The notes beneath the pieces are model-generated. The model searched no databases and had not been told where the DNA came from. It saw only the letters and a program-made list of their open reading frames with translations. Position numbers and translations under genes: made by a program. DNA of 64,000 nt from Natrinema gelatinilyticum. Lineage in GTDB: Archaea; Halobacteriota; Halobacteria; Halobacteriales; Natrialbaceae. Where the stretch lies: contig NZ_CP100756.1 of NCBI RefSeq assembly GCF_024266705.1, positions 2,046,001 through 2,110,000 on the forward strand. The letters are read 5' to 3'. Shown piece by piece: positions 1 through 64,000 of the stretch. Numbering within the stretch: position 1 is the stretch's first letter; every line of letters starts with the position of its first letter.

Positions 1-2
1 GC

Positions 3-413
3 GAGGGTGTGACCGCCTGGCAGGCAGGCGCCGACGAACTCGATGTCGTGATCAACATCGGCCGCCTGCGGGCGGGCGCGGACGACACCGTCAGAACCGA
101 ACTCGAGGAACTGGTCGCGGCGGTACCGATTCCGGTCAAGGTGATCGTCGAGACCGCACTGCTGACGGACGCGGAGAAACGCCGCGCCTGCGAAGCCGCC
201 GCGGCCGCCGACGCGGCGATGGTCAAAACGTCGACGGGGTTCGAAGCGGGCGGTGCGACGGTCGACGACGTCGAGCTCATGAGCGAATACCTCCCGGTCA
301 AGGCGAGCGGCGGCATCGGTAGCTACGACGAGGCCATAGCCATGCTCGAGGCCGGTGCCGAACGGATCGGCGCGTCGAGCGGGGTGGCAATCCTCGAGGG
401 AGCGCCCGAGTAG
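3..413 (+). CDS. deoC: Deoxyribose-phosphate aldolase, 3' part (5' end outside window)
   Basis: Class I aldolase that interconverts 2-deoxyribose 5-phosphate with acetaldehyde and glyceraldehyde 3-phosphate in deoxynucleoside catabolism. The reading frame is open from base 3, so the N-terminal part lies outside the window. Visible DeoC landmarks are [33 protein letters not shown] (its Lys is the Schiff-base residue in the family) and VKASGGI, followed by the phosphate-binding Gly-rich end. It stops at TAG. The next gene starts 54 bases later on the same strand and is not obviously related. Confidence 0.95.
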
Positions 414-467
414 CCTGCGCAACGACAAATGTTTTGGTCGATCCAGAATCATTGATTACTAGGATCA

Positions 468-1952
468 ATGCTCGAGGGAATGCGAGCGCGGATACATGCG
501 CTCGCGAGACGGCTTCGGCGGCTTGAGCGACGGGAGCTCGACGCGTTCTTGCGGTGGATCGAGCACACGGGAAACCTTCTGCATATTTCGGTGCTGGTAT
601 TCGTCCCGCTTTTGATCGCGACGGTGACGTGGCTCGCGAACGTGACCGCGGTAATCTCGTTCCTGCTGTTTCCGCCGCTTGCCGCCGGGACGTACACCCT
701 CTTTTCCGACCCCGAAGGCAAGTACGCAACGCCCTGGAAATTCGTCGGCGGCATGACCGTCGGCGCCTGCTGTGGCTGGCTCGCCCTCGCGCTGACGACC
801 GCGGTCGGGCTGAACGGCGGCGGGATCAGTGCGTCCGGGGCCGCGCTCAGTGTGCTTTTCACCGGCGCCTGCACGTGGGCGCTGGATCTGGAGGAACCAG
901 GGGCGTTTTCGACCGCACTGCTCGTCCTCGTCACCGGGAACGCGCAGTTCGCGTACGTCCTCGGGATCGTCGTCTCGAGTTCGTTCGTCGCGGTTTCGTT
1001 CGTCGTCTGGCGGGCTCGCTTCTACGAGCAGCGTGCCAAGTACCTCTACGGGACGACCGGCGGGGACGATCACGTCCTCGTTCCGATGGAAAACGGCGAC
1101 GAGACGGTCGCCCGCTTCGCCGCGTCAATCGCGAGCGCACACGAAGCCGGAAAGGTCGTCCTCTTCGACGTCGTCGACGAGGCGGCGGCCGAGCGAGGTG
1201 CCGGCGAACAGACGGCGAATGACGAAGGCGATCGATCCGCCGCGAACCTCGAGACCAGCACGGGCACGGGCGCCGAGGCCGACGGCGGAGCCACGGCAAC
1301 TGCCGCGGAACGCGCGGCCAGCGACGTCGGGAATAGCCTCGAGTCCTTCGCGGCTGACCTCGAAGCTGCCTACGGTATCCCGTGTGAGGTCGTCGTCGCG
1401 GCGGACGGCGGCTTATCGGCGGGAATCGTCCTCGAGACCGCGCGCCGACAGAACTGCGACCTCATTGTCACGCCGTACGCCGAGGACGATCGCGGTGCCC
1501 TCTCGTCGTTTATCAGGGGGCTGTTCGACAGCGAAATCGACGTGATCGCGTTCCGCTCGAACGAGGGCCGCCGGCGGTGGCAACACAGTCTCGTGGCCGC
1601 CCGCGGTGCTGGTGACACCGCGCGTGCGATGCTGGACTTCGCGATCCGGGTGACGGAGACCGGCCGCACGATCAGCGTCTGTACCTGTATCGACAACGAA
1701 TCGCAACGGCGCACAGCCGAGAGCACGCTGGCGGATCTCGTCGATGCGTTCTCGGGCCGCTTCGAAACCCACGTCGCCAATGCGGCGGTCCAGACCTACC
1801 TCTCGCGGATCGCACCCCGGTACGACGTGCTCTTCGTCGGCTCGAGTACCGACCGGTCGGCCGCCTCGCGGTTCGTCTCGCCGCCGACGTTCAGAAAACT
1901 TCGCGACCTCGAGTCCGATGTCGCGATCGTCCACCGTGGTCGCCATCGCTAG
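468..1952 (+). CDS. HPP-type membrane protein fused to universal-stress domains
   Basis: A 494-residue protein. Residues about 38-180 form four or five hydrophobic helices of the HPP type (LLHISVLVFVPLLIATVTWL, then VGGMTVGACCGWLALAL and two more). Residues about 195-490 are cytoplasmic and look like two Usp-like alpha/beta units; the first opens with HVLVPMENGDETVARFAAS and the second follows RRRWQHSLVAARGAGDTAR. A low-complexity acidic insert sits near residues 245-285. HPP proteins are putative transporters and Usp domains bind nucleotides, so a stress- or nucleotide-sensing transporter is an inference. It opens a cluster containing a K+ channel and another Usp protein. Confidence 0.75.
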   Translation: MLEGMRARIHALARRLRRLERRELDAFLRWIEHTGNLLHISVLVFVPLLIATVTWLANVTAVISFLLFPPLAAGTYTLFSDPEGKYATPWKFVGGMTVGACCGWLALALTTAVGLNGGGISASGAALSVLFTGACTWALDLEEPGAFSTALLVLVTGNAQFAYVLGIVVSSSFVAVSFVVWRARFYEQRAKYLYGTTGGDDHVLVPMENGDETVARFAASIASAHEAGKVVLFDVVDEAAAERGAGEQTANDEGDRSAANLETSTGTGAEADGGATATAAERAASDVGNSLESFAADLEAAYGIPCEVVVAADGGLSAGIVLETARRQNCDLIVTPYAEDDRGALSSFIRGLFDSEIDVIAFRSNEGRRRWQHSLVAARGAGDTARAMLDFAIRVTETGRTISVCTCIDNESQRRTAESTLADLVDAFSGRFETHVANAAVQTYLSRIAPRYDVLFVGSSTDRSAASRFVSPPTFRKLRDLESDVAIVHRGRHR

Positions 1953-1981
1953 GCCGCAGTCTGCGGCGAGACGAACTGTGG

Positions 1982-3166
1982 TCACTCGCTCTCGAGAATT
2001 CGATCGACCAGGGCTGTTTCGTCGCTGCCCAGTGCCGATTGAACGAGCAGATGCCCGCCGAGTTGGGCCGGACTGATCACCGCATCCGCGCCGGCGCGCT
2101 CGAGTTTCTTGATGTTCTCGCGGTCGGTCGCGGCGGCGACGATGCGGGTGTCCGCCGCGAGTTGGCGCGCCGTGAGGACGGTCAGCGCGTCCTCGGCGTC
2201 GTGGTTCGTCGCGACGAGGATCGCGGCCGCACGATCGATTTTCGCGCGATGGAGTGGCTCCTCGTCGCTGGGATCGCCGGTGACGACAGCGATATCCCGG
2301 TCGGCGAGCATCGTTGCGGCATCGCGGTCGGTGGTAACCACGACGTATTCCCGGGCGCTGTCCGCGAGTTCGTCGACGATCGGTTCCGTCAGTTCGCCGT
2401 AGCCGAGCACGAGGATGTGCTCGTCGAGTAGCTGAAGTTGTGATTCTGTCATTTTTCCGAGCGTTTTCGAGATGCGGTCCTGGATCAGCGGGCCGACGAG
2501 CGCCCCGATGGCGATACCGAAGCTGGCGACCCCGAGGACGAGCACGGACATCGTAAACAGCATCCCCTCTATCGAGTTCGGGTTCGGGGTCACGTCGCCG
2601 TAGCCGACCGTACTCGAGGTGATCAGCGTGAAGTAGAACGCGTCGAGGATGGTGTCGATGCCGTCGAAGTGGTCCCTGAGTGTGTAGCCGCCGATGGTGC
2701 CGTAGAGTTGGACCCCGACGAGCGCCGCCCCGGCCGCAATCTGGGTCGTGGTGAGCGAGAGCGGCTTGTCGAACCGGTCGTATGTCAGCAACAGGAGCGG
2801 GATGGAAACGATGGAGAGGACGACCAGCGGAAACGAGTACGGACTCGACTGGAGGAGTCCCTGTGCCGCGGTTAACGGAAGTAACACCAGCGTCGCCCAC
2901 CACCCGGCACGGAGTCCGCGTCGGAGCGCAAGTGCGCTGCCGACCATCGTAAATCCGGTGAGTGCTCCGGTGAAGGCGGCGGCGCTTTGGATCGCTTCGG
3001 GGACGTACCCGTGGAGCGGACCGGGGTTCGGATTCCAGATATTCAAAACCGCGGTGGCGACAGACAGCAACGCGACCAGCAGGACGAGAATGACGGTCGC
3101 ACGCGTCGTGAGGACTCGCCGCCAGTTCTCGGGTAGTCGTTCGCGGAGTGACTGGTCGCCGACCAT
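1982..3166 (-). CDS. Potassium channel with TrkA-N (RCK) domain
   Basis: A 394-residue ion channel subunit. Several N-terminal helices precede a pore loop with the K+ selectivity filter TVGYGD (context ITSSTVGYGDVTPN). After the last helix the chain enters an RCK/TrkA-N Rossmann fold beginning HILVLGYGELTEPIVDEL, which should bind NAD(H) or another nucleotide and gate the pore. No TrkA-C domain follows, so it is a half-RCK protein. Two neighbouring genes encode membrane proteins with TrkA-C-like ends. An ATG at 3164-3166 is preferred over a GTG two codons upstream. It is convergent with the HPP-Usp gene. Confidence 0.9.
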   Translation of the reverse strand: MVGDQSLRERLPENWRRVLTTRATVILVLLVALLSVATAVLNIWNPNPGPLHGYVPEAIQSAAAFTGALTGFTMVGSALALRRGLRAGWWATLVLLPLTAAQGLLQSSPYSFPLVVLSIVSIPLLLLTYDRFDKPLSLTTTQIAAGAALVGVQLYGTIGGYTLRDHFDGIDTILDAFYFTLITSSTVGYGDVTPNPNSIEGMLFTMSVLVLGVASFGIAIGALVGPLIQDRISKTLGKMTESQLQLLDEHILVLGYGELTEPIVDELADSAREYVVVTTDRDAATMLADRDIAVVTGDPSDEEPLHRAKIDRAAAILVATNHDAEDALTVLTARQLAADTRIVAAATDRENIKKLERAGADAVISPAQLGGHLLVQSALGSDETALVDRILESE

Positions 3167-3280
3167 ACACACCGCTCAGCGACGGTGTTAGTTAAACGTC
3201 ATCGTCTTCATCCGCTGACGGGCACCCACCGCCTCCCGATCGGCGGCCGAAGCGTCTCGAACGACGGTCATCGAACGTGG

Positions 3281-3688
3281 TTAGCGAACGACGGTTACGG
3301 GTACCGGCGAGTGCTCGAATACCTTGTCCGCGACGTTGCCGACGAACAGGCGATCGATCATGTCGCCCCCGTGGCTGCCCATCACGACCGCGTCGTAGTC
3401 GGCCGCGCGACGGACGATCGCCCGTGCCGGCCGGTCGATGGCGATGGCGGTGTCTATCTCCGCGTCGTGGTCGGCAGCCAGCTCGCGGGCTCGGTCGAAG
3501 ACCGACTCGGCGCGCTCTTTCGCCGCCGATTCGATGACCTCCTCGAAGGCGATACTCATCGCTTCGCCCATCATGACGGACGGCTCGCCGACCACGGTGA
3601 CGACGGTGACCGATGCGCCGGGATGGTTCTCGAGTGCGTGTTCGGACATCTCCGAGCCGTCCATCGGCACGAGAACGCACGAGAGCAT
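3281..3688 (-). CDS. Universal stress protein UspA family
   Basis: A 135-residue single Usp domain. The N-terminal strand CVLVPMDGSEMSEHAL and the C-terminal nucleotide-binding signature GSHGG...GNVADKVFEHSPVPV (G-2x-G-9x-G pattern) are both present, as expected for the ATP-binding subgroup. Members are small cytosolic dimers whose role is usually stress adaptation. I chose ATG at 3686-3688 over a GTG two codons upstream because the first beta strand then starts at residue 3. It lies between the K+ channel and the paired TrkA-C-like membrane proteins, suggesting shared control. Confidence 0.9.
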   Translation of the reverse strand: MLSCVLVPMDGSEMSEHALENHPGASVTVVTVVGEPSVMMGEAMSIAFEEVIESAAKERAESVFDRARELAADHDAEIDTAIAIDRPARAIVRRAADYDAVVMGSHGGDMIDRLFVGNVADKVFEHSPVPVTVVR

Positions 3689-3877
3689 ACCCACGCTTCG
3701 ACGGTCGTCCGGTCAAATCCACTCCACCGACCGATTCCGAGGTCGCTGACGGCTCCGACCGACCCTATCGGCCGCGGCCCGCGAACGGGCGGTCCCCTTC
3801 GACCCGACGACCCGCACCCGGTGGTCCCCGACCGGGGCAGCGGTGAACCTTTAACGATTCCGCCCGACCGGCCCATC

Positions 3878-5149
3878 ATGCAATCGCTTCCGGTCGAAGT
3901 ACTGCTCGGCATCTATCTCGGGCTCTTGACCGGTATCGTCCCCGCGTTCGTCGCCGGCTCACTGGGCTTTCTCGTCCGATACTTCACCGGCGTTACGCTG
4001 CCGGGATTCGGTGTCGTCGTCCTCGCACTCTCGATCGCCAGCGTCCAGGGCGGTTTGCTCGGCCTCGTCGAGCCCACTATCGCTCAGTCGCCGCGGCTGC
4101 TCGTCGCCGTGCTGGTCGTCCTCATGCTCGCGCTCTACGCCCACAATCAGGGCGACAAACTCGGGGCCGAACTCCCCCGCAGACTCTCGTTCACCTCTCT
4201 CAGACAACGAACTCTCTCTGCCGACGTGGTCGAACTCGTCGGCTCGGTCGGCCAGGTGACGGTCAGACCCGCCGGCGAAATCCGTGACATGGAGGGGTAT
4301 CCACCGCTGTCGCCCGACATCCGACAGACCATCGAGGCGGGTTCGTGGCGACTGCCGGCCGATCTCCCGATCTCGGAACTCGAGTCTCGCCTCGAGGAAC
4401 GGCTGCGAACCGATCACGATCTCGCGGACGTCGACATCACCATCAGCGAACGAGCGCGAGCGTCGATCGCCGCGGCACCGCCATCCGGAACGCTCTCGCG
4501 GCGCGTATCGGCGGGCCAGCGTGCCGTCTCGCTCGCGACGGTGGTTCCGACGGGGCTGGCTCCCGGCGACAGGGTGACGGTCAGGTCAGGCGAACGTTCG
4601 ATCCCGGGGACGGTCCTGAGCGTCCGGACCGAGGTCGACGACGAACACGATGCGGCCGCGGTCCCTGACGACTTCGTGACCGACGACCCGGCGGCGACCG
4701 ACGGTGGCGAAGACGTCGAGTCCGTGGTCCCGTCGTCGAAACCCACCGTCGGGACCGCTGGCGGACCCGGGCGCGTCACCCTCACGGTCGCTCGACAGGA
4801 GGTAAAATCGATCCTCGAGACCGCCTCACCGCGGCTCGTCGTGCGTTCGCGTGGGACCAGCCCCGAGTTCGAGGCGTTCGCGCTCGTGAAACGCGACGGG
4901 AACGCCATCCGTCGGCTCACCGTCGGTCCGACCGGAGAGGAGACTGACGCCGCGGAACTCGACGAGTCCGACCCGTCGGCGGACGTAACGATCCTCGCGG
5001 TACGACGGCAGGGCAGCGAAACCGGCGGCCGGCGTCACGGCTGGGTGTTCGGACCCGGCATCGAGCGCCGCCTCGAGGCGGGCGACGAGGCGTTCGTCGC
5101 TGGACCGGCGGAAGCGACCGAAGCGTTCGTGGAGGCGCTCGCCCGATGA
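3878..5149 (+). CDS. Membrane protein with C-terminal TrkA-C-like domain (first of a tandem pair)
   Basis: A 423-residue protein. Three hydrophobic helices occupy residues about 5-100 (VLLGIYLGLLTGIVPAFVAG, then FGVVVLALSIASV and LLVAVLVVLMLALYA). A long cytoplasmic region follows, ending in an RCK_C/TrkA-C-like domain (FALVKRDGNAIRRLTVG to DEAFVAGPAEATEAF). Such domains bind small ligands and regulate K+ transport. The open frame runs back to 3185, but ATG 3878 gives a clean membrane start and the upstream part is antisense to the Usp gene. The next gene has the same architecture. No pore motif is seen, so it is more likely a regulator or partner than a channel. Confidence 0.75.
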   Translation: MQSLPVEVLLGIYLGLLTGIVPAFVAGSLGFLVRYFTGVTLPGFGVVVLALSIASVQGGLLGLVEPTIAQSPRLLVAVLVVLMLALYAHNQGDKLGAELPRRLSFTSLRQRTLSADVVELVGSVGQVTVRPAGEIRDMEGYPPLSPDIRQTIEAGSWRLPADLPISELESRLEERLRTDHDLADVDITISERARASIAAAPPSGTLSRRVSAGQRAVSLATVVPTGLAPGDRVTVRSGERSIPGTVLSVRTEVDDEHDAAAVPDDFVTDDPAATDGGEDVESVVPSSKPTVGTAGGPGRVTLTVARQEVKSILETASPRLVVRSRGTSPEFEAFALVKRDGNAIRRLTVGPTGEETDAAELDESDPSADVTILAVRRQGSETGGRRHGWVFGPGIERRLEAGDEAFVAGPAEATEAFVEALAR

Positions 5150-5291
5150 GCCGCCCCACCACCGATCGCTGTTCAATGGTCCGCCCCATCTCTGGCGTGG
5201 TACGGGCAGTTCGACCCATCTCTGGCACGGCACTGGCTATTCGATCCGTTACCACGGCTCGCGGCCGCCCGCGTCTGGGAGGTGCTGTCCC

Positions 5292-6566
5292 GTGGTAGCC
5301 CTCCCGGTCGCCCAAGTGGTTTCTACCGAGACACTGCTCCAGGCGCTCGTTCGGATCGTCGGGTTCGCTCTGCTCGCGAGCGGAACGGCGGCTGCTGCGG
5401 CGTTTACGTACCGCTGGTACAGCGCGGACGAAATCCCAGAAGGTGTCGCAGTGCTGACCGGTGCGACGATCGTCGCGCTCTGGCTGAACACGCAGACCGC
5501 ACTGCAGCGGGCGATCATCGGCGATACCGGGCTTCTCGAGCCTCGAACCGCGGTCTACACCGTCGCCACGTTCGTCGTCAGTGCAATCGCCGCCGACGCC
5601 GGTCGCTGGGTGGGCGATTTCGTGGCCCGCGACGTGTTCGCGGTTGCCTCCCCGCGGACGATCACCGAGGTTACGCAACTCGTTCGCGCGGCCGGCCGCG
5701 TCGTCACCGTCGAGCTCCCCGACGAAATCGGCGACATCGACGGCTACGACCCGGTCGACGAATCGGCGAAGGCCGAACTCGAGGGGGAGACGTTTCTCTT
5801 TCCACGCCGGCTCACCCGCGAGGAACTCCGCGAGCGGTTTGTCGCTCGCCTCGAGCGCGACCACGGGATCGGCCACGTCGACGTCGACCTCGCCGCCAAC
5901 GGGACGATCGACTACCTCGCGGTGGGGAGCCGACCGGCGGGAATCGGCCCGACACTCGCGCCGGGGACCGTGGCGATCGCGCTCGAGGCCGATCCCGCGG
6001 CCGACGCCAGCCCAGGCGATGCGGTTCGCATCTGGCTGCGGGACGGGGACGCGACGCGACGGGTCGCCGGCGGTGAACTCCGTGCGACCGCGGGCGACGT
6101 CGCGACCGTCGCGCTGGATGCCGACGCCGCGAGCGACCTCGAGTCGGGCGGCGACTACCGACTCGTGACGCTGCCGGGCAGTCACGATGCCGAACGGGAT
6201 CTCGTCTCCGTGCTCCGGGCGGCCGACGAGACGGTGACGACCGTCTCCGTCGAGCCCAACGATCTGCTCGCGGGGATGACGGTCGACTCGCTGCCCGTCC
6301 TGGTGCTCGCACTCGAACGCGCAGTCGACGACGGCGACGGTAGCGACGAGTCCCTCGCGTTGCCGGCCGGCAACGTTCGACTCGCGGTCGGGGACGTAGC
6401 CTACGTCCTCGGTCGCCCGGACACGCTGCGTCGGGTGACCGACCGGACCGTCGCCCGGACGGTAGACGGGAGCCACGGACAGACCGAGGACGGGGACGAG
6501 AACGCTGAGCGGAATCGGACGGCGCCCGACGAACGTCGGACCCGAGACCGAGAGGCCGAGCATTGA
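5292..6566 (+). CDS. Membrane protein with C-terminal TrkA-C-like domain (second of the pair)
   Basis: A 424-residue protein similar in layout to the preceding gene: three N-terminal hydrophobic stretches (LLQALVRIVGFALLASGTAA, VAVLTGATIVALWL, VYTVATFVVSAIAA), a cytoplasmic middle part and a TrkA-C-like C-terminus ending PAGNVRLAVGDVAYVLGRPD, then a charged tail. The start is a GTG at 5292, 142 bases after the upstream stop; no better start is visible. The two proteins are divergent in sequence, as expected of old duplicates or a heterodimer. A role in regulating K+ flux by the nearby channel is inferred from context only. Confidence 0.7.
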   Translation: MVALPVAQVVSTETLLQALVRIVGFALLASGTAAAAAFTYRWYSADEIPEGVAVLTGATIVALWLNTQTALQRAIIGDTGLLEPRTAVYTVATFVVSAIAADAGRWVGDFVARDVFAVASPRTITEVTQLVRAAGRVVTVELPDEIGDIDGYDPVDESAKAELEGETFLFPRRLTREELRERFVARLERDHGIGHVDVDLAANGTIDYLAVGSRPAGIGPTLAPGTVAIALEADPAADASPGDAVRIWLRDGDATRRVAGGELRATAGDVATVALDADAASDLESGGDYRLVTLPGSHDAERDLVSVLRAADETVTTVSVEPNDLLAGMTVDSLPVLVLALERAVDDGDGSDESLALPAGNVRLAVGDVAYVLGRPDTLRRVTDRTVARTVDGSHGQTEDGDENAERNRTAPDERRTRDREAEH

Positions 6567-6642
6567 CCGGGAGGTCGCACAGCCGAGTGAACGCGGCCTC
6601 GGGAGCGGTAGCTACTTGCCGTCGGCAGCGATAGCGCCAGGT

Positions 6643-6927
6643 ATGCCTACGGACTGGAAACTGTTCGCCGACCTCGCCGAACGTGCCGGTAACAAACAGG
6701 TGACCGTCGACGCCTCGGCCGGTGATACGGTCGGAGACGCCCTTGAACAGTTGCTCGACGACGCGCCCGCTCTCGAGGACCGCGTCCTCGATGACGACGG
6801 TGAACTGCGGTCGCAGATCAACGTGCTTCGCAACGGAACCAACGTCCTGGTCGAAGCGGAGGGGTTGGAAACGGAACTCGACGGAGACGACGAACTGGCG
6901 CTGTTCCCGCCAGTCAGCGGGGGCTAA
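6643..6927 (+). CDS. samp1: Ubiquitin-like small archaeal modifier protein SAMP1 / MoaD-like
   Basis: A 94-residue beta-grasp protein that closely matches the haloarchaeal SAMP1 pattern: an N-terminal WKLFADLAERAG, a middle INVLRNGTNV and the C-terminal FPPVSGG. The terminal Gly-Gly is the residue pair adenylated by the E1-like UbaA and then joined to lysines of target proteins or used as thiocarboxylate sulfur carrier for molybdopterin. The open frame extends 9 codons upstream, but ATG 6643 gives the usual family N-terminus. A molybdoenzyme of the sulfite oxidase type is also present in the window (45.4-46.7 kb). Confidence 0.92.
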   Translation: MPTDWKLFADLAERAGNKQVTVDASAGDTVGDALEQLLDDAPALEDRVLDDDGELRSQINVLRNGTNVLVEAEGLETELDGDDELALFPPVSGG

Positions 6928-6980
6928 ACTCGTGTCATCGGGACCGCCGGTCTCGGGCCTCTCGAGCCGTCCGGTCGCCC

Positions 6981-7943
6981 CTACCGATCCAGACCCGATC
7001 GCACGTTCGTCAGGTCGATTCCCAGCACGAAATCCGGTTCCTCAGAGAGTTCGGCTCCGGTCGCGGCGGCGTCGGTGACGAACCGGGCCGTTTCCGGGAT
7101 CGCGACGCGGGTCGCATCGGCCCCCAGGGCGGCCGCGTCTCGAGCGATCGCGGCGAACAGCGAGCGGGCGGCGTCGACGTCCGTCCACGCGCCGAGTCCG
7201 TATTCGGCCCATGTCTCCGTCTCTGCGGGCCCGTCACCGCCGTCGGTCGTCCGTTCGACGGTCCGGGTTCTGTAGGCAGCGCCCGCGAGCCCGTCGTCGC
7301 TCTCGACCGCAAACACGGCCGTCTGATCGGCCAATCGGTCGAAATCGCGTCGCGTGAGTTCCCGGACGGCCCACGATTCCTCGGGTGCGAGCCCCAGTCC
7401 GTCGAGATGGTCGCGCGCGCCGCTATGGGTCCAGTACCGCCAGGCCGCCGTCGGATCGCTCGAGACGCGACACGAATCCGGCCCGTCGGCGTCCGGATCG
7501 GGATTCGGATGGGCGAACCGGAACTCGGTGATCGGGCCGAAGCCGCTCGCCCGCGCCACGCCGAGGGACCCCGCGTTCCACGAGAAAACCATGATCCGAC
7601 CGACGGTCGCACCCTGTTCGCGTCCCCACTCGAACGTCGCGTCGTTCAGCCGACGGCTTACCCCCCGCCGGCGGAATTCCGCGGCGACGCGCATCCCCTG
7701 GAACCACGCCTCGTCCGGCGAGAGCATCACGCCCTGGACGATGCCCGCGACCTCGCCGTCGACCTCCGCGAGGAAGGTCTTCTTTCCCGTCTCGGTGGGT
7801 TTCTCGAGCCACTCGTGGTAGATTCGCGGAATGTAGTCGCCGCCCCGATCCGACCAGATGTCGCTCGTGAAGGCGGTGACGGCCTCGTAATCGTCGTGTG
7901 TCGCGCGGCGGATTTCGATGGAGGGTTCGGCGTCAGGTGACAT
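6981..7943 (-). CDS. GNAT-family N-acetyltransferase
   Basis: A 320-residue protein. The N-terminal half is a GNAT domain: IEIRRATHDDYEAV at the start, then the acetyl-CoA binding motif A around MRVAAEFRRRGVSRRLNDA (R-x-x-G-x-S). The C-terminal half resembles a second, degenerate GNAT-like fold without the motif. The substrate cannot be deduced. It is convergent with SAMP1 (53 bases between stops) and has a free upstream region of about 200 bases, so it is probably transcribed alone. Confidence 0.85.
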   Translation of the reverse strand: MSPDAEPSIEIRRATHDDYEAVTAFTSDIWSDRGGDYIPRIYHEWLEKPTETGKKTFLAEVDGEVAGIVQGVMLSPDEAWFQGMRVAAEFRRRGVSRRLNDATFEWGREQGATVGRIMVFSWNAGSLGVARASGFGPITEFRFAHPNPDPDADGPDSCRVSSDPTAAWRYWTHSGARDHLDGLGLAPEESWAVRELTRRDFDRLADQTAVFAVESDDGLAGAAYRTRTVERTTDGGDGPAETETWAEYGLGAWTDVDAARSLFAAIARDAAALGADATRVAIPETARFVTDAAATGAELSEEPDFVLGIDLTNVRSGLDR

Positions 7944-8123
7944 CGTCCGTGATACAGTCCTCTCTCACGGTACCACACGGTGAAAGCCCTTCGTCGAATC
8001 GATGGCAGCTCTCGCGGAGTGCGCCGTTCGTGAGCATCGTTTTCGCGGCCCCTCGGACAGGTCCGGGCGGTGACGTCGGGCGATGGTGGGTTCGGCCCGC
8101 ACACACGCACCATCCACAGATTC

Positions 8124-8131
8124 TTATAAAA
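8124..8131 (+). promoter_or_regulatory. TATA box of the 35-residue membrane peptide gene
   Basis: TTATAAAA in an AT-rich patch, centred about 23 bases before the ATG at 8151. That spacing places the transcription start at or next to the start codon, the leaderless arrangement common in haloarchaea. Confidence 0.6.
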
Positions 8132-8150
8132 GAAGAAACACTATTCAGAT

Positions 8151-8258
8151 ATGGAACTGTTCGAACTCGTCGTCCTGGTTCTAACGAGTATCCTCGCGTA
8201 CAGGCTCATCGAAGCAATGTACGAGGGGGTGCGAGGATACGTCAGCACCAGACGCTGA
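8151..8258 (+). CDS. Small membrane peptide, 35 residues
   Basis: ATG to TGA frame of 36 codons: an N-terminal MELFELVVLVLTSILAYRLI that is one hydrophobic helix, followed by EAMYEGVRGYVSTRR, a short amphipathic and basic tail. The helix with a basic C-terminal end predicts an N-out/C-in single-pass peptide. A good TATA box lies upstream at leaderless spacing, and nothing else occupies this gap between the acetyltransferase and gatD. I do not recognise a family. Small hydrophobic proteins of this kind often modulate a membrane complex, but that is only a possibility here. Confidence 0.55.
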   Translation: MELFELVVLVLTSILAYRLIEAMYEGVRGYVSTRR

Positions 8259-8318
8259 ACGCGGACGACAGCATCCGGTGCCGAAAGCGGGTTTTTCGTG
8301 CCGGTGTTCCCTGGAATC

Positions 8319-9587
8319 CTACATCCAGGGAACCGACCGCGCCTGAATCTCGCCGGCGAGCGACGTCCCCATCGCCTCTTCGACGTCGTTCGAATTCGCG
8401 AGCGCCCACATCAGCTTGACCTTTGCCGTCCCCGGCAGCATATCGTCGCCCTCGAGAACGCCCGCCTCGAGCAGATCCCGCCCGGTGTCGTAGACCCGGT
8501 CGCAGACTCGGCCCTCGAGACATTGGCTGGTCATGACGACTGTCGTGCCGTCGTCGACGAGTTCCTCGATCCGCGGGATGAGATCGGTGTGGACGTGGCC
8601 GAGGCCGGTTCCCTCGATAACCAGCCCCCCGGAGCCCTCGACGACGTCGAGGAAGGCGGGGTCCATGCCGGGCGTGAATTTCAGAAGATCGACGTCGTCC
8701 TCGAGCGCCGGTTCGATCACGAGGTCGACCGCGTCGCGCTCTCGATACTCACGTCGGAAGCTGATAGTCTCGGTCTCGTAGTCGACGCTGCCCAGTGGCT
8801 CCGCCCCGATCGTCTCGAACGCATCCCGACGCGAGGTGTGGTTCTTTCGAACGCGCGTCCCGCGGTGGAGCGCGCAGACGTCGTCGCTCTCGGAGGCGTG
8901 CATGCAGACCAGCACCTCCGCACAGTCGCTCTTTGCGGCCTCGACTGCCGACACGGCGTTCATCACGTTGTCCGACGAGGGTCGGTCCGCCGAACGCTGG
9001 GATCCGGTGAAGACGATCGGGACCGGCGTCTCGAGCATGAACGCGAGCGCGGCGGCCGAGTACTGCATCGTGTCGGTGCCGTGCATGACGACCACGCCGT
9101 CGGCGCCGGCTTCGATCTCCTCGTGGACGGCCCGAGCGAGATCCTGCCACAGGGGCGGCTCCATGTTCTCCGAGAGAATGTTGGCGACGACGCGGCCGCG
9201 GTAATTCGCGCGGCCAGCGAGGTCTGGAACGGCCCGAAGGACGTCCTCGGCGTCGAACTGTGCCGTCACCGCGCCGGTACGGTAGTCGACCGTCGAGGCG
9301 ATCGTGCCGCCGGTCGAGAGCAGCGAAATCGTCGGGAGGTCGTCGTCGAACTCGATTTTCGAACTCACGCCGTCGGTCTCGGCCTCGTCGGGACCCGTCG
9401 CGTCCGTCGCGTCGATTTCGTAGACGTCCTCCGCGAGGACGGACACGTCGGCGTCGTCCCGGTCGATACCGACGTTGTAGCCGCCCTCGAGTTTCACGAC
9501 GAGGTGCTCGTCCGTGCTCGAGGGGAGTAACACGCCTTCGTACGTGCGATCCGCGCGGTCGACGCGGACGCGGTCGCCTGGATTCAT
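8319..9587 (-). CDS. gatD: Glutamyl-tRNA(Gln) amidotransferase subunit D
   Basis: A 422-residue asparaginase-type subunit of archaeal GatDE, which converts Glu-tRNA(Gln) to Gln-tRNA(Gln) by releasing ammonia from a donor amide. The N-terminal about 90 residues form the GatD-specific barrel (GDRVRVDRADRTYEGVLLP). The asparaginase core carries LLSTGGTIASTVDYRTGAV (first catalytic Thr) and VVMHGTDTMQYSAAAL (second Thr plus Asp). Length fits the family. The partner gatE is not in the window. Transcribed alone on the minus strand, divergent from mfnA. Confidence 0.96.
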   Translation of the reverse strand: MNPGDRVRVDRADRTYEGVLLPSSTDEHLVVKLEGGYNVGIDRDDADVSVLAEDVYEIDATDATGPDEAETDGVSSKIEFDDDLPTISLLSTGGTIASTVDYRTGAVTAQFDAEDVLRAVPDLAGRANYRGRVVANILSENMEPPLWQDLARAVHEEIEAGADGVVVMHGTDTMQYSAAALAFMLETPVPIVFTGSQRSADRPSSDNVMNAVSAVEAAKSDCAEVLVCMHASESDDVCALHRGTRVRKNHTSRRDAFETIGAEPLGSVDYETETISFRREYRERDAVDLVIEPALEDDVDLLKFTPGMDPAFLDVVEGSGGLVIEGTGLGHVHTDLIPRIEELVDDGTTVVMTSQCLEGRVCDRVYDTGRDLLEAGVLEGDDMLPGTAKVKLMWALANSNDVEEAMGTSLAGEIQARSVPWM

Positions 9588-9734
9588 GGAGGTGCGTTGC
9601 GCGCCGGCGGACTTGAAGGCACGCTTTCCGCGGAGCGGATCGCGCCGTTCCGTCGCGGGTCGGGTGGGCTACTGACCGTCGCGGCGGGTACTTCCCGAGA
9701 ACGACCGCCGTTGAGATACGTCGTCAAACGCAAC

Positions 9735-9740
9735 AAATAA
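9735..9740 (+). promoter_or_regulatory. TATA box of mfnA
   Basis: AAATAA within an A-rich run, about 28 bases before the ATG at 9766. It supports 9766 as a leaderless start in preference to the in-frame ATG at 9745, which would lie upstream of the expected transcription start. Confidence 0.5.
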
Positions 9741-9765
9741 ACCGATGACGGATCACGTACGTGAT

Positions 9766-10851
9766 ATGCAAATCGAGCCGCAAGCGTTCGACCGGGTCCT
9801 CTCGTCCATGTGCACGGAACCGCACCCGGTGGCGCGCGACGCGGCCGAGCGGTTTCTCGCGACGAACCCCGGTGATCCTGGCACCTACCCGAACGTCGCG
9901 GCGCTCGAAGACGACGCCATCGACCTTCTGGGGGACATCGCGGGGCTGGACGACCCGACGGGCTACATCACCAGCGGCGGGACCGAGGCGAACATCCAGG
10001 CCGTCCGAATCGCCCGCGAGCGGGCCGACACCCGCTCGCCGAACGTCGTCATGTCCGAATCGGGCCACTTCAGTTTCCGGAAGGCCGCCGACCTGCTCGG
10101 CGTCGAACTCAGAGTCGTTCCGACCGACGATCGACACCGTGTTGATCTCGAAGCAGTTCGCGCGAGCGTCGACGACGACACGGCGCTGGTAATCGGCGTC
10201 GCAGGAACGACGGAGTACGGTCGTGTCGACCCGATCCCTGCGCTCGGCGACATCGCTCACGCCGCGGGCGCGATGCTCCACGTCGACGCCGCCTGGGGCG
10301 GGTTCGTCCTCCCCTTTACCGACTACGAGTGGCACTTCGGTCACGCCGCGGTCGACACGATGGCGATCGACCCGCACAAAATGGGGCAGGCTGCGGTCCC
10401 CGCGGGCGGACTGCTCGTCCGCTCCCCCGCCCTGCTCGACGAACTCGCCGTCGATACGCCCTATCTCGAGTCGACCTCCCAGGCCACGCTGACCGGAACC
10501 CGTTCGGGTGCGGGTGTCGCGAGCGCAGTCGCCGCGATGAAGGTGCTGTGGCCGGAGGGGTACCGCAGTCAGTACGTCCGGTCGCAGAACAACGCGGAGT
10601 GGCTGGCTGACGCCCTCGAGAAGCGAGGCTATCGGGTCGTCGATCCGACGCTACCGCTCGTCGCGGCCGACGTCCCCCGTTCGACGTTCGACGGGCTCCG
10701 GGGGGCCGGGTGGCGAATTTCGCGGACCGCCGCGGGAGAACTCCGGATCGTCTGTATGCCCCACGTCACCCGCGAGATGCTGGCTTCCTTTGTCGGGGAT
10801 CTGGATCGGCTCGAGGTGCGCGCAAGCGTTCCCGTCGTCAGCGACGACTGA
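9766..10851 (+). CDS. mfnA: L-aspartate/L-tyrosine decarboxylase MfnA (PLP-dependent)
   Basis: A 361-residue group II pyridoxal-phosphate decarboxylase. Landmarks are [32 protein letters not shown] and the PLP-binding Lys in [10 protein letters not shown] (about residue 205). Archaeal MfnA makes beta-alanine from aspartate for coenzyme A (or tyramine in methanogens). Haloarchaea lack methanofuran, so aspartate decarboxylation is the likely role. ATG 9766 is preferred over 9745 because the TATA box is correctly placed for it and the protein then has the usual family length. Confidence 0.9.
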
Positions 10852-11054
10852 CGGTAATCCCGACCCTTTCGAACCGGTAGTTTCGGCCCTTTTTGACGTC
10901 GCCGACGTCTGCTGCTCGCCGGACGGTCCTATCGGCGGCCGCCGACGCGGGGGACGGGTACCCGGCCCGTATCGCTCGAGCCCGGGTCCGCATGGAGAGT
11001 GCCGGCAGCAGCCTTAGATCGATCTGCTCCCGAGTACGGGTGTGATTAACAACC

Positions 11055-11663
11055 ATGAGAAACGGCAGACAGCAGAAGCTCGTTTCCCGTTCCATCGAAG
11101 GAACCGAAGCGCTCGTTAGTACCGAGCCGGGCGAAATCTATCTCGACGTCCCCGCCGCGAACCCGCGCTACATCCGCGTCGAAGAAGGCGACACGGTTCA
11201 AGAGGGTGATATCCGTTCGCGGACGGCAGAGGAACTCGAATCCGAATCGCTCGCCAAGTGGTCGATAGACACGATCGGTCCAGAGACGGTCATCGGGACG
11301 GATCGAGAGACGGGTCAGCGCCGCGAGTGGGACCGCGAGTCCCTCGAACAGAAACTCGCGATCGGCGGCTTCAGTACGGAACTCACCGATTTCGAACGGG
11401 TGACGGTGAGCGGAGGAGCGGGCGCGTCAAAGCCGGAGGGACGGGGCTCCGACGAGATTTCCGTGACCGTTTACGGGAACGATAGCCGCAAATTCACCGA
11501 GACGTATCGGCGCGCCGATACCGACGCCGATGCGGTCGCCGAGGAACGTCGCCTCGAACTGACCGAATCCGACGAGCGCGTCGAGCGCTTCGATCCCGCC
11601 CTCCGAGAGCGCTTCGATCAGGTGGTCGAACTCGCGCTGAGAAACGAAGGGTACGCGGTCTGA
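11055..11663 (+). CDS. Conserved-looking acidic protein of unknown function
   Basis: A 202-residue soluble acidic protein with no membrane segment or recognised motif. The N-terminus is basic (MRNGRQQKLVSRSIEGTEAL), then a region rich in Glu, Asp and Ser that includes an SGGAGASKPEGRGSDE linker near residue 120 and ends in a helical RFDQVVELALRNEGYAV. Codon use is like its neighbours, so it is very likely a real haloarchaeal gene. It stands between mfnA and metG with gaps of 203 and 137 bases, suggesting its own promoter. I do not recognise the family. Confidence 0.6.
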   Translation: MRNGRQQKLVSRSIEGTEALVSTEPGEIYLDVPAANPRYIRVEEGDTVQEGDIRSRTAEELESESLAKWSIDTIGPETVIGTDRETGQRREWDRESLEQKLAIGGFSTELTDFERVTVSGGAGASKPEGRGSDEISVTVYGNDSRKFTETYRRADTDADAVAEERRLELTESDERVERFDPALRERFDQVVELALRNEGYAV

Positions 11664-11800
11664 ACGGTCAGGCGCTTCTCCTCGCTGTCCCTTCGTCCGG
11701 CGGGGCGCCCTCGGAGTCGGAGACGGATACCGCGACGGACGTCGGGGTCCGCGCGATCGAAACCGGCGGGTTTTACGCCCGCGAGTGCAACGTGACGAGC

Positions 11801-13954
11801 ATGAGCCGCGACGAGTTTCCGACGGACGTACCCGCCGTCGTGACCTGCGGGTTACCGTACGCGAACGGTGACCTGCACATCGGTCACCTACGAAGCTACA
11901 TCGGCGCAGATGCGTTTAACCGCGCACTCGAGACGCTCGGACAGCAATCGATCTACGTCTGCGGGTCGGACATGCACGGGACCCCGGTCGCCGTGAACGC
12001 CGAAGAGCAAGGCGTCGACCCGGAAGATTTCGCCCTGGAGTGGCACCGCCAGTACGAGGAGACGTTTCCGCAGTTCAACGTCGAGTTCGATAACTACGGG
12101 CACACCCACGACGAGACCAACACCGAACTGACCCAGGAGATCGTCCGCACCTTAGACGAGAAGGGCTACATCTACGAAAAGGAGATACAGGTCGCCTACG
12201 ACCCCGAAGCCGACCAGTATCTGCCCGATCGGTACGTCGAGGGGACCTGTCCCTACTGCGGTGCAAAAGCCCGCGGCGACGAGTGCGACGAGGGGTGTCA
12301 GCGCCACTTAGAGCCCGGCGAAGTCGAGAATCCGACGAGTACGATCACGGGCAACCCCGCGGAGTACCGCGACCGACCGCACAAGTTCTTCGAGGTCTCC
12401 GAGTTTGCCGACTTCCTCACCGGGTTCCTCGACGATCTCGAGGGGACGTCCAACGCGCGGAATCAGCCCCGACAGTGGATCGAAGACGGCCTCCAGGACT
12501 GGTGTATCACGCGCGATATGGACTGGGGAATCGACTATCCCGGTGAGGACGGGGACAGCGTTGCTCACGCAGAGCAACGAAACGGAGGCGGTGAAACCGC
12601 CGACGAATCCGACCTCGTCCTCTACGTCTGGGTCGACGCACCGATCGAGTACATCTCCTCGACGAAGCAGTACTCGGAGCGCGTCGGAGCCGACGAGTAC
12701 GACTGGGAGCGAGTCTGGAAGGACGAGGGCGAGATCGTCCACGTCATCGGCCGCGACATCATCCAGCACCACACGATCTTCTGGCCGGCGATGCTCGAGG
12801 GCGCGGGGTACAACACGCCGCGCGGTATCGCCGCGCACGGCTTCATCACGATCAACGGCAAGGGCCTCTCGACGAGCCGGAATCGTGCGATCTGGGCGAA
12901 GGAGTACCTCGAGGAAGGGTTCCACCCGGACCTGCTTCGGTACTACCTGACCACCACGGGCGGCTTCCAGCAGGACGTCGACTTCTCGTGGGAGGCGTTC
13001 CAGGAGAAGGTCAACGGCGAACTCGTCGGCACGGTCGGCAACTTCTGGTATCGCTCGCTGCTCTTCGCCTACCGAAATTACGAGGGAACGCCGGACGCGT
13101 CGGTGTCCGAGGAAGTACGGGAACGCATCGAGGACGCGATCGACGACGTTCGCGAGAGCGTCAACGACTACTCCATGCGAGGGGTGGGGCAAGCCGCGAC
13201 CAGGCTCGCACAGTTCGGCAACGAGTACATCCAGCGCAACGAGCCGTGGAAGCTCACCGACGACGAGCCCGAACGAGCGGCGCAGGTCATCCGGGACTGC
13301 GTCCAGATCGCCAAGGCGGTCGGCGTTCTCATCGAGCCGATCGCCCCCGGCAAAGCGCAGGCGCTGTGGACCCAACTCGGCGAGGAGGGCGATATCACGG
13401 ACGCTCACCTCGAAGACGCGCTCGAAGCCCCGCCGAGGACTTTCGACGAACCGGGCGAACTCTTCGAGCAGATCGAGGACGATCGGGTCGCGGAACTGAC
13501 CGAGAACCTCGAGGACAGGATTGCGGCCGCCGACTCCTCATCGCCGGCCACCGAGGCGGAAACCGAAAGCGACGACACCGATGCGAGCGAACCCGAGCGT
13601 ATGACGGACACGGAGGATCTCGAGGCGTTGACCGAAGAGCGAATCGGGTTCGACGACTTTCAGGAACTGGACATTCGCGTCGGCCGGATCGAGACAGCGG
13701 ACGGTATCGAGGGCGCGGACGACCTCGCGCGACTCGAGGTCGACATCGGCTTCGAGACCCGACAGGTCGTCGCAGGGATCAAGCAACTTCACGACCTCGA
13801 CGAGTTACCGGGAACGAAGTGCGTCCTGCTCGCGAACATGGAACCCGCCGAACTGTTCGGCGTGGAGTCCAACGGTATGATCCTCGCGGCCGGCGAGCAG
13901 GCGGATCTGCTGACTACGCACGGGGACGCGGACGTCGGCGAGAAGATCCGATAG
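11801..13954 (+). CDS. metG: Methionyl-tRNA synthetase with C-terminal EMAP/tRNA-binding domain
   Basis: A 717-residue class Ia synthetase. Landmarks: the HIGH element in NGDLHIGHLRSYIGAD, zinc knuckles CPYCGAKARGDECDEGC, and the KMSKS-equivalent GKGLSTSRNRAIWAKEYL. After an acidic linker (about residues 590-605) comes an OB-fold Trbp111/EMAP domain beginning IGFDDFQELDIRVGRI, which helps bind tRNA. ATG 11801 is preferred over GTG 11792: a TTTTA box near 11771 is correctly placed for leaderless initiation there. It is followed by the palindromic repeat at 14.2 kb. Confidence 0.97.
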   Translation: MSRDEFPTDVPAVVTCGLPYANGDLHIGHLRSYIGADAFNRALETLGQQSIYVCGSDMHGTPVAVNAEEQGVDPEDFALEWHRQYEETFPQFNVEFDNYGHTHDETNTELTQEIVRTLDEKGYIYEKEIQVAYDPEADQYLPDRYVEGTCPYCGAKARGDECDEGCQRHLEPGEVENPTSTITGNPAEYRDRPHKFFEVSEFADFLTGFLDDLEGTSNARNQPRQWIEDGLQDWCITRDMDWGIDYPGEDGDSVAHAEQRNGGGETADESDLVLYVWVDAPIEYISSTKQYSERVGADEYDWERVWKDEGEIVHVIGRDIIQHHTIFWPAMLEGAGYNTPRGIAAHGFITINGKGLSTSRNRAIWAKEYLEEGFHPDLLRYYLTTTGGFQQDVDFSWEAFQEKVNGELVGTVGNFWYRSLLFAYRNYEGTPDASVSEEVRERIEDAIDDVRESVNDYSMRGVGQAATRLAQFGNEYIQRNEPWKLTDDEPERAAQVIRDCVQIAKAVGVLIEPIAPGKAQALWTQLGEEGDITDAHLEDALEAPPRTFDEPGELFEQIEDDRVAELTENLEDRIAAADSSSPATEAETESDDTDASEPERMTDTEDLEALTEERIGFDDFQELDIRVGRIETADGIEGADDLARLEVDIGFETRQVVAGIKQLHDLDELPGTKCVLLANMEPAELFGVESNGMILAAGEQADLLTTHGDADVGEKIR

Positions 13955-14184
13955 GCTCGTCGAGAGCCGCAACTTCTGATGTGATCGGTCTCTCGAGGTT
14001 CTGTAGGCTCTGGAGCGTCGGTCTCGTCGAGGCGGCGTTCTGGCTAGTCGATCTGACGAGTATCGACATCCATTTCGAGAGCAACACAGGCCCCAAGCGA
14101 GTCATGCGCCCGCTCGAGCGTCCGGCGGACTGAACGAGCGACGACGCCGGTCGTGGCCGAGGCGTCGGTGCCATCAGCGTCTCA

Positions 14185-14265
14185 TACGGACTACTGTACG
14201 ACGTTGCCGGTGCAACCGCAGGACGGTCGCGGTTGCACCGGTACATCGGTACAGCAGACCGTATC
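14185..14265. repeat. Palindromic intergenic repeat, copy A
   Basis: An 81-base near-perfect palindrome: two 36-base arms with 29 of 36 positions able to pair, around the 9-base loop AGGACGGTC. The inner stem CCGGTGCAACCGC/GCGGTTGCACCGG is perfect. The outer ends are ATACGG and CCGTAT. It sits between the 3' ends of metG and the GYD-domain gene and is the only notable content of the 330-base gap 13955-14284. It is one of five copies in the window. Confidence 0.9.
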
Positions 14266-14284
14266 AGTCGAGGGGCTGATACGA

Positions 14285-14572
14285 TCAGATTTCGTCGACC
14301 AGGTCCGCGAAGCTATCCGTGTCGACGATTTCCATGGTCTTTCCCTCGAGTCCGTGCCGGTGGAGCGTCAGCGCTGATTTGAACGCGGCTTCGCGGTCGG
14401 CGGCCTCGAAGATGATGAGGAAGTCGCATTCGCCGAGGACGGCGTACGAATGCCGGAGTTCCGAGTTGTGTTCTTCGAACTCCGTTTTGATCTCGCCCCA
14501 GATCGACGTAAGCTCCTGGGCGTTCTGGACCTCGCGGTCGACGATATCGACGAGCGTGGCGTAGGTGGGCAT
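14285..14572 (-). CDS. GYD-domain protein
   Basis: A 95-residue ferredoxin-like alpha/beta protein of the GYD family (named for a Gly-Tyr-Asp element; here the equivalent stretch is GECDFLIIFEAADREAAFKS). Start MPTYATLVDIVDREVQNAQEL. Members are small dimers of unknown biochemical role. It is divergent from pyruvate kinase (about 167 bases between starts) and convergent with metG across the palindromic repeat. Confidence 0.8.
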   Translation of the reverse strand: MPTYATLVDIVDREVQNAQELTSIWGEIKTEFEEHNSELRHSYAVLGECDFLIIFEAADREAAFKSALTLHRHGLEGKTMEIVDTDSFADLVDEI

Positions 14573-14706
14573 ATCTAATCGGATGATCGAACCGCGGAAA
14601 ACGGTTGTCGTGGCAGTGGACGGGAGTGACGACCGACGGACACCGACGGGAGCGGCAGCCGCAGGCCGATTGCAGCAATCACATACTCACAATCGAGTAA
14701 GTCCCT

Positions 14707-14714
14707 ATCTTTTA
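14707..14714 (+). promoter_or_regulatory. TATA box of pyruvate kinase
   Basis: ATCTTTTA about 29 bases upstream of ATG 14740. The spacing supports a leaderless transcript starting at MRNAKIVCTLGP rather than at the in-frame GTG at 14719. Confidence 0.5.
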
Positions 14715-14739
14715 GGCGGTGCTCGCGCTACTCACCGCT

Positions 14740-16524
14740 ATGAGAAACGCGAAGATCGTCTGTACGCTGGGACCTGCGTCGAACGACAGGAAGACGATCC
14801 GGGACCTCGCCGCGGCCGGGATGTCCGTCGCGCGACTGAACGCGAGTCACGGGACCCGCGACGTGCGGGCGGCCCTGATAGATCGTATCCGCGCGGTCGA
14901 CGAGGAACGAGCGGAGTCGGTCGCGGTCATGCTCGACATGCAGGGTCCAGAGATTCGGACCGCACCGCTGCCCGACGGCGAGACGGTGACCCTGGAGACG
15001 GACTCTGAGATTCGGTTCGTCGAGGGCGACGAGGCGACGCAAGACACGGTCGGACTCTCGCTGTCGATCGACGCCGTCGAGCCGGGAGATCGCATCCTGC
15101 TCGCCGACGGACTGATCGAGACGACCGTGCTCGAGCGCGAGGAGTCGGGAGCGAACGATTCCGACGCGGTTCGGGTACGTGTCGACACCGGCGGCGAGTT
15201 GGGCGGACGAAAGGGGGTGAACGTTCCCGGCGTCGACCTGAATCTCGACGTGGTCACGGAGTCGGATCGCAAGGACCTCGAGCTGGCCGCCGAGAAGGGC
15301 GTCGACTTCGTCGCGGCGAGTTTCGTCCGCGATGCCGACGACGTCTACGAGGTCAGCGAGGTGCTCGAGGACGCGGGTGCGGACGTTCCCGTCGTCGCGA
15401 AAATCGAACGCGCGGGTGCGGTCGAGAACTTAGACGAGATCATCGACGCCGCCTACGGTGTGATGGTTGCACGGGGTGACCTCGGCGTGGAGTGTCCGAT
15501 GGAAGACGTCCCGATGATTCAAAAACGGATCATCCGCAAATGCCGTGATGCGGGCCGGCCGGTCATCACGGCGACGGAGATGCTCGATTCGATGGTCCAC
15601 GCACGTCGCCCGACACGCGCGGAGGCGTCGGACGTCGCCAACGCTGTCCTCGACGGCACGGACGCGGTCATGCTCTCGGCCGAAACCGCCGTCGGCGACC
15701 ACCCCGTCGCCGTCGTCGACGCGATGGACAGCATCGTCGGCCAGGTCGAACGCTCCGGCGAGTACGCAGAATTGCTCGAGCAGCGCGTCCCCGCCTCCGG
15801 CGAGGCGCGAACGGATGCACTGGCTCGCTCCGCGCGGTTTCTGGCGCGGGACATCGATGCGGACGCGGTCGTCGCGGCGACCGAATCCGGCTACACCGCG
15901 TTGAAGACGGCGAAGTACCGCCCCGGAGTACCAGTCGTCGCTTCGACGTCGAGCCAGGCGGTGCGTCGCCAGCTCGCGCTGACCTGGGGTGTGACGCCGC
16001 TTTACGCTCCGGTCTCGGGTCAAAGCGCCGACGCCGTCGTGGAGGAAGCCGTCCAGGCAGCGTTGGACGCCAATGTCGCCGCGAGCGGCGATACCGTCGT
16101 CGTCCTCTGTGGCATGATGACCGAACTCGAGGGGACGAACACGACGAACATGCTGAAAGTCCACGTCGCCGCGGAGGCGTTGACGACCGGGCGAGTCGTC
16201 GTGGAGGGTCGCGTGACCGGTCCGCTAGTGCGGAGTTCTGACGGCGACCTCTCGGGCGTTCCAGAGGGTGCGATCCTCGCTCTCTCGGCCGAGTTCGACG
16301 AGGAATTCACGGGTGAGACGAACCGAATCGCAGGCATCGTAAACGCCGAGCGGGGGATGACGGGGTACCCGGCGCTGATCGCTCGCGAACTGGACTTGCC
16401 GATGATCAGCGATGCGGATCTCACGGAACTCGAGGGGATCGGGGACGGTGACATCGTTACCCTAGACGCCGAACGCGGCGTCGTCTACGGCGGCGATCTC
16501 GGGAAACGAACCGAACAGACCTGA
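14740..16524 (+). CDS. pyk: Pyruvate kinase with C-terminal PEP-utilizer-like extension
   Basis: A 594-residue glycolytic kinase converting phosphoenolpyruvate and ADP to pyruvate and ATP. Landmarks: RNAKIVCTLGPAS and ARLNASHG at the N-terminus, the active-site signature in VPVVAKIERAGAVENLDEI (catalytic Lys), and ARGDLGVECP. Residues after about 480 (GRVVVEGRVTGPLV onward, with NRIAGIVNAERGMTGYPALI) form the extra phosphohistidine-type mobile domain seen in many archaeal and Gram-positive enzymes. ATG 14740 is used; the seven-codon extension upstream would precede the promoter-defined start. Confidence 0.97.
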   Translation: MRNAKIVCTLGPASNDRKTIRDLAAAGMSVARLNASHGTRDVRAALIDRIRAVDEERAESVAVMLDMQGPEIRTAPLPDGETVTLETDSEIRFVEGDEATQDTVGLSLSIDAVEPGDRILLADGLIETTVLEREESGANDSDAVRVRVDTGGELGGRKGVNVPGVDLNLDVVTESDRKDLELAAEKGVDFVAASFVRDADDVYEVSEVLEDAGADVPVVAKIERAGAVENLDEIIDAAYGVMVARGDLGVECPMEDVPMIQKRIIRKCRDAGRPVITATEMLDSMVHARRPTRAEASDVANAVLDGTDAVMLSAETAVGDHPVAVVDAMDSIVGQVERSGEYAELLEQRVPASGEARTDALARSARFLARDIDADAVVAATESGYTALKTAKYRPGVPVVASTSSQAVRRQLALTWGVTPLYAPVSGQSADAVVEEAVQAALDANVAASGDTVVVLCGMMTELEGTNTTNMLKVHVAAEALTTGRVVVEGRVTGPLVRSSDGDLSGVPEGAILALSAEFDEEFTGETNRIAGIVNAERGMTGYPALIARELDLPMISDADLTELEGIGDGDIVTLDAERGVVYGGDLGKRTEQT

Positions 16525-16638
16525 TCGGCACGAATACGGGGTCGTGACACGGCAGCCTGCATGCATCGGGAGTCGTCGTTCGAGCCGGCGTCGTCCGCAG
16601 ACCGCGGCTTTTTGGCGACGGGACTAGTACAAACGGGT

Positions 16639-16974
16639 ATGGCAGACGACCCGTCCGGAGCCGGTGGCGAACCCGACGACAGACGGCACGACACGTGGGG
16701 GTCGGACCCGGGCCTCGGATCGACAGCGGACTCCGAGTCGGCCGACGCTTCCGGAGGCGAGGGCACGTGGGATGGGGTCCCGCTCGATCTCTCCGGTTCG
16801 AGCGACGATGGAACGAGCGCAGATCCCGATCTCGAAGACGAATACACACCGGAGGCGAACTCGACGCCGATCGAACCCGGCGATCCGGACCTCGAGAACG
16901 TGCTGTTCGTCCTGCTAGGCGCGATCGGGATGGTACTTGTCCTCCTTCGGCTGATAACCATCCCGCTCGGCTGA
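16639..16974 (+). CDS. Tail-anchored acidic protein of unknown function
   Basis: A 111-residue protein: about 80 residues rich in Asp, Gly, Ser and Glu with no predicted fold, then one C-terminal hydrophobic helix (NVLFVLLGAIGMVLVLLRLI) and a short end TIPLG. This is the layout of a C-tail-anchored membrane protein facing the cytoplasm. ATG 16639 follows a T-rich box at about 16611-16615. It comes just after pyk and before the nfeD/stomatin genes. I do not recognise a named function. Confidence 0.65.
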   Translation: MADDPSGAGGEPDDRRHDTWGSDPGLGSTADSESADASGGEGTWDGVPLDLSGSSDDGTSADPDLEDEYTPEANSTPIEPGDPDLENVLFVLLGAIGMVLVLLRLITIPLG

Positions 16975-17103
16975 TCGGTGAGCGCGCTCGCGTCTGCAGT
17001 GACACTTAGTCCCCGATCCGTTCACTTCGAATCGCTCCGTCCGGCCTCTCGGTCGCCGCTCGTCGCGCTTGGCCGATAAAATCAGTCTTGGCTCTCAGTA
17101 AAC

Positions 17104-17110
17104 ATTTAAT
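17104..17110 (+). promoter_or_regulatory. TATA box of nfeD
   Basis: ATTTAAT, centred about 27 bases before ATG 17134, giving a leaderless transcript for the nfeD/stomatin pair. Confidence 0.5.
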
Positions 17111-17133
17111 CGGGGCGGGACCTAACCCCGCAT

Positions 17134-17745
17134 ATGGTCGAATCCCTCGTGGGGAACGTGCCGCTGCTGCTTCTAGTTGCGGGACTCGTGTTGATGGTCC
17201 TCGAGGCCCTCTCTCCCGGAGCCCATCTCATCGTGATCGGGATCGCGCTGGTCGGTGCCGGACTCGTCGGCGTGCTCTTTCAACCCGCGGCGAGTCCGCT
17301 CGTCCTGGCGGGACTAACGCTCGTGATCGGACTCGCCGCCGCCTACGTCTACCGGGAGTTCGACTTCTACGGTGGGAAAGGGACTGCACAGACGACGGAC
17401 TCCGATTCGTTGGCGGGCACAACGGGGTACGTCACCGAGACCGTCACGAATCGCAGCGGCGAGGTCAAACTCGACGAAGGCGGTTTCGCTCCTTACTATA
17501 GCGCACGGTCGACCGAGGGTACGATCGAGGAGGGTGAGGAGATCATCGTTCTCGATCCGGGCGGCGGCAACGTTCTCACGGTCGAATCGCTCGACTCGAT
17601 CGGCGAGGACGAGATCGATCGCGCGCTCGCACGTGAGCGGGCGGCGTCCGAGTCACGCGAACGAGAGGCCGCAGACGGCGGCGACGAACTCGACGACACG
17701 AGGTCCGAAGTCGATCGCGAACCCGAAACGGAGAAATCGAATTGA
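17134..17745 (+). CDS. nfeD: NfeD family membrane protein
   Basis: A 203-residue protein: three or four hydrophobic helices in the first 70 residues (VPLLLLVAGLVLMVLEAL, then LIVIGIALVGAGLVGVLF and PLVLAGLTLVIGLAAAYVY) followed by a soluble OB-fold (GTTGYVTETVTNRSGEVKL to GEEIIVLDPGGGNVLTVESL) and a charged tail. This is the short NfeD form without the protease domain. Short NfeD proteins are typically encoded beside stomatins, as here (72 bases to the next gene), and act together in membrane microdomain organisation. Confidence 0.88.
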   Translation: MVESLVGNVPLLLLVAGLVLMVLEALSPGAHLIVIGIALVGAGLVGVLFQPAASPLVLAGLTLVIGLAAAYVYREFDFYGGKGTAQTTDSDSLAGTTGYVTETVTNRSGEVKLDEGGFAPYYSARSTEGTIEEGEEIIVLDPGGGNVLTVESLDSIGEDEIDRALARERAASESREREAADGGDELDDTRSEVDREPETEKSN

Positions 17746-17759
17746 GGAATGCGAACAGT

Positions 17760-17771
17760 CAACATATGTTG
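17760..17771. promoter_or_regulatory. 12-base palindrome upstream of the stomatin gene
   Basis: CAACATATGTTG, a perfect palindrome in the 72-base gap between nfeD and the SPFH gene, about 47 bases before its ATG. It could be an operator for an internal promoter; chance is not excluded. Confidence 0.35.
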
Positions 17772-17817
17772 GCGGAATAAGGGAACGCTTTTCTCCCCCC
17801 CACCGTAACCCTGAAAT

Positions 17818-18984
17818 ATGGTTGCACAATTGTTCCCCCTACAGACCACCGGCGCTGCCCTGCTGATCGTCGGAGTGCTCGTTCTGGTCGTCGTCATCGC
17901 CGCACTCCTCAGCGCAATCGAAATCGTTGCCGCCTACGAGAAACGCGCCCTGACCGTCTTCGGCGAGTACCGCAAACTCCTCGAGCCGGGTATCAACTTC
18001 GTCCCGCCGTTCGTCTCGAACACGTACGCGTTCGACATGCGAACCCAGACGCTGGACGTCCCCCGGCAGGAAGCCATCACTCGGGACAACTCGCCCGTCA
18101 CGGCTGATGCGGTCGTCTACATCAAGGTAATGGACGCCAAGAAGGCGTTTCTCCAGGTCGACGACTACAAGCGCGCCGTCTCGAACCTCGCTCAGACGAC
18201 CCTTCGGGCCGTATTGGGTGACATGGAACTCGACGATACGCTGAACAAGCGCCAGGAGATCAACGCTCGTATCCGCACAGAACTCGACGAACCCACCGAC
18301 GAGTGGGGCATCCGCGTCGAGTCGGTCGAGGTCCGCGAGGTCAACCCCTCGAAGGACGTCCAGCGTGCGATGGAGCAACAGACCTCCGCCGAGCGAAAGC
18401 GTCGCGCCATGATCCTCGAGGCACAGGGTGAACGCCGGAGCGCCGTCGAAAAGGCCGAAGGTGATAAACAGAGCGAAATCATCCGCGCCCAGGGTGAAAA
18501 GCAGAGCCAGATCCTCGAAGCGCAGGGTGACGCGATCTCGACCGTGCTTCGCGCGCGATCCGCGGAATCAATGGGCGAACGCGCGGTCATCGACAAGGGA
18601 ATGGAGACCTTAGCCGACATCGGCCAGGGCGAGTCGACGACGTTCGTCCTGCCACAGGAACTCTCCTCGCTGGTCGGCCGCTACGGCAAGCACCTCTCGG
18701 GCAGCGACGTCAAGGAGAACGGCGCGGAACTCGAGAGCCGCGAGTTCGACGAGGAGACTCGCGAACTGATCGGTCTGGACGACATCGCCGAGATCATCGG
18801 CGAAATCGATCAGGAAGCTGATATGGACGTCGAGGCGATGGAACAAGAAGCCCAGGCTATCAAAGAAGGGAAGGACACGGCGGATATCACGGATCCCGAC
18901 GAGGTCATCGAAGAGATGGACCAGGACTTCCAGAGTCAGGCCGACGGCGGCACTGAGATGCCGACCGACGACCCGGAGGAATAA
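17818..18984 (+). CDS. SPFH/Band 7 (stomatin-prohibitin) membrane protein
   Basis: A 388-residue protein with one N-terminal transmembrane helix (ALLIVGVLVLVVVIAALLSA), the SPFH domain starting AYEKRALTVFGEYRKLLEPG, and a long coiled coil (residues about 180-240, with repeated EAQGE/RAQGEKQS units). An acidic tail follows. Stomatins form large ring-like oligomers on the cytoplasmic membrane and partner with NfeD. The order nfeD-stomatin is conserved in archaea and bacteria, which supports both calls. Confidence 0.93.
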   Translation: MVAQLFPLQTTGAALLIVGVLVLVVVIAALLSAIEIVAAYEKRALTVFGEYRKLLEPGINFVPPFVSNTYAFDMRTQTLDVPRQEAITRDNSPVTADAVVYIKVMDAKKAFLQVDDYKRAVSNLAQTTLRAVLGDMELDDTLNKRQEINARIRTELDEPTDEWGIRVESVEVREVNPSKDVQRAMEQQTSAERKRRAMILEAQGERRSAVEKAEGDKQSEIIRAQGEKQSQILEAQGDAISTVLRARSAESMGERAVIDKGMETLADIGQGESTTFVLPQELSSLVGRYGKHLSGSDVKENGAELESREFDEETRELIGLDDIAEIIGEIDQEADMDVEAMEQEAQAIKEGKDTADITDPDEVIEEMDQDFQSQADGGTEMPTDDPEE

Positions 18985-19244
18985 TCGGCGGACTGACCGA
19001 GGCGGACCTCCACTCGAGCACGGCACTCGTCTCCTCCGCTTCGGCTCCTCTCGTCCACTGACAATTTCTTTCGAGGCCGCCGAACGACCGCTCGACAGGC
19101 CCCTCCGTCTCGAATTCAGTCACCGGGTAAACAGCTACTACCGATCACCGATCGAAACGGTCCGATCGCTAACTGGTCGTTTTCGGTGAACAAAGCGGAG
19201 CGAAACCTGTTTTACGGGTCGCCTCTAAGGGGCCGTAAGCAGCC

Positions 19245-19862
19245 ATGACATCACCCGACGGGGTCGACGACGAGAAACGTGCGACCCTGCGCCGATTCGC
19301 AGCCCTCGGTGCTGCTTCTCCGCTGGTCGGACTCTCCGAGTCGGCAGCGGCCGAGACGGGTGAAAGCGACGCGCGCGACGCCATCGCCGGGTACCTTTCT
19401 ACGACGCCGGGTGCGCACTTCTCGAAGATCCGGGACGACCTCCAACTCGGAACCGGCGAAACCCAACACCACCTTCGGCGACTCGAGGAGGTCGATGCGA
19501 TCGAGCGCTATCGCGACGGCGATTACAAGCGGTTCGTTACGGCCGGCAGATTCGACGAGTTCGAAAAGCGGGCGCTCGGCTACCTCCGGCGGGAGACGCC
19601 ACGCGGGATGTTGATCGAACTCCTGTTGAATCCGGATGTGACGGCTGGCGACCTCGCGACGGCGCTCGACGTCTCACCGCCGACGGTCAGCAAGTACGCC
19701 GGCGAACTCGAGGAAGCTGGATTGCTCTCTCGGGACAGTGGGTACACGGTCGAACGACCGGAGACCGTACTGGTCCTCGTCGTCCGCCACGCGGATTCGT
19801 TCGGGACTCGAGCGCGGACGCTCGCGCGGAAGGCCGATCAATTTCTGACGTACGACGTCTGA
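19245..19862 (+). CDS. Double winged-helix transcriptional regulator with Tat-like N-terminus
   Basis: A 205-residue protein with two winged-helix modules: residues about 45-105 (PGAHFSKIRDDLQLGTGETQ, then HHLRRLEEVDAIERY) and about 120-175 (LIELLLNPDVTAGDLATALD, then VSPPTVSKYAGELEEAGLLS). DNA binding is therefore likely. The first 37 residues contain a twin-arginine element, LRRFAALGAASPLVGL, followed by Ala-rich sequence like a weak Tat signal or short anchor, which is unusual for a cytosolic regulator. A TTTTA box lies near 19210. Targets cannot be inferred. Confidence 0.75.
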   Translation: MTSPDGVDDEKRATLRRFAALGAASPLVGLSESAAAETGESDARDAIAGYLSTTPGAHFSKIRDDLQLGTGETQHHLRRLEEVDAIERYRDGDYKRFVTAGRFDEFEKRALGYLRRETPRGMLIELLLNPDVTAGDLATALDVSPPTVSKYAGELEEAGLLSRDSGYTVERPETVLVLVVRHADSFGTRARTLARKADQFLTYDV

Positions 19863-19938
19863 GAGACGAACCCCGAAGGTGCTACTACGGGACTGCCCGA
19901 CACGGGGAGTAAGGAGTAAGAACGGATTACCCGACGAA

Positions 19939-20598
19939 TCATACGGGTTCGACCACGTCCAGTAGCTCTCTGAGCGACCGGATCTCGTACGTGGCGTGTA
20001 CGGGACGTTCGCACTCGCGGTTGTGCGGTCGCCGAACGAACGCGGTCTCGAGGCCGGCCGCACGGCCGGCTATGACGTCTTTCGGCGAATCGCCGACGTA
20101 GATTCCGTCGGCGACGCCGAGGTCGGCGAGCGCATCTTCGAGGTAATAGGGATCGGGTTTGCGCCGCTCGTAGCCTGCGAAGGTCGGATCTCGTCCGCGC
20201 ACGACGTCGAAGTCGAACCCGAAGTAGTCGGCGACGAACGCGGCGGTTTCATGGCGGTTGTTGGTGACGAGACCGACCGTCGTTCGATCGGTCAGGTCGT
20301 CGATCGCGTCGATATCCTCGTACGTCACTCGCTCTCCGGTCCGTATCCGGTCGTGGGTTCGACTCGAGGCGTGGGTCTCCTTCAATTCCCAGAACAGCGC
20401 GGGGTCGATCTCGAGATCGGTGCAGTGATCCCGAATTCGTTCGTGATCGTGGCGTCTAAAATCGCGGTGCTGGGACGGGGTCGGATCGGCCTCCAGTTCG
20501 GCGAGGGCGGCGTCAGCGGCGTCGGCGTACACCTGCGGGTCAGTCCGCGGGCCCTTGAGGATCACCCCGTCCATGTCGAAGAAGACTGCCGACGTCAT
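19939..20598 (-). CDS. HAD-superfamily phosphatase
   Basis: A 219-residue HAD hydrolase. Motif I is FFDMDGVILKG (both Asp), motif II GLVTNNRHE, motif III Lys around ERRKPDPYYL, and motif IV IYVGDSPKDVIAGRAAGLET. A helical cap domain lies between motifs I and II. The substrate is not evident; phosphoglycolate-type or sugar phosphatases share this layout. Start at ATG 20596-20598 (MTSAVFF); the ten upstream codons lack family resemblance. Convergent with the HTH gene. Confidence 0.9.
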   Translation of the reverse strand: MTSAVFFDMDGVILKGPRTDPQVYADAADAALAELEADPTPSQHRDFRRHDHERIRDHCTDLEIDPALFWELKETHASSRTHDRIRTGERVTYEDIDAIDDLTDRTTVGLVTNNRHETAAFVADYFGFDFDVVRGRDPTFAGYERRKPDPYYLEDALADLGVADGIYVGDSPKDVIAGRAAGLETAFVRRPHNRECERPVHATYEIRSLRELLDVVEPV

Positions 20599-20718
20599 GT
20601 ATCGATTCTGTCGGGACTCGAGATACAAAGGCGTTCGGCGTCTTCGAGTGCCGGCGCGCCGTTAAAGCGGTGAGTGAACGGAGGGGAGAACCGCGTTCGA
20701 CTTCGATACCGTCTCCGG

Positions 20719-20952
20719 TTAAACGTCGACTTTCCAGGTCGTACTTGAGGAGTAACCCCATTTTTCGATCTCGACATCGTACTCGCTGTTCTGGAGTGCG
20801 GTGATGTTCGAGCCGACCTCTTTCGCGGTCATTCCGAGCTCCTGGCCGATAAGACGGGATTTGAAGTACGTTTTCGTCGCCGCGTTCTCCCGGAGGTACT
20901 CCAGAATCTGCCGTTGTTTACTCGTGAGGTCGGGGGCCATTGCAGTACTCAT
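20719..20952 (-). CDS. Small winged-helix-like protein (DUF7123 type)
   Basis: A 77-residue protein: after MSTAMAPDLTSKQRQILEYL come helices with FKSRLIGQELGMTAKEVGSN, as in a winged-helix DNA-binding fold, ending GYSSSTTWKVDV. This matches the small haloarchaeal family I know as DUF7123. The open frame runs much farther upstream, but that part is basic and non-homologous, so the start is at 20950-20952 (alternative MAPD at 20940). It is single-copy, flanked by AT-rich sequence, and its function is unknown. Confidence 0.75.
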   Translation of the reverse strand: MSTAMAPDLTSKQRQILEYLRENAATKTYFKSRLIGQELGMTAKEVGSNITALQNSEYDVEIEKWGYSSSTTWKVDV

Positions 20953-21194
20953 ACACCGTGGAATGACAGGAATACCCTTAGGGGGTTTGGTACGCGCAGT
21001 TAACCCACTCCCGTCGTGCGGTTTTCCCGACGAGTAATCGAGGAATAATTGGGTAGAAAGCTTTCGTTGGTACGACCGGTTAAACAATCTCCAGGAGAGA
21101 TTGTCGCATGTTCGTGACCATTTCTGCCCACCCGGGTGGCGATTGCGGCCGCCAGAACGGGACACGGTCTCTGTGCGGCCGGTTCGGGTACCGG

Positions 21195-21719
21195 TCAACT
21201 TTCGTCGTCGTAATAGGTTGTTACGAAGGGGCCAAACGAACACGCAACTGCTTCGCCGAGCGCTCGCGTTCGGTCCGTCAGTCCCGCCGTCAGTACACCC
21301 GCCGCCCCCTCCGCCTCGGCGACGTGTTCGGTCCCGAGCATCTCGTCCACCACCGGCCCCAGTTCACCTCCCTCTGTGACGCGTTCGGCGATCCGGTCGG
21401 GAAGTCGAAGCGTCGGCCCGCCACCTCGCTCCGTTCGGACGCCGTCCGTCGTGACACCCCACATTATCAGTGAGAGCCCCGGCATCGCCTCGAGTCGAGC
21501 GATCCCACCTTCGAGGCCGACTCCGTAGTCGGCGTCGGTCGCTGCGAGCGCTCGTCGTGCACGGTTTTCGGCTCCCCTGACCGTTTCGACGATCGTCCGC
21601 GGTTGCTCGCCGACGCCAGAGTCGACGTCGACGGCGATAACTGTCGGGTTGTACCGCTCGAGCGTTCGTTCGACTGCGTCGATCTTGACCGGATTCGTGC
21701 TGCCGACTGCAATCTCCAT
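21195..21719 (-). CDS. Inosine/xanthosine triphosphatase (YjjX/DUF84 family)
   Basis: A 174-residue house-cleaning pyrophosphatase/phosphatase that removes non-canonical purine nucleoside triphosphates. Motifs: MEIAVGSTNPVKIDAVERTL (nucleotide contact at the N-terminus), SGVGEQPRTIVETVRGAENR and DYGVGLEGGIARLEAMPGLS, then GPVVDEMLGTEHVAEAEGAA. All match the YjjX/DUF84 pattern. It is divergent from TFB; the shared intergenic region holds a 12-base palindrome. Confidence 0.88.
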   Translation of the reverse strand: MEIAVGSTNPVKIDAVERTLERYNPTVIAVDVDSGVGEQPRTIVETVRGAENRARRALAATDADYGVGLEGGIARLEAMPGLSLIMWGVTTDGVRTERGGGPTLRLPDRIAERVTEGGELGPVVDEMLGTEHVAEAEGAAGVLTAGLTDRTRALGEAVACSFGPFVTTYYDDES

Positions 21720-21772
21720 ACCGGCCGTTCGAGGGGGTCAAAGTTGGCAGCTGCGTTTTGGAGCTGCGGCGC

Positions 21773-21784
21773 AACATTAATGTT
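21773..21784. promoter_or_regulatory. 12-base palindrome between the purine-NTP phosphatase and tfb
   Basis: AACATTAATGTT, a perfect palindrome in the divergent 218-base intergenic region, 54 bases from the phosphatase start and 154 from the tfb ATG. It is A+T-rich and could double as a promoter element. An operator role is speculative. Confidence 0.35.
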
Positions 21785-21937
21785 ACTATCCCTCATGCTT
21801 TTTCAGTCGAATTATCCACTTTCCAGGGGCTTCGGGATACGATTTCGAAACCATTAAACCTCGAGTGTCTGAACGTGAGAGGTAACGAATCCGTCCGGGC
21901 TTTTGTGATTGGTTCGGCCGGGAGCATTCGCCATCGC

Positions 21938-22918
21938 ATGACTAACGCACCATCGAAAACGAGAGTACGACGTAGCGAACCACAAACGAACGAACGGGAA
22001 ACGGAGAGCGAGACGGAGGGCCTCGCTTGCCCCGAGTGTGCGGGCCACCTCGTCGTCGACGATGAGCACGGCGAAACCGTCTGCGAGGACTGCGGACTGG
22101 TCGTCGAGGAAGATTCGGTCGATCGCGGCCCCGAGTGGCGCGCGTTCGACGCCGCCGAGAAGAACGAGAAGTCTCGCGTGGGCGCACCCACGACGAACAC
22201 GATGCACGACAAGGGGCTCTCGACCAATATCGACTGGCGAAACAAGGACGCCTACGGCAACTCGCTCGGCTCACGCCAGCGCGAAAAGATGCAGCGTCTG
22301 CGCAAGTGGAACGAGCGGTTCCGGACGCGCGACTCGAAGGAACGCAACCTCAAGCAGGCACTCGGCGAAATCGACCGGATGGCCTCCGCGCTCGGTCTCC
22401 CGACGAACGTCCGCGAGACGGCGAGCGTCATCTACCGGCGCGCACTCGACGAGGACCTCCTCCCCGGTCGCTCGATCGAGGGCGTCTCGACTGCCTGCGT
22501 CTACGCCGCTGCCCGTCAGGCGGGCGTTCCACGGAGCCTCGACGAAATCGCGGACGTGTCTCGCGTCGAGAAAAACGAGATTGCCCGGACGTACCGGTAC
22601 GTCGTCCGCGAACTCGGACTCGAGGTCCAGCCCGCAGACCCCGAGAGCTACGTTCCCCGCTTCGCGTCGGGTCTCGAGCTCTCGGACGAAGCCGAACACC
22701 GAGCACGGTCGCTCCTCCAGAACGCCAAGGAGAAGGGGGTTCACTCCGGCAAGTCGCCAGTCGGCCTCGCAGCCGCCGCGGTCTACGCCGCTGCGCTCCT
22801 GACCAACGAGAAGACGACCCAGGCCGCCGTCAGTGACGTCGCCGACATCTCCGAGGTCACGATCCGGAACCGTTACCACGAACTCCTCGAGGCCGAGGAG
22901 ACGATCGGACTGGCCTGA
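21938..22918 (+). CDS. tfb: Transcription initiation factor IIB (TFB)
   Basis: A 326-residue general transcription factor that bridges TBP-DNA and RNA polymerase. Domains in order: a Thr/Glu-rich N-terminal tail, zinc ribbon CPECAGHLVV...CEDCGLVV (residues about 32-55), B-reader/linker (NIDWRNKDAYGNSLGSRQRE) and two cyclin repeats (from about 125 and 220, ending EVTIRNRYHELLEAEE). Haloarchaea usually carry several tfb paralogues; which one this is cannot be told here. ATG 21938 is used because the preceding 60 codons are non-homologous and lie in the promoter region. Confidence 0.96.
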   Translation: MTNAPSKTRVRRSEPQTNERETESETEGLACPECAGHLVVDDEHGETVCEDCGLVVEEDSVDRGPEWRAFDAAEKNEKSRVGAPTTNTMHDKGLSTNIDWRNKDAYGNSLGSRQREKMQRLRKWNERFRTRDSKERNLKQALGEIDRMASALGLPTNVRETASVIYRRALDEDLLPGRSIEGVSTACVYAAARQAGVPRSLDEIADVSRVEKNEIARTYRYVVRELGLEVQPADPESYVPRFASGLELSDEAEHRARSLLQNAKEKGVHSGKSPVGLAAAAVYAAALLTNEKTTQAAVSDVADISEVTIRNRYHELLEAEETIGLA

Positions 22919-22947
22919 CCTCGGACCCGCCGCGCAGAATCTCGCCG

Positions 22948-22961
22948 AAACGATATCGTTT
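22948..22961. promoter_or_regulatory. 14-base palindrome in the aroD promoter
   Basis: AAACGATATCGTTT, a perfect palindrome 29-42 bases upstream of the aroD ATG (22990). Its right end overlaps a T-rich TATA-like run, so a bound factor would compete with TBP/TFB. Chance occurrence of 14 palindromic bases here is low but not nil. Confidence 0.4.
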
Positions 22962-22989
22962 TTGCCGCCCTCGGTCCCAGTGGAGAGCA

Positions 22990-23712
22990 ATGGGACTGAA
23001 CCTCGACTCGTTCGTGCTCGCGGCGTCGACGGCGGACCTCTCCGACGAGCCTGCGGCCCGCGATCACGCCGACGCGATCGAGTTCCGGATGGATCTGGCC
23101 GACGACCCCCTTGCCGCGCTCGAAGCCTACGACGGCGAACTGCCGATCCTCGTGACGAACCGCGCCCCGTGGGAAACCGGCGCAGAACCGAGTTCGGCGG
23201 ACGGTTCGAGCGGCGAAACGCCGCGCGGTGGCGAGGCCGAAGCGCGTCGACTCGAGGCGCTGGCCGAAGCGACCGCGCTCGAGTCCGTCGAGGCAATCGA
23301 CGTCGAATTCGAGTCGATACTCGCAGGTGACGCCGACGAACTGCTCGAGACGGCACGGAGCCGCGACGTCACGGTCGTCGCGTCGGCCCACGATTTCGAG
23401 GGGACGCCGCCCCGACGCGAGATAGTGCGGACGTTGACAGAGGCGGGCAAGTACGCGGACGTCGCGAAACTGGCGGTCACGGCCGAGTCGAGGGCGGATA
23501 CGCTCGCACTGTTGTCGGCGACCGAGCAGCTGACCGCCCACGGCGATGCCGTCGCGACGATGGCGATGGGCGACGTCGGGAGTCACACGCGCGCGGTGGC
23601 GCCGGTATACGGGTCAAAAATAGGATACGCGCCCGTCGACCCAGCAGAGGCGACTGCACCGGGACAGTACGACCTCGAGACGCTCGCGGAACTGGTTGTA
23701 CAACTGGACTGA
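22990..23712 (+). CDS. aroD: 3-Dehydroquinate dehydratase, type I
   Basis: A 240-residue class I enzyme of the shikimate pathway that dehydrates 3-dehydroquinate to 3-dehydroshikimate through a Lys Schiff base. Key residues are visible: AIEFRMDL (substrate Arg), ASAHDFEGTP (catalytic His, about residue 134) and DVAKLAVTAES (Schiff-base Lys, about 160), then MGDVGSHTRAVAPVYGSKIG. It directly follows aroB' in the pathway; aroB' is 5 kb away at 28.0-29.2 kb. Own promoter with a 14-base palindrome. Confidence 0.96.
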   Translation: MGLNLDSFVLAASTADLSDEPAARDHADAIEFRMDLADDPLAALEAYDGELPILVTNRAPWETGAEPSSADGSSGETPRGGEAEARRLEALAEATALESVEAIDVEFESILAGDADELLETARSRDVTVVASAHDFEGTPPRREIVRTLTEAGKYADVAKLAVTAESRADTLALLSATEQLTAHGDAVATMAMGDVGSHTRAVAPVYGSKIGYAPVDPAEATAPGQYDLETLAELVVQLD

Positions 23713-23772
23713 TCCGAAAGCAATCGAAATCGGAATGTTAAGGGCAGGGGTCTCCTACCATCCGCACGTACA

Positions 23773-24207
23773 ATGACATGGCTCCGCGCGCTCCTCGCTG
23801 CCGGCCTCTCGGTTATCATGCCTGGCGCAGGCCACGTCCTCGTCCGCGACTGGCTCCGTGCCGCTATCTTCGCCGGCATCTTTCTCTCGGCAAGCGCTCT
23901 CTTTCTCCCGACCGAGCAGATCGCGGCCACCGGCCCGATAACGAGTCCGAACGAGGTCTTCGAGCAGGCGACGATTATGGCCGAAGAGACCGACGCGATG
24001 GCTCAGTTTCTCCTCTCGTTTATCGCCCTGTTCGCCGCGATCGACGCGACTTTTCGTGTGCTCTCCCGACCCGGCGAGAATGGCGACGCGGAGGGGGTGA
24101 CCTGTCCCGAGTGCGGAAAGGAAGTCGACGAGGACCTCGAATTCTGTCACTGGTGTACGACGCGACTCGAGCCGAAGACGTCCGACGAAGAGCCGGGTCG
24201 CTCGTGA
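23773..24207 (+). CDS. Membrane protein with C-terminal zinc ribbon
   Basis: A 144-residue protein. Hydrophobic stretches at residues about 5-28, 30-48 and 78-100 give about three membrane helices (LAAGLSVIMPGAGHVLVRD is typical of a family with tandem short helices). The C-terminus is a zinc ribbon, CPECGKEVDEDLEFCHWCTT (Cys-x2-Cys and Cys-x2-Cys), facing the cytoplasm. Similar haloarchaeal proteins are of unknown function. It lies 60 bases after aroD. Confidence 0.75.
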   Translation: MTWLRALLAAGLSVIMPGAGHVLVRDWLRAAIFAGIFLSASALFLPTEQIAATGPITSPNEVFEQATIMAEETDAMAQFLLSFIALFAAIDATFRVLSRPGENGDAEGVTCPECGKEVDEDLEFCHWCTTRLEPKTSDEEPGRS

Positions 24208-24291
24208 ACGCACGGAAGCGGTCGCCGTTCGGATCTAGCCCGTCGTCGGCCCCGCCCGTCCAGTATCGCGAGAACGACTCGTGATATAACC

Positions 24292-24304
24292 ACACTAGTA
24301 GTGT
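24292..24304. promoter_or_regulatory. 13-base palindrome upstream of a small DUF7331-like gene
   Basis: ACACTA-G-TAGTGT, perfect six-base arms with one central base, directly after a GATATAA box (24283-24289). It lies where a repressor would cover the predicted transcription start of the small gene at 24387. Confidence 0.4.
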
Positions 24305-24386
24305 ATCGTCGGTGCCCTTTTGCTGTCTCGTCGGATACCGAGGCGCACCTCGTCGACTGCAGATGCATTCGGCGGGAGTGATCTGA

Positions 24387-24548
24387 ATGCGAACGAACGG
24401 AAAACAACGCGACGAACGGGACGTCACGGCCGATTTCGACATCGATCAGTATGTGAGCTACGCGGACGGCGACGGGACGATCATCACCGACCGGCAGAAT
24501 CCGTCCGCGTGGATTCGGTCGACGGATATGCGGCCGTGTGTCCGATAG
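24387..24548 (+). CDS. Small protein, DUF7331-like
   Basis: A 53-residue frame. The core DIDQYVSYADGDGTIITDRQ followed by NPSAWIRS resembles a very common small haloarchaeal family (consensus: Y-x-S-Y-x-x-x-D, then I/V-x-D-R-x-N-P-x-A-W-I-x-S), which I know as DUF7331. The start MRTNGKQRDERDVTADF is basic then acidic; the last nine residues TDMRPCVR extend past the usual end. Function unknown. It has its own upstream AT-rich box and palindrome. Confidence 0.6.
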   Translation: MRTNGKQRDERDVTADFDIDQYVSYADGDGTIITDRQNPSAWIRSTDMRPCVR

Positions 24549-24672
24549 GCTGGGAGCCACCCGACGAATCGAACCTGATTCGCTCCGATGACGAAACTGG
24601 ATATCGATCCGGTCTGCATCGCCCTTCCCGACCTCACCATCGGTGATCGGAACGTGACGGCGACGGGCGCTG

Positions 24673-25929
24673 TCAGCGGCAACGGCGACAGACGAATTCG
24701 GAGGCGCGATCGGTTTCGAGCTGCGGTTGCGGGTAGTACCGGCCGCACTCAGAACACCACGTCCAGTAGATCCAGTGCGGGCCAGCTTCTTCCATGGTGT
24801 GTGTACCCCCTGCGGACGTGGTTTCAGCGTCAGCCCGTTCGATCGTGATGGACTCCGTGGAAACATCGGTAACCGTTCCGTCGATGGGCGCGTGTTGGGC
24901 CACGCTGATACCGTCAGCCGGTTGTGCAATCATCTCATCCGCCTGTACCTCGTCTGCGGCCTGGACGATCGGTTCGCTCGGGGTAACCACGCCTTCGAAG
25001 TCGGGATTCGTGATCAACGGAACCTCGACCCTGTCCGGCGAGAGCGTCTCCGTTAGTTCCGTTTCGTGGCTCGACTGCTTCCAGGCCGCCGTCGCGAGAA
25101 CGTTGACCCGACCGCCACTTCCGAGGCGATTCTCCGCGACGACTGACTCCTCGATTACGAGCAGACAGTTCGTTCGCTTGCGGACACCGAACTTCTCCGG
25201 GGACTGTTCGATTTCGAAACACCACCCCGGGCCGCCGTCAAGGATGATCTCGTTCTCTTCGAGGTCTGTCGATCGACCCGCGGCCTCGAGGAGTGCCGTT
25301 GCAGGCGTGCCGACTGGTACTCTGAGGAACCGGTGGTCCGGGACCCGGCCATCGACGTGAATGAACTTCTCGGTCGTTGGCTCACCCTCGACGAGCGCAC
25401 GATAGACGTTGAAAAGCGTCTCCGTATTCTGGACGATCCAGCCGTAATCCATCGGTAACTTCTCGCCTTGCATGACGGTGTCCGCGACAATCCGCATCAG
25501 TACACTTTCCATCCCGAACTCGTACTTGTCCGCCGTGTAGGCGATTGTGATACCGGTTTCGTCGCCGTCGATCGGGAGGTCAGCCGGTTCGTAGATCGTT
25601 GCGTCGGTCGCCGCCTCGAGTTCGCCCAGCCACTCGTCTCGGTCGGCCTGCTTTGCACTGATAACGATTCGATCGAACGCGTGGTCGAGCAGTCCGTCGA
25701 ACAGGGACGACAGTTCGTCGGTTCGTTCACGGCCCAGCCACTTGTCCATGTAGTAATTCGGTTCGCTCTCCTGGTGGTTGACGAGCAACGAATCGACTTC
25801 CTCGAGTCGTTCCCACTTGGCGTACGTCGGAAAACCGGCACCGCCTGCCCCTGCCAGGCCAGCATTGCGCAGCGTCACCGCGAACTCGGGCGGTTCAACC
25901 GCTCTCACTTTCTCTCGAGTGACGCTCAT
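24673..25929 (-). CDS. RnfC/NuoF-like flavoprotein domain with C-terminal zinc ribbon
   Basis: A 418-residue protein. The N-terminal core has the complex-I 51 kDa/RnfC/PduS fold signature (LRNAGLAGAGGAGFPTYAKW, then LLVNHQESEPNYYMDKWLG), which binds FMN and NADH in relatives. A soluble-ligand-binding-like region follows, and the C-terminus is a zinc ribbon CSECGRYY...CRRC. The Cys-rich iron-sulfur motifs of full NuoF/RnfC are absent, so it is an electron-transfer enzyme with an unknown partner, or a relative with a changed role. No Nuo or Rnf genes adjoin. Start MSVTREKV is at 25927-25929; 15 further upstream codons are not favoured. Confidence 0.75.
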   Translation of the reverse strand: MSVTREKVRAVEPPEFAVTLRNAGLAGAGGAGFPTYAKWERLEEVDSLLVNHQESEPNYYMDKWLGRERTDELSSLFDGLLDHAFDRIVISAKQADRDEWLGELEAATDATIYEPADLPIDGDETGITIAYTADKYEFGMESVLMRIVADTVMQGEKLPMDYGWIVQNTETLFNVYRALVEGEPTTEKFIHVDGRVPDHRFLRVPVGTPATALLEAAGRSTDLEENEIILDGGPGWCFEIEQSPEKFGVRKRTNCLLVIEESVVAENRLGSGGRVNVLATAAWKQSSHETELTETLSPDRVEVPLITNPDFEGVVTPSEPIVQAADEVQADEMIAQPADGISVAQHAPIDGTVTDVSTESITIERADAETTSAGGTHTMEEAGPHWIYWTWCSECGRYYPQPQLETDRASEFVCRRCR

Positions 25930-26162
25930 AGTCCGGCTAGTAGATCCGCGGCGACCACTATAGGTTGGTGACAATGTTTCCCTAAATTAATAGAATAATT
26001 GAATGTTAGCATCCGAATTGATGTAACAATTGGAGATAATTCACTGATGTGTTGAAAAATAGTTGTTTTCTGACCGTGTCCGACGACTGTTGTGGTGTAT
26101 GTTACCAATTAACTATGTAGGATGTGAGAGGGGTGGGTGAAAGCCGTTATAGTGCTGAACAG
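25930..26162. other. AT-rich gap upstream of the RnfC-like gene
   Basis: A 233-base stretch much richer in A and T than its surroundings. It must hold the promoter of the minus-strand RnfC-like gene and ends at the left terminal repeat of the ISH3-type element. I see no coding frame in it. It may include decayed insertion-sequence DNA, but no end motif is recognisable. Confidence 0.4.
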
Positions 26163-26341
26163 GCGCAAAACCCACGACTGAACAGTAGGTGCCGAACCTC
26201 CAAACAGATGCGTCCAGTTCTCGACCGCAGGGTCAAGATTAACCAGTCAACTAGTGTTCACTCCTTGAGCAAACACATTCATCAGACAATCAATTGACCG
26301 CAGAAGGGAATGAATGTAGCCTTGCCAGTCGGCAGCAGCGT

Positions 26342-26367
26342 GCTGACCCGGGTCGGCCCGGGTCAGC
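26342..26367. terminator. Hairpin after the transposase gene
   Basis: Perfect 11-base inverted repeat GCTGACCCGGG/CCCGGGTCAGC with a TCGG tetraloop, just downstream of the transposase stop at 26382. It may end the transposase transcript or block incoming readthrough. Confidence 0.45.
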
Positions 26368-26381
26368 CGCCGCACTCTCTG

Positions 26382-27494
26382 CTAACTGTCTGGAAGAGAC
26401 AATACAAATAGCCGAAACAGGGCTGTCGAGACTGCCGGCCGGTCGGTCAATACTCGCTGCTCAACGAGAACCAGACACACCAGAATCCAAAGATTGTACA
26501 ACGCCACAGCGAACAGAAACTCGAACAGTCGCACCGCGAACGTCGGCGACGACGTTCGCGGGAGAAACTCTCCGATCTTCCGATAGGACGTCTCTATCCC
26601 CCAGCGACGGCGGTACGCTTCCGCAAACGGTTCGGCGAACTCCACCGAGACGTCACAGTTCGTTACCAGACAGAACGAGTCGTCGTCCCGCGTTCGGTGC
26701 GGGACGACGACGAGTGTTACCGATATTCGTCCCGTCGGTGGTTGTTTCCGGACCATCTCGTAGTTGGTGACGAATGTCTCCTCGTCATGGGCGTCAAGCA
26801 CGCGCTTGACGCCCGGTGTCTTCGGCGCGCGTACGACGAACCTGACGTCCAGATCAGCCAATGTTTGAACAAGTGAAACCCGGTAGAAACTCCTGTCGCA
26901 GTAGACGCGGTTGATCTGGACGAACTGGCGAGCGATCTCGATGAGTCGGCGGATGGACTCCCGCAGCGTGCGGGAGTCATCCGCCTCGATCGATTCCCAC
27001 GCCAGTGTCAGCCGAACCGCTGGATCGACGACACAGAGCGTCACAAATGCGTAGGCAAGGTTCGTTCCACGGTCTGGATTGATCGCACAGACGTGCGGTG
27101 TCTCGGCCGAGCCGTAGTAGAGCCACTCGTGAATATCGAGCGCGACGTCGACAGGACGAGCGAACGCCCGCTGCTGGCGGGCGTGAGCGAACGTGGCTGC
27201 CCGGACGCCATCGAACTGGGCGCCGATGGCGTCCGGGCTTAGTCCACGAAGATGGTAGAGAAGCGATTTCGCGAGCGGACTCCGTTGCTGAAGGTCAATG
27301 TCTTCTCCTCGAGCGAGCTGCAGTTCTTTCGCGGTCGTATGGACAAACTCGCCGTCGAAGGCACTTCGAGCGAGGACTTTCTCAAAGTCCTCGCTCGAAT
27401 ACTGCCCGTTCGATTTCGTCGCAAAATCGAGCCGCGTGAACAACAGAGAGGTAGCTGCACGAGATAGGTGTTTTGCCTCGGTCGCATGGATCAT
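26382..27494 (-). CDS. ISH3-type transposase (DDE, IS4-like)
   Basis: A 370-residue transposase that should cut and paste the surrounding element. Likely catalytic triad: Asp120 (VDVALDIHEWLYYG), Asp200 (INRVYCDRSFYRVS) and Glu301 in the Y-(2)R-(3)E-(6)K-type signature AYRRRWGIETSYRKIGEF. The frame is intact from ATG at 27492-27494 to the stop, so the element could be active. Length is slightly under the roughly 385-390 residues I associate with ISH3 proteins. Confidence 0.88.
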   Translation of the reverse strand: MIHATEAKHLSRAATSLLFTRLDFATKSNGQYSSEDFEKVLARSAFDGEFVHTTAKELQLARGEDIDLQQRSPLAKSLLYHLRGLSPDAIGAQFDGVRAATFAHARQQRAFARPVDVALDIHEWLYYGSAETPHVCAINPDRGTNLAYAFVTLCVVDPAVRLTLAWESIEADDSRTLRESIRRLIEIARQFVQINRVYCDRSFYRVSLVQTLADLDVRFVVRAPKTPGVKRVLDAHDEETFVTNYEMVRKQPPTGRISVTLVVVPHRTRDDDSFCLVTNCDVSVEFAEPFAEAYRRRWGIETSYRKIGEFLPRTSSPTFAVRLFEFLFAVALYNLWILVCLVLVEQRVLTDRPAVSTALFRLFVLSLPDS

Positions 27495-27782
27495 ACTGTT
27501 GATTCGTCACCGACGACGAAAACGACGACTTAGCTACTTCGGCACCTACTGTGAAGTCGTGGGTTTTGCGCTGTACACATCCTGCAGGCAACGCTTTTGA
27601 GTGGTGCCCGCGTCGCTTGTCGTGTCGGTCCGAAGGTTACGACCCCTTCGGCAACCGATGGCCCGAAACTGGCGGTTCGAGTGTCCGCCCATCCCGGAAA
27701 CGGGACGTGCCCTTCGTGGGAACAAAAACCAAGCGTCGGGCTTCAGCACGCGAGACACGTAACTCCGAGTCCGTTGACGCCC

Positions 27783-27809
27783 CGTTTTGGTTCCGGCGGA
27801 ACCAAAACG
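27783..27809 (+). other. Perfect 12-base-pair hairpin
   Basis: CGTTTTGGTTCC, loop GGC, GGAACCAAAACG. Part of the structured segment upstream of the IS605-like right end. Confidence 0.6.
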
Positions 27810-27882
27810 TCGGGTCCGAACAGAGTGAGGATAGGAGTACCGGCGGCGTGGCACCGCCAGCGCCCCATCCCTCGCTACATGG

Positions 27883-27915
27883 GTCGCGGGCGGGGATTCC
27901 AACCCCGCCCGCGAC
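27883..27915 (+). other. Perfect 13-base-pair hairpin
   Basis: GTCGCGGGCGGGG, loop ATTCCAA, CCCCGCCCGCGAC, about 90 bases before the right end. Such a stable stem is expected in a folded RNA scaffold. Confidence 0.6.
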
Positions 27916-27998
27916 GGTGGCCCGCAAACCTGCAAACACCCAATCCAGCGCGGTGCGGTACGGCGTGGGAAGCCCATGACTTCGGTCATAGGAGGATG

Positions 27999-29198
27999 TC
28001 ACTTCTCGATGATGCTCTCCTCGACGGCCTCGCCGAAGTGGCGAGCCGTGTCCTCGTAGTAGATCAGGATCTCGTCACCGGCCTCTAAGTCGGTCACCGC
28101 CGTCCGTCCCTTCGCGGCGGCTACCTTGATCGTCTCCGCGTTCTGGAGGAGCGTCTCGATTCGATCGCCGCTCTCGGTCTCGAGGGCGATCCGGAACATC
28201 GGCCGCTTCTCGATCTTGACACGGCCGACGATCGCTTCGCGGGTGCTCCCCTCGAGACCGACGATCTGGACGGTGTCGCCGCTCTGGAGTTCCGCGAGGT
28301 ATTTCGTGCCACCGTCGGGCGTGCGGACATAGGCGTGGACCGCGCCCGCGTTAACCCGGAACGGACGCGAGGCGACGTACGGCGATTCGGCGGTCTCAGC
28401 GTGGACGAAGACCAGTCCGCGACTCATCGAGCCGACGAGCATCCCCTCCTCGTGTTCGAGCAGGTTCCCGGTGTCGACACAGACCCGATCAGCGCTGCCG
28501 GCCTGTTCGACGGCTACGACTTCGGCGTATTCGAGATCGAGGCGCTCGCGCTCGGCCTCGTCGCGGACCTCGACCGTCTTCCGGATCTCGTCCGGGTCGT
28601 CCGAATCTAGCAGGACGGAATCGGCTCCGATCTCGAGCGTTTCGAAGGCCGTCTTGGCCTCCTCGGCGCTTGTCACGCCTGCGACCAGGTCGGTTTCCTC
28701 GCCGATGCGCGCGATCAGATTCTCGAGTGGTATGATCGTCCAGTCTTCGCCAACGACGACCGTGTGATCGGCCTCCTCGGCCGCGGTCTCCGCGAAGCGC
28801 TCGTACTCCTTGCCGAGGATGCGGACGTACGCGCCTCGATCGAAGTCGCCGTCGCGGCGAAGCGTCGAGAGGTCGGCGGAGCCAGAGAAATCTTCCGGAA
28901 GGTCGATCGTCGCGTCGCCTTCACCGCCTTTTCCAACGATGACCGCGTCGGCTTGTGCAACCGGCCCGTCGTCGTTGCTGTCCGCTTCTGCGTCGTCGAT
29001 GTCGTCGACCAGGGTCACGTCCCCGTCGGTACGGTACGCGGCGACGTTGATATCGCCGAGTTCGCGGACGCGTTCCACGTCGTTCTCGTCGACCAGCACC
29101 CAGTCTACACCCGATTCGAGCGCGGCGGTGATCCGCGCCCTGCGGTCGTCCCAATCGCCGATTGCGTCGTCGGCTTTCACCCAGACACTTCGCGTCAT
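27999..29198 (-). CDS. aroB': 3-Dehydroquinate synthase type II (archaeal)
   Basis: A 399-residue enzyme that oxidatively deaminates 2-amino-3,7-dideoxy-D-threo-hept-6-ulosonate and cyclises it to 3-dehydroquinate with NAD+. The N-terminus TRSVWVKADDAIGDWDDRRA, the AAEEADHTVVVGEDWTIIPL region and the ending ARHFGEAVEESIIEK are characteristic. An acidic insertion lies near residues 70-85. The stop TGA lies inside the terminal GTCAC of an IS605-like right end, so the element inserted exactly at the end of this gene without damaging it. Partners aroA' and aroD are both in the window. Confidence 0.95.
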   Translation of the reverse strand: MTRSVWVKADDAIGDWDDRRARITAALESGVDWVLVDENDVERVRELGDINVAAYRTDGDVTLVDDIDDAEADSNDDGPVAQADAVIVGKGGEGDATIDLPEDFSGSADLSTLRRDGDFDRGAYVRILGKEYERFAETAAEEADHTVVVGEDWTIIPLENLIARIGEETDLVAGVTSAEEAKTAFETLEIGADSVLLDSDDPDEIRKTVEVRDEAERERLDLEYAEVVAVEQAGSADRVCVDTGNLLEHEEGMLVGSMSRGLVFVHAETAESPYVASRPFRVNAGAVHAYVRTPDGGTKYLAELQSGDTVQIVGLEGSTREAIVGRVKIEKRPMFRIALETESGDRIETLLQNAETIKVAAAKGRTAVTDLEAGDEILIYYEDTARHFGEAVEESIIEK

Positions 29199-29342
29199 AA
29201 ATCGTCCGTCGGAGGGAATCGGCTTGAACGTGGCGGATCGGACGGCATCGCCGGGCGGCGTCGCGTGTCGCGGCCGACGGTATCGACGACCGCCGAATCA
29301 ACTCGCGCAGTACCGTTCGGTTCGTCACTCGCCATACTCACG

Positions 29343-29378
29343 GTAGTAACAATAGTCCCGATAGTAACGATAGTACTG
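29343..29378. repeat. Four tandem 9-base units in a divergent promoter region
   Basis: GTAGTAACA, ATAGTCCCG, ATAGTAACG, ATAGTACTG in direct succession, with a partial fifth unit starting ATA. They lie between the starts of aroB' (minus, 29198) and the gene at 29426, just upstream of a CATAAATA box (29389-29396). The spacing of about one helical turn is typical of iteron-like operator arrays. Confidence 0.6.
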
Positions 29379-29425
29379 ATACTTTCTCATAAATAGATAA
29401 CATATGCCCGTTCGATCGATCCAGT

Positions 29426-30010
29426 ATGGGCCAGCGCCACCTCGAGACGACGGCCGAACTGACGATCGATCGTGCCGCCCACGGTCTGGAGGTGACTTCC
29501 GTAACGGACGTCGCTCGAGCGGCGTTCGATCACGCGGGCGAGGAGGTAATCGGAAAGTTAGGTCTCGACGCGGCCGTTCTGGGTGCCATCCGCCTCGCGT
29601 GTCGTCGCACCGGCGTCGGCGAACCTGCTCGCGAGCAGTTCGCGGCCGAGTTCGCCGTCGATCCGGATCTCGTCGTCGCAGCGGATGACGTGTTGGCGGG
29701 CCGGCTGAGTTCGCCCGCCGATACCGACGATATCCGTTCGCTTCGACGGCGGCTGATCGTGGCACAGGAAGTCCTCACCGCGGTCGAGTGCGACCGCGGC
29801 GCTGGCCCGCAGCTTCCGGGTTCGCACCTCGCTGACGCCGCGCCCTTCCTGCTCGCTCGTGCGAGCAGCCATCTCGACTCCCGTACGGACCGCGAATTCC
29901 CGGAGCTGTCTGCGGCGGCACTTCGCGATCACATCGACAGACTCGAGGCCGACCTCATGTTGGCCCGCCTCGGGACGACGCTGTTCACGCTCGTTTCCGA
30001 CGCGGACTGA
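29426..30010 (+). CDS. Protein of unknown function, helical
   Basis: A 194-residue acidic, mostly alpha-helical protein with no membrane segment or metal motif. Recognisable stretches only in the sense of composition: RLACRRTGVGEPAREQFAAE near residue 55 and SHLADAAPFLLARASSHLDS near 135. The start ATG 29426 is about 33 bases after a CATAAATA box and downstream of four 9-base tandem units. It is divergent from aroB'. I do not recognise the family. Confidence 0.6.
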   Translation: MGQRHLETTAELTIDRAAHGLEVTSVTDVARAAFDHAGEEVIGKLGLDAAVLGAIRLACRRTGVGEPAREQFAAEFAVDPDLVVAADDVLAGRLSSPADTDDIRSLRRRLIVAQEVLTAVECDRGAGPQLPGSHLADAAPFLLARASSHLDSRTDREFPELSAAALRDHIDRLEADLMLARLGTTLFTLVSDAD

Positions 30011-30039
30011 GCCGGGTGCCCGTCACGGCGATTCGCCGC

Positions 30040-30912
30040 TTAGCGCAACTCGCCAGCGTCGTCCATGAGTTTGTGTCGAAACGCTCGATAGGCGTTTTCG
30101 CCCCGCTCGGTCAACTCGACGACCCGGCGCCGGCCGACCGACTCGATCGTGACGTAGCCGTCCTCGGCGAGCGGCTCCAGGACGTGCGTATCGAGGACGC
30201 GAAACGCGCCCTTGTCTTCGGCGCTGCGTTCGTCGGGCGAGCGCCGATCAGCCATGAAGGAGAGATCGGTATCCCGGGCGTACTCGATGAGGTCTTTCTT
30301 CTTCGGCGGCGACGTCCGGTCGGCGTGGAATCCCTCCCACGCGCCGGGCTCGGACAGGAACTCCATGATCGCGACCTGATCGCGCGTCGGCGATTCGATG
30401 GGATAGGTCGGAACCTGCTCTATCTCGTCGACGCCGAAGGAGATCGGTTCGGTCGTCCCGTCGTGGGCGTACTCCGACGGTTCGACGTAGTAGGCGTGGG
30501 CGTCGGTCGAGACGTCCATGCAGGCGATCGTTGCGCCGATCGCCGGAATCGTGCCGGCCCCCGAGACGTTTACGTACACCTGGTCGTCGGCGTGGATGTC
30601 CGCGATTGTCGTTACGTCACCGAGGACCGCGTAGACGTCCGTCAGATCGCACTCCCAGGTTCGGACCTCGGGAACGATCGTTCCGAGTTCGTCGCGTAAC
30701 TCGTCGTGATAGTCTGCCGGCGCTGTAGCGTTTCGCTCGATGTACCCGTCGTCATCCGCTGGTCGCGTGTCCCCGTCCGGGTGTCTGTGACCGGCGGTGC
30801 TGTCGTCCTCGAGGAGGTAGACCAGGTCGGCCCGCTGGTCACGGATCGGCTCTACGATCCGCTCGTACTCGTAGCCAAGCGGGACGACGTGGACTCGCTT
30901 CACGACGTCCAT
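30040..30912 (-). CDS. CARF-like/HTH regulator (HFX_2341 / DUF6293 type)
   Basis: A 290-residue protein. The N-terminal half is a Rossmann-like domain of the CARF type as in Csa3 (RVHVVPLGYEYERIVEPIRD, then the glycine-rich QVYVNVSGAGTIPAIGATIA). The C-terminal half is a winged helix (RDQVAIMEFLSEPGAWEGFH, TSPPKKKDLIEYARDTDLSF to RVVELTERGENAYRAFRHKL). CARF domains bind cyclic oligoadenylates or other nucleotides, so it is probably a nucleotide-responsive DNA-binding regulator. No CRISPR array or cas gene is in the window. Start MDVVKRV at 30910-30912; the longer open frame upstream is antisense to the HAD gene. Confidence 0.8.
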   Translation of the reverse strand: MDVVKRVHVVPLGYEYERIVEPIRDQRADLVYLLEDDSTAGHRHPDGDTRPADDDGYIERNATAPADYHDELRDELGTIVPEVRTWECDLTDVYAVLGDVTTIADIHADDQVYVNVSGAGTIPAIGATIACMDVSTDAHAYYVEPSEYAHDGTTEPISFGVDEIEQVPTYPIESPTRDQVAIMEFLSEPGAWEGFHADRTSPPKKKDLIEYARDTDLSFMADRRSPDERSAEDKGAFRVLDTHVLEPLAEDGYVTIESVGRRRVVELTERGENAYRAFRHKLMDDAGELR

Positions 30913-31047
30913 ACCCCGAGAGGTGTGTCGGTGAAAATAACTGCTGTGGATTCCACGGCGGGGATCGAGCCAGTTCCCGGGCGACCGAACCGGGAATCCC
31001 GCCATCGGCGAAACGTTGAGAAGACCTGAACCCCTACGACGTGACAG

Positions 31048-31722
31048 ATGGCCGTCTACGACGCGATCTGTTTCGATCTCGACCGGACTCTCTGCGAATC
31101 GACCCAGGACGCGGTTGCGGTGCTCGAGTCGACGTTCGATGGCGCTGACTGCGAACAGTTCTGTACGCCTGCGGAGCTTCGAGCCGCCGTGCCCGACCTG
31201 CCGAGTACCGGAACGGATCGTGAGTTCTACGACACGCTTTTTACCGAAGTCGCACGACGGGCCGGCGTCGATACGTCCGTCGCACCGACGCTGACGACTG
31301 AGTATCTCGACCGTCGGGATCCGACCGCCGTACAGTTCCGACCCGGCGCCCGGGCCGCGCTCGAACACGCCAGCGATCGAGGCCGGGTCGGCCTCATAAC
31401 GAACGGCGGGCGGACGACCCAAACGGAGAAACTTCGGTCGCTGGGTATCGAGGACGCCTTCGACGTGCGAGTCTTCACCGAACCGAGCGCCGGCATTCAC
31501 CCGAAACCCAGCGCGGCCCCCTTCGAACGCGCACTCGCCGAACTCGAGGTCGCACCTGATGCAGCGATCCACGTCGGCGACTCCTTACACGCCGATGTCG
31601 CGGGCGCCAACGCGATGGGGATCGATTCGGCCTGGCTCGACCCCGGTCGCGACGACGGCCCCCGCGACCACGAACCGACCTACGAACTCGCGTCGCTCGA
31701 GTCGTTCGAGACGATCGTCTGA
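31048..31722 (+). CDS. HAD-superfamily hydrolase
   Basis: A 224-residue phosphatase-like enzyme. Motif I AICFDLDRTLCES (DxD), motif II GRVGLITNGGRTTQ, motif III Lys in AGIHPKPSAAPFERA, motif IV AIHVGDSLHADVAGANAMGI. The helical cap between motifs I and II puts it in subfamily I. Substrate unknown. Divergent from the CARF regulator, with a 135-base shared promoter region. Confidence 0.9.
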   Translation: MAVYDAICFDLDRTLCESTQDAVAVLESTFDGADCEQFCTPAELRAAVPDLPSTGTDREFYDTLFTEVARRAGVDTSVAPTLTTEYLDRRDPTAVQFRPGARAALEHASDRGRVGLITNGGRTTQTEKLRSLGIEDAFDVRVFTEPSAGIHPKPSAAPFERALAELEVAPDAAIHVGDSLHADVAGANAMGIDSAWLDPGRDDGPRDHEPTYELASLESFETIV

Positions 31723-31755
31723 GCGACGTGTAGTCGCTTTCGACGATGAAGTCGT

Positions 31756-32304
31756 TCACGCACGCTGTTCGTCTGGCAACAGGTCCGTGTGAACCACGGC
31801 GCGGTACTGACTCTCGGTCCCCTCCTCGAGTCGCTTGAGCAGCGCGGCGGCCGCCGAGAAGTTCTCTGGAAGTTCGAACGGGTCGTCGTCGGCTTCGTCG
31901 CGTTGTTTGCAGCGCTTGACGAACGCGACGAGTTTACTGTAGGTCTCCGAGCGGGCGTAGACCACGCCGATGTCACGATCGAAGCTCTCGCGCCAGGTTT
32001 CGATCACCGGTTCGCTCGCGCGCCGGGGCCGTTGCAGTCGTTCGGCAAGCGCCTCGGTATCGATTTCGGACGCCTGGCCGTCCGCGATGCCGCCGATGGC
32101 CGCCTCCAGGTCGTCGGTCTCGACGTCGAGCGCCGGCGCCTCGGCTTCGGCCTCGAGCAAGTCCGCGAACGCTTCGACCTCTTCGCGGCGAACTGCGATG
32201 GGGTAGACGAAGTCGTGCGTCTCCTTCGGCAGCGTGTACGACTTCGCCGCGACGCCCTGTTCGCCGGGGCCTGATTTCCCCAGCATCAACTCGAGTAGTC
32301 CCAT
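31756..32304 (-). CDS. Haloarchaeal protein of unknown function
   Basis: A 182-residue acidic protein beginning MGLLELMLGKSGPGEQGVAA, with a later region VIETWRESFDRDIGVVYARS and YSKLVAFVKRCKQRDEADDD. Predicted mainly helical and soluble. The open frame extends far upstream, but ATG 32302-32304 is where the sequence becomes protein-like. A 259-base gap to the SprT-like gene holds nothing recognised. I do not know the family. Confidence 0.6.
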   Translation of the reverse strand: MGLLELMLGKSGPGEQGVAAKSYTLPKETHDFVYPIAVRREEVEAFADLLEAEAEAPALDVETDDLEAAIGGIADGQASEIDTEALAERLQRPRRASEPVIETWRESFDRDIGVVYARSETYSKLVAFVKRCKQRDEADDDPFELPENFSAAAALLKRLEEGTESQYRAVVHTDLLPDEQRA

Positions 32305-32563
32305 ATGTGAAACAGGTAGAGTGAGCCGAATAAGTGTTCCGCGGTCGACTCGAAACGAACCATCGACGACCGCGCGCTGGACGCCTCGACGCCGTCGTTG
32401 CGTTGCCGATCGACCAGGTGATCGGACGGCGTCCAGTCGCCCGAACAGACTACCGCAGAGACCGAATGCCGTTCGAACGGAACGTCCGTCGAGACCGACA
32501 GATCCTCGGCAGGAGTTCGCGATTAGGCGGCTGCGTTCGACCGTCGATCGCGATCCCCTCTCG

Positions 32564-33136
32564 CTACCAGTCTTCGCCGAGCGCCGCTTTCGCGCCGCCG
32601 TACCCGCTCGCAGTCGTCCACGTCCGGCCGCTTTCGACGTGTTCGACCTCGTATGATCCGCCACAGACCCCACAGCAGTACTGGTCGGGCGACGTGACCG
32701 GCTTCGACGCTCGATAGCGCTTCGCGCGCCAGTCGCAGTCGGCAGTGAGACACTGGAAGACGTACCGGGGCTCCGTAAACGCCTCGCAGTAGCGGGGCGC
32801 CTCGAGCGCGGTAGCCTGTTCGTGAAACCGGTCGCCGTGGCCGGACTCGCCGAACTGCTGGAACTCCCAGGCGTGGACGAGTTCGTGTCGGACGATACCG
32901 GCGAAGGTGGGCCACTCGTACCGTTCGTATGCCCGGCGGGCGAGTACGATTGTCGCCACGCCACGGTTCGCGTGCCACCGACACGCTCCCGCTCGCCGAC
33001 GTGCTCGCGCGGACACGTCCCACTCGAGGGCCGCGAGATCCACCGCCAGCCCGTTCTCGTCGATGACGTCGCGGGCATGAATCCGCGCGCGAGCGACTAT
33101 CTCGTCCTCGAGCGTGTGCTCCTCGCCGTCGGTCAC
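32564..33136 (-). CDS. SprT-like zinc metalloprotease
   Basis: A 190-residue SprT/Spartan-type domain. The active-site HEXXH motif is HELVHAWEFQQFGESGHGDR, with a third His ligand in GDRFHE. A C-terminal zinc ribbon follows (CLTADCDW and CCGVCGGSYEVEH). Relatives cleave DNA-protein crosslinks in eukaryotes; the archaeal role is unproven. Start is GTG at 33134-33136, giving MTDGEEHTLEDEIV. Confidence 0.88.
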   Translation of the reverse strand: MTDGEEHTLEDEIVARARIHARDVIDENGLAVDLAALEWDVSARARRRAGACRWHANRGVATIVLARRAYERYEWPTFAGIVRHELVHAWEFQQFGESGHGDRFHEQATALEAPRYCEAFTEPRYVFQCLTADCDWRAKRYRASKPVTSPDQYCCGVCGGSYEVEHVESGRTWTTASGYGGAKAALGEDW

Positions 33137-33318
33137 AGACTCGAGAAGGAAGACCGCGCCTGAAATTCTTCCGGTGGACGGAGCGTTGGGGTGTTCGACG
33201 GCCCGGAACCACGGTAATAATAACTCAGAGGCAATTTCTTGTTAAGGTTGCTAGTTTACACTCCGTCTAATAGCAGCCAATTTAATAAATGAACTGGCCT
33301 GAGTTCGACCTACGATGA

Positions 33319-33861
33319 GTCACAACGAGCATCGCGACGGGCGGGCTCGTCGTCAACGTCGTCTCGGTCTACGTCCTCCACGGCGACGCGATGAGTCTCA
33401 ACGAGAAGGGTGCGTTCTACCATCTGCTCGGCGACGCCGGCGGCTCGGTGGCCGTCATCGTCTCCGTCCTCGCCATCGAAGTGACCGGCATCCGCGTGAT
33501 CGATCCGATCGCCGCGGCGCTCATCGCCGCCGTCGTTACCTGGTCGGCGATGACCGTGTTGCGCGGCAGCGGCGAGATATTTTTCCTCAAGACCCCGCTC
33601 GAGAGCGACGAAATTCGTTCGATCCTCGACGACATAGACGACGTCGACCGGATCGACGACTTCCACGCGTGGCAGATCTGTAGTCAGATCACGGTCGCGA
33701 CAGTTCACGTCGAAACGGACGTCGAGACGATGGCCGAAGCCGAGTCGATCGTTCGCCGCGTTCACGACGAACTCGCCCACGAGGGCATCGATCACGCGTC
33801 CGTCGAACTGTGTCCCCAGTACGCCGACCGCGACGTGCATCTCGATACACACTGTCACTAA
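33319..33861 (+). pseudogene. Cation diffusion facilitator, 5'-truncated
   Basis: The C-terminal half of a CDF/CzcD-type metal exporter. The frame reads TSIATGGLVVNVVSVYVLHG (start of helix IV), DAMSLNEKGAFYHLLGDAGG (metal-site region, His-x3-Asp), helix V/VI (VIDPIAAALIAAVVTW) and the cytoplasmic ferredoxin-like domain ending VHLDTHCH. Helices I-III and their metal ligands (about 110-130 residues) are missing. The first ATG in frame is 33391, inside the fold, and upstream the DNA turns AT-rich with a stop at 33316-33318. It cannot work as a normal exporter. Lost by deletion or transposition. Confidence 0.8.
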
Positions 33862-33943
33862 CGGTCGCACAGCGACCGCACCAGACGTCCACCTGGCGGC
33901 GATCGAACCGAGAAAACGAACGAGCAGTTCCGAGCAGTATCCT

Positions 33944-34024
33944 CAACGGCCTGCTGTACCGATATACCGGTGCATCCGCAGGACGGTCGCGGTTGCACCG
34001 GCAATGACGCACAGTAGTCCGTAT
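33944..34024. repeat. Palindromic intergenic repeat, copy B
   Basis: 81 bases, same loop AGGACGGTC and inner stem as copy A, but with the outer arms exchanged (left arm type CTGCTGTACCGAT, right arm type ATGACGCACAGTAGTCC). Its last base is the first base of the aroA' stop codon (34024-34026, complement). It lies between the 3' ends of the CDF remnant and aroA'. Confidence 0.88.
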
Positions 34025-34818
34025 CAGACCTCGAGCGCCAACCCCGCCTCGGCGAGCGTCTCGTCGGCCGACAGGTCGTGGTGGACGACACCGGCGACCG
34101 CTCGCGCGATGGCTTCGGGGTCTTCGTGCTGGAAGATGGATCGCCCCATCGAGACACCGGCGCCGCCGGCATCCATCACGCCGCGGACCATCTCGATCGT
34201 CTGCCGATCGGATCCCTTCGAACCGCCGGCGATGACCACCGGGAGCCGAGTCGACTCGACGACGTGCCGGAAACTTTCGGCGTCGCCGCTGTAGCCCGTT
34301 TTGACGATGTCCGCGCCCAGTTCTTCGGCGAGTCGGACCGCGTGGCCGAGCGCCTCGGGATCCTCGGGATCGATGCCGGGCCCGCGGGCGTAGGCCATCG
34401 CCAGCACCGGCATCCCGAATCGCTCGGCCGTTTCCGTAACCTCCGAAAGTTGGGTGAGCTGATCGGGTTCGTGATCCGAACCGACGTTGATGTGGAACGA
34501 GACCGCGTCGGCGCCGACCCGAATCGCCTCTTCGACGGTGCCGGTCACTCGCTTGTCGTTCTCGTCGGGGCCAATCGTCGTCGAGCCGTTGAGATGGACG
34601 ATGTAGCCCTTACCGTTTTTGTTGTCGTGGACGCGTGGTGCGATCCCTTTCTGCGTGAGGACTGCGTCCGCGCCGCCGCTAGTGACGTCGTCGATGGTCG
34701 ATTCGATGTCTTTCAGCCCCTGGACGGCACCCATCGTGATGCCGTGGTCCATTGGGACGATCACGTACGATCCGTCTGTCCCGAGTCGCTCGAGTCGTGC
34801 GTCAATTCCGGTGGTCAT
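34024..34818 (-). CDS. aroA': 2-Amino-3,7-dideoxy-D-threo-hept-6-ulosonate synthase
   Basis: A 264-residue class I aldolase-type enzyme (DhnA/FbaB fold) that starts the archaeal shikimate route by condensing aspartate semialdehyde with a 6-deoxy-5-ketofructose phosphate. MDHGITMGAVQGL, SFHINVGSDHE, the Schiff-base Lys in ADIVKTGYSG (about residue 173) and VVIAGGSKGSDRQTIEMVRG support it. An ordinary class I fructose-bisphosphate aldolase is the alternative; the position 24 bases after trpA in the trp operon and the presence of aroB' favour the shikimate enzyme. Its stop codon touches palindromic repeat B. Confidence 0.88.
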   Translation of the reverse strand: MTTGIDARLERLGTDGSYVIVPMDHGITMGAVQGLKDIESTIDDVTSGGADAVLTQKGIAPRVHDNKNGKGYIVHLNGSTTIGPDENDKRVTGTVEEAIRVGADAVSFHINVGSDHEPDQLTQLSEVTETAERFGMPVLAMAYARGPGIDPEDPEALGHAVRLAEELGADIVKTGYSGDAESFRHVVESTRLPVVIAGGSKGSDRQTIEMVRGVMDAGGAGVSMGRSIFQHEDPEAIARAVAGVVHHDLSADETLAEAGLALEV

Positions 34819-34842
34819 TGCGGGAGTGTAGCAAGCTTGCAG

Positions 34843-35721
34843 TTATGGCTGTTCTGGTTCCGGTGCATCTTCAGCGTCGGCGTCGGCCTCGGTGTCGTCG
34901 ACTGCGCCGCGGCAAGCGCCGTGTTTGAGTTCCGTCGCCGTGGCCTCGAGTTCGGCGACCGCGCCGGCGGGGTCGTCGCTCGACGCGATGATGTCGACGA
35001 GCGCGCTGCCGACGATGACGCCGTCGGCGCCCGCCTCGACGATTTCGGCGGCGTGGTCACCTTTGCTCACGCCGAAGCCGACCGCCTTCGGGACGTCGTA
35101 CCCCGAGAGCCGCGCGAGGCTGTCGTGTGTCGCCGTCGAGACGTTCGCGCGCGCACCGGTCGTCCCGAGACGAGCCTGGACGTACGCGAATCCCGAAACC
35201 TGCGACATGATGGTCTCGAGGCGCTCGCCCTCGGTCGTCGGCGCGATGATGAAGACGAGATCGAGCCCGCGGTCGTCGCAGGCCTCGCGCAGCGGGTCCG
35301 CCTCCTCGGCGGGCAGGTCGGGGACGATAATCCCCGAGAGTCCGACTTCGGCGGCACGCTCGACGAACGGTCGAACGTCCGGCTCCGAACCGTACTGCAG
35401 GATCATATTGTAGTACGTCATAACCAGCAGCGGTGCGTCGGTCTCGAGTTCGTCGACCAACTCGAAAAAGCCCTGGGGGGTCGTACCGGCCTCGAGCGCG
35501 CGATTGATCGCCGCCTGGATCGTCGGCCCTTCGGCGATCGGTTCCGAAAACGGGAGCCCGAGTTCGATTAGATCGGAGCCGCCGCGGTCGAGGGCCTCGA
35601 CGTACGCCGTCGTGTCCTCGAGGGTCGGATCGCCCGCCGTGATGTAGGTGATCAGTGCGGGACGATTATCGCGGATCGCGGCTTCGACGTCGCTGTCGTA
35701 GTCGACCGAATCGTCGGTCAC
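34843..35721 (-). CDS. trpA: Tryptophan synthase alpha chain
   Basis: A 292-residue TIM barrel that cleaves indole-3-glycerol phosphate to indole and glyceraldehyde 3-phosphate. The catalytic Glu is in [20 protein letters not shown]; the catalytic Asp region is [10 protein letters not shown]. The barrel ends with [14 protein letters not shown] and [12 protein letters not shown], followed by an acidic tail. Start is GTG 35719-35721, overlapping the trpB TGA (GTGA), so translation is coupled. The longer open frame upstream is antisense to trpB's own frame and is not used. Confidence 0.96.
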
Positions 35722-37088
35722 CGGTCGAACACCTCGACGTCGGGTGCGGCCTCGAGATCGCGTTTTTCGGTCTCCTCGAGCACCGTCTCGAGGTCCTTGT
35801 CGCCGCGTCCCGAGACGGTGACGACAACGAGGTCGCCGAGTTCCTCGTGCGCCTCGTCTCGCGGGCTTCGCTCGCTCGACGTATCCGTGGCGATCCCCGC
35901 CGCGCACTCGAGATAGCCTAGTGCGTGACTCGACTCGAGTGCCGGGATGATGCCCTCGAGGCGGGAGAGCCGGTGGAAGCCGTTGACTGCGTCCTCGTCC
36001 TCGACGCTCACGGGAGTTACCCGGCCCGTCTCGACGAGGTGCGAGAGTTCGGGCCCGACGCCGGCGTAATCCAGCCCCGCGCTGACGCTGTGTGACTCCA
36101 CGATCTGGCCGTCCCCGCTCTGGAGGAGCTTCGTCATCGCACCGTGGAGGACGCCGTCGGTGCCCGTCGAGAGCGTCGCAGAGTTGGGCGCGAGACCCGC
36201 CTTTTCGTCGATCGAGAGGCTCGAGCCGCCGGCTTCGACGGCGTACAGCGCAACGTCTTCGTCTGGCGGACGCCGTCCGCTCGAGTCGTCAGCGAACCGT
36301 GGGCCCGCGCAGTCAGGAACGAACGCGTGAAAGGTGCCCATCGTGTTCGAGCCGCCGCCGGCGCAGGCGACGACGCTGTCGGGGAGCTGCCCCGCCTCCT
36401 CCTGTATTTGCTCGCGGATCTCCTCGCCGATGACGGACTGGAAGTCTCGGACCATCTTCGGGAAGGGGTGCGGGCCGACGACGGAGCCGATCACGTAGTG
36501 GGTTCGTTCGACGGTGGTCGCCCAGTCTCGCATCGTCTCGTTGATGGCCTCTTTCAGGGTTGCGCTGCCTGCATCGACTGGATTTACCTCGGCTCCGTTC
36601 ATCCGCATCCGATAGACGTTCGGTCGCTGGCGATTGACGTCAGTTCGGCCCATGTATATTTCACAGGGCATGTCGAGGTGGGCCGCGGCCATGGCCGTCG
36701 CGGTACCGTGTTGACCCGCACCGGTTTCGGCGATGATCCGCTCTTTGCCCATGTACTTCGCGAGCAGCACTTGCCCGAGCGCGTTGTTCAGTTTGTGCGC
36801 ACCGCCGTGGACGAGGTCTTCGCGCTTGAGATAGATTTCGCGGTCGTAGCGATCGCTCAGCCGGTCGGCGCGCTGTAGCGGCGTCGGCCGGCCGCCGAAG
36901 TCGTGCATTCGCTCGCGGAACTCGTCCATGAACCCGTCCTCGTTCTCGAGGACGAACCGTTCGTAGGCGGCTTCGAGTTCCTGCAGGGCTGGCATCAGCG
37001 CCTCCGGAACGTACTGACCACCGTAGTCACCGAACGTTCCCGTGCTCCCGGAACGTGATCCGCTCTCGTCGCGTTCGTCTGTGTTCAT
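35718..37088 (-). CDS. trpB: Tryptophan synthase beta chain
   Basis: A 456-residue PLP enzyme that joins indole and serine to make tryptophan. N-terminus [20 protein letters not shown] is typical of TrpB1. The PLP Lys is in [13 protein letters not shown] (about residue 99), the phosphate-binding loop is [11 protein letters not shown], and the ending [10 protein letters not shown] is characteristic. A 15-20 residue acidic insert ([13 protein letters not shown]) lies near residue 275. It is 25 bases after trpC and overlaps trpA by 4 bases. Confidence 0.97.
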
Positions 37089-37113
37089 GTCTGTGTGTCT
37101 CCGTCGTGTGCGC

Positions 37114-37914
37114 TCATGTCGACTCGGTTTCCGCTGCGTCCGGTGATTCCGCTTGTGTGAGTCGCCGGGTGTTCTCGGTCACGTCGCTCTCGTCCGCACT
37201 GTGGTCCATGATGGCGCTGCCGACCAGCAACGCGTCGGCGCCGGCCTCGCGCATTCTGCGGACGTCCGCCGGCGACGACACCCCGCTCTCGGCGATCAGC
37301 GTCACGTCGTCCGGAGCGGCGGGAGCTACCGACTCGAAGGTTTCGAGGTCGACCTCGAGTTTCGCCAGGTCCCGGTTGTTCACCCCAACGAGCTCCGCGT
37401 CCGCGTCGAACGCGGCCTCGAGTTCGTCCCGGTCGTGTACTTCGACAAGCGGCTGGAACCCGCGGTCGCGTGCGGCTGCCACGAGCGCTGGCAGGTCGTC
37501 GACGAACCGCGCGATTAAGAGCAACAGGTCGGCCGCGACGACGTCCATCCCGGCCTCGTCCAGAACGAAGTCCTTGCGGAGGACGGGGACGTTCACGGCT
37601 TCCCGGACGCGGGTCAGCGCGTCGGGTGAGCCGCCGAAGTGGGTCGGCTCCGTGAGAACCGAAATCGCCGCCGCGCCGCCCTCGACCATCGCTTCGGCCA
37701 GTTCGACGGGATCGTCGGCTCGCGTTCCGTCGGCCGTCGGACTCGTCAGTTTCACCTCCGCGATCACCGGGACAAGCCCGTTCGCTTCCGCCCGTGCCAG
37801 CGCGTCGGGCAACGACCGTGCGTCGACGTCTACGACGCCGTCGCCGCCGGAGCGCTCTCGAGCGGCCGCGAGGATCGACTTCACTGCGGGCGCAAGCTCC
37901 GTTTCGGAGTTCAT
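37114..37914 (-). CDS. trpC: Indole-3-glycerol-phosphate synthase
   Basis: A 266-residue TIM barrel converting carboxyphenylamino-deoxyribulose phosphate to indole-3-glycerol phosphate. Motifs: [16 protein letters not shown] (catalytic Lys), [53 protein letters not shown] and [12 protein letters not shown]. The usual Ser in the KxxSP motif is a Thr (KLTSP has Thr before SP), as in other haloarchaea. First gene of trpC-trpB-trpA-aroA'. The promoter carries paired TGTACA boxes. Confidence 0.96.
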
Positions 37915-37917
37915 TAT

Positions 37918-37943
37918 TGTACATCGACGTACTCATATGTACA
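37918..37943 (-). promoter_or_regulatory. trp operon operator: two TGTACA boxes
   Basis: Hexamers TGTACA at 37918-37923 and 37938-37943, 20 bases apart start to start (about two helical turns), within a 7-base inverted repeat TGTACAT/ATGTACA. On the minus strand the distal box overlaps the TATA element (CTTATGT, 37941-37947) and the proximal box overlaps the predicted leaderless start of trpC (ATG 37912-37914). TGTACA is the known TRP box of Methanothermobacter TrpY. Confidence 0.65.
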
Positions 37944-38035
37944 TAAGGTTTGCGTCATCGTGATGGCGGAGACGGGAGACATCCGACGGTCCTGTTTCGG
38001 CGGGACGGTCGGTCGTCTGTCGGCGACCTCGCTGG

Positions 38036-38380
38036 CTAGTCGCTCCGTTCGGCTTCGAGGGCCTGGAGCGTGTCGTAGGCATCGACTGCGTACGTCATCG
38101 CGGGACCACCGCCCATCACCACGGCGATCTTCAGCGCGTCGACGATCTCGTCGTGGGTCGCACCGGCCTCGAGCGCCGCGTCCGTGTGCCAGAGGATACA
38201 GTGGTCACAGCAAGTGACGACGCCGATGGCGAGCGACATCAACTCTTTCGTCTTGTGATCGAGCGTCGTCGTCATTTCCGCTGTTTCGACGAACCCACTG
38301 AACCGTTTCAGCTCCGGCGCCTCGCTCGTCAGTTCGCCGAGCGTCTCCTTGAAATCGTCTAGTTCTTGTGATCGGGACAT
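38036..38380 (-). CDS. Carboxymuconolactone decarboxylase / AhpD-like protein
   Basis: A 114-residue all-helical protein of the CMD family. The AhpD redox motif is present: VVTCCDHCILWHTDAALEAG (Cys-x2-Cys with downstream His), then EIVDALKIAVVMGGGPAMTY. Such proteins act as trimeric disulfide reductases or peroxidases. Separate transcription unit 121 bases upstream of trpC's divergent region. Confidence 0.9.
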   Translation of the reverse strand: MSRSQELDDFKETLGELTSEAPELKRFSGFVETAEMTTTLDHKTKELMSLAIGVVTCCDHCILWHTDAALEAGATHDEIVDALKIAVVMGGGPAMTYAVDAYDTLQALEAERSD

Positions 38381-38579
38381 CGTTTAGCAAAACCACGACT
38401 GGGGACTAAACGCAATGGGGGTGGAACAGGACCGCTGTGAGGGGTCGCGCATTCCACACTTGTGACGTGTTGCAGACGGGATTCCGATCGCCGAGAACGG
38501 CAGTCGTCGGTGGTCATACCGCACTGAACCGAGACCCGGGACCGGCGCCTATTCAAGCCCGGGTCTCCTACGGCATCCT

Positions 38580-39050
38580 ATGGTGGACGTTACGGACGCT
38601 GGAATCTACGCGCGGGAATCGCCGTACCTCGATCGGTACGTCCAGCTCGGAGTCGCCAGCGGGCGGGTTCTGAGCGTCTCGTTTCCCGAGGTTTTGGATG
38701 ACGACGCCGAAGAGGACCACCCCGTACTCGATCGAATTTTCGAGTATCTCGACGGCCTCGAGCCGGTCACCTTCGAGGACGTCCAGGTTGCGATGACCAT
38801 GCCGACCGACCAACGGTCGGTCCTCGAACAGGTCCAGCAGGTTCCCTACGGCGACCAGGTTACCGTCGAGACACTCGCCCGGATGACCTCGGGTCTCGAT
38901 CACGAGGACGAAACCGACATCGTCCTCGTCCGAACGGCACTCGACGAGAATCCCGCGCCCCTTCTCATTCCCGATCACCGCGTCCGCGACGGCCCCAGCG
39001 CCGCGCCCCCGGACGTCGAGCAGAAGCTCCGGTCGCTCGAGGAATTGTAA
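38580..39050 (+). CDS. Alkyltransferase-like protein (MGMT fold without the catalytic Cys)
   Basis: A 156-residue protein. The C-terminal half is the MGMT DNA-binding domain: VLEQVQQVPYGDQVTVETLA, an Asn/Arg-equivalent helix, then PLLIPDHRVRDGPSAAPPDV. In active enzymes the motif is PCHRV with an alkyl-accepting Cys; here the residue before HRV is Asp. Relatives with changed residues (ATL proteins, PWHRV) bind O6-alkylguanine and signal to nucleotide excision repair. That role is a reasonable guess. No alkyl transfer is possible. Confidence 0.8.
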   Translation: MVDVTDAGIYARESPYLDRYVQLGVASGRVLSVSFPEVLDDDAEEDHPVLDRIFEYLDGLEPVTFEDVQVAMTMPTDQRSVLEQVQQVPYGDQVTVETLARMTSGLDHEDETDIVLVRTALDENPAPLLIPDHRVRDGPSAAPPDVEQKLRSLEEL

Positions 39051-39153
39051 GCGTCCGATATCCCGTATGAGCGAGTCGACGAAGGCACGAACCCGCATCC
39101 GAAGCTGTATACAGCGGTTCAACGGAGCAGTCGAGAACTCGGCGAGTACGCGG

Positions 39154-39747
39154 TTACGTCTCTGATCGGTCGATCTTCTCGGGCACTTCGAACGCCGTCG
39201 CCAACTCGAGTAACTGCACGAGGATCCGGCCTGTCGCGCCCCAGACGGTGTAGCCGTTCACGTGGAAGTAGTGGATGACGACCTCGCCGTAGTACGGATG
39301 TGATCGACGTTCGTACTCGTAGTTCGCTGGATCGAGCAGTCCGGCCAGGGGAAGCACGACGATTTCGGCGACTTCGTTGTCGTCGCGGACGTACTCCCGA
39401 TCCGGGACGTGGGCAACAAACGGCGTGACGGCGTACTCGGTGACCGTCCGGATGTCGTCCAGTTGCCCGACTACTTCGGCCTCGCTCGGCTCGAGGCCGA
39501 TCTCTTCGTTGGCCTCCCGGAGCGCGGTATCGAGGATCGTCCCGTCTATCGGCTCGGCACCACCGCCGGGGAAACTCATCTGGCCGGGGTGCTCGCCGAG
39601 GTGGTCGGCGCGTCGGGTGAACAGCAGGTGATCCTCACCGTCGCGATCGACGATCGGCGCGAGGACGGCTGCGTCGTACTCCTGATCGTCGATCTCGACC
39701 GGGTCGTGGGCGGCGACCGGCTCGAGGCTCAACCTCGTATCAGTCAT
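39154..39747 (-). CDS. NUDIX hydrolase, CoA pyrophosphatase type
   Basis: A 197-residue NUDIX enzyme. The UPF0035/CoA-specific motif is clear: LLFTRRADHLGEHPGQMSFP followed by GG, and the Nudix box core is REANEEIGL. Products of this subgroup hydrolyse CoA and acyl-CoA to 4'-phosphopantetheine and 3',5'-ADP. The upstream gene's TGA overlaps its ATG (ATGA), so it is translated with that gene. The longer open frame upstream is in antisense and out of family. Confidence 0.9.
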   Translation of the reverse strand: MTDTRLSLEPVAAHDPVEIDDQEYDAAVLAPIVDRDGEDHLLFTRRADHLGEHPGQMSFPGGGAEPIDGTILDTALREANEEIGLEPSEAEVVGQLDDIRTVTEYAVTPFVAHVPDREYVRDDNEVAEIVVLPLAGLLDPANYEYERRSHPYYGEVVIHYFHVNGYTVWGATGRILVQLLELATAFEVPEKIDRSET

Positions 39748-40244
39748 TCCGAAAGTGCGTCCTCCAGCCGCGTCCGTTCGTCTGTGAGATCGACCGGTGC
39801 CCAGGCCTCGAGGTCGTAGCTGACGTCGAGCAAGGTCCGACACCGCGCGCCGTCGCCTGCGGCGATTGCTTCCTCGACGGCTGCAACGAAGCGATCGCGG
39901 GTCGCATCACCCAGTGGCTGCCGATCGGGTCGGCGGCGTTCGACGTCGAGGATGTGGGGGACGTCTTCGGCGTGTTCCGGTACCGACGGAAACGCAGTTG
40001 GCCCGGCGACGAAGAGCGCCTCGCCGTCCGTGTTCGCCACTGCGTCGCTTCCGCTGGCGGGATCGTACTGAACGAGTGCGAACGATTCGAGTGCCGCCTC
40101 GATCGCCGTGTCGAGGGTGTCGTCGTCTACCGACTGCCCGTCGGCTCGATACGCGGCCTCGGCGAGCGCCCGCTCGAGCTCTTCGCGGGTCAACCCGCCG
40201 AAGAGGTCGACCACGCCGGCCAGTTCGTCGGCGGTCGCGTCCAT
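39744..40244 (-). CDS. Haloarchaeal protein of unknown function (DUF7109-like?)
   Basis: A 166-residue acidic protein starting MDATADELAGVVDLFGGLTR, mainly helical, with a region FVAGPTAFPSVPEHAEDVPH and an ending that includes WAPVDLTDERTRLEDALSE. Its TGA overlaps the ATG of the NUDIX gene. It resembles a haloarchaeal family I associate with DUF7109, but the assignment is uncertain. It is 26 bases downstream of the glycosyltransferase gene, so the three may be one operon. Confidence 0.65.
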   Translation of the reverse strand: MDATADELAGVVDLFGGLTREELERALAEAAYRADGQSVDDDTLDTAIEAALESFALVQYDPASGSDAVANTDGEALFVAGPTAFPSVPEHAEDVPHILDVERRRPDRQPLGDATRDRFVAAVEEAIAAGDGARCRTLLDVSYDLEAWAPVDLTDERTRLEDALSE

Positions 40245-40270
40245 ACCCGGTCCAACGGCCGGTGATGGGA

Positions 40271-41416
40271 TTAGTCTTGTGAGCGTGATCCGACCCGTCG
40301 CTCTTGCCAGGGCTGGGCAGCTTCGACCACCTCGGCCGGGTCGAACGGGGCGTCGGTCCACCGCGGCAGACGCGCGTCGTCCTCCGGCGGCGCGATCGAA
40401 GTGGCGTAGCGGGCCAGCTGATCGCGTTCGCCAGCGGGATCGTACTCGAGACCGTTGAACGCCGCATCGACGTGATATTGTCGGATCAGTGTCTCGCCGA
40501 CTGCACGATATCGCTCGGGCAGCGTCTCGTACTCGGGATCGACGCCGTGTTCCTCGAACACGCGTAAGAGTGCGGCCGCGACTTCGCGGCTCATCCCTTC
40601 GAGCCCCGTCTCGCCCGCGACCGTTCGGTGGTCGTGTTCGTGGGTCCCGAGGTCGACCTGAGCAGTCCCGTCGAAGCCGGCGACCGCGAAGGCGTCGCCG
40701 AGCGTTCCGACCTCGAGTCCCCACGCCCGGGGTGGGCGCAGCCGGCGGGTGAGGTTGGCGGTCGCGGCGAACTCGCCGGCCAGCGCGTATCGAAACGCGC
40801 GGAGGTAGTCGACGATCGGCTCGTCGTGGGCGTCCGCGACCGTTCGAACGAGCGGTTCGTAGAACAGGCGGCAGAGCCGGCCGTAAAGCCGATCGCGTTC
40901 GACGCGGGCGTAGTACCCCTTCGAAAAGTCGAAGTTCATCGTCAGGGGTGCGAGCAGGCGGTGGACGTGTCCGCACTCGTAGCTTCTGACATCTGCATCG
41001 TGGACGACGACTGCGTCGGCGCTGTCGGCGGCCGGGCCGAGCGCGAGCCATACGTCTCGTCCCTTTCCGAAGTATCCGCCCAGGTCCGCGTCGGTGAGCA
41101 ACGCGTCGACGTCCGGTGCGGTACACCAGAGGACGCGCATCGGCAGCGCGAACGAGGTGAGCCACTCGCGAAACGGCCCGATCTGATCGGGCTCGGCGCG
41201 AACGGGAACGAAGACCGCAGCAGGCGCTGGCTCGAGGCACTCGAGTTCGCGGAGGACATGTTCGGCGGCGGGACGGTCGTACTCGCGGGCGGTCATCGGG
41301 ACGACGACGGCCGTCTCGGCGACTGCGGCGGCAGCTTCGTGTCCGAGGTTGCCACAGGGTCCGTCCCCGTCGCTGAACTCGTGGAGCGTCGCGATTCGCT
41401 CCTGGACGTACTCCAT
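40271..41416 (-). CDS. Glycosyltransferase, GT-A type (MPG/GPG synthase-like)
   Basis: A 381-residue nucleotide-sugar transferase. The metal-binding region is VVVHDADVRSYECGHVHRLL (DxD-type in a family where the sequence is HDxD), followed by the acceptor region LTMNFDFSKGYYARVERDRLYG and GRLCRLFYEPLVR. This layout matches the glucosyl/mannosyl-3-phosphoglycerate synthase group, so a compatible-solute or glycolipid role is possible. The donor and acceptor are not determined. Start at ATG 41414-41416; the long open frame upstream is not protein-like. Confidence 0.8.
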   Translation of the reverse strand: MEYVQERIATLHEFSDGDGPCGNLGHEAAAAVAETAVVVPMTAREYDRPAAEHVLRELECLEPAPAAVFVPVRAEPDQIGPFREWLTSFALPMRVLWCTAPDVDALLTDADLGGYFGKGRDVWLALGPAADSADAVVVHDADVRSYECGHVHRLLAPLTMNFDFSKGYYARVERDRLYGRLCRLFYEPLVRTVADAHDEPIVDYLRAFRYALAGEFAATANLTRRLRPPRAWGLEVGTLGDAFAVAGFDGTAQVDLGTHEHDHRTVAGETGLEGMSREVAAALLRVFEEHGVDPEYETLPERYRAVGETLIRQYHVDAAFNGLEYDPAGERDQLARYATSIAPPEDDARLPRWTDAPFDPAEVVEAAQPWQERRVGSRSQD

Positions 41417-41454
41417 CGGTGGGGTGTTCGGGCGAATCGGTAAAACTGCCACGA

Positions 41455-41763
41455 ATGCGGCCCGGTGATATCCTCCCCGTCGTGAACGACGGCCTTCTCG
41501 TTCCGCAAGGTGGGATAGTTGCCGGTCCACGACACAACGTGTTCTCTCTCGCAGCGGGTGAAATCCGACCAATACTCTTCGAGGATCGAACCGTTCGAGA
41601 TCCGGACGGGTTGTCGTATCTGAGATCGTGCTCGAAGCTGTCTGCTTTGGACGTGGTTTGTGGCGGGTGTGAGAAGCCGCTGAAGACCGAAAATCACCCC
41701 GACGAGATCGAGACGCTCCGAATCTGTCCGAATTGCAACGCCGAGTGGAAGGAGATCCGCTAG
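41455..41763 (+). CDS. Small zinc-ribbon protein, start uncertain
   Basis: A 102-residue frame; the last 40 residues contain a zinc ribbon, CGGC then CPNC (context LDVVCGGCEKPLKTENHP and ETLRICPNCNAEWKEIR). The first part overlaps an IS605-like end motif on the other strand (41465-41492), so the true N-terminus may have been lost or replaced. Not recognised as a known family. Confidence 0.4.
   Translation: MRPGDILPVVNDGLLVPQGGIVAGPRHNVFSLAAGEIRPILFEDRTVRDPDGLSYLRSCSKLSALDVVCGGCEKPLKTENHPDEIETLRICPNCNAEWKEIR
41465..41492 (-). mobile_element. Second IS200/IS605-like right-end motif
   Basis: On the minus strand: hairpin CCGTCGT-TC-ACGACGG followed by GGAGGATATCAC, the same form as the end at 27973-28002 (GGAGGATGTCAC). 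It marks a decayed or minimal IS605-type end just upstream of the glycosyltransferase gene. The interior of the element cannot be delimited. Confidence 0.4.
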
Positions 41764-41947
41764 GGCCATTTTCTCCCCCGATTGCCACGACCGTTCGGGG
41801 GTGGAGTCGAGATTCCGAATCGATCCCACGCGCCGTCTCGGTCCTCCGCCCGGCGCACAGCGTCCTACCGACGGTTCTCGTCGCCGTGCGGTGACCGACG
41901 GGGTCTGACGTCCAACTGCTTTTACCGACGAGCGCCCAATCACGGGT

Positions 41948-42997
41948 GTGAGCTACGGAAATCTTTGCGACCACCTCGACGCTCTCGAGGCCGGCGATGG
42001 TCGACACGTCGTCGCCCTTCCCGACGGCAGCGTCGACCACCGGTACGCTCTCTCGGGAGCCGGCGGCGCGTCCATCGAGGGCGTCGACGAGTTCGCCGGC
42101 CAACTCGCAGACGGCAGCCGTGCGTTCTGGCTCGAGGCAACCGGCGTCCGGCCCGGTGGACAGGCGGTCAACGTGGCCGTACAGGTCGACGCACTCGGCG
42201 ATTCTGCGACCCTCGTCGGTCATCTCGACCATCCGGTGTTGGCAGACTTTTCCTTCGAAACGTACTCCATGGGCCCGCCAGCGACCGTCAGCGTCGTCGC
42301 GTTCGATGGGGACGACCTCCTCTTCTCAGAGCCGGGGCCGACCGAAGCGTGGGACGTCGCGGATCTCAGTGCGGTCGTGGACTGAGACCAGCTCGTCGAT
42401 GCGGACGCGCTCTGTTGTGCGAACTGGGTCACGGTCCGCGGCCTCACGGCCGTCTTCGACCGACTCCAGTCGGCCCCGCCCGCCGAGTTCCTCGCGGTCG
42501 TCCTCGATCCCGGCCCGATCGACGCGGTCGAGCCGGCGGCGCTCGCGGACCTGTTCGACGCGCTCGCGCAAGCGGACGCGGCAAGCGACACCCTCGAGGT
42601 TGTTCTCTCCGTCAATCCGACCGAACTCGAGGCCGCCGTGACGGCCGCCGACGGAGCGGACGGCGCGTTCGATGGGGCCCCGGACCGGAACCGAGACAGA
42701 GCGGAGACCCTTCGTTCGGCGGTCGACGTCACAGGCGTGGTCTCTCACGGCGCGGACGTGGCGGCCGGGGCGACTCGCGACGAGTCTGCCGTCGTCGACA
42801 TGCTCGACGTCAGTGAGGTGACGCACACGACCGGTGCCGGCGACCGATTCTCGGCTGGGCTGGCGTGTGCGCTGGCTCGCAAGTGGCCGCTCGAGGCGGC
42901 GCTCGCGCTCGGAAACGCCTGTGCGGCACACTTCGTCGAAACTGGCGAAACCGCCAATCCAAGGGCGGTGCGCTCGTTGCTCACGCGCCGGGGGTGA
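41948..42997 (+). pseudogene. PfkB-family carbohydrate kinase interrupted by an in-frame TGA
   Basis: One continuous frame from GTG 41948 to TGA at 42997 with a single internal TGA at 42383-42385. Upstream part: VRPGGQAVNVAVQVDALGDS (substrate and Gly-rich binding), HLDHPVLADFSFETYSMGPP. Downstream part: DQLVDADALCCANWVTVRGL, then LEVVLSVNPTEL and the PfkB signature THTTGAGDRFSAGLACALARK. The whole chain would be about 349 residues, normal for the family. The stop could have come from TGG (Trp) by one change. Leaderless GTG with TTTTA box near 41918. Either a recent nonsense mutation or a sequencing error. Confidence 0.85.
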
Positions 42998-43013
42998 GTC
43001 CGATCGATCCGGA

Positions 43014-44207
43014 CTAGCGTTCGCCGGCCAGCGCCGAAAAGAGCCGGTCTTCGAATTCCGCGCGGCTGATCCCGTCCGAGGGGCCGATTCCGTTCATGTG
43101 GTCGACCGAGAGTTGGCCGCCGCCCATTCGCGCGTGACCGCCCGCGCTAGCCATCGGAATGTCGCTGATAGCGTGGCGAAGCGTCTCGCCCATGTGGACC
43201 CGGTCGTCGCGCGATCGGCCGGAGAGGTGGAGCGTCCCGTCGTTTTCGCCGTAGACGACGACCGCCGTCACGCCCTCGAGATGCATGAGTTCGTCCGCGG
43301 CCTGCGGAATTGCGTCCACGTTCCCGATTTCGCCGACGTCACAGACGGCGAATGGACCCTCGACGCGTTTCTGAGTGATCGCTGTCGCCTTAACCCGTAA
43401 TACGTCGTCGCTGACCTGGGGATTAGCGATTCGGTCGAGCAAGTCCTCGTCTATCCCCGGAAACAACGTGGCACAGGCGTCGAATTCGGCCCGCGAGCAG
43501 CCGTTCGTCAGGTGGTTCGTGTCCGACTGAATTCCATAGAGCAGTCCTGTTGCCAGTTCCGGTGAGATCTCGAACCCGCTCGAGCTTTCTTCTTCGTCGG
43601 CCATCGTCGCGCCGATATCGGTTAGATACTCGACGATGATCGTCGACGCCGCGCCGTAGTCGGTCCGAACGTCCGTGAACTTCGTCCCGGCTCCGTTACC
43701 GGGGTGGTGGTCGACGACCGCGATCGGCTCGACGGTCTGGGCACCGGTAAAGCCCCGCGGGGTATTGTGATCGACGAGTACCACCGCGTCCGAGCTGAGC
43801 TGCGAACTGGCCTCGATGGGGTCGAGATCCAGATCGAGAACGGTCCGGAACGCCCGATTCTCCTGGTGACGGATCTCGCCGGGGAACTGCAGGTTCGCCT
43901 CAGTGTCGACCGAGTCCGCGATCGCTGCGATCCCCATCGCACACGACATGGCGTCGGGATCCGGATTTGGGTGCATCAACACCGTCACGTCGTCGTGATT
44001 CGCGAGCACGCGCTGCAGCCGGGCGCCCGGCGGTCGTCGGAACCAGCGAATCGCCCACCAGCCGCCGATAACGAGTCCGACGACGACGAGGACGAGAAGT
44101 GAGAGAACGAGCGGTTCGAGAGAGCGGATCGAGTCGCCGACGAAACCGGTCACGAAGGGATTCGCCCCGACCAACGCAGCCCCACTCGAGACGGTCCGGC
44201 GGCTCAT
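43014..44207 (-). CDS. Membrane-anchored DHH/DHHA1 phosphoesterase
   Basis: A 397-residue protein. One N-terminal membrane helix (LVLSLLVLVVVGLVIGGWWA), then a DHH domain (VTVLMHPNPDPDAMSCAMGI, the D-x-D pair; VVLVDHNTPRG; AVVDHHPGNG) and a DHHA1 domain ending SAGGHARMGGGQLSVDHM. This is the NrnA/GdpP-like arrangement, so it may degrade nanoRNAs or cyclic dinucleotides such as c-di-AMP, or pAp, at the membrane. The specific substrate is unknown. It has no GGDEF or PAS part as in GdpP. Confidence 0.85.
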   Translation of the reverse strand: MSRRTVSSGAALVGANPFVTGFVGDSIRSLEPLVLSLLVLVVVGLVIGGWWAIRWFRRPPGARLQRVLANHDDVTVLMHPNPDPDAMSCAMGIAAIADSVDTEANLQFPGEIRHQENRAFRTVLDLDLDPIEASSQLSSDAVVLVDHNTPRGFTGAQTVEPIAVVDHHPGNGAGTKFTDVRTDYGAASTIIVEYLTDIGATMADEEESSSGFEISPELATGLLYGIQSDTNHLTNGCSRAEFDACATLFPGIDEDLLDRIANPQVSDDVLRVKATAITQKRVEGPFAVCDVGEIGNVDAIPQAADELMHLEGVTAVVVYGENDGTLHLSGRSRDDRVHMGETLRHAISDIPMASAGGHARMGGGQLSVDHMNGIGPSDGISRAEFEDRLFSALAGER

Positions 44208-44261
44208 ATCAGCAAATCAAATCGGACCACCAAGAGTTTTCCCCATAGCAGCCGGGGTTCA

Positions 44262-45161
44262 TCACTTACCCGACGAGCTTCGGAAGCGTTCGATAGCAGC
44301 GTGATACCCTTCGCGGAACGTCGGATAGACGAACTCGTATCCCAGCGCCCGTAATTTCTCGTTCGAACACCGCTTACTCGTCAGAATTCGACGTCGACCG
44401 GCCTCGGAAACGTCGTCTGCCGCTAGGCGCTCGTCTTTCGTCTGCTTCGGGGGCCGTTCGACCCCGCACTCGTCGGCCAGCCAATCCGCAAACGTCCACT
44501 TCGAGGTGGGATCGTCGTCGACGACCTGAACCACCTCGCCGCGTGCGAGGGCCTCCTTGAGCAGGTAGCGGACTGCCCCGGCCGCGTCGTCTCGGTGGAC
44601 CATGTTCAGATACCCCTCCGTCACGGGCCCCTCGAGGTAGCGCTCGAGCCGATACCGGTCGGGTCCGTAGAGGCCGGCGTAGCGCGCGACGGTCCCGTCG
44701 ATGCCGTGTTCCGGCGCGTCCTCGAGTGCGATCCGCTCGGCCTCGGCGAGTACCGCGGTCTTGTCGGTGGTCGGCTCGACCGGCGTTTCCTCGTCGACCC
44801 AGGCGCCGTCGTGGTCGCCGTGGACGCCGGTCGAGGACGTGTAGAGGAGCCGCTCGGGTGGATTCTCGCGCTCGCCGAAGGCATCGATCACCGTTTGCAA
44901 CCCGTCGACGTACACCTCGCGAGCAGTCTCGGCTCCGCGGCCGCCGCTGCTCGCGGCGAACACGATCGCGTCGACGTCCGGTATCGTCGCGAGCGCCTCG
45001 CGGTCGGTGACGTCCGCCCGTCTCGCTTCGAAGCCGGCTTCTTCGATCTGCTCGACGCCCGCAGGCGATCGGCGAACACCGATCGGCTCGTGCCCGCGAT
45101 CCGCGAGCTGTCGGCCCAGTTCGATCCCGACGTACCCGCAGCCCAGGATCCCAACGTACAT
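44262..45161 (-). CDS. NAD-dependent epimerase/dehydratase (extended SDR-like)
   Basis: A 299-residue Rossmann protein: VGILGCGYVGIELGRQLADR (nucleotide-binding Gly motif near the start), IVFAASSGGRGAETAREVYV, LLYTSSTGVHGDHDG and TVARYAGLYGPDRYRLERYL (the YAxxx-type region and Tyr). It resembles the SDR subgroup annotated YeeZ-like. Substrate not evident. ATG 45159-45161 is chosen over a GTG eight codons upstream because the Gly motif then starts at residue 3. Confidence 0.85.
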   Translation of the reverse strand: MYVGILGCGYVGIELGRQLADRGHEPIGVRRSPAGVEQIEEAGFEARRADVTDREALATIPDVDAIVFAASSGGRGAETAREVYVDGLQTVIDAFGERENPPERLLYTSSTGVHGDHDGAWVDEETPVEPTTDKTAVLAEAERIALEDAPEHGIDGTVARYAGLYGPDRYRLERYLEGPVTEGYLNMVHRDDAAGAVRYLLKEALARGEVVQVVDDDPTSKWTFADWLADECGVERPPKQTKDERLAADDVSEAGRRRILTSKRCSNEKLRALGYEFVYPTFREGYHAAIERFRSSSGK

Positions 45162-45272
45162 GACCGAACTCGCGGTCGGCTGCACATAATCTCACCGCTC
45201 GAGCCCCGGTTTCCGACCACCTGTGCTACTCGTGTCGTCGGTTGCGAGTCGATGCGCTTGACCGCACGCTTG

Positions 45273-45353
45273 ATACGGACTACTGTACGTCATTGCCGGT
45301 GCACCCGCAGGACGGTCGCGGTTGCACCGGTACATCGGTATAGCAGACCGTAT
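45273..45353. repeat. Palindromic intergenic repeat, copy C
   Basis: 81 bases with loop AGGACGGTC, oriented like copy A (left arm ACTACTGTACGTCATTGCC, right arm TACATCGGTATAGCAGACC). It lies 67 bases beyond the stop of the sulfite-oxidase-like gene and upstream of the SDR gene. Confidence 0.88.
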
Positions 45354-45419
45354 GAGGTCGAACGGACGCGAGGAAGGCGGTGCGCAACGGGAAGGTACTC
45401 GACGGCGACCTGCGAGGCG

Positions 45420-46664
45420 CTACTCGACGGTGACTTCGACCGCGTGGGGAAGATACGCGTTCTCGGCGTAGCCGCCTTCGTTCCACGGATATGCGTCGTC
45501 GCGGTCCTCGTCGGGCCGCGCGATTCGCGCCGGTTGGCGGCGGCCGCGGTCGTCCGTCGCTCGAGAAACGAGCGTGTAAGTGCCAGGAGACGGCTCCCAG
45601 ACGTAGCGAAACAGCCGCCAGGCGCAGTCGTAGTGTGGACCGAAGAACGATCCCTCCTCCCAACTGCCGCCGCCGTCAGTCGATAGTTCGATGGCCGTCA
45701 CCTCGTCGTCGCCCGCCCACGCGACGCCGACGACTTCGACTGTGCCGTCTTCTCGCGGGGCGACGGTCTCGCCGTCTTCTGGCGAGCCGATCGTGGATTT
45801 GACGTTTTCGTCGAAAGTGTACGGATGATCGATCTCGTCGGATTCGATCTGGTCCCAGGTGTCGTCCGTCGGCACCGTCGGGTTCGATTCGGGCTCGACG
45901 CCTTCGGGGTGGATCCGGTAGGCAGATTGCTGCCACTTGGTGTAGTCCTCCCCGTCGCGGTCGGTCCAGTCCTCACCGTGGACCATCGTCTCCGCGACGT
46001 GGAGTTCGGTGAGCCACTTGACGCTGTTGACGCCGTACCAGCCCGGAACGAGCAACCGAACTGGCTGCCCGTGTTCCGGTGGGAGCGCCTCGCCGTTGAC
46101 TTCGTACGCGAGGATGCAGTCCTCGAGAACTTTGGTCATCGGGATCGAGCGGGCGAACCGGTCGTTCTCACCGTCGACTTCGGGACGGTCGCCACCGACC
46201 GCAGTAAGCCACGTGTCGTCGGTCGCCGCTCCGTGGTCGGTCAGAATCGAGCGTAGCGGCGTCCCCGTCCAGATTGCGGTACTGACGGCTCCGTACTCCC
46301 ACTGCACGCTTCCTGTCTCCGGTTCGAAGTAGCCGCGGCCGTTTCCGGCACACTCCATCGTGTGCGCGACCGCGACCGTCGGGTAGTCCTCCCGAATCGC
46401 GTCCATTCCCAGGTCGGCCTCGCGATCGACCGCACCAGCCAGTGCGACTGTCCACTCGTCGGCCTCGGGCTCGAGCGTCTCGTTGCGGTGGCAGACGTAG
46501 TGATCCTCGAGCGGTGTGAGCCAGTTCGCGTACGTGTCTCGATCGGCGGCGCCGACGACCCGATACCGATCTTCGAAGTCGGCGACGGCCTCCGTGCCGG
46601 GTTTGCGACCCAGAATTGCGTCCGTCTCTCGCCGTCGGCGCTCGCTGCGCTCCGAATTCGACAT
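45420..46664 (-). CDS. Sulfite-oxidase-like molybdopterin enzyme
   Basis: A 414-residue oxidoreductase with the sulfite oxidase fold. The Mo-ligating Cys is in HTMECAGNGRGYFEPETG; molybdopterin-binding regions are AIWTGTPLRSIL and GQPVRLLVPGWYGVNSVKWL. The C-terminal half is the Mo-co dimerisation (Ig-like) domain (VGVAWAGDDEVTAIELSTDG, YVWEPSPGTYTLVSRATDD). No heme domain or signal peptide is seen, so it is a cytosolic or heme-free form. Which substrate it oxidises or reduces is not known. Confidence 0.92.
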   Translation of the reverse strand: MSNSERSERRRRETDAILGRKPGTEAVADFEDRYRVVGAADRDTYANWLTPLEDHYVCHRNETLEPEADEWTVALAGAVDREADLGMDAIREDYPTVAVAHTMECAGNGRGYFEPETGSVQWEYGAVSTAIWTGTPLRSILTDHGAATDDTWLTAVGGDRPEVDGENDRFARSIPMTKVLEDCILAYEVNGEALPPEHGQPVRLLVPGWYGVNSVKWLTELHVAETMVHGEDWTDRDGEDYTKWQQSAYRIHPEGVEPESNPTVPTDDTWDQIESDEIDHPYTFDENVKSTIGSPEDGETVAPREDGTVEVVGVAWAGDDEVTAIELSTDGGGSWEEGSFFGPHYDCAWRLFRYVWEPSPGTYTLVSRATDDRGRRQPARIARPDEDRDDAYPWNEGGYAENAYLPHAVEVTVE

Positions 46665-46745
46665 GGGGTCCGAACACCGTCGAGCTAGATAAATACTCGG
46701 TGGTATCGCTGGCCGCGAGACGACCCGACCGGAACTCGACGACGC

Positions 46746-47153
46746 CTAGGGTGCGCCGTCGGCGATCACGTACTGGACGTGGACGAACTCCTCGAACGAC
46801 ATCGGTGCCCGCTGTTCGATCTTTTGCTGGATCTCCTTTGCGTCCATGTCGATCTCGAGTTTGCTCTCGACCGCGTCGACGTCGAGGACCGCAGTCGACA
46901 TTCCGAGCAGGAGATGTTCGAGCGCTATCGTGACGACCGTCTCCGGACCGGGTTCTCCCTCTTCGAGCGCCTGAATCTCCGCCGCTTCCTCGAGTGTGAG
47001 GTCGGGCGAATCGCCTCGTGCGAGCGCCTCGAGCGCGTCCCGTTCCAGGTCTGTTTCGGCCGTGACGGCCTCGGGGCCGCGTCGGTCGACGATCGCCGCG
47101 AGCTCGTCTTCGTACTCGGCCCGAAGATCGGCGGGTGAGTCGGGAACGGTCAT
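46746..47153 (-). CDS. DUF5791-type haloarchaeal protein
   Basis: A 135-residue acidic, helical protein with the recognisable region DSPDLTLEEAAEIQALEEGE and EHLLLGMSTAVLDVDAVESK, ending MSFEEFVHVQYVIADGAP. It matches the family I know as DUF5791. Start at ATG 47151-47153; an ATG six codons upstream is possible. Function unknown. Confidence 0.7.
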   Translation of the reverse strand: MTVPDSPADLRAEYEDELAAIVDRRGPEAVTAETDLERDALEALARGDSPDLTLEEAAEIQALEEGEPGPETVVTIALEHLLLGMSTAVLDVDAVESKLEIDMDAKEIQQKIEQRAPMSFEEFVHVQYVIADGAP

Positions 47154-47254
47154 CCGTTGTTCGTAGAACATACCCGAACGGAGGGGAATGCGCCAGAAAT
47201 GCATTGTGACCTTCATCGGACGGGGCGCCGCCAGATCGGCCACTGGTCCGCGCC

Positions 47255-47755
47255 GTGTGCGTCCGCTCGCTTGACGGCATCGTCACCTCGAAGGCGGACG
47301 CTATTTTCATCGACGCCGGCCTCGGCGGCGGGACCGGCAGCGGCGGTGCGCCCGTCTTCGTCCACCACCTCCAGCGGCTCTACGACGGTCCGGTCTACGC
47401 ACTCGGCGTCTTGCCGGGACGAAACGAGGGGACGCTCTACCAGGCCAACGCCGGCCGCTCGCTGAAGACGCTCCTCAGGAGGTCGATTCGGTGCTGCTCG
47501 TCGTCGCAGGCCAGCCGGATCCCCGAAAGCGAGCCGGTGACTCGAGGACGAAATCGGCAGCATGCAGGTCCGGGACGGAGACGTTCCGCTGGTCAGCGAC
47601 CGACTCGGCGCGCTGGTGTTACTCAGCGGAGCGGACGGTCGGATCAGATTCAACGGTTCGTGGACCGAGCGCGTGACGCAAAGCGCGCACAGGAGCGGGA
47701 ATCGACGGACCACGCCGAGCAGTTCGCGGACGACCGACTCGAGAATCTCCTCTAG
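47255..47755 (+). pseudogene. CetZ (tubulin/FtsZ-like) remnant with frameshifts
   Basis: The first part reads IDAGLGGGTGSGGAPVFVHH and LYDGPVYALGVLPGRNEGTL then YQANAGRSLKTLL, an excellent match to the tubulin/FtsZ GTP-binding signature (GGGTGSG) and the CetZ core that follows it. The frame then shifts (QEVDSVLLVV in another frame) and decays. The N-terminal about 100 residues (GTPase start) are missing. The last about 30 residues of the open frame (VDRARDAKRAQERESTDHAE) are protein-like but not recognisably CetZ. It is not functional. Confidence 0.75.
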
Positions 47756-47825
47756 TCGATCCTGAACCCACGGCGATCCTGAACCGATGGAAGGGCTTTT
47801 TACTTCGGCTTCGCTGACAGTGATA

Positions 47826-49751
47826 ATGACCGACGAGTGGGTCGGTGGGATCGTCACCGACCGCAACGGCGACGGTCCACCGACCGTCGAGGAGTGGCGA
47901 CTCGTATCGGTTCCCGGGCGCCCAAGTGGGTTCGACGGGGGACCGATCGCCTATCGAACGAACTTTACGGATCCCCGATACGACGAGGCTGAACGGGCGC
48001 TACTCGAACTCCGTGGCGCCTACGACCGCGCGACGGTCTGGCTGAACGGCACGCGACTCGGAACCAACGAACCGCACTTCGTTCCCCTTCGACTCGAGTT
48101 CGAACCGCAGCCCGAAAACGAACTGATCGTCGTCTGCGAGCGACCCGACTCGTTTGCGGGGATCTACGAGACCGACGAGGTACCGGCCCACTTCGGGACA
48201 CCGGGTATCTGGTGGGACGTCGAGGTCGAATCGCGACCCACGGCCTTTCTCCGGCGGCTCGAGGCACGGACTCGTGTCGGCGTGAGTCCGGAGTCACGGC
48301 GGAGCGTGGAGACGACGGGGGAAGCGATCACGACCGCGACCACCGACGGCGCGGGTGCGACTATCGACGTCACACTCGAGATAGATGCGGGCGAGGCGGT
48401 CGACGACGCGGCGTCGCTGTCGCTCCGGCCAGCGGGGTTTCGCGGTGGCGCCACTATGGAGCGGATCCAGATCCGAGCCGACGCGGGCGAGCGGACGACG
48501 GTGTCGAAAACGATCTCCATGACGAAGCCGTCGCTGTGGTGGCCTCGCGGTTACGGCCCCCAACGACGGTATACGATCCGGGCAAAACTCGGCGACGACG
48601 CCATCGAACGAACCGTCGGTCTCCGGTCCGTCGAGCGAGACGACGACGGACTGGTGGTCAACGGCCGCCGCGTCCGCGCTCGCGGATTCACGCGGCTCCC
48701 CGGCGGCGACCCGCGCGACGACGTCGACCGGGCGGTCGATGCGAACGCCACGATGCTTCGTGCCCGGGCACACGTCCCACCGCGAGAGTTCTACAGCGCC
48801 TGTGACGAAGCGGGAATCCTGGTCTGGCAGGATCTACCCGCCACCGGAACCGGGTCTGAGCTACCGGTCGAGCGGGGGACGGAACTGGCGTCGGCGCTCA
48901 TCGAGGAATACGGGCGACATCCCAGTCTCGCGATGATTGGCGTTCACGATCGGCCGTTGGACCCGTTCGCGGATCCGCTCGGGAGCGGCTTCCGCTCGAA
49001 ACTTGCAGTTCGGTATCGGGCGTGGCGGACGTCGGTCGACCATGGTCCCGCAACCGAGATCGCCGAGTCGATCCCCAGCGATCTCCCCGTCGTTCCGACG
49101 ATCGGCGCGCCGGGAACCGGCGCGGAGGCGTCTCACCTGGCTCTCGGCTGGCAGTACCTCGAGGCGGACGATATCGACTGGCTGCTCGAAACGTATCCCG
49201 CTCTGGAGGACGTCGTCGGCGGGTTCGGAACTGGCTCTCTCACGAGTGATGACGCCGATCCCGCGGCGATTCCGGGGATCGACCCGACGCTGCTCGAGCG
49301 GCGAGCAGACGATGCCGACGCGTCCCAACTCGAGCAGACGCGGACGCTGAAGACGATCACGGAAGCACTCCGACGGCGAGGTTGTGGCATCGTGACGGCG
49401 TCGACGCTACGCGATAGTGCGCCGGACGGCGGGATGGGTGTTCACTCGGTCGACGGCGAGCCGAAACGGGCCGCCGAGGCGATTTCACTCTCGTTCGAAC
49501 CCGTCCAGGCCGTTCTCGACGGCCCGGCCAGTCCAGGAACGGTCGGGATCACCCTCTGCAACGACACGCACGATGTGCTCGAGCCGGTCGTCGGCTGGCG
49601 GGTCGGCGACGCCACGGAGACCGCACAGGTAAGCGTCGGGCCGCTCGAGACGACGCCGGTCGGAACGGTTCGAATCCCGCGGGACGCAGAGCGGGTCGAC
49701 CTCGAGGTGGCCGTCGACGGTCGGTCGGTCTGGAACAACTACGAGTTGTGA
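47826..49751 (+). CDS. Glycoside hydrolase family 2-like protein
   Basis: A 641-residue protein with the GH2 domain order: N-terminal jelly-roll sugar-binding domain (GPIAYRTNFTDP, then LRGAYDRATVWLNGTRLGTN), Ig-like domain (MTKPSLWWPRGYGPQRRYTI) and a TIM-barrel part (LRSVERDDDGLVVNGRRVRA, then MLRARAHVPPREFYSACDEA). The acid/base Asn-Glu pair expected after the SLAMIG strand reads VHDRPL, so the usual catalytic Glu is absent. It may be a non-catalytic or altered enzyme. ATG 47826 is preferred over the frame start 47787; a TTTTTA box lies near 47795. Confidence 0.75.
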   Translation: MTDEWVGGIVTDRNGDGPPTVEEWRLVSVPGRPSGFDGGPIAYRTNFTDPRYDEAERALLELRGAYDRATVWLNGTRLGTNEPHFVPLRLEFEPQPENELIVVCERPDSFAGIYETDEVPAHFGTPGIWWDVEVESRPTAFLRRLEARTRVGVSPESRRSVETTGEAITTATTDGAGATIDVTLEIDAGEAVDDAASLSLRPAGFRGGATMERIQIRADAGERTTVSKTISMTKPSLWWPRGYGPQRRYTIRAKLGDDAIERTVGLRSVERDDDGLVVNGRRVRARGFTRLPGGDPRDDVDRAVDANATMLRARAHVPPREFYSACDEAGILVWQDLPATGTGSELPVERGTELASALIEEYGRHPSLAMIGVHDRPLDPFADPLGSGFRSKLAVRYRAWRTSVDHGPATEIAESIPSDLPVVPTIGAPGTGAEASHLALGWQYLEADDIDWLLETYPALEDVVGGFGTGSLTSDDADPAAIPGIDPTLLERRADDADASQLEQTRTLKTITEALRRRGCGIVTASTLRDSAPDGGMGVHSVDGEPKRAAEAISLSFEPVQAVLDGPASPGTVGITLCNDTHDVLEPVVGWRVGDATETAQVSVGPLETTPVGTVRIPRDAERVDLEVAVDGRSVWNNYEL

Positions 49752-50564
49752 ACCGCATTCGCAGCGACCGTCGTGCGTTCTCACTGGCCAAAAATCGTCG
49801 CGTGGTTTCACCCGATATTGGCCGATCCGACTGCCCTGACTGGGTGTGAATCGGCTCGCCGTGATCGAGTGGCGGTTCTTCCACGAAGCCGAGACACTCG
49901 CGTGGCTTCGGCCTGAATCCGTCTCGGTATGCGTCATACGGTCTGCGGTGACGATGTACCGGAGCACCCACAGAACGATCGCGGTTGCTCCGGAACTGAC
50001 GGACAGCAGTTCGTATCAGTCGACCCGGACGTCACGCACATTCGGTCTCGTCTGTCACGATGGTGATATCGAGATGCTGGTCTATCGACGTTCGGCGCGG
50101 CAGTTCCGTCGCTGCCGTCTTTCTCCGGGCAAACGACGTTCTGACCGCCGGTTTTCTCTAAACGATGCACTCGAAACACGCTCGGTAATCGGATCTCCAG
50201 TGCGTCTCTCGTGTCGCACGCCGTGGATGTTTCGACTGCGCTCCAATATAAGTACCTCCCACCACCCCTGTCAACGTCCAACATGGCACGATGAGGGCCC
50301 TGAGAACCGGTTTCGGGAGTTTCGGGACCGGTACATTTAAATTATAAGCGCCAGTAGTAGCGGCTACCAGAACGCCACCGGGGCGCGTATCGCTCGACGA
50401 TCGATGACAGGAAATCTTATTCACCGAGGTTTCGCAGATCGTGAGCAGTCGCTTCGAACAGCCGGACGGCCCGTAACGAGCGCCACTCGTCTTCTGACCG
50501 GCGAGTCGCTTTCTGCCGTCCGACCGGTTCTCCGGTGCGGGTATGGCACAGAGGTTTGAATAAC
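49752..50564. other. 813-base gap without a confident gene
   Basis: Contains palindromic repeat D (49936-50016) and two AT-rich TATA-like boxes (near 50248-50256, CAATATAAG; near 50325-50335, TTTAAATTATAAG). An ATG at 50290 opens an 18-codon frame only. An 88-codon minus frame at 50158-50424 has no family resemblance. I see no supported protein gene; a small RNA is possible given the promoter-like boxes. Confidence 0.4.
49936..50016. repeat. Palindromic intergenic repeat, copy D (diverged)
   Basis: 81 bases. Loop AGAACGATC; the inner stem is CCGGAGCA/TGCTCCGG where the other copies have CCGGTGCA/TGCACCGG, a compensatory pair change that keeps pairing. Outer arms are in the B/E orientation (left GTCTGCGGTGACGATG, right CTGACGGACAGCAGTTC). 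It lies 184 bases after the GH2-like gene's stop. Confidence 0.82.
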
Positions 50565-51446
50565 ATGGTAGACGAATCGAAAAACATCGAACTGACAGAG
50601 GACGACCTCGAGAACAAATCGAAAGGGCAGCTCATCAAAATGGCCGGTCAACTGCGGGATCGGCGAAACGAGCTGAATCAGATGGCTTCTGAACGCGCCT
50701 CCAAGCGCGACGATCTCAACGCGAAGACTCGCGAGAAAGTCGACGAGGCTCAGGAACATCGCGAGAAACGCGACGAGCTAAACGAGCAAGTCCAGGAGCA
50801 CAAAGAACAGCGCAACGAGTTAAACGCCGAGGCCAACGCGCTGTTCGACAAGGTCGAGCAGCTCAAGTCGGACATGGAACTCGACGAGGGAAAGGACCTG
50901 GAGGAACTCGAGAATGAAATCGAACAACTCGAGTTCAAACAGCAGACCGAGGTTCTCTCGAGCGAGGAAGAGAAGGACCTTATCGAGAAGATCGAGTCGA
51001 AGCGCGAGGAATACGAAGAGCGCAAACAGAAACTCGATCAGAACGAAGACTTGGAGGAACTCGTCGAGGAGGCCGAAGAAGTCCGATCGGACGCCTCCCA
51101 GCACCACCAGAAGGTGACGGAGCTGGCGGACAAGGCCCAGGAACATCACAATCAGATGATCGAGGCCTATCGCGAAGCCGACGACATCCGTGACGAGGCC
51201 GACGAGATGCACGAGAAGTTCGTCGTGGCCCAGGAGGCCGCCGACCGCCACCACGAGGACTTCGTCCGCGTTCAAAAGCGCCTGCGCGAACTGGACAAGA
51301 AGGAAGAAGAAGAGCGCAAGTCGGAGCGCGACAAGAAGAAGGAAGCGGCCAAAGAAGAGGCCGAGGAGATTTATCAGAAGTTCAAGGAAGGCGAAACCCT
51401 CGACACTGAAGATCTGATGAAGCTCCAGAAAACGGGGCTGCTCTAA
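50565..51446 (+). CDS. Long coiled-coil protein
   Basis: A 293-residue, highly charged protein that is nearly all coiled coil from about residue 5 to 270 (heptads such as REKRDELNEQVQEHKEQRNE and EEEKDLIEKIESKREEYEER), with a short C-terminal end KFKEGETLDTEDLMKLQKTG. No membrane segment, no catalytic motif. Homologues in haloarchaea are often annotated phosphoserine phosphatase by similarity of coiled coils, which is misleading. A structural or adaptor role is likely. ATG 50565 follows a clear promoter-like region. Confidence 0.8.
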   Translation: MVDESKNIELTEDDLENKSKGQLIKMAGQLRDRRNELNQMASERASKRDDLNAKTREKVDEAQEHREKRDELNEQVQEHKEQRNELNAEANALFDKVEQLKSDMELDEGKDLEELENEIEQLEFKQQTEVLSSEEEKDLIEKIESKREEYEERKQKLDQNEDLEELVEEAEEVRSDASQHHQKVTELADKAQEHHNQMIEAYREADDIRDEADEMHEKFVVAQEAADRHHEDFVRVQKRLRELDKKEEEERKSERDKKKEAAKEEAEEIYQKFKEGETLDTEDLMKLQKTGLL

Positions 51447-51685
51447 GTCGAACACGTCTACCGCGTCTTTTCTCCCGATTTTCTAGATTCGAAAGCGGGT
51501 ACAGAGTCGTTCGCATTCGCGTCCGTCAACGGGCGCACAGCGGACTCTCCCGACTCACCGCCGTAGAGCAATCGTCGCGTCGGTCAGTTACACAGTCGTG
51601 ACAGTCACCGTTCCGTTCTCATAGTCTGTGAACCGTGTACTGCTCTTTTGTTCATACGGGTGTTCCACACCAGCCTAACAGGGTA

Positions 51686-52120
51686 ATGAAATCGAACGAA
51701 CATCGGTCGGTCGAGAATCCGACTGCTCGGGAACGGCTGACGGAATTCTATACGACGTTCAATCACGTCGTCACGAACGACAGCGACATCGATACGTTGG
51801 CAGCGGCGATGACGGACGACGTTACCTGGATAGACGCGACGACCGGCGCTCGTACCGATCGACGGTACTCGGGGACGGACGCCGTCCTCGAGAACGTGGT
51901 TCTAACACCGCGTGATCGATCCGATCATCTTCAGGCCCATCCCGAACGGTTCACCGACGCGGGTGAGACCGTGATCGTAGAGGGCGCCTACGTCGGAACG
52001 GTCGACGGACGGAACTTCGATATCGCGTTCGCCCACGTATTCGAACTGATCGACGGCCGGATCGACGGCTGTACGGCCTACAGGGATACTGCACTCGAGC
52101 AGCGAGTATTCGATGCCTAA
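51686..52120 (+). CDS. SnoaL/NTF2-like protein
   Basis: A 144-residue cone-shaped NTF2-like fold: RERLTEFYTTFNHVVTNDSD, ALAAAMTDDVTWIDATTG-like core (here AAAMTDDVTWIDATTGARTD), VIVEGAYVGTVDGRNFDIAF and HVFELIDGRIDGCTAYRDT. Such proteins bind small ligands or isomerise them; substrate unknown. ATG 51686 gives the expected N-terminus, MKSNEHRSVEN. Confidence 0.8.
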   Translation: MKSNEHRSVENPTARERLTEFYTTFNHVVTNDSDIDTLAAAMTDDVTWIDATTGARTDRRYSGTDAVLENVVLTPRDRSDHLQAHPERFTDAGETVIVEGAYVGTVDGRNFDIAFAHVFELIDGRIDGCTAYRDTALEQRVFDA

Positions 52121-52183
52121 CGCTGCCTGTCCGGGGATATGCTGGATTGGAAACCGACAGGTTGCAGTATACGATCTATAACA

Positions 52184-53584
52184 ATGGAACAAGACCCACT
52201 GACCTCGCGTATGCAACGACACAGGGACGACATGAGCGTGGTCGTTCCCGGGATCGGCGCGCCGAGTACCGTCGCCTGTCTCCGCTCGCTTCGACCACGC
52301 GGCATCCGAACGATTGTCGGCTCCGAGTCGCGGTCGACCCCGGCGGCCACGTCGGCGTATCGCGACGAATTCGTCGGCCTTCCGGACCCGGCGACGGATC
52401 TTCCCGGCTACGGAGACGCCTTGCTCTCGCTCGCCGAACGTCCGGACGTCGTGACGATCATCCCCGTTCGGGAGGAAGACGTCTACGTCCTTGCGGATCG
52501 AAAAGACGCGTTCGCTGACGAAATTGCGACTCTCTGGCCGGATTTCGACACGCTTCGACGCGTCCAGGACCGCATCGACCTCTTCGACGCGGCCGACGCA
52601 GCCGACGTCGCGGCCCCCGAGACCGAACGCCTCGACGAATGGGACGACTGGGATCAGGAGACGATCGTCAAACCCCGCTACACCGTGGCCGCCCCCGAGT
52701 ATCTCGGCCCGACGTTCGACTGCGCTGAGATCGGCTCCACCGAGTACCAGCGCCCCGGATCTCGACCGGATACGGCGGCGGAAATCGAGAAACGTGGTCA
52801 CATTCCGCTCGTCCAAGAACGGATCGCAGACCTGCGAGAGTTCGGCTTCTTCGCGCTCTACGATCACGGCGACCCCGTTGCGACCTTCCAGCACTGTCAG
52901 CGTCGGGGATGGGAGTATTGCGGCGGTCCGAGCGCATACCGAGAGTCGGTCCACATCCCGGAACTCGAATCCGCCGGTCGCGCGCTGCTCGACGAACTCG
53001 AGTGGCACGGCCTCGCGATGGTCGAGTTCCTCCGCGACCCCACGGACGGCGAGTTCAAGCTGATGGAGATAAACCCGCGCTTCTGGTCGTCGCTGCCGTT
53101 TTCCGTCCGAGTAGGTGCTGACTTCCCCTACTATTACTGGAAACTCGCGAACGACGAGTCGATTACGTCAACCCCGACGTACGAGGTCGGCATCGGCGGC
53201 CACCTCCTCCGTGGTGAACTCAGTTACCTCCACAGCGTGGCGACCAAAGAGTATCCGCTTGTGGATCGTCCCCCGCTTTCCGGAGCCATCCGCGAGGTCG
53301 CGGCGTCGATTCTCCGCCATCCCCGGTTCGATTACGCGGTCGGCGACGATCCGGTGCCGTTCTTCCAGGACAGCGTGAATCTCGTGCGGGCGTGGCTGAA
53401 TAGTCACGCCGACTCGGATCGGCCGGCCGGCGCGACAACGGAGGCGATGGCCGAAACCGGACGTCCGGACGACGGACGCGCGGAATCAACCGAAACGAGC
53501 GAAACGAGCCCGTCCGTCGACGGTGACTCGACGCGCTCGGTTCAGACTGACGGCGGCTCGCAATCCCACTCACGACGGTCCTGA
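52184..53584 (+). CDS. ATP-grasp ligase-type protein
   Basis: A 466-residue ATP-grasp enzyme. N-terminal pre-ATP-grasp domain (VVVPGIGAPSTVACLRSLRP, RGIRTIVGSESRS), central domain with nucleotide lysines (ETIVKPRYTVAAPEYLG) and the C-terminal metal site FKLMEINPRFWSSLPFSV (Glu and Asn ligands). It would join a carboxylate to an amine or thiol using ATP. A Ser/Thr/Asp-rich tail of about 50 residues follows. ATG 52184 is the first with a protein-like continuation; several later ATGs are possible. Confidence 0.85.
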   Translation: MEQDPLTSRMQRHRDDMSVVVPGIGAPSTVACLRSLRPRGIRTIVGSESRSTPAATSAYRDEFVGLPDPATDLPGYGDALLSLAERPDVVTIIPVREEDVYVLADRKDAFADEIATLWPDFDTLRRVQDRIDLFDAADAADVAAPETERLDEWDDWDQETIVKPRYTVAAPEYLGPTFDCAEIGSTEYQRPGSRPDTAAEIEKRGHIPLVQERIADLREFGFFALYDHGDPVATFQHCQRRGWEYCGGPSAYRESVHIPELESAGRALLDELEWHGLAMVEFLRDPTDGEFKLMEINPRFWSSLPFSVRVGADFPYYYWKLANDESITSTPTYEVGIGGHLLRGELSYLHSVATKEYPLVDRPPLSGAIREVAASILRHPRFDYAVGDDPVPFFQDSVNLVRAWLNSHADSDRPAGATTEAMAETGRPDDGRAESTETSETSPSVDGDSTRSVQTDGGSQSHSRRS

Positions 53585-53672
53585 CAGAGCCACGCCGAAG
53601 CGCTCCGGCCGAATCGCCCGCAACCGCCAACGCTTATCGGACTTCGCCCCCAGCTACGCAGTATGACTCGAG

Positions 53673-54677
53673 GTGGACCCAGTGGTCAGTAGCGAGGATG
53701 TCGGTCAACTAGTGATCGTCGTCGTCGGTGCGCTCGTGTTCGCAGCCATCGGTATCGTCCTGTTCGTCATCCTTCCGTCGACGCTGGCACAGCTGCTGGG
53801 CGTGGTCCTCGCACTCGGAACCGCTCTCGTCGGTATGCGTCTGGCGGGCAACGTCGCCAGATCGATATTCCCGGGCTACGACGTCGCCGAAGTGGCCGTC
53901 GAAGGCCCGATTGCCCGCGACGGCGGTGGCGGTCGATTTCCGTCCACTCCAGGGACGACGCCGGCCGACGATATCGTCGAACAGATCGATCGCGCGAACG
54001 ACGACGATAACGCACAGGCGCTTCTCCTGAAGCTGAACACGCCAGGGGGCGAGGTCGTGCCGAGCGACGATATCCGGCTCGCGGCAATGCGATTCGACGG
54101 CCCGACGATCGCCTACGCGACCGACGTCTGTGCCAGCGGCGGCTACTGGATCGCCAGCGGCTGTGACGAACTCTGGGCCCGCGAGGGGAGCATCGTCGGG
54201 TCCATCGGCGTTATCGGCTCGCGGATCAACGCGAGCGACTTCGCCGAGAAGGTCGGCCTCTCCTACGAGCGGTTCGCCGCCGGCGAGTACAAAGACGCCG
54301 GCACCGCACTCAAGGAAATCGACGAGGACGAACGCGCGTACCTCCAGGGGCTGATCGACGACTACTACGACACCTTCATCGAGCGCGTCAGCGATGGGCG
54401 AGACCTCGAGCCCGAATTCATCCGAGACACCGAGGCACGGATCTACCTCGGCGAGCAGGCCTTCGACCTCGACCTCGTCGATCGCCTCGGCACTCGCCGA
54501 GACATAGAGGGCGAGTTGGCCGACCGTCTCGACGTCGACGAGGTATCGGTCGAGAAATTCGAACCGAAGCGTCCGCTGATGGCTCGCGTCGGTGCCGGCG
54601 CTCAGACGGTCGCGTACGCCTTCGGTGCCGGAATCGCGGGCTTCGCCGACGAGCGCGGGTTCCGGCTGCGGAGCTGA
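53673..54677 (+). CDS. sppA: Signal peptide peptidase SppA (S49)
   Basis: A 334-residue membrane serine protease. Two N-terminal helices (LVIVVVGALVFAAIGIVLFV and LAQLLGVVLALGTALVGM), then the S49 domain VAEVAVEGPIARDGGG, ALLLKLNTPGGEVVPSDDI, the catalytic Ser in DVCASGGYWIASG and GSIVGSIGVIGSRIN, ending in EQAFDLDLVDRLGTRRDIE. It degrades leftover signal peptides or short membrane peptides. Start is GTG 53673. Confidence 0.9.
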   Translation: MDPVVSSEDVGQLVIVVVGALVFAAIGIVLFVILPSTLAQLLGVVLALGTALVGMRLAGNVARSIFPGYDVAEVAVEGPIARDGGGGRFPSTPGTTPADDIVEQIDRANDDDNAQALLLKLNTPGGEVVPSDDIRLAAMRFDGPTIAYATDVCASGGYWIASGCDELWAREGSIVGSIGVIGSRINASDFAEKVGLSYERFAAGEYKDAGTALKEIDEDERAYLQGLIDDYYDTFIERVSDGRDLEPEFIRDTEARIYLGEQAFDLDLVDRLGTRRDIEGELADRLDVDEVSVEKFEPKRPLMARVGAGAQTVAYAFGAGIAGFADERGFRLRS

Positions 54678-54869
54678 GTCGACTGCCACTCGTGCGCGAA
54701 CCGATATAGCGGTCGAACCGGCCGCCGACCTCCACGGCACCGACCGACGGAGCGTCCGCGATCGATTCGAGCGCCGGACCGGCGCCGGCTTGATGCTCGA
54801 CGGTCCCGTCGCGATCGATGTGATCGCGGTGCTGGACACGGCCACGGGGGTAGTCGAACGAGTAAGTGG

Positions 54870-54875
54870 TTTTAT
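54870..54875 (+). promoter_or_regulatory. TATA box of the DUF373 gene
   Basis: TTTTAT, centred about 28 bases before the GTG at 54901. It supports the leaderless GTG start over any upstream in-frame codon. Confidence 0.5.
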
Positions 54876-54900
54876 CGTTACACGGAATGCAACAGCTATC

Positions 54901-56208
54901 GTGACTACGCTGGTCGTCTGCCTTGATCGGACCGACGACGTCGGCCGCAAGACCGGCCTCCGCTCGCCCGTCGTCGGTTGGGAGGCAGTTCGCGCGCTCG
55001 TGACCGATGTCGGCCTCGCAGATCCGGAGGACTCGGGGGTCAACACCCTGCTCGAGTCGCTCCGCGTCGCACAGAACCTGCGCGACGAGAACGAGGAAGT
55101 CGTCGTCGCGGTCGTCTCTGGAGACCACGATTCGATGGTATCGGCCGATCGAGCGGTCGCCGAGCAACTGGACGGACTCCTCGCCGACTACGAACCCGAT
55201 TCGGCGGTCGTCGTGACAGATAGCGCGGATGACGAGCGGCTGATCCCGATCGTGGAGAGCCGCGTTCGGGTCGATTCCGTCGACCGGGTCGTCGTCCGCC
55301 AGGCCCGCGACATAGAGTCGACGTATTATCTGCTCAAGCAGTTCCTGGCCGACGAGGAGCTCCGCCAGACGGTGCTGGTCCCGATCGGGTTGACACTGCT
55401 GGTCTTCCCGCTGCTCGCGACCATCTCCGGCCCTGCGGAGGGTGCGGCCGCGATCACGACCGTCATCGGACTCTTCTTGCTTTACAAGGGGTTCAACATC
55501 GACGAGCGGCTGACCAGACTCGCTCATCAGACGCGGGAGTCGCTTTACTCCGGCCAGGTGTCGGTCGTCACCTACGTGGTCGCGGCCGGACTGACCTTCG
55601 TCGGCCTGTTCGTCGGCGCACTCGGCGTGTCGAACCTCGGTGAAACGCCGGGTGTGGTGATCCCCGCGACGCAGTTCGCCTTCGATAGCATCCCCTGGCT
55701 CGCAATGGCCGCACTGACCGCAAGCGTCGGTCGATTACTCGACGAGGCGATCGGCGAGGAACCGATCCGCAGTTCGTTTCTCAACCTGCCGTTCATCGTC
55801 GTCGCGGTTAGTCTAGTCGTCCGCGGGTTCTCTGCGTACTTCCTCGAGCAACAGGACGTGGTCGATTCGTTCGTCGTCCCGGCGGCGGAACTCGGGGTTC
55901 TCTCGAACGAACGGTTCGTGATGGGTGCCGGCGAACGGCTCGCGCTGTTCGTCGTTACTGCGATCGTGGTGAGCCTCATCGGCGCGCAGGTCGCGTCGGT
56001 CGTCTCCGGCTCCGGTGACGGCGGCTCCGACGCGGAACGTACTGACAGCAGTGACGGATCCGATGGGGCGGTCGAGCGTGACTCGACGACCGATGCGACC
56101 TCCGACCGTGAGGACAGGTCGCTATCGGATCGAGCGGACCCCGAACTCACCGACGGTGGCGCTGACGCGAACGCAGACCCGTACTCGTTGAACGACCGTG
56201 ACCGGTGA
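54901..56208 (+). CDS. DUF373 family membrane protein
   Basis: A 435-residue protein starting VTTLVVCLDRTDDVGRKTGL, the distinctive DUF373 N-terminus (a nucleotide- or ligand-binding-like soluble domain of about 150 residues), then six or so membrane helices (VLVPIGLTLLVFPLLATI, VTYVVAAGLTFVGLFVGALG, and others to LALFVVTAIVVSLIGAQVAS) and an acidic low-complexity tail. DUF373 proteins are widespread in archaea with unknown function. GTG 54901 is strongly supported by the TATA box. Confidence 0.92.
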   Translation: MTTLVVCLDRTDDVGRKTGLRSPVVGWEAVRALVTDVGLADPEDSGVNTLLESLRVAQNLRDENEEVVVAVVSGDHDSMVSADRAVAEQLDGLLADYEPDSAVVVTDSADDERLIPIVESRVRVDSVDRVVVRQARDIESTYYLLKQFLADEELRQTVLVPIGLTLLVFPLLATISGPAEGAAAITTVIGLFLLYKGFNIDERLTRLAHQTRESLYSGQVSVVTYVVAAGLTFVGLFVGALGVSNLGETPGVVIPATQFAFDSIPWLAMAALTASVGRLLDEAIGEEPIRSSFLNLPFIVVAVSLVVRGFSAYFLEQQDVVDSFVVPAAELGVLSNERFVMGAGERLALFVVTAIVVSLIGAQVASVVSGSGDGGSDAERTDSSDGSDGAVERDSTTDATSDREDRSLSDRADPELTDGGADANADPYSLNDRDR

Positions 56209-56295
56209 CTCGTCCCTGGATCGCTTGGGGCTCAGGTCAGATCGTCCCGTCTCCGAACTCGGTATCCATTTACCCGTTCCTCTTCACTACCGACT

Positions 56296-57021
56296 ATGAG
56301 CGATGCAGACGGTGCGTGGATGAGCCTCTTTTCCGGCGGCAAGGACTCGGCGTGGGCGCTGTATCGAGCCATTGAACGCGGGCTACCGGTCGAACGGCTG
56401 GTTACTGTCCATCCCGAGGGTGACTCGTACATGTATCACGTCCCGGCGACGGACCTCACCGCGCTCGCGGCCGAGAGCATCGGTATCGAATTGATCGACG
56501 TCGAACCCGAGGACTTCGGAGCCGAGGTCGCCGTCGACTCGAGTAGCCAGGGCGACGATGAACTCGAGCCCCTGGAGGCCGCCCTCGCCGATCTCGACCG
56601 CGAACTGCCGGGCGGCGTTGCTGGCGTCACGGCGGGTGCCGTCGAGAGCGAGTACCAGACCAGCCGCATTCGCGGGATGTGCGACCGCCTCGGCTGTGAA
56701 CTCTTCGCCCCGCTCTGGCAGCAGGATCCCCGGGGGCTGGCCGACGCGATGCTCGAGGCCGGCTTCGAGATCACGATCGTTCAGGTCGCAGCCCACGGAT
56801 TGGACGAATCGTGGCTGGGCCGCACGCTCGACCGCGAGGCAATCGCCGACCTCGAGGCGCTCAACGAGGAGTACGGCGTCCACATCCTGGGTGAGGGTGG
56901 CGGGTTCGAGACGTTTGTGGTGGACGGGCCGCACATGGATCGGCGGATCGATCTCGAGTACGAGACCGAGTGGGACGGGACGCGGGGGCGGGTGCGGATC
57001 ACGGACGCTCGGCTCGAGTGA
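56296..57021 (+). CDS. dph6: Diphthine-ammonia ligase (Dph6-like, ATP-PPase)
   Basis: A 241-residue adenylating amidotransferase of the N-type ATP-PPase fold; the PP-loop is WMSLFSGGKDSAWALYRAIE. The region EYQTSRIRGMCDRLGCELFA and APLWQQDPRGLADAMLEAGF is typical of the Dph6/DUF71 group, which converts diphthine to diphthamide on elongation factor 2. The last strand VHILGEGGGFETFVVDGPHM is also conserved. Confidence 0.92.
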   Translation: MSDADGAWMSLFSGGKDSAWALYRAIERGLPVERLVTVHPEGDSYMYHVPATDLTALAAESIGIELIDVEPEDFGAEVAVDSSSQGDDELEPLEAALADLDRELPGGVAGVTAGAVESEYQTSRIRGMCDRLGCELFAPLWQQDPRGLADAMLEAGFEITIVQVAAHGLDESWLGRTLDREAIADLEALNEEYGVHILGEGGGFETFVVDGPHMDRRIDLEYETEWDGTRGRVRITDARLE

Positions 57022-57099
57022 CGGGCCGCGAACGGACGCAGTGAGAGAGCGGCTTTTTGGTCCAGATTCACGTTGCGTCTTCCCGGCGACGATTTTCGC

Positions 57100-57567
57100 A
57101 TGATCGAGAACGACCGCGAGCTGTTGGTTCGGGAGCTGCACGAACGCTACCACATCGACCGCGAACTCGAGGACCTGTCGTCGGAACTGGCCGAGGCCGC
57201 GAGCGACGAGGCGCTCGAGGAGTTTTGCATGGCCCACGGCGAGCGAACGACGGAGCAGGTGGTGCGGCTCAAACCGATCTTCGACGCGACCGAGGCCGAA
57301 CCCCCACTGGTCGAGAACCCAGTTCTCGAGGGATTGCGGACGGACCGCGAGGACATCGTGGGGGACCTTCGGGAGCCGGTACTCGGCGACCTCGTCGAGA
57401 CGGAACTGGGACGGGGAATCGAACGGCTGGAAATAACGAAACTCGAGACCCTGCTCGCACTCACCGACCGGATCGACTTCCCGAGCGAGGTCACCGATCC
57501 GCTGGAGCAGACCAGGGCGGATGCCGAAACCGGTCTCGAGCAGGTCCGGGAACTGACCGCCGTGTGA
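57100..57567 (+). CDS. DUF892 (YciF-like) ferritin-fold protein
   Basis: A 155-residue four-helix protein: RELLVRELHERYHIDRELED, LSSELAEAASDEALEEFCMA (Glu/His ligands of the di-iron site) and HGERTTEQVVRLKPIFDATE, a DUF892 pattern. Such proteins are ferritin-like stress proteins. Start MIENDRELLV at 57100; the nine upstream codons do not match. It ends 48 bases from the convergent HhH gene. Confidence 0.85.
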   Translation: MIENDRELLVRELHERYHIDRELEDLSSELAEAASDEALEEFCMAHGERTTEQVVRLKPIFDATEAEPPLVENPVLEGLRTDREDIVGDLREPVLGDLVETELGRGIERLEITKLETLLALTDRIDFPSEVTDPLEQTRADAETGLEQVRELTAV

Positions 57568-57615
57568 GCTGGCGGTTCGCGGCGGACCTGACGACCGGCC
57601 GACGGTCGCTGTCAT

Positions 57616-58323
57616 TCACACGTGACGGACGGCATCGAGAACCGCGTCGCGTTCGGACGGGTCGGTAGCCGTCCACCACGCAACCCGGTCGAGTTCGAGC
57701 GGGCTGAACCCCGAGGCGAACGCCAGCCACTCGGCGGAGGCGATCGTCCGCAGACCCGTCGTCGTCTCGATCGGTGACTCTTCCAGGTCGTCGTCGACCG
57801 CCGTAAGCAGTCGCTCGATCGTCGGATCCGGCGTGACGGTTGCGACGCCGGCCAGCTGGCGGAGATACTGAAACGTCGCCGGGCCGATGCCCGAGATTGC
57901 CCCGATGGAGTCCTCGTCGTAGCCGTAGGGGTCGGCCGTTTGTGCCCAGTCGCTCAGCGCGGTGAGATCGTCGTCGGCCGATCGGTCTGTGAGAACGCGT
58001 GCGGTCCTACAGAGGACACGTCGCTTGCGTTGCGCACCGAAGGCAGCCACGAGGTCGTCGTCTTCGACGTCGATGGCCGCCATCTCACTGAAGGACGTGA
58101 CTCGATCGGGTACGACGAAGGCGTCACGAAATCGCTCGACGGCTGGCCTGATTCCGTCGATGAAGCGCTGACCGGTCGTCGCGGCGGCAGCCTCGGCGAC
58201 GAGCAACACCGGATCGTCCCCCGTCCAGCGACGATACGCGAGGAAGTCTCCGGCGAGTTCCTCGTATGGGACGTCCTCGGCGTACGGCTCGAGGACCGCT
58301 CGAACCGTCTCGTCAGGTTGCAT
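57616..58323 (-). CDS. Helix-hairpin-helix protein, HhH-GPD-like fold
   Basis: A 235-residue helical protein with one HhH motif, AISGIGPATFQYLRQLAGVA, followed by VTPDPTIERLL where glycosylases of the HhH-GPD family place the catalytic Asp (compare the VDxHV pattern). DNA binding is likely; glycosylase activity is uncertain. ATG 58321-58323 is chosen over a GTG at 58338 because the AT box (complement of 58349-58358) would place the start site between them. Confidence 0.75.
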   Translation of the reverse strand: MQPDETVRAVLEPYAEDVPYEELAGDFLAYRRWTGDDPVLLVAEAAAATTGQRFIDGIRPAVERFRDAFVVPDRVTSFSEMAAIDVEDDDLVAAFGAQRKRRVLCRTARVLTDRSADDDLTALSDWAQTADPYGYDEDSIGAISGIGPATFQYLRQLAGVATVTPDPTIERLLTAVDDDLEESPIETTTGLRTIASAEWLAFASGFSPLELDRVAWWTATDPSERDAVLDAVRHV

Positions 58324-58409
58324 GACCGTTGTCCCCACGTATCACACGGCGGACTCATATCTGTATCGACTGGTTCGAGTGAACCGATGACGACTGGACT
58401 CGACCGGGG

Positions 58410-59384
58410 TCACTCGTCCGTACCGTTCGTAATCGTCGTGTGCGCCCCGATGAGCGCCCCGGCGAGGTCGAGGTCTTCGATGTGGGTCCCCTGGTCGATG
58501 ATCGAGCGGCGGATGTCGCCGTTCTCGACCACCGCGTCCGGAAATATGACTGTGTGTTCGAGGGTCGTCTCTTCGAGCGTGACGTCGTCCATGACGTGGA
58601 CGTTCTCACCGATAGTCGCGTCTTCGAGGGAGGCCGACTCGGCGACCAGCGACTCACCGTTCAAGTGCCAGGCAACGGCGTCGAGATAACTCTCTGGGGT
58701 ACCAATGTCGAACCACGCACCTTCGAACGTGTAGGCGTAGGTCGCCTCGCGGTTCTGGAGCCACTGGACGAACCAGCCGGGTTCGTCGGGATTGTGGCCG
58801 TCCTCGAGATAGGTCGGAAGCAAGTCGAGCGAATCCTGTGGGAACGCATAGCAGGCAATCGAAACGAGCGTGCTCTTCGGATCGTCGGGTTTTTCTTGGA
58901 AATCGATGACGCGGTCGCCCTCGATATCGACCAGGCCGTAGGATTTGGCCTTTTCGCGGGAGCCGACATCGTAGGCGGCGAGTGTGGGCGCGTCGTGGTC
59001 CTCGAAGTAGTCGAGGAACTCCGAGACGGCGAAACTGATCAGGTTGTCGCCGGCGATGACCAGCAGATCATCGTCGACGTTCTCGCGGTCGATCAACTGG
59101 GCGAGCGCCCCGACGACACCGAATTTATCCTCTTCTTCCGTCGTGTCCTCGACCGAAAGCTTCGGTTTGTCGAAGTCGCTGTTGGCCAGGTGTGCCTCGA
59201 AGTCGGGGGCGAACCGCTCGTTCGTACTCACGTAGACAGCGTCAATCCGGTCGTCCGCTTCCAGGTCCGCGAAGATCCGATCGATGACGGTCGATTCACC
59301 GATTGGGAGAAACATCTTGGGCCGGTGCTTGGTAATCGGCCACATTCGCGTCGCGTACCCGCCTGCAAGAACGACGGCCTTCAT
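58410..59384 (-). CDS. Sugar-phosphate nucleotidyltransferase
   Basis: A 324-residue enzyme that activates a sugar 1-phosphate with NTP. The signature MKAVVLAGGYATRMWPITKH with RPKMFLPIGESTVID, then DDDLLVIAGDNLISFAVSEF and SYGLVDIEGDRVIDFQEKPD, matches the glucose-1-phosphate thymidylyl/uridylyl group. The C-terminal part is a left-handed beta-helix with hexapeptide-like repeats (SASLEDATIGENVHVMDDVT). It probably supplies nucleotide sugars for glycosylation; no partner genes adjoin. Start at 59382-59384. Confidence 0.9.
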   Translation of the reverse strand: MKAVVLAGGYATRMWPITKHRPKMFLPIGESTVIDRIFADLEADDRIDAVYVSTNERFAPDFEAHLANSDFDKPKLSVEDTTEEEDKFGVVGALAQLIDRENVDDDLLVIAGDNLISFAVSEFLDYFEDHDAPTLAAYDVGSREKAKSYGLVDIEGDRVIDFQEKPDDPKSTLVSIACYAFPQDSLDLLPTYLEDGHNPDEPGWFVQWLQNREATYAYTFEGAWFDIGTPESYLDAVAWHLNGESLVAESASLEDATIGENVHVMDDVTLEETTLEHTVIFPDAVVENGDIRRSIIDQGTHIEDLDLAGALIGAHTTITNGTDE

Positions 59385-59568
59385 GCCCCGGTGTTCTCCA
59401 GCAGGGGCTAAGTTACTTGTCCTTCTTCGAGATCCGCGACCGTTGCCCGCCCAACTCGAGACGCGGTCGCCCGGTGTGTCGCGACGATGGTCGAGATTCC
59501 GACTGCGGTACCGGTTCGCGGGAATCGCCGGACGAGTGCGGCGATTCCGCTCGGACGATGGCCAATAG

Positions 59569-59574
59569 TATATA
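59569..59574 (+). promoter_or_regulatory. TATA box of the HTH/zinc-ribbon gene
   Basis: TATATA centred about 27 bases before ATG 59599; it selects that ATG over the GTG at 59587, four codons upstream, which would fall before the expected start site. Confidence 0.55.
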
Positions 59575-59598
59575 CCCGAGAGGGCCGTGAGCCAACGT

Positions 59599-59889
59599 AT
59601 GCGAGAGGCCGACGAAACGACGCGACAGCGCCTCGCCGACGCCCTCCGCGACGAACCGGCGACGCCGAGCGAACTGGCTGTACTGCTCGATCTGACCCCC
59701 CACGCCGCAGTCCGCCACGTCGAACACGTCTCCCGCTCGGTCGACGGAACCGACGAGCAACTCCTCGTCGCACCTCCCACGTGTCGGGACTGCGGTTTCG
59801 ACGACTACGACGATCTGTTGAACCTCCCCTCGCGGTGTCCCAAGTGCAAGAGCGAGTCGATCGACGAGCCGATCTTCACGATCGAGTGA
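59599..59889 (+). CDS. HTH regulator with C-terminal zinc ribbon
   Basis: A 96-residue protein: winged-helix N-terminus (RQRLADALRDEPATPSELAV and LTPHAAVRHVEHVSRS) and a zinc ribbon CRDCGFDDYDDLLNLPSRCP then KCKS. The layout matches a common haloarchaeal transcriptional regulator family. Leaderless. No target can be named. It is followed by a 190-base gap. Confidence 0.85.
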   Translation: MREADETTRQRLADALRDEPATPSELAVLLDLTPHAAVRHVEHVSRSVDGTDEQLLVAPPTCRDCGFDDYDDLLNLPSRCPKCKSESIDEPIFTIE

Positions 59890-60079
59890 TCTCGATCGAC
59901 AGTCATCGACTATCGACTGTACGCAGCGAATATAGATTCTGAACCGGATTCGACACTAATATTTAGGCTGCAGGCGAGACCCCGATACGAACCCTCGAAC
60001 GAGCGCCGTTCCGTCCCATCGGTAGCACGTCGGGCCCGTTCTCCATTACGGCCGTTCGCGCGAGGACCACTGAGTATAC

Positions 60080-60439
60080 ATGACTTACACCCCCCACTCG
60101 GACCTCGACGTCGTCGAGTTCGTACAGCAGATGCTCGACTGGCTCGACGAGGACGACGTGTCGGCCGAGGCGATGACCGACGCGTTCTCACTGCTGGCAG
60201 ACCGGCGCCGACGCCTTCTACTCGAGGTCATGCGCACCTACGAGGAGGAGCTAACGCTCCCGGATGCGGCAGAGGAAGTCGCTGTCCGCGAAACGGGCGA
60301 CATCGTGACCGATATCCCGGCCGAACAAGTTACGGAAGTGTATCTCTCGCTGTACCACGATCACCTCCCGCGGCTGGTCGACGCGGGTCTGCTCGAGTAC
60401 GATCAGGAACGAGATCTGGTCGCTCCGGCCGCCGTCTAG
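60080..60439 (+). CDS. DUF7344-type winged-helix protein
   Basis: A 119-residue regulator-like protein with AFSLLADRRRRLLLEVMRTY (recognition helix region) and TEVYLSLYHDHLPRLVDAGL, followed by LEYDQERDLVAP. This matches the haloarchaeal DUF7344 HTH family, usually found in several copies per genome. A TAATATTTA box lies near 59958-59966, giving a leader of about 90 bases. Targets unknown. Confidence 0.8.
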   Translation: MTYTPHSDLDVVEFVQQMLDWLDEDDVSAEAMTDAFSLLADRRRRLLLEVMRTYEEELTLPDAAEEVAVRETGDIVTDIPAEQVTEVYLSLYHDHLPRLVDAGLLEYDQERDLVAPAAV

Positions 60440-60579
60440 AACTCGACGTTCGACGTCGACGTCCGGTCGAGCGTCCTGCCTTCTCTCTCACCGAGGCCGA
60501 CGAACTTGTAGTCCTCGTCGGTCAGATAGACGTCGCTATCAGCGATCTCTATCTCGAGTTCGGTGAGATACGCACCCTC
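60436..60579 (-). pseudogene. C-terminal remnant of an unknown gene
   Basis: On the minus strand the sequence from about 60579 down to 60436 reads LTELEIEIADSDVYLTDEDY then KFVGLGEREGRTLDRTSTS and NVEF, with codon use like a real protein end. Upstream in the same frame the sequence runs straight into palindromic repeat E, so the N-terminal part has been lost. Family not recognised. Confidence 0.4.
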
Positions 60580-60647
60580 ATACGGTCTGCTGTAACGATG
60601 TACCGGTGCAACCGCAGGGCGGTCGCGGTTGCACCGGCAATGACTTA
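60580..60647. repeat. Palindromic intergenic repeat, copy E (3' end decayed)
   Basis: Left arm and loop are intact (ATACGGTCTGCTGTAACG, CCGGTGCAACCGC, loop AGGGCGGTC, right inner arm GCGGTTGCACCGG). The right arm matches to about 60644 (GCAATGAC) and then diverges. Orientation like copies B and D. Confidence 0.8.
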
Positions 60648-60855
60648 CCCCTATGCGCTGACCGCCAAATCGGCCGTAGCTGCCGCCGAACGCGTCCTCA
60701 AACGCGGAGATCGGATTCCGGTGGGGTTCCAGACTCCCTCGTCGGCGTTTGGGATTGAGTTTGCACTCGAACGGCCCGGAATCGAGCGCGAACCGACCGC
60801 GACACCGACCGATTCGGACGAGCGAAGCAGGACAACGGTCGAAGTAGACGATTGA
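60640..60855 (+). pseudogene. C-terminal remnant, saccharopine dehydrogenase-like (tentative)
   Basis: In the frame from 60640: MTYPYALTAKSAVAAAERVL then KRGDRIPVGFQTPSSAFGIE, FALERPGIE and an acidic end TTVEVDD. The GFQTPSSAFG region resembles the end of saccharopine-dehydrogenase-like oxidoreductases (GVLTPATAMG type). About 70 residues remain; the N-terminal side is cut by repeat E. The rest of the gap to 61043 shows nothing I can support. Confidence 0.4.
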
Positions 60856-61042
60856 CGGATCCTGGTCGCCGCGGTAGCCGTGCGAGCCCTGGAATCGGCA
60901 TATTTCACTCGCGTGAAAACACGCCACTCGAGCCAGCGCCACGCGTGTAACTCACCCATCGTTCCGCGACAACCAGGAAAACGTACCGACGTAGTGGATC
61001 GCAGACCGCGATTTCGATTCCGTACGGTTTCAGCGGCTTTCG

Positions 61043-62101
61043 TCACTCCGCGCCGAGCGTTCGACGACGGACCCATTCGAGAGAGAGCGCGCCTCCGGCG
61101 AGGGCTGTCCCAGTGGTGAAGCCAGGTGTTCCCTCAGAGGTGCCAGGGTCGGTTTCGCTCGACGTATCGGAATCGCCACCGGTGTCGTCCGAGCTCCCGT
61201 CTCTGTTACTGGAGTCGGTTTCGGAACCGTCGTCGCCGCCGGCCGTTTCGTCGTCCGCAGCGGTTTCGTTGCCGGAGCCGTCGTCCCCGCTGGCGGTTTC
61301 GTTGCCGGAATCGTCGCTGCCAGACGCCGAACCCCCGCCGTCCGATTCGGTGCCGTTTTCGTCAGAATCGGCTTTCGCATCCGACTCGAGATTTTCTCGC
61401 GGCGTCTCGTTGGTCACCTCAGCCGATGCGAGTAGCGGTACAGGATGGCCAGGGTTCATCGCATCCTCAACGTCCTCGAACATGTCGAGCTGGAGCGCAG
61501 ACGTGGTCCGATAGATGTCGCCCACTCGGGACTCGTTGTTTTCTACGATCACAGTCGTGCTTCCGCCGGGCGAGATTGTGACGGTGTTGTTTTCGGCCGC
61601 TAACGGAATATGACTGAGGCGGCCATCGACGGGTCTCTCGTTCCCATTTGCCAGTTCATACTCGACCAGCCCATTTTCTTCGTCGTACCTGAGTGCCTCG
61701 ATTGTGATCTTCCCAGGATGTGGGTTTTCTTGGCCGAGATCCGTTGGGAAACCTGCAAAGTCGTGGGCGTACGTAGTTCCGTCTTTCGTCAGGGTAATTT
61801 CTCCAGCGGCGCTCGAAGTCACGCTAACCGTCACGTTCTTCGCTGAATTCGCATCGACCGTAACAGTCGTCTCGGTCCCCGATTCATTGGTGTACGTTAA
61901 CGTGACTGGCTGGTCGCCATCGTTCGTCACTTCGAAGATAGCGATGTCGTCGTAGTAATCGACACCGTGACTCGTAGCGGAGACGTCTTCCGGCGACACG
62001 GTGGAACTATCGCCCGCTGCCATCGCTGCCCCACCTGCGATGACTGACAAAATGACAATTGTTACCATTGCACCACCCCCAACTCGTTTTGGACCGATCA
62101 T
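61043..62101 (-). CDS. Surface glycoprotein with PGF-CTERM anchor
   Basis: A 352-residue exported protein. Signal peptide: MIGPKRVGGGAMVTIVILSV then IAGGAAMAA. An Ig-like beta-rich ectodomain follows (VDYYDDIAIFEVTNDGDQPV to HDFAGFPTDLGQ) with many Asn-x-Ser/Thr sites. Residues about 225-325 are a Ser/Asp/Gly/Thr-rich linker with near repeats (SGNETASGDDGSGNETAA). It ends TPGFTTGTALAGGALSLEW then VRRR, a PGF-CTERM tripartite sorting signal for archaeosortase A. ATG 62099-62101 is preferred over the GTG at 62128; an ATTATAAC box (complement, 62135-62142) fits. Confidence 0.82.
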   Translation of the reverse strand: MIGPKRVGGGAMVTIVILSVIAGGAAMAAGDSSTVSPEDVSATSHGVDYYDDIAIFEVTNDGDQPVTLTYTNESGTETTVTVDANSAKNVTVSVTSSAAGEITLTKDGTTYAHDFAGFPTDLGQENPHPGKITIEALRYDEENGLVEYELANGNERPVDGRLSHIPLAAENNTVTISPGGSTTVIVENNESRVGDIYRTTSALQLDMFEDVEDAMNPGHPVPLLASAEVTNETPRENLESDAKADSDENGTESDGGGSASGSDDSGNETASGDDGSGNETAADDETAGGDDGSETDSSNRDGSSDDTGGDSDTSSETDPGTSEGTPGFTTGTALAGGALSLEWVRRRTLGAE

Positions 62102-62664
62102 GGACAGTGTGGCTTCGGAGACGCCCACTACTTGTTATAATCCTCTGTCTAAGCCGTTTGAAATTCCTCACAGGTTCCGGGAACCTCATTCCGGTTCGTT
62201 TCATTACGCAAATCCGTAATTTGATGTTCCCGATACGGGATCGCACAACCCGGTGGTTGGAGAACGCTATGACCGAAAACAACGCATTTCCTTCTCCGGA
62301 TGAGACGGTTCGTTGGCCCCGTCGCAACAATTGCGTAGGGAGAAATCGACGTGGATCCCCCCATTTTGCGTTACATTCGAGTGGAGTGTCCGACCACGTT
62401 CGTAGCCACTACCGTCGTACTTCGGAACGCCAATGTACAGGTGAAAATTTCCTCGACCGAAATCCGTCGGACCGGTAGCTGAGAATCTGACCGATGGCTC
62501 ACCGGGTTCAGGCCGCCTCGAGGATCGCGAGTGCCCAGTCACGGTCGGAACGCTCGAGGCAGCCTCTGTAACGACCGATATTGTTTCTATCCCGATTGCT
62601 GCAGAGCCGGCGAATACGGGCAGTACACTCTTTCGTATCCGGAGAAAGGTGGTGGGCCACCGAC
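62102..62664. other. 563-base gap without a supported gene
   Basis: It holds the promoter of the minus-strand PGF-CTERM gene (ATTATAAC on the complement near 62135-62142) in a comparatively AT-rich first part. Open frames of 70-140 codons exist on both strands (for example 62059-62478 plus and 62267-62542 minus) but look basic, lack family resemblance and overlap each other. I see no RNA gene or repeat. Confidence 0.5.
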
Positions 62665-63537
62665 CTACTGATAACAGGATTCCTCGACTTGCTCGCTGTA
62701 CAGCCGTGCGAGTCGTTCTGTGACGAGGCCGCCACCGATCGGCTCATCATCGAGTGTCTCGATCGGCCGTACTTCCCAGGTACGGTTCGTGAGAAATGCT
62801 TCGTCGGCTTCCATGAGGTCGTTCGGTTCGTACCGACCCTCGTGGACCGGAATGCCAGCCTCGCGGGCGAGTTCGAGTACTATAGCTCGTGTGATACCCG
62901 GCAGGACCGGACCGTCGGTCGTCGGCGTGTGGATGGTCCCGTCACGGACGAACCACAGGTTGCTCGTCGCGCCCTCCGCGAGTCGGCCGTCGAAATCGCA
63001 CATGAGCGCCTCGTCCGCATGTGGATCTAGTTCCGCGCGCGCGAGGATCCCATTCAGATAGTTGTGGGTCTTCGCCGCGGCCGGAATCGATTCGTCGGGA
63101 ATTCGGCGGGTCTCGACCACTTCGACCGCCGCTGGGCCGTCCCAGACGGGTTCTCCCTCGAGGCCGCCGCGGGGAAGTGGGGTCACGTATACGACGACGG
63201 TCGGGTCGACTGTGGGCTGGGGCGTGAGTTTTCCCGGCTGGACCCCGCGGGAGATCGAGAGACGAACGTATGCGTCCGCCAGATCGTTCGCGGCGAGCGT
63301 CTCGTCGATCCGCGTTCGTAGCTCGTCGGCCGACACTCCGTGGTCGAGCGACAGTATCGTACAGGTCTGCTCGAGGCGCTCGAGGTGTGCTTGCCATCCA
63401 AAGACCGTCCCGCCGTACGCGCGAAGGGTCTCGAACGCGGCGTCACCGTAGCGAAATCCCCGATCATCGACGCTGACGGTCGCTTCGTCGGCAGGTACGA
63501 GGTCGCCGTCGACGTGATAGGACATCTCGTCACTCAT
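62665..63537 (-). CDS. pabC: Class IV aminotransferase / aminodeoxychorismate lyase
   Basis: A 290-residue fold-type IV PLP enzyme: VDDRGFRYGDAAFETLRAYG, the PLP Lys in PAAAKTHNYLNGILARAELD and GRLAEGATSNLWFVRDGTIH, LPGITRAIVLELAREAGIPV. Both branched-chain aminotransferase and 4-amino-4-deoxychorismate lyase share this pattern; the KTHNYL..LARAEL type and the overlapping pabA-like neighbour favour the lyase that releases pyruvate and p-aminobenzoate. Its ATG overlaps the upstream stop by 8 bases. Confidence 0.85.
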   Translation of the reverse strand: MSDEMSYHVDGDLVPADEATVSVDDRGFRYGDAAFETLRAYGGTVFGWQAHLERLEQTCTILSLDHGVSADELRTRIDETLAANDLADAYVRLSISRGVQPGKLTPQPTVDPTVVVYVTPLPRGGLEGEPVWDGPAAVEVVETRRIPDESIPAAAKTHNYLNGILARAELDPHADEALMCDFDGRLAEGATSNLWFVRDGTIHTPTTDGPVLPGITRAIVLELAREAGIPVHEGRYEPNDLMEADEAFLTNRTWEVRPIETLDDEPIGGGLVTERLARLYSEQVEESCYQ

Positions 63538-64000
63538 CGGTGACCACCTCGTTTGGCTCGACCGACGCGGCGAACCGACAGAAGTTCGCTATCATTCGCT
63601 TGCCGAGCGCCAGCGAAATCTGCTCTCCGTTGTGGTTCCCGTCCGTCTCGCCCGGATCGTCAGCACCCACACCCGGCACAATCCGGTCGTCGTGGGCTCC
63701 GGCCGTCGCTTTCGGTTGCGCTCGTGTGAGAATGCTCTCGGGGTGGAATTGCACCCCGACATGGGGCTTTTCTCGGTGGCGAACTGCCATTAAGACGCTG
63801 CGACCATCGGTCGTGCAGGCGGTTTCCTCGAGCGTGGCCGGCAGATCCGCCCGCTCGACCGAGAGCGAGTGATAGCGACCGACCCGAACCGTCGTCGGAA
63901 GCCCGTTAAAGATCCCGTCGCCGTCGTGGCTGATCGTCGACGGTTTCCCGTGGACTACTTCGGGCGCGTGGACGACCGGGGCGCCGTGCGCCGCACACAG
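63530..64000 (-). CDS. pabA: Glutamine amidotransferase component (PabA/TrpG type), 3' part
   Basis: The frame is open to the end of the window, so the N-terminal part with the nucleophilic Cys is outside. Readable: LCAAHGAPVVHAPEVVHGKP, STISHDGDGIFNGLPTTVRV, GRYHSLSVERADLP and the catalytic His-Glu pair in HVGVQFHPESILT. This matches the anthranilate/aminodeoxychorismate synthase amidotransferase. Because it overlaps pabC (stop 63530-63532, pabC start 63535-63537) it is probably the folate-pathway form rather than trpG. Confidence 0.85.
   Translation of the reverse strand: MCAAHGAPVVHAPEVVHGKPSTISHDGDGIFNGLPTTVRVGRYHSLSVERADLPATLEETACTTDGRSVLMAVRHREKPHVGVQFHPESILTRAQPKATAGAHDDRIVPGVGADDPGETDGNHNGEQISLALGKRMIANFCRFAASVEPNEVVTDE

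Follow-up and report, generated by a model that had tools for sequence, protein, structure and literature searches.

TGTACA repeats ahead of haloarchaeal trp genes: a probable TrpY switch site

The TRP box of Methanothermobacter TrpY has the consensus TGTACA, and the trpY and trpE promoters of that genus overlap. To our knowledge, TrpY had previously been tied to TGTACA-type sites in one methanogen only. For haloarchaeal tryptophan synthesis, no direct regulator was found in the literature searched, where LrpA2 was merely suggested. Methanothermobacter trpY is autoregulated; haloarchaeal TrpY homologues had not been examined as of the same report (PMC6737238).

The Methanothermobacter TrpY/TRP-box system is a known one, and the haloarchaeal trp operator described here would be a further member. 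As in M. thermautotrophicus, TGTACA-type boxes cover a trp promoter, a trp operon is the target, and the genome encodes a TrpY-family protein in which a predicted helix-turn-helix (HTH) domain precedes an ACT domain. Unlike the Methanothermobacter locus, haloarchaeal trpY lies away from the trp operon and has no clear array of its own; an adjoining, autoregulated trpY is a feature of that locus, not of the protein family. Also unlike Methanothermobacter, two separate haloarchaeal operons are covered, and aroA' is included through the trpC operon. The strict 10-bp period of the boxes was measured in haloarchaea; Methanothermobacter spacing lies outside the comparison.

Two other archaeal regulators invite comparison. 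TK0271 (Tar) of Thermococcus kodakarensis likewise regulates aromatic amino acid operons, but it is a different protein and activates its three operons (PMC6737238). LrpA2 (Trh1) of Halobacterium salinarum is induced without aromatic amino acids, and hence was suggested as a regulator of the pathway; no direct target is named for it (PMC4162585), and the haloarchaeal trp boxes match those of TrpY instead. The proposed TrpY control names one protein, one operator, and exactly two target operons for haloarchaeal tryptophan synthesis.

The probable operator at trpC

The window (the whole stretch of Natrinema gelatinilyticum DNA analysed, 64,000 nucleotides) contains two TGTACA hexamers, at 37918-37923 and 37938-37943, whose starts are 20 bp apart. 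A first-pass annotation had placed this pair over the TATA element and the trpC start, and there it lies. That annotation did not include a third box, GTAC at 37929-37932, which occupies the exact midpoint of the pair, making three boxes with an exact 10-bp period. The 43 bases up to and including the trpC ATG, on the minus strand, read CGCAAACCTTATGTACATATGAGTACGTCGATGTACAATAATG. The gene order trpC-trpB-trpA-aroA', also given earlier, was confirmed with NCBIfam models, every gene scoring above its cut-off. All features are on the minus strand:

37942..37954, minus: BRE/TATA-like element CGCAAACCTTATG, which would serve as the promoter; family consensus CGCAAGYCTTATG; conserved together with the operator
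37918..37943, minus: operator core TGTACA-N4-AGTACG-N4-TGTACA; three boxes, 10-bp period; conserved in 90/90 trpC upstream regions
37938..37943, minus: box 1 (TGTACA), overlapping the TATA-like CTTATG; averages 1.65 bits per base over 62 de-duplicated sequences
37929..37932, minus: box 2 (GTAC; GTnC in the family), 10 bp from each outer box; mean 1.47 bits per base
37918..37923, minus: box 3 (TGTACA), ending 3 bases before the trpC ATG
37114..37914, minus: trpC, indole-3-glycerol phosphate synthase (NF041303, 416 bits); ATG at 37914-37912
35718..37088, minus: trpB, tryptophan synthase beta (TIGR00263, 574 bits)
34843..35721, minus: trpA, tryptophan synthase alpha (TIGR00262, 250 bits); GTG start, 4-bp overlap with trpB
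34024..34818, minus: aroA', 2-amino-3,7-dideoxy-D-threo-hept-6-ulosonate synthase (ADH synthase; TIGR01949, 361 bits)

An AhpD-like gene of the carboxymuconolactone decarboxylase family (38036-38380), encoded on the minus strand as well, lies upstream of the trpC promoter.

When the 100 bp upstream of trpC were shuffled 20,000 times with dinucleotides preserved, the exact TGTACA pair never arose, and two or more TGTACA hexamers arose in 0.04% of the shuffles. The window holds seven TGTACA hexamers against 2.7 expected, and the five outside the trpC pair are scattered. Across the 5.4-Mb genome, TGTACA-N14-TGTACA occurs exactly once. Copies of the pair with a single mismatch (L002, L003, and L004) adjoin genes with no link to trp, and were read as chance.

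Throughout the haloarchaeal order the element has changed very little. The 43-bp element stands at a fixed distance from the ATG, in the same register, in 90/90 trpC genes of the haloarchaeal order, with a weak match in one genome of family f3 (G002); its consensus in these genomes is CGCAAGYCTTATGTACAnATnMGTnCRTYRRTGTACAnTAATG. In the 62 sequences that remain once genomes with similar flanks are set aside, the element's mean is 1.35 bits per base, compared with 0.13 over the 60 bp upstream; the DNA around it shows no conservation. Seventeen further genomes gave the element upstream of trpC in 13 (again weak in family f3) and directly downstream of trpC in the other four (families f9 and f11), while a fifth f9 genome carries it at the start of trpB. 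The f9/f11 array (L211:50-75, L369-L372) is positioned as if it had been relocated together with trpBA. A strict pattern with one mismatch allowed matched in 74/99 genomes, and its reversed control in 0/99. The TGTACA repeats ahead of haloarchaeal trp genes are very probably a real switch site.

Two strict-pattern matches elsewhere were set aside as non-recurring: one upstream of a methyltransferase-like gene (G040:C16:56896), and one intragenic (G025:C30:88252). The G040 site (L208:1697-1722), operator-like with one mismatch and seen nowhere else, stands 19 bp ahead of its methyltransferase-like gene, which encodes 232 aa.

TrpY and the second trp operon

A TrpY homologue, the protein for which the first-pass annotation had proposed a search, is indeed encoded in the genome (167 residues; NF053754, 237 bits against an NCBIfam cut-off of 180). 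Its gene (G000:C1:1525916-1526416) lies outside the window and not beside the trp operon. The family is present in 140/146 genomes of the order, and in 121/121 of the near-complete ones; in the phylum it exceeds the cut-off in 231/247. Being nearly universal there, its presence alone says little.

The Pfam ACT match of TrpY is below the gathering score only. The structure predicted for a close relative, with 35 aligned haloarchaeal proteins as input, has an HTH at the N-terminus and an ACT fold at the C-terminus (mean pLDDT 85.5, pTM 0.51). A structure search with this model ranks ACT domains at the top, and an AsnC-family structure appears weakly; no solved structure close in sequence to TrpY was found. 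The motif DRRV(V/I)(D/N) starts helix 55-67, the recognition helix of the HTH in the model, and the ACT fold follows.

No clear autoregulatory array was found at haloarchaeal trpY promoters. Much of family f1 has a single GTACAC there (L177-L193), which follows a TATTATAC-like element by a few bases and belongs to no array; it could reflect weak autoregulation.

TGTACA-type sites had also been anticipated at the other trp operon, and GTAC arrays are present there. The trpDFEG operon begins with trpD, and upstream of that gene 10-bp-period boxes of the GTAC type occur in 35/35 haloarchaeal genomes examined. Most have four boxes (TGTACGGATTTGTACATTRCAAGACRAAnnMGTACATTGGTG), and the distance of the array from the ATG hardly varies; the reduced family f2 gives the weakest match. 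In the genome of the window, boxes 2 and 3 read GGAC and AGAC. This array lies directly downstream of the TATA-like CTTAAG, so a protein bound to it would encounter polymerase rather than TBP.

How specific is the operator? A sequence-only model built from 38 trpC and trpD sites was searched genome-wide in nine genomes of the genus. The top match was trpC in 9/9 genomes, trpD was matched in 9/9, and almost nothing else was; in one of the nine, an unrelated site scores slightly above trpD. Detection of trpC and trpD is expected, since the model was built from such sites; the informative part is the near absence of other matches. By pattern search and model alike, the boxes are present at all trp operons and rare elsewhere. 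The first-pass annotation had put the first shikimate step under the same control. This holds through aroA', co-transcribed behind trpCBA; it does not extend further, as the model matched no other aro promoter or gene in the nine genomes. The link to the start of aromatic synthesis therefore runs through aroA' in the trpC operon.

In the window's genome, the model also matched a repeat element weakly. A repeated sequence, TGTACGTCTACGATGTTCACTGTACG, is found in many places and probably is part of a mobile element (G000:C1:18258, 2318871, 2688527, 3233638, and 3260318; C2:369576 and 385863); it matches the operator pattern weakly.

Proposed repression by TrpY and its rivals

The trp boxes are probably read by TrpY, and the first-pass interpretation of a TrpY-type operator is supported. 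We consider it likely that the site is the operator of a haloarchaeal TrpY-family repressor (HTH plus ACT), repressing both trp operons when tryptophan is plentiful. TrpY as binder, tryptophan as ligand, and repression as outcome are inferred, whereas the site with its register and conservation, its confinement to the two trp operons, the presence and predicted fold of TrpY, and the agreement between helix type and array are observed. Tryptophan on the ACT domain would lead TrpY to bind the 10-bp-spaced GTAC boxes along one helix face. Bound at trpC, TrpY would cover TATA and the start and so keep TBP/TFB off; bound at trpDFEG, on the array just downstream of TATA, it would block polymerase. 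When tryptophan runs low, both operons would be freed, and aroA' with them through its place behind trpCBA.

Published expression data bear on this model. Without aromatic amino acids, H. salinarum induces all seven trp genes; OE1472F (aroA') rises 12.5-fold, whereas OE1475F, the next step, is unchanged (PMC4162585). A TrpY regulon of two operons would give just this pattern. If true, the model would explain why induction of the trp genes extends to the first step of aromatic synthesis but not to the second. Left unexplained is the induction of aroK, aroA, and aroC under the same conditions (PMC4162585). Moreover, a recent paper that cites Large et al. 2007 calls the Haloferax trpCBA promoter not tightly regulated (PMC13147458), which counts against TrpY repression. 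Also on that side are the TrpY homologue of T. kodakarensis, which does not control trp (PMC6737238), and the missing array at haloarchaeal trpY, given that Methanothermobacter trpY is autoregulated.

The same H. salinarum study found LrpA2 up 14.9-fold without aromatic amino acids (PMC4162585), which keeps a rival regulator in contention. The array might then be the operator of another protein, most plausibly one of the Lrp/AsnC type such as LrpA2, sensing aromatic amino acids. Lrp proteins likewise combine an HTH with an ACT-like domain, and the weak AsnC-family match in the TrpY fold search is in keeping with this. Nevertheless, we think this reading unlikely: the boxes are identical to the known TRP box of TrpY, the array is also present in methanogens, and the type of TrpY recognition helix tracks the array (see below).

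Less probable still is that TrpY binds but activates, or senses a ligand other than tryptophan, instead of repressing in a tryptophan-dependent way. Precedents come from Thermococcus, in which the aromatic regulator Tar is an activator and the T. kodakarensis TrpY homologue has no role in trp regulation (PMC6737238). But box 1 lies over TATA and box 3 nearly at the start, positions that suit occlusion, and both operons are induced without aromatic amino acids (PMC4162585). Finally, the element overlaps BRE/TATA and the start, which would be conserved in any leaderless promoter, so it could be an unusually well-kept core promoter whose GTAC boxes have no regulatory meaning. This we regard as very improbable. 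At trpD the same 10-bp period recurs, with the boxes placed differently with respect to TATA; in f9 and f11 the boxes lie downstream of trpC or ahead of trpB; and boxes accompany methanogen trp operons, yet occur almost nowhere else in the genome.

Box array and recognition helix across the phylum

Beyond the order, 39 genomes of the phylum were scanned over as much as 16 kb around trpD. Apart from families f21, f41, f24, and f26, 29 of 31 genomes have a 10-bp-period array upstream of a trp operon start (p<=0.02 by dinucleotide shuffles, a somewhat generous threshold where several starts were tested in one genome). One of the remaining two has a truncated start and an array elsewhere in the region; the other lacks trpE. 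Methanogens of the phylum share the same array at their trp operon starts. In f21, f41, and f24, TrpY is present, and the scan of the trpD region found no clear array; one f21 genome reached p=0.017 on a poor match, and a contig edge made one f21 start unscorable. Family f26 has no full-length TrpY, and the same scan found no array there.

Alignment of the proteins revealed a corresponding difference. In array-bearing lineages, DRRV(V/I)(D/N)(A/S/T)T starts the recognition helix; in f21, f41, and f24, TrpY has DR(K/N)V(V/I) followed by a hydrophobic residue. Helix type thus tracks array presence among the lineages aligned, a natural contrast for reading out TrpY specificity from recognition helix and operator. 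However, the array-negative proteins form a single clade with full support, so they amount to one evolutionary contrast rather than several independent ones, and the correlation may reflect a single evolutionary event.

On balance, we lean toward a more general model, in which TrpY and the 10-bp-period GTAC array would be the ancestral system of trp repression throughout the Halobacteriota, occluding TATA at one operon and polymerase or the start site at the other. In the clade of f21, f41, and f24, the helix would have changed from DRRVVD to DRKVV plus a hydrophobic residue, with the operator lost or re-coded.

The intergenic region beside trpY in genome G152 contains TGTATA-like stretches that form no significant array. 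An f24 genome (L357:9035-10361) has trpY adjoining trpC and divergent from it, an arrangement much as in Methanothermobacter save for the absence of TGTACA boxes.
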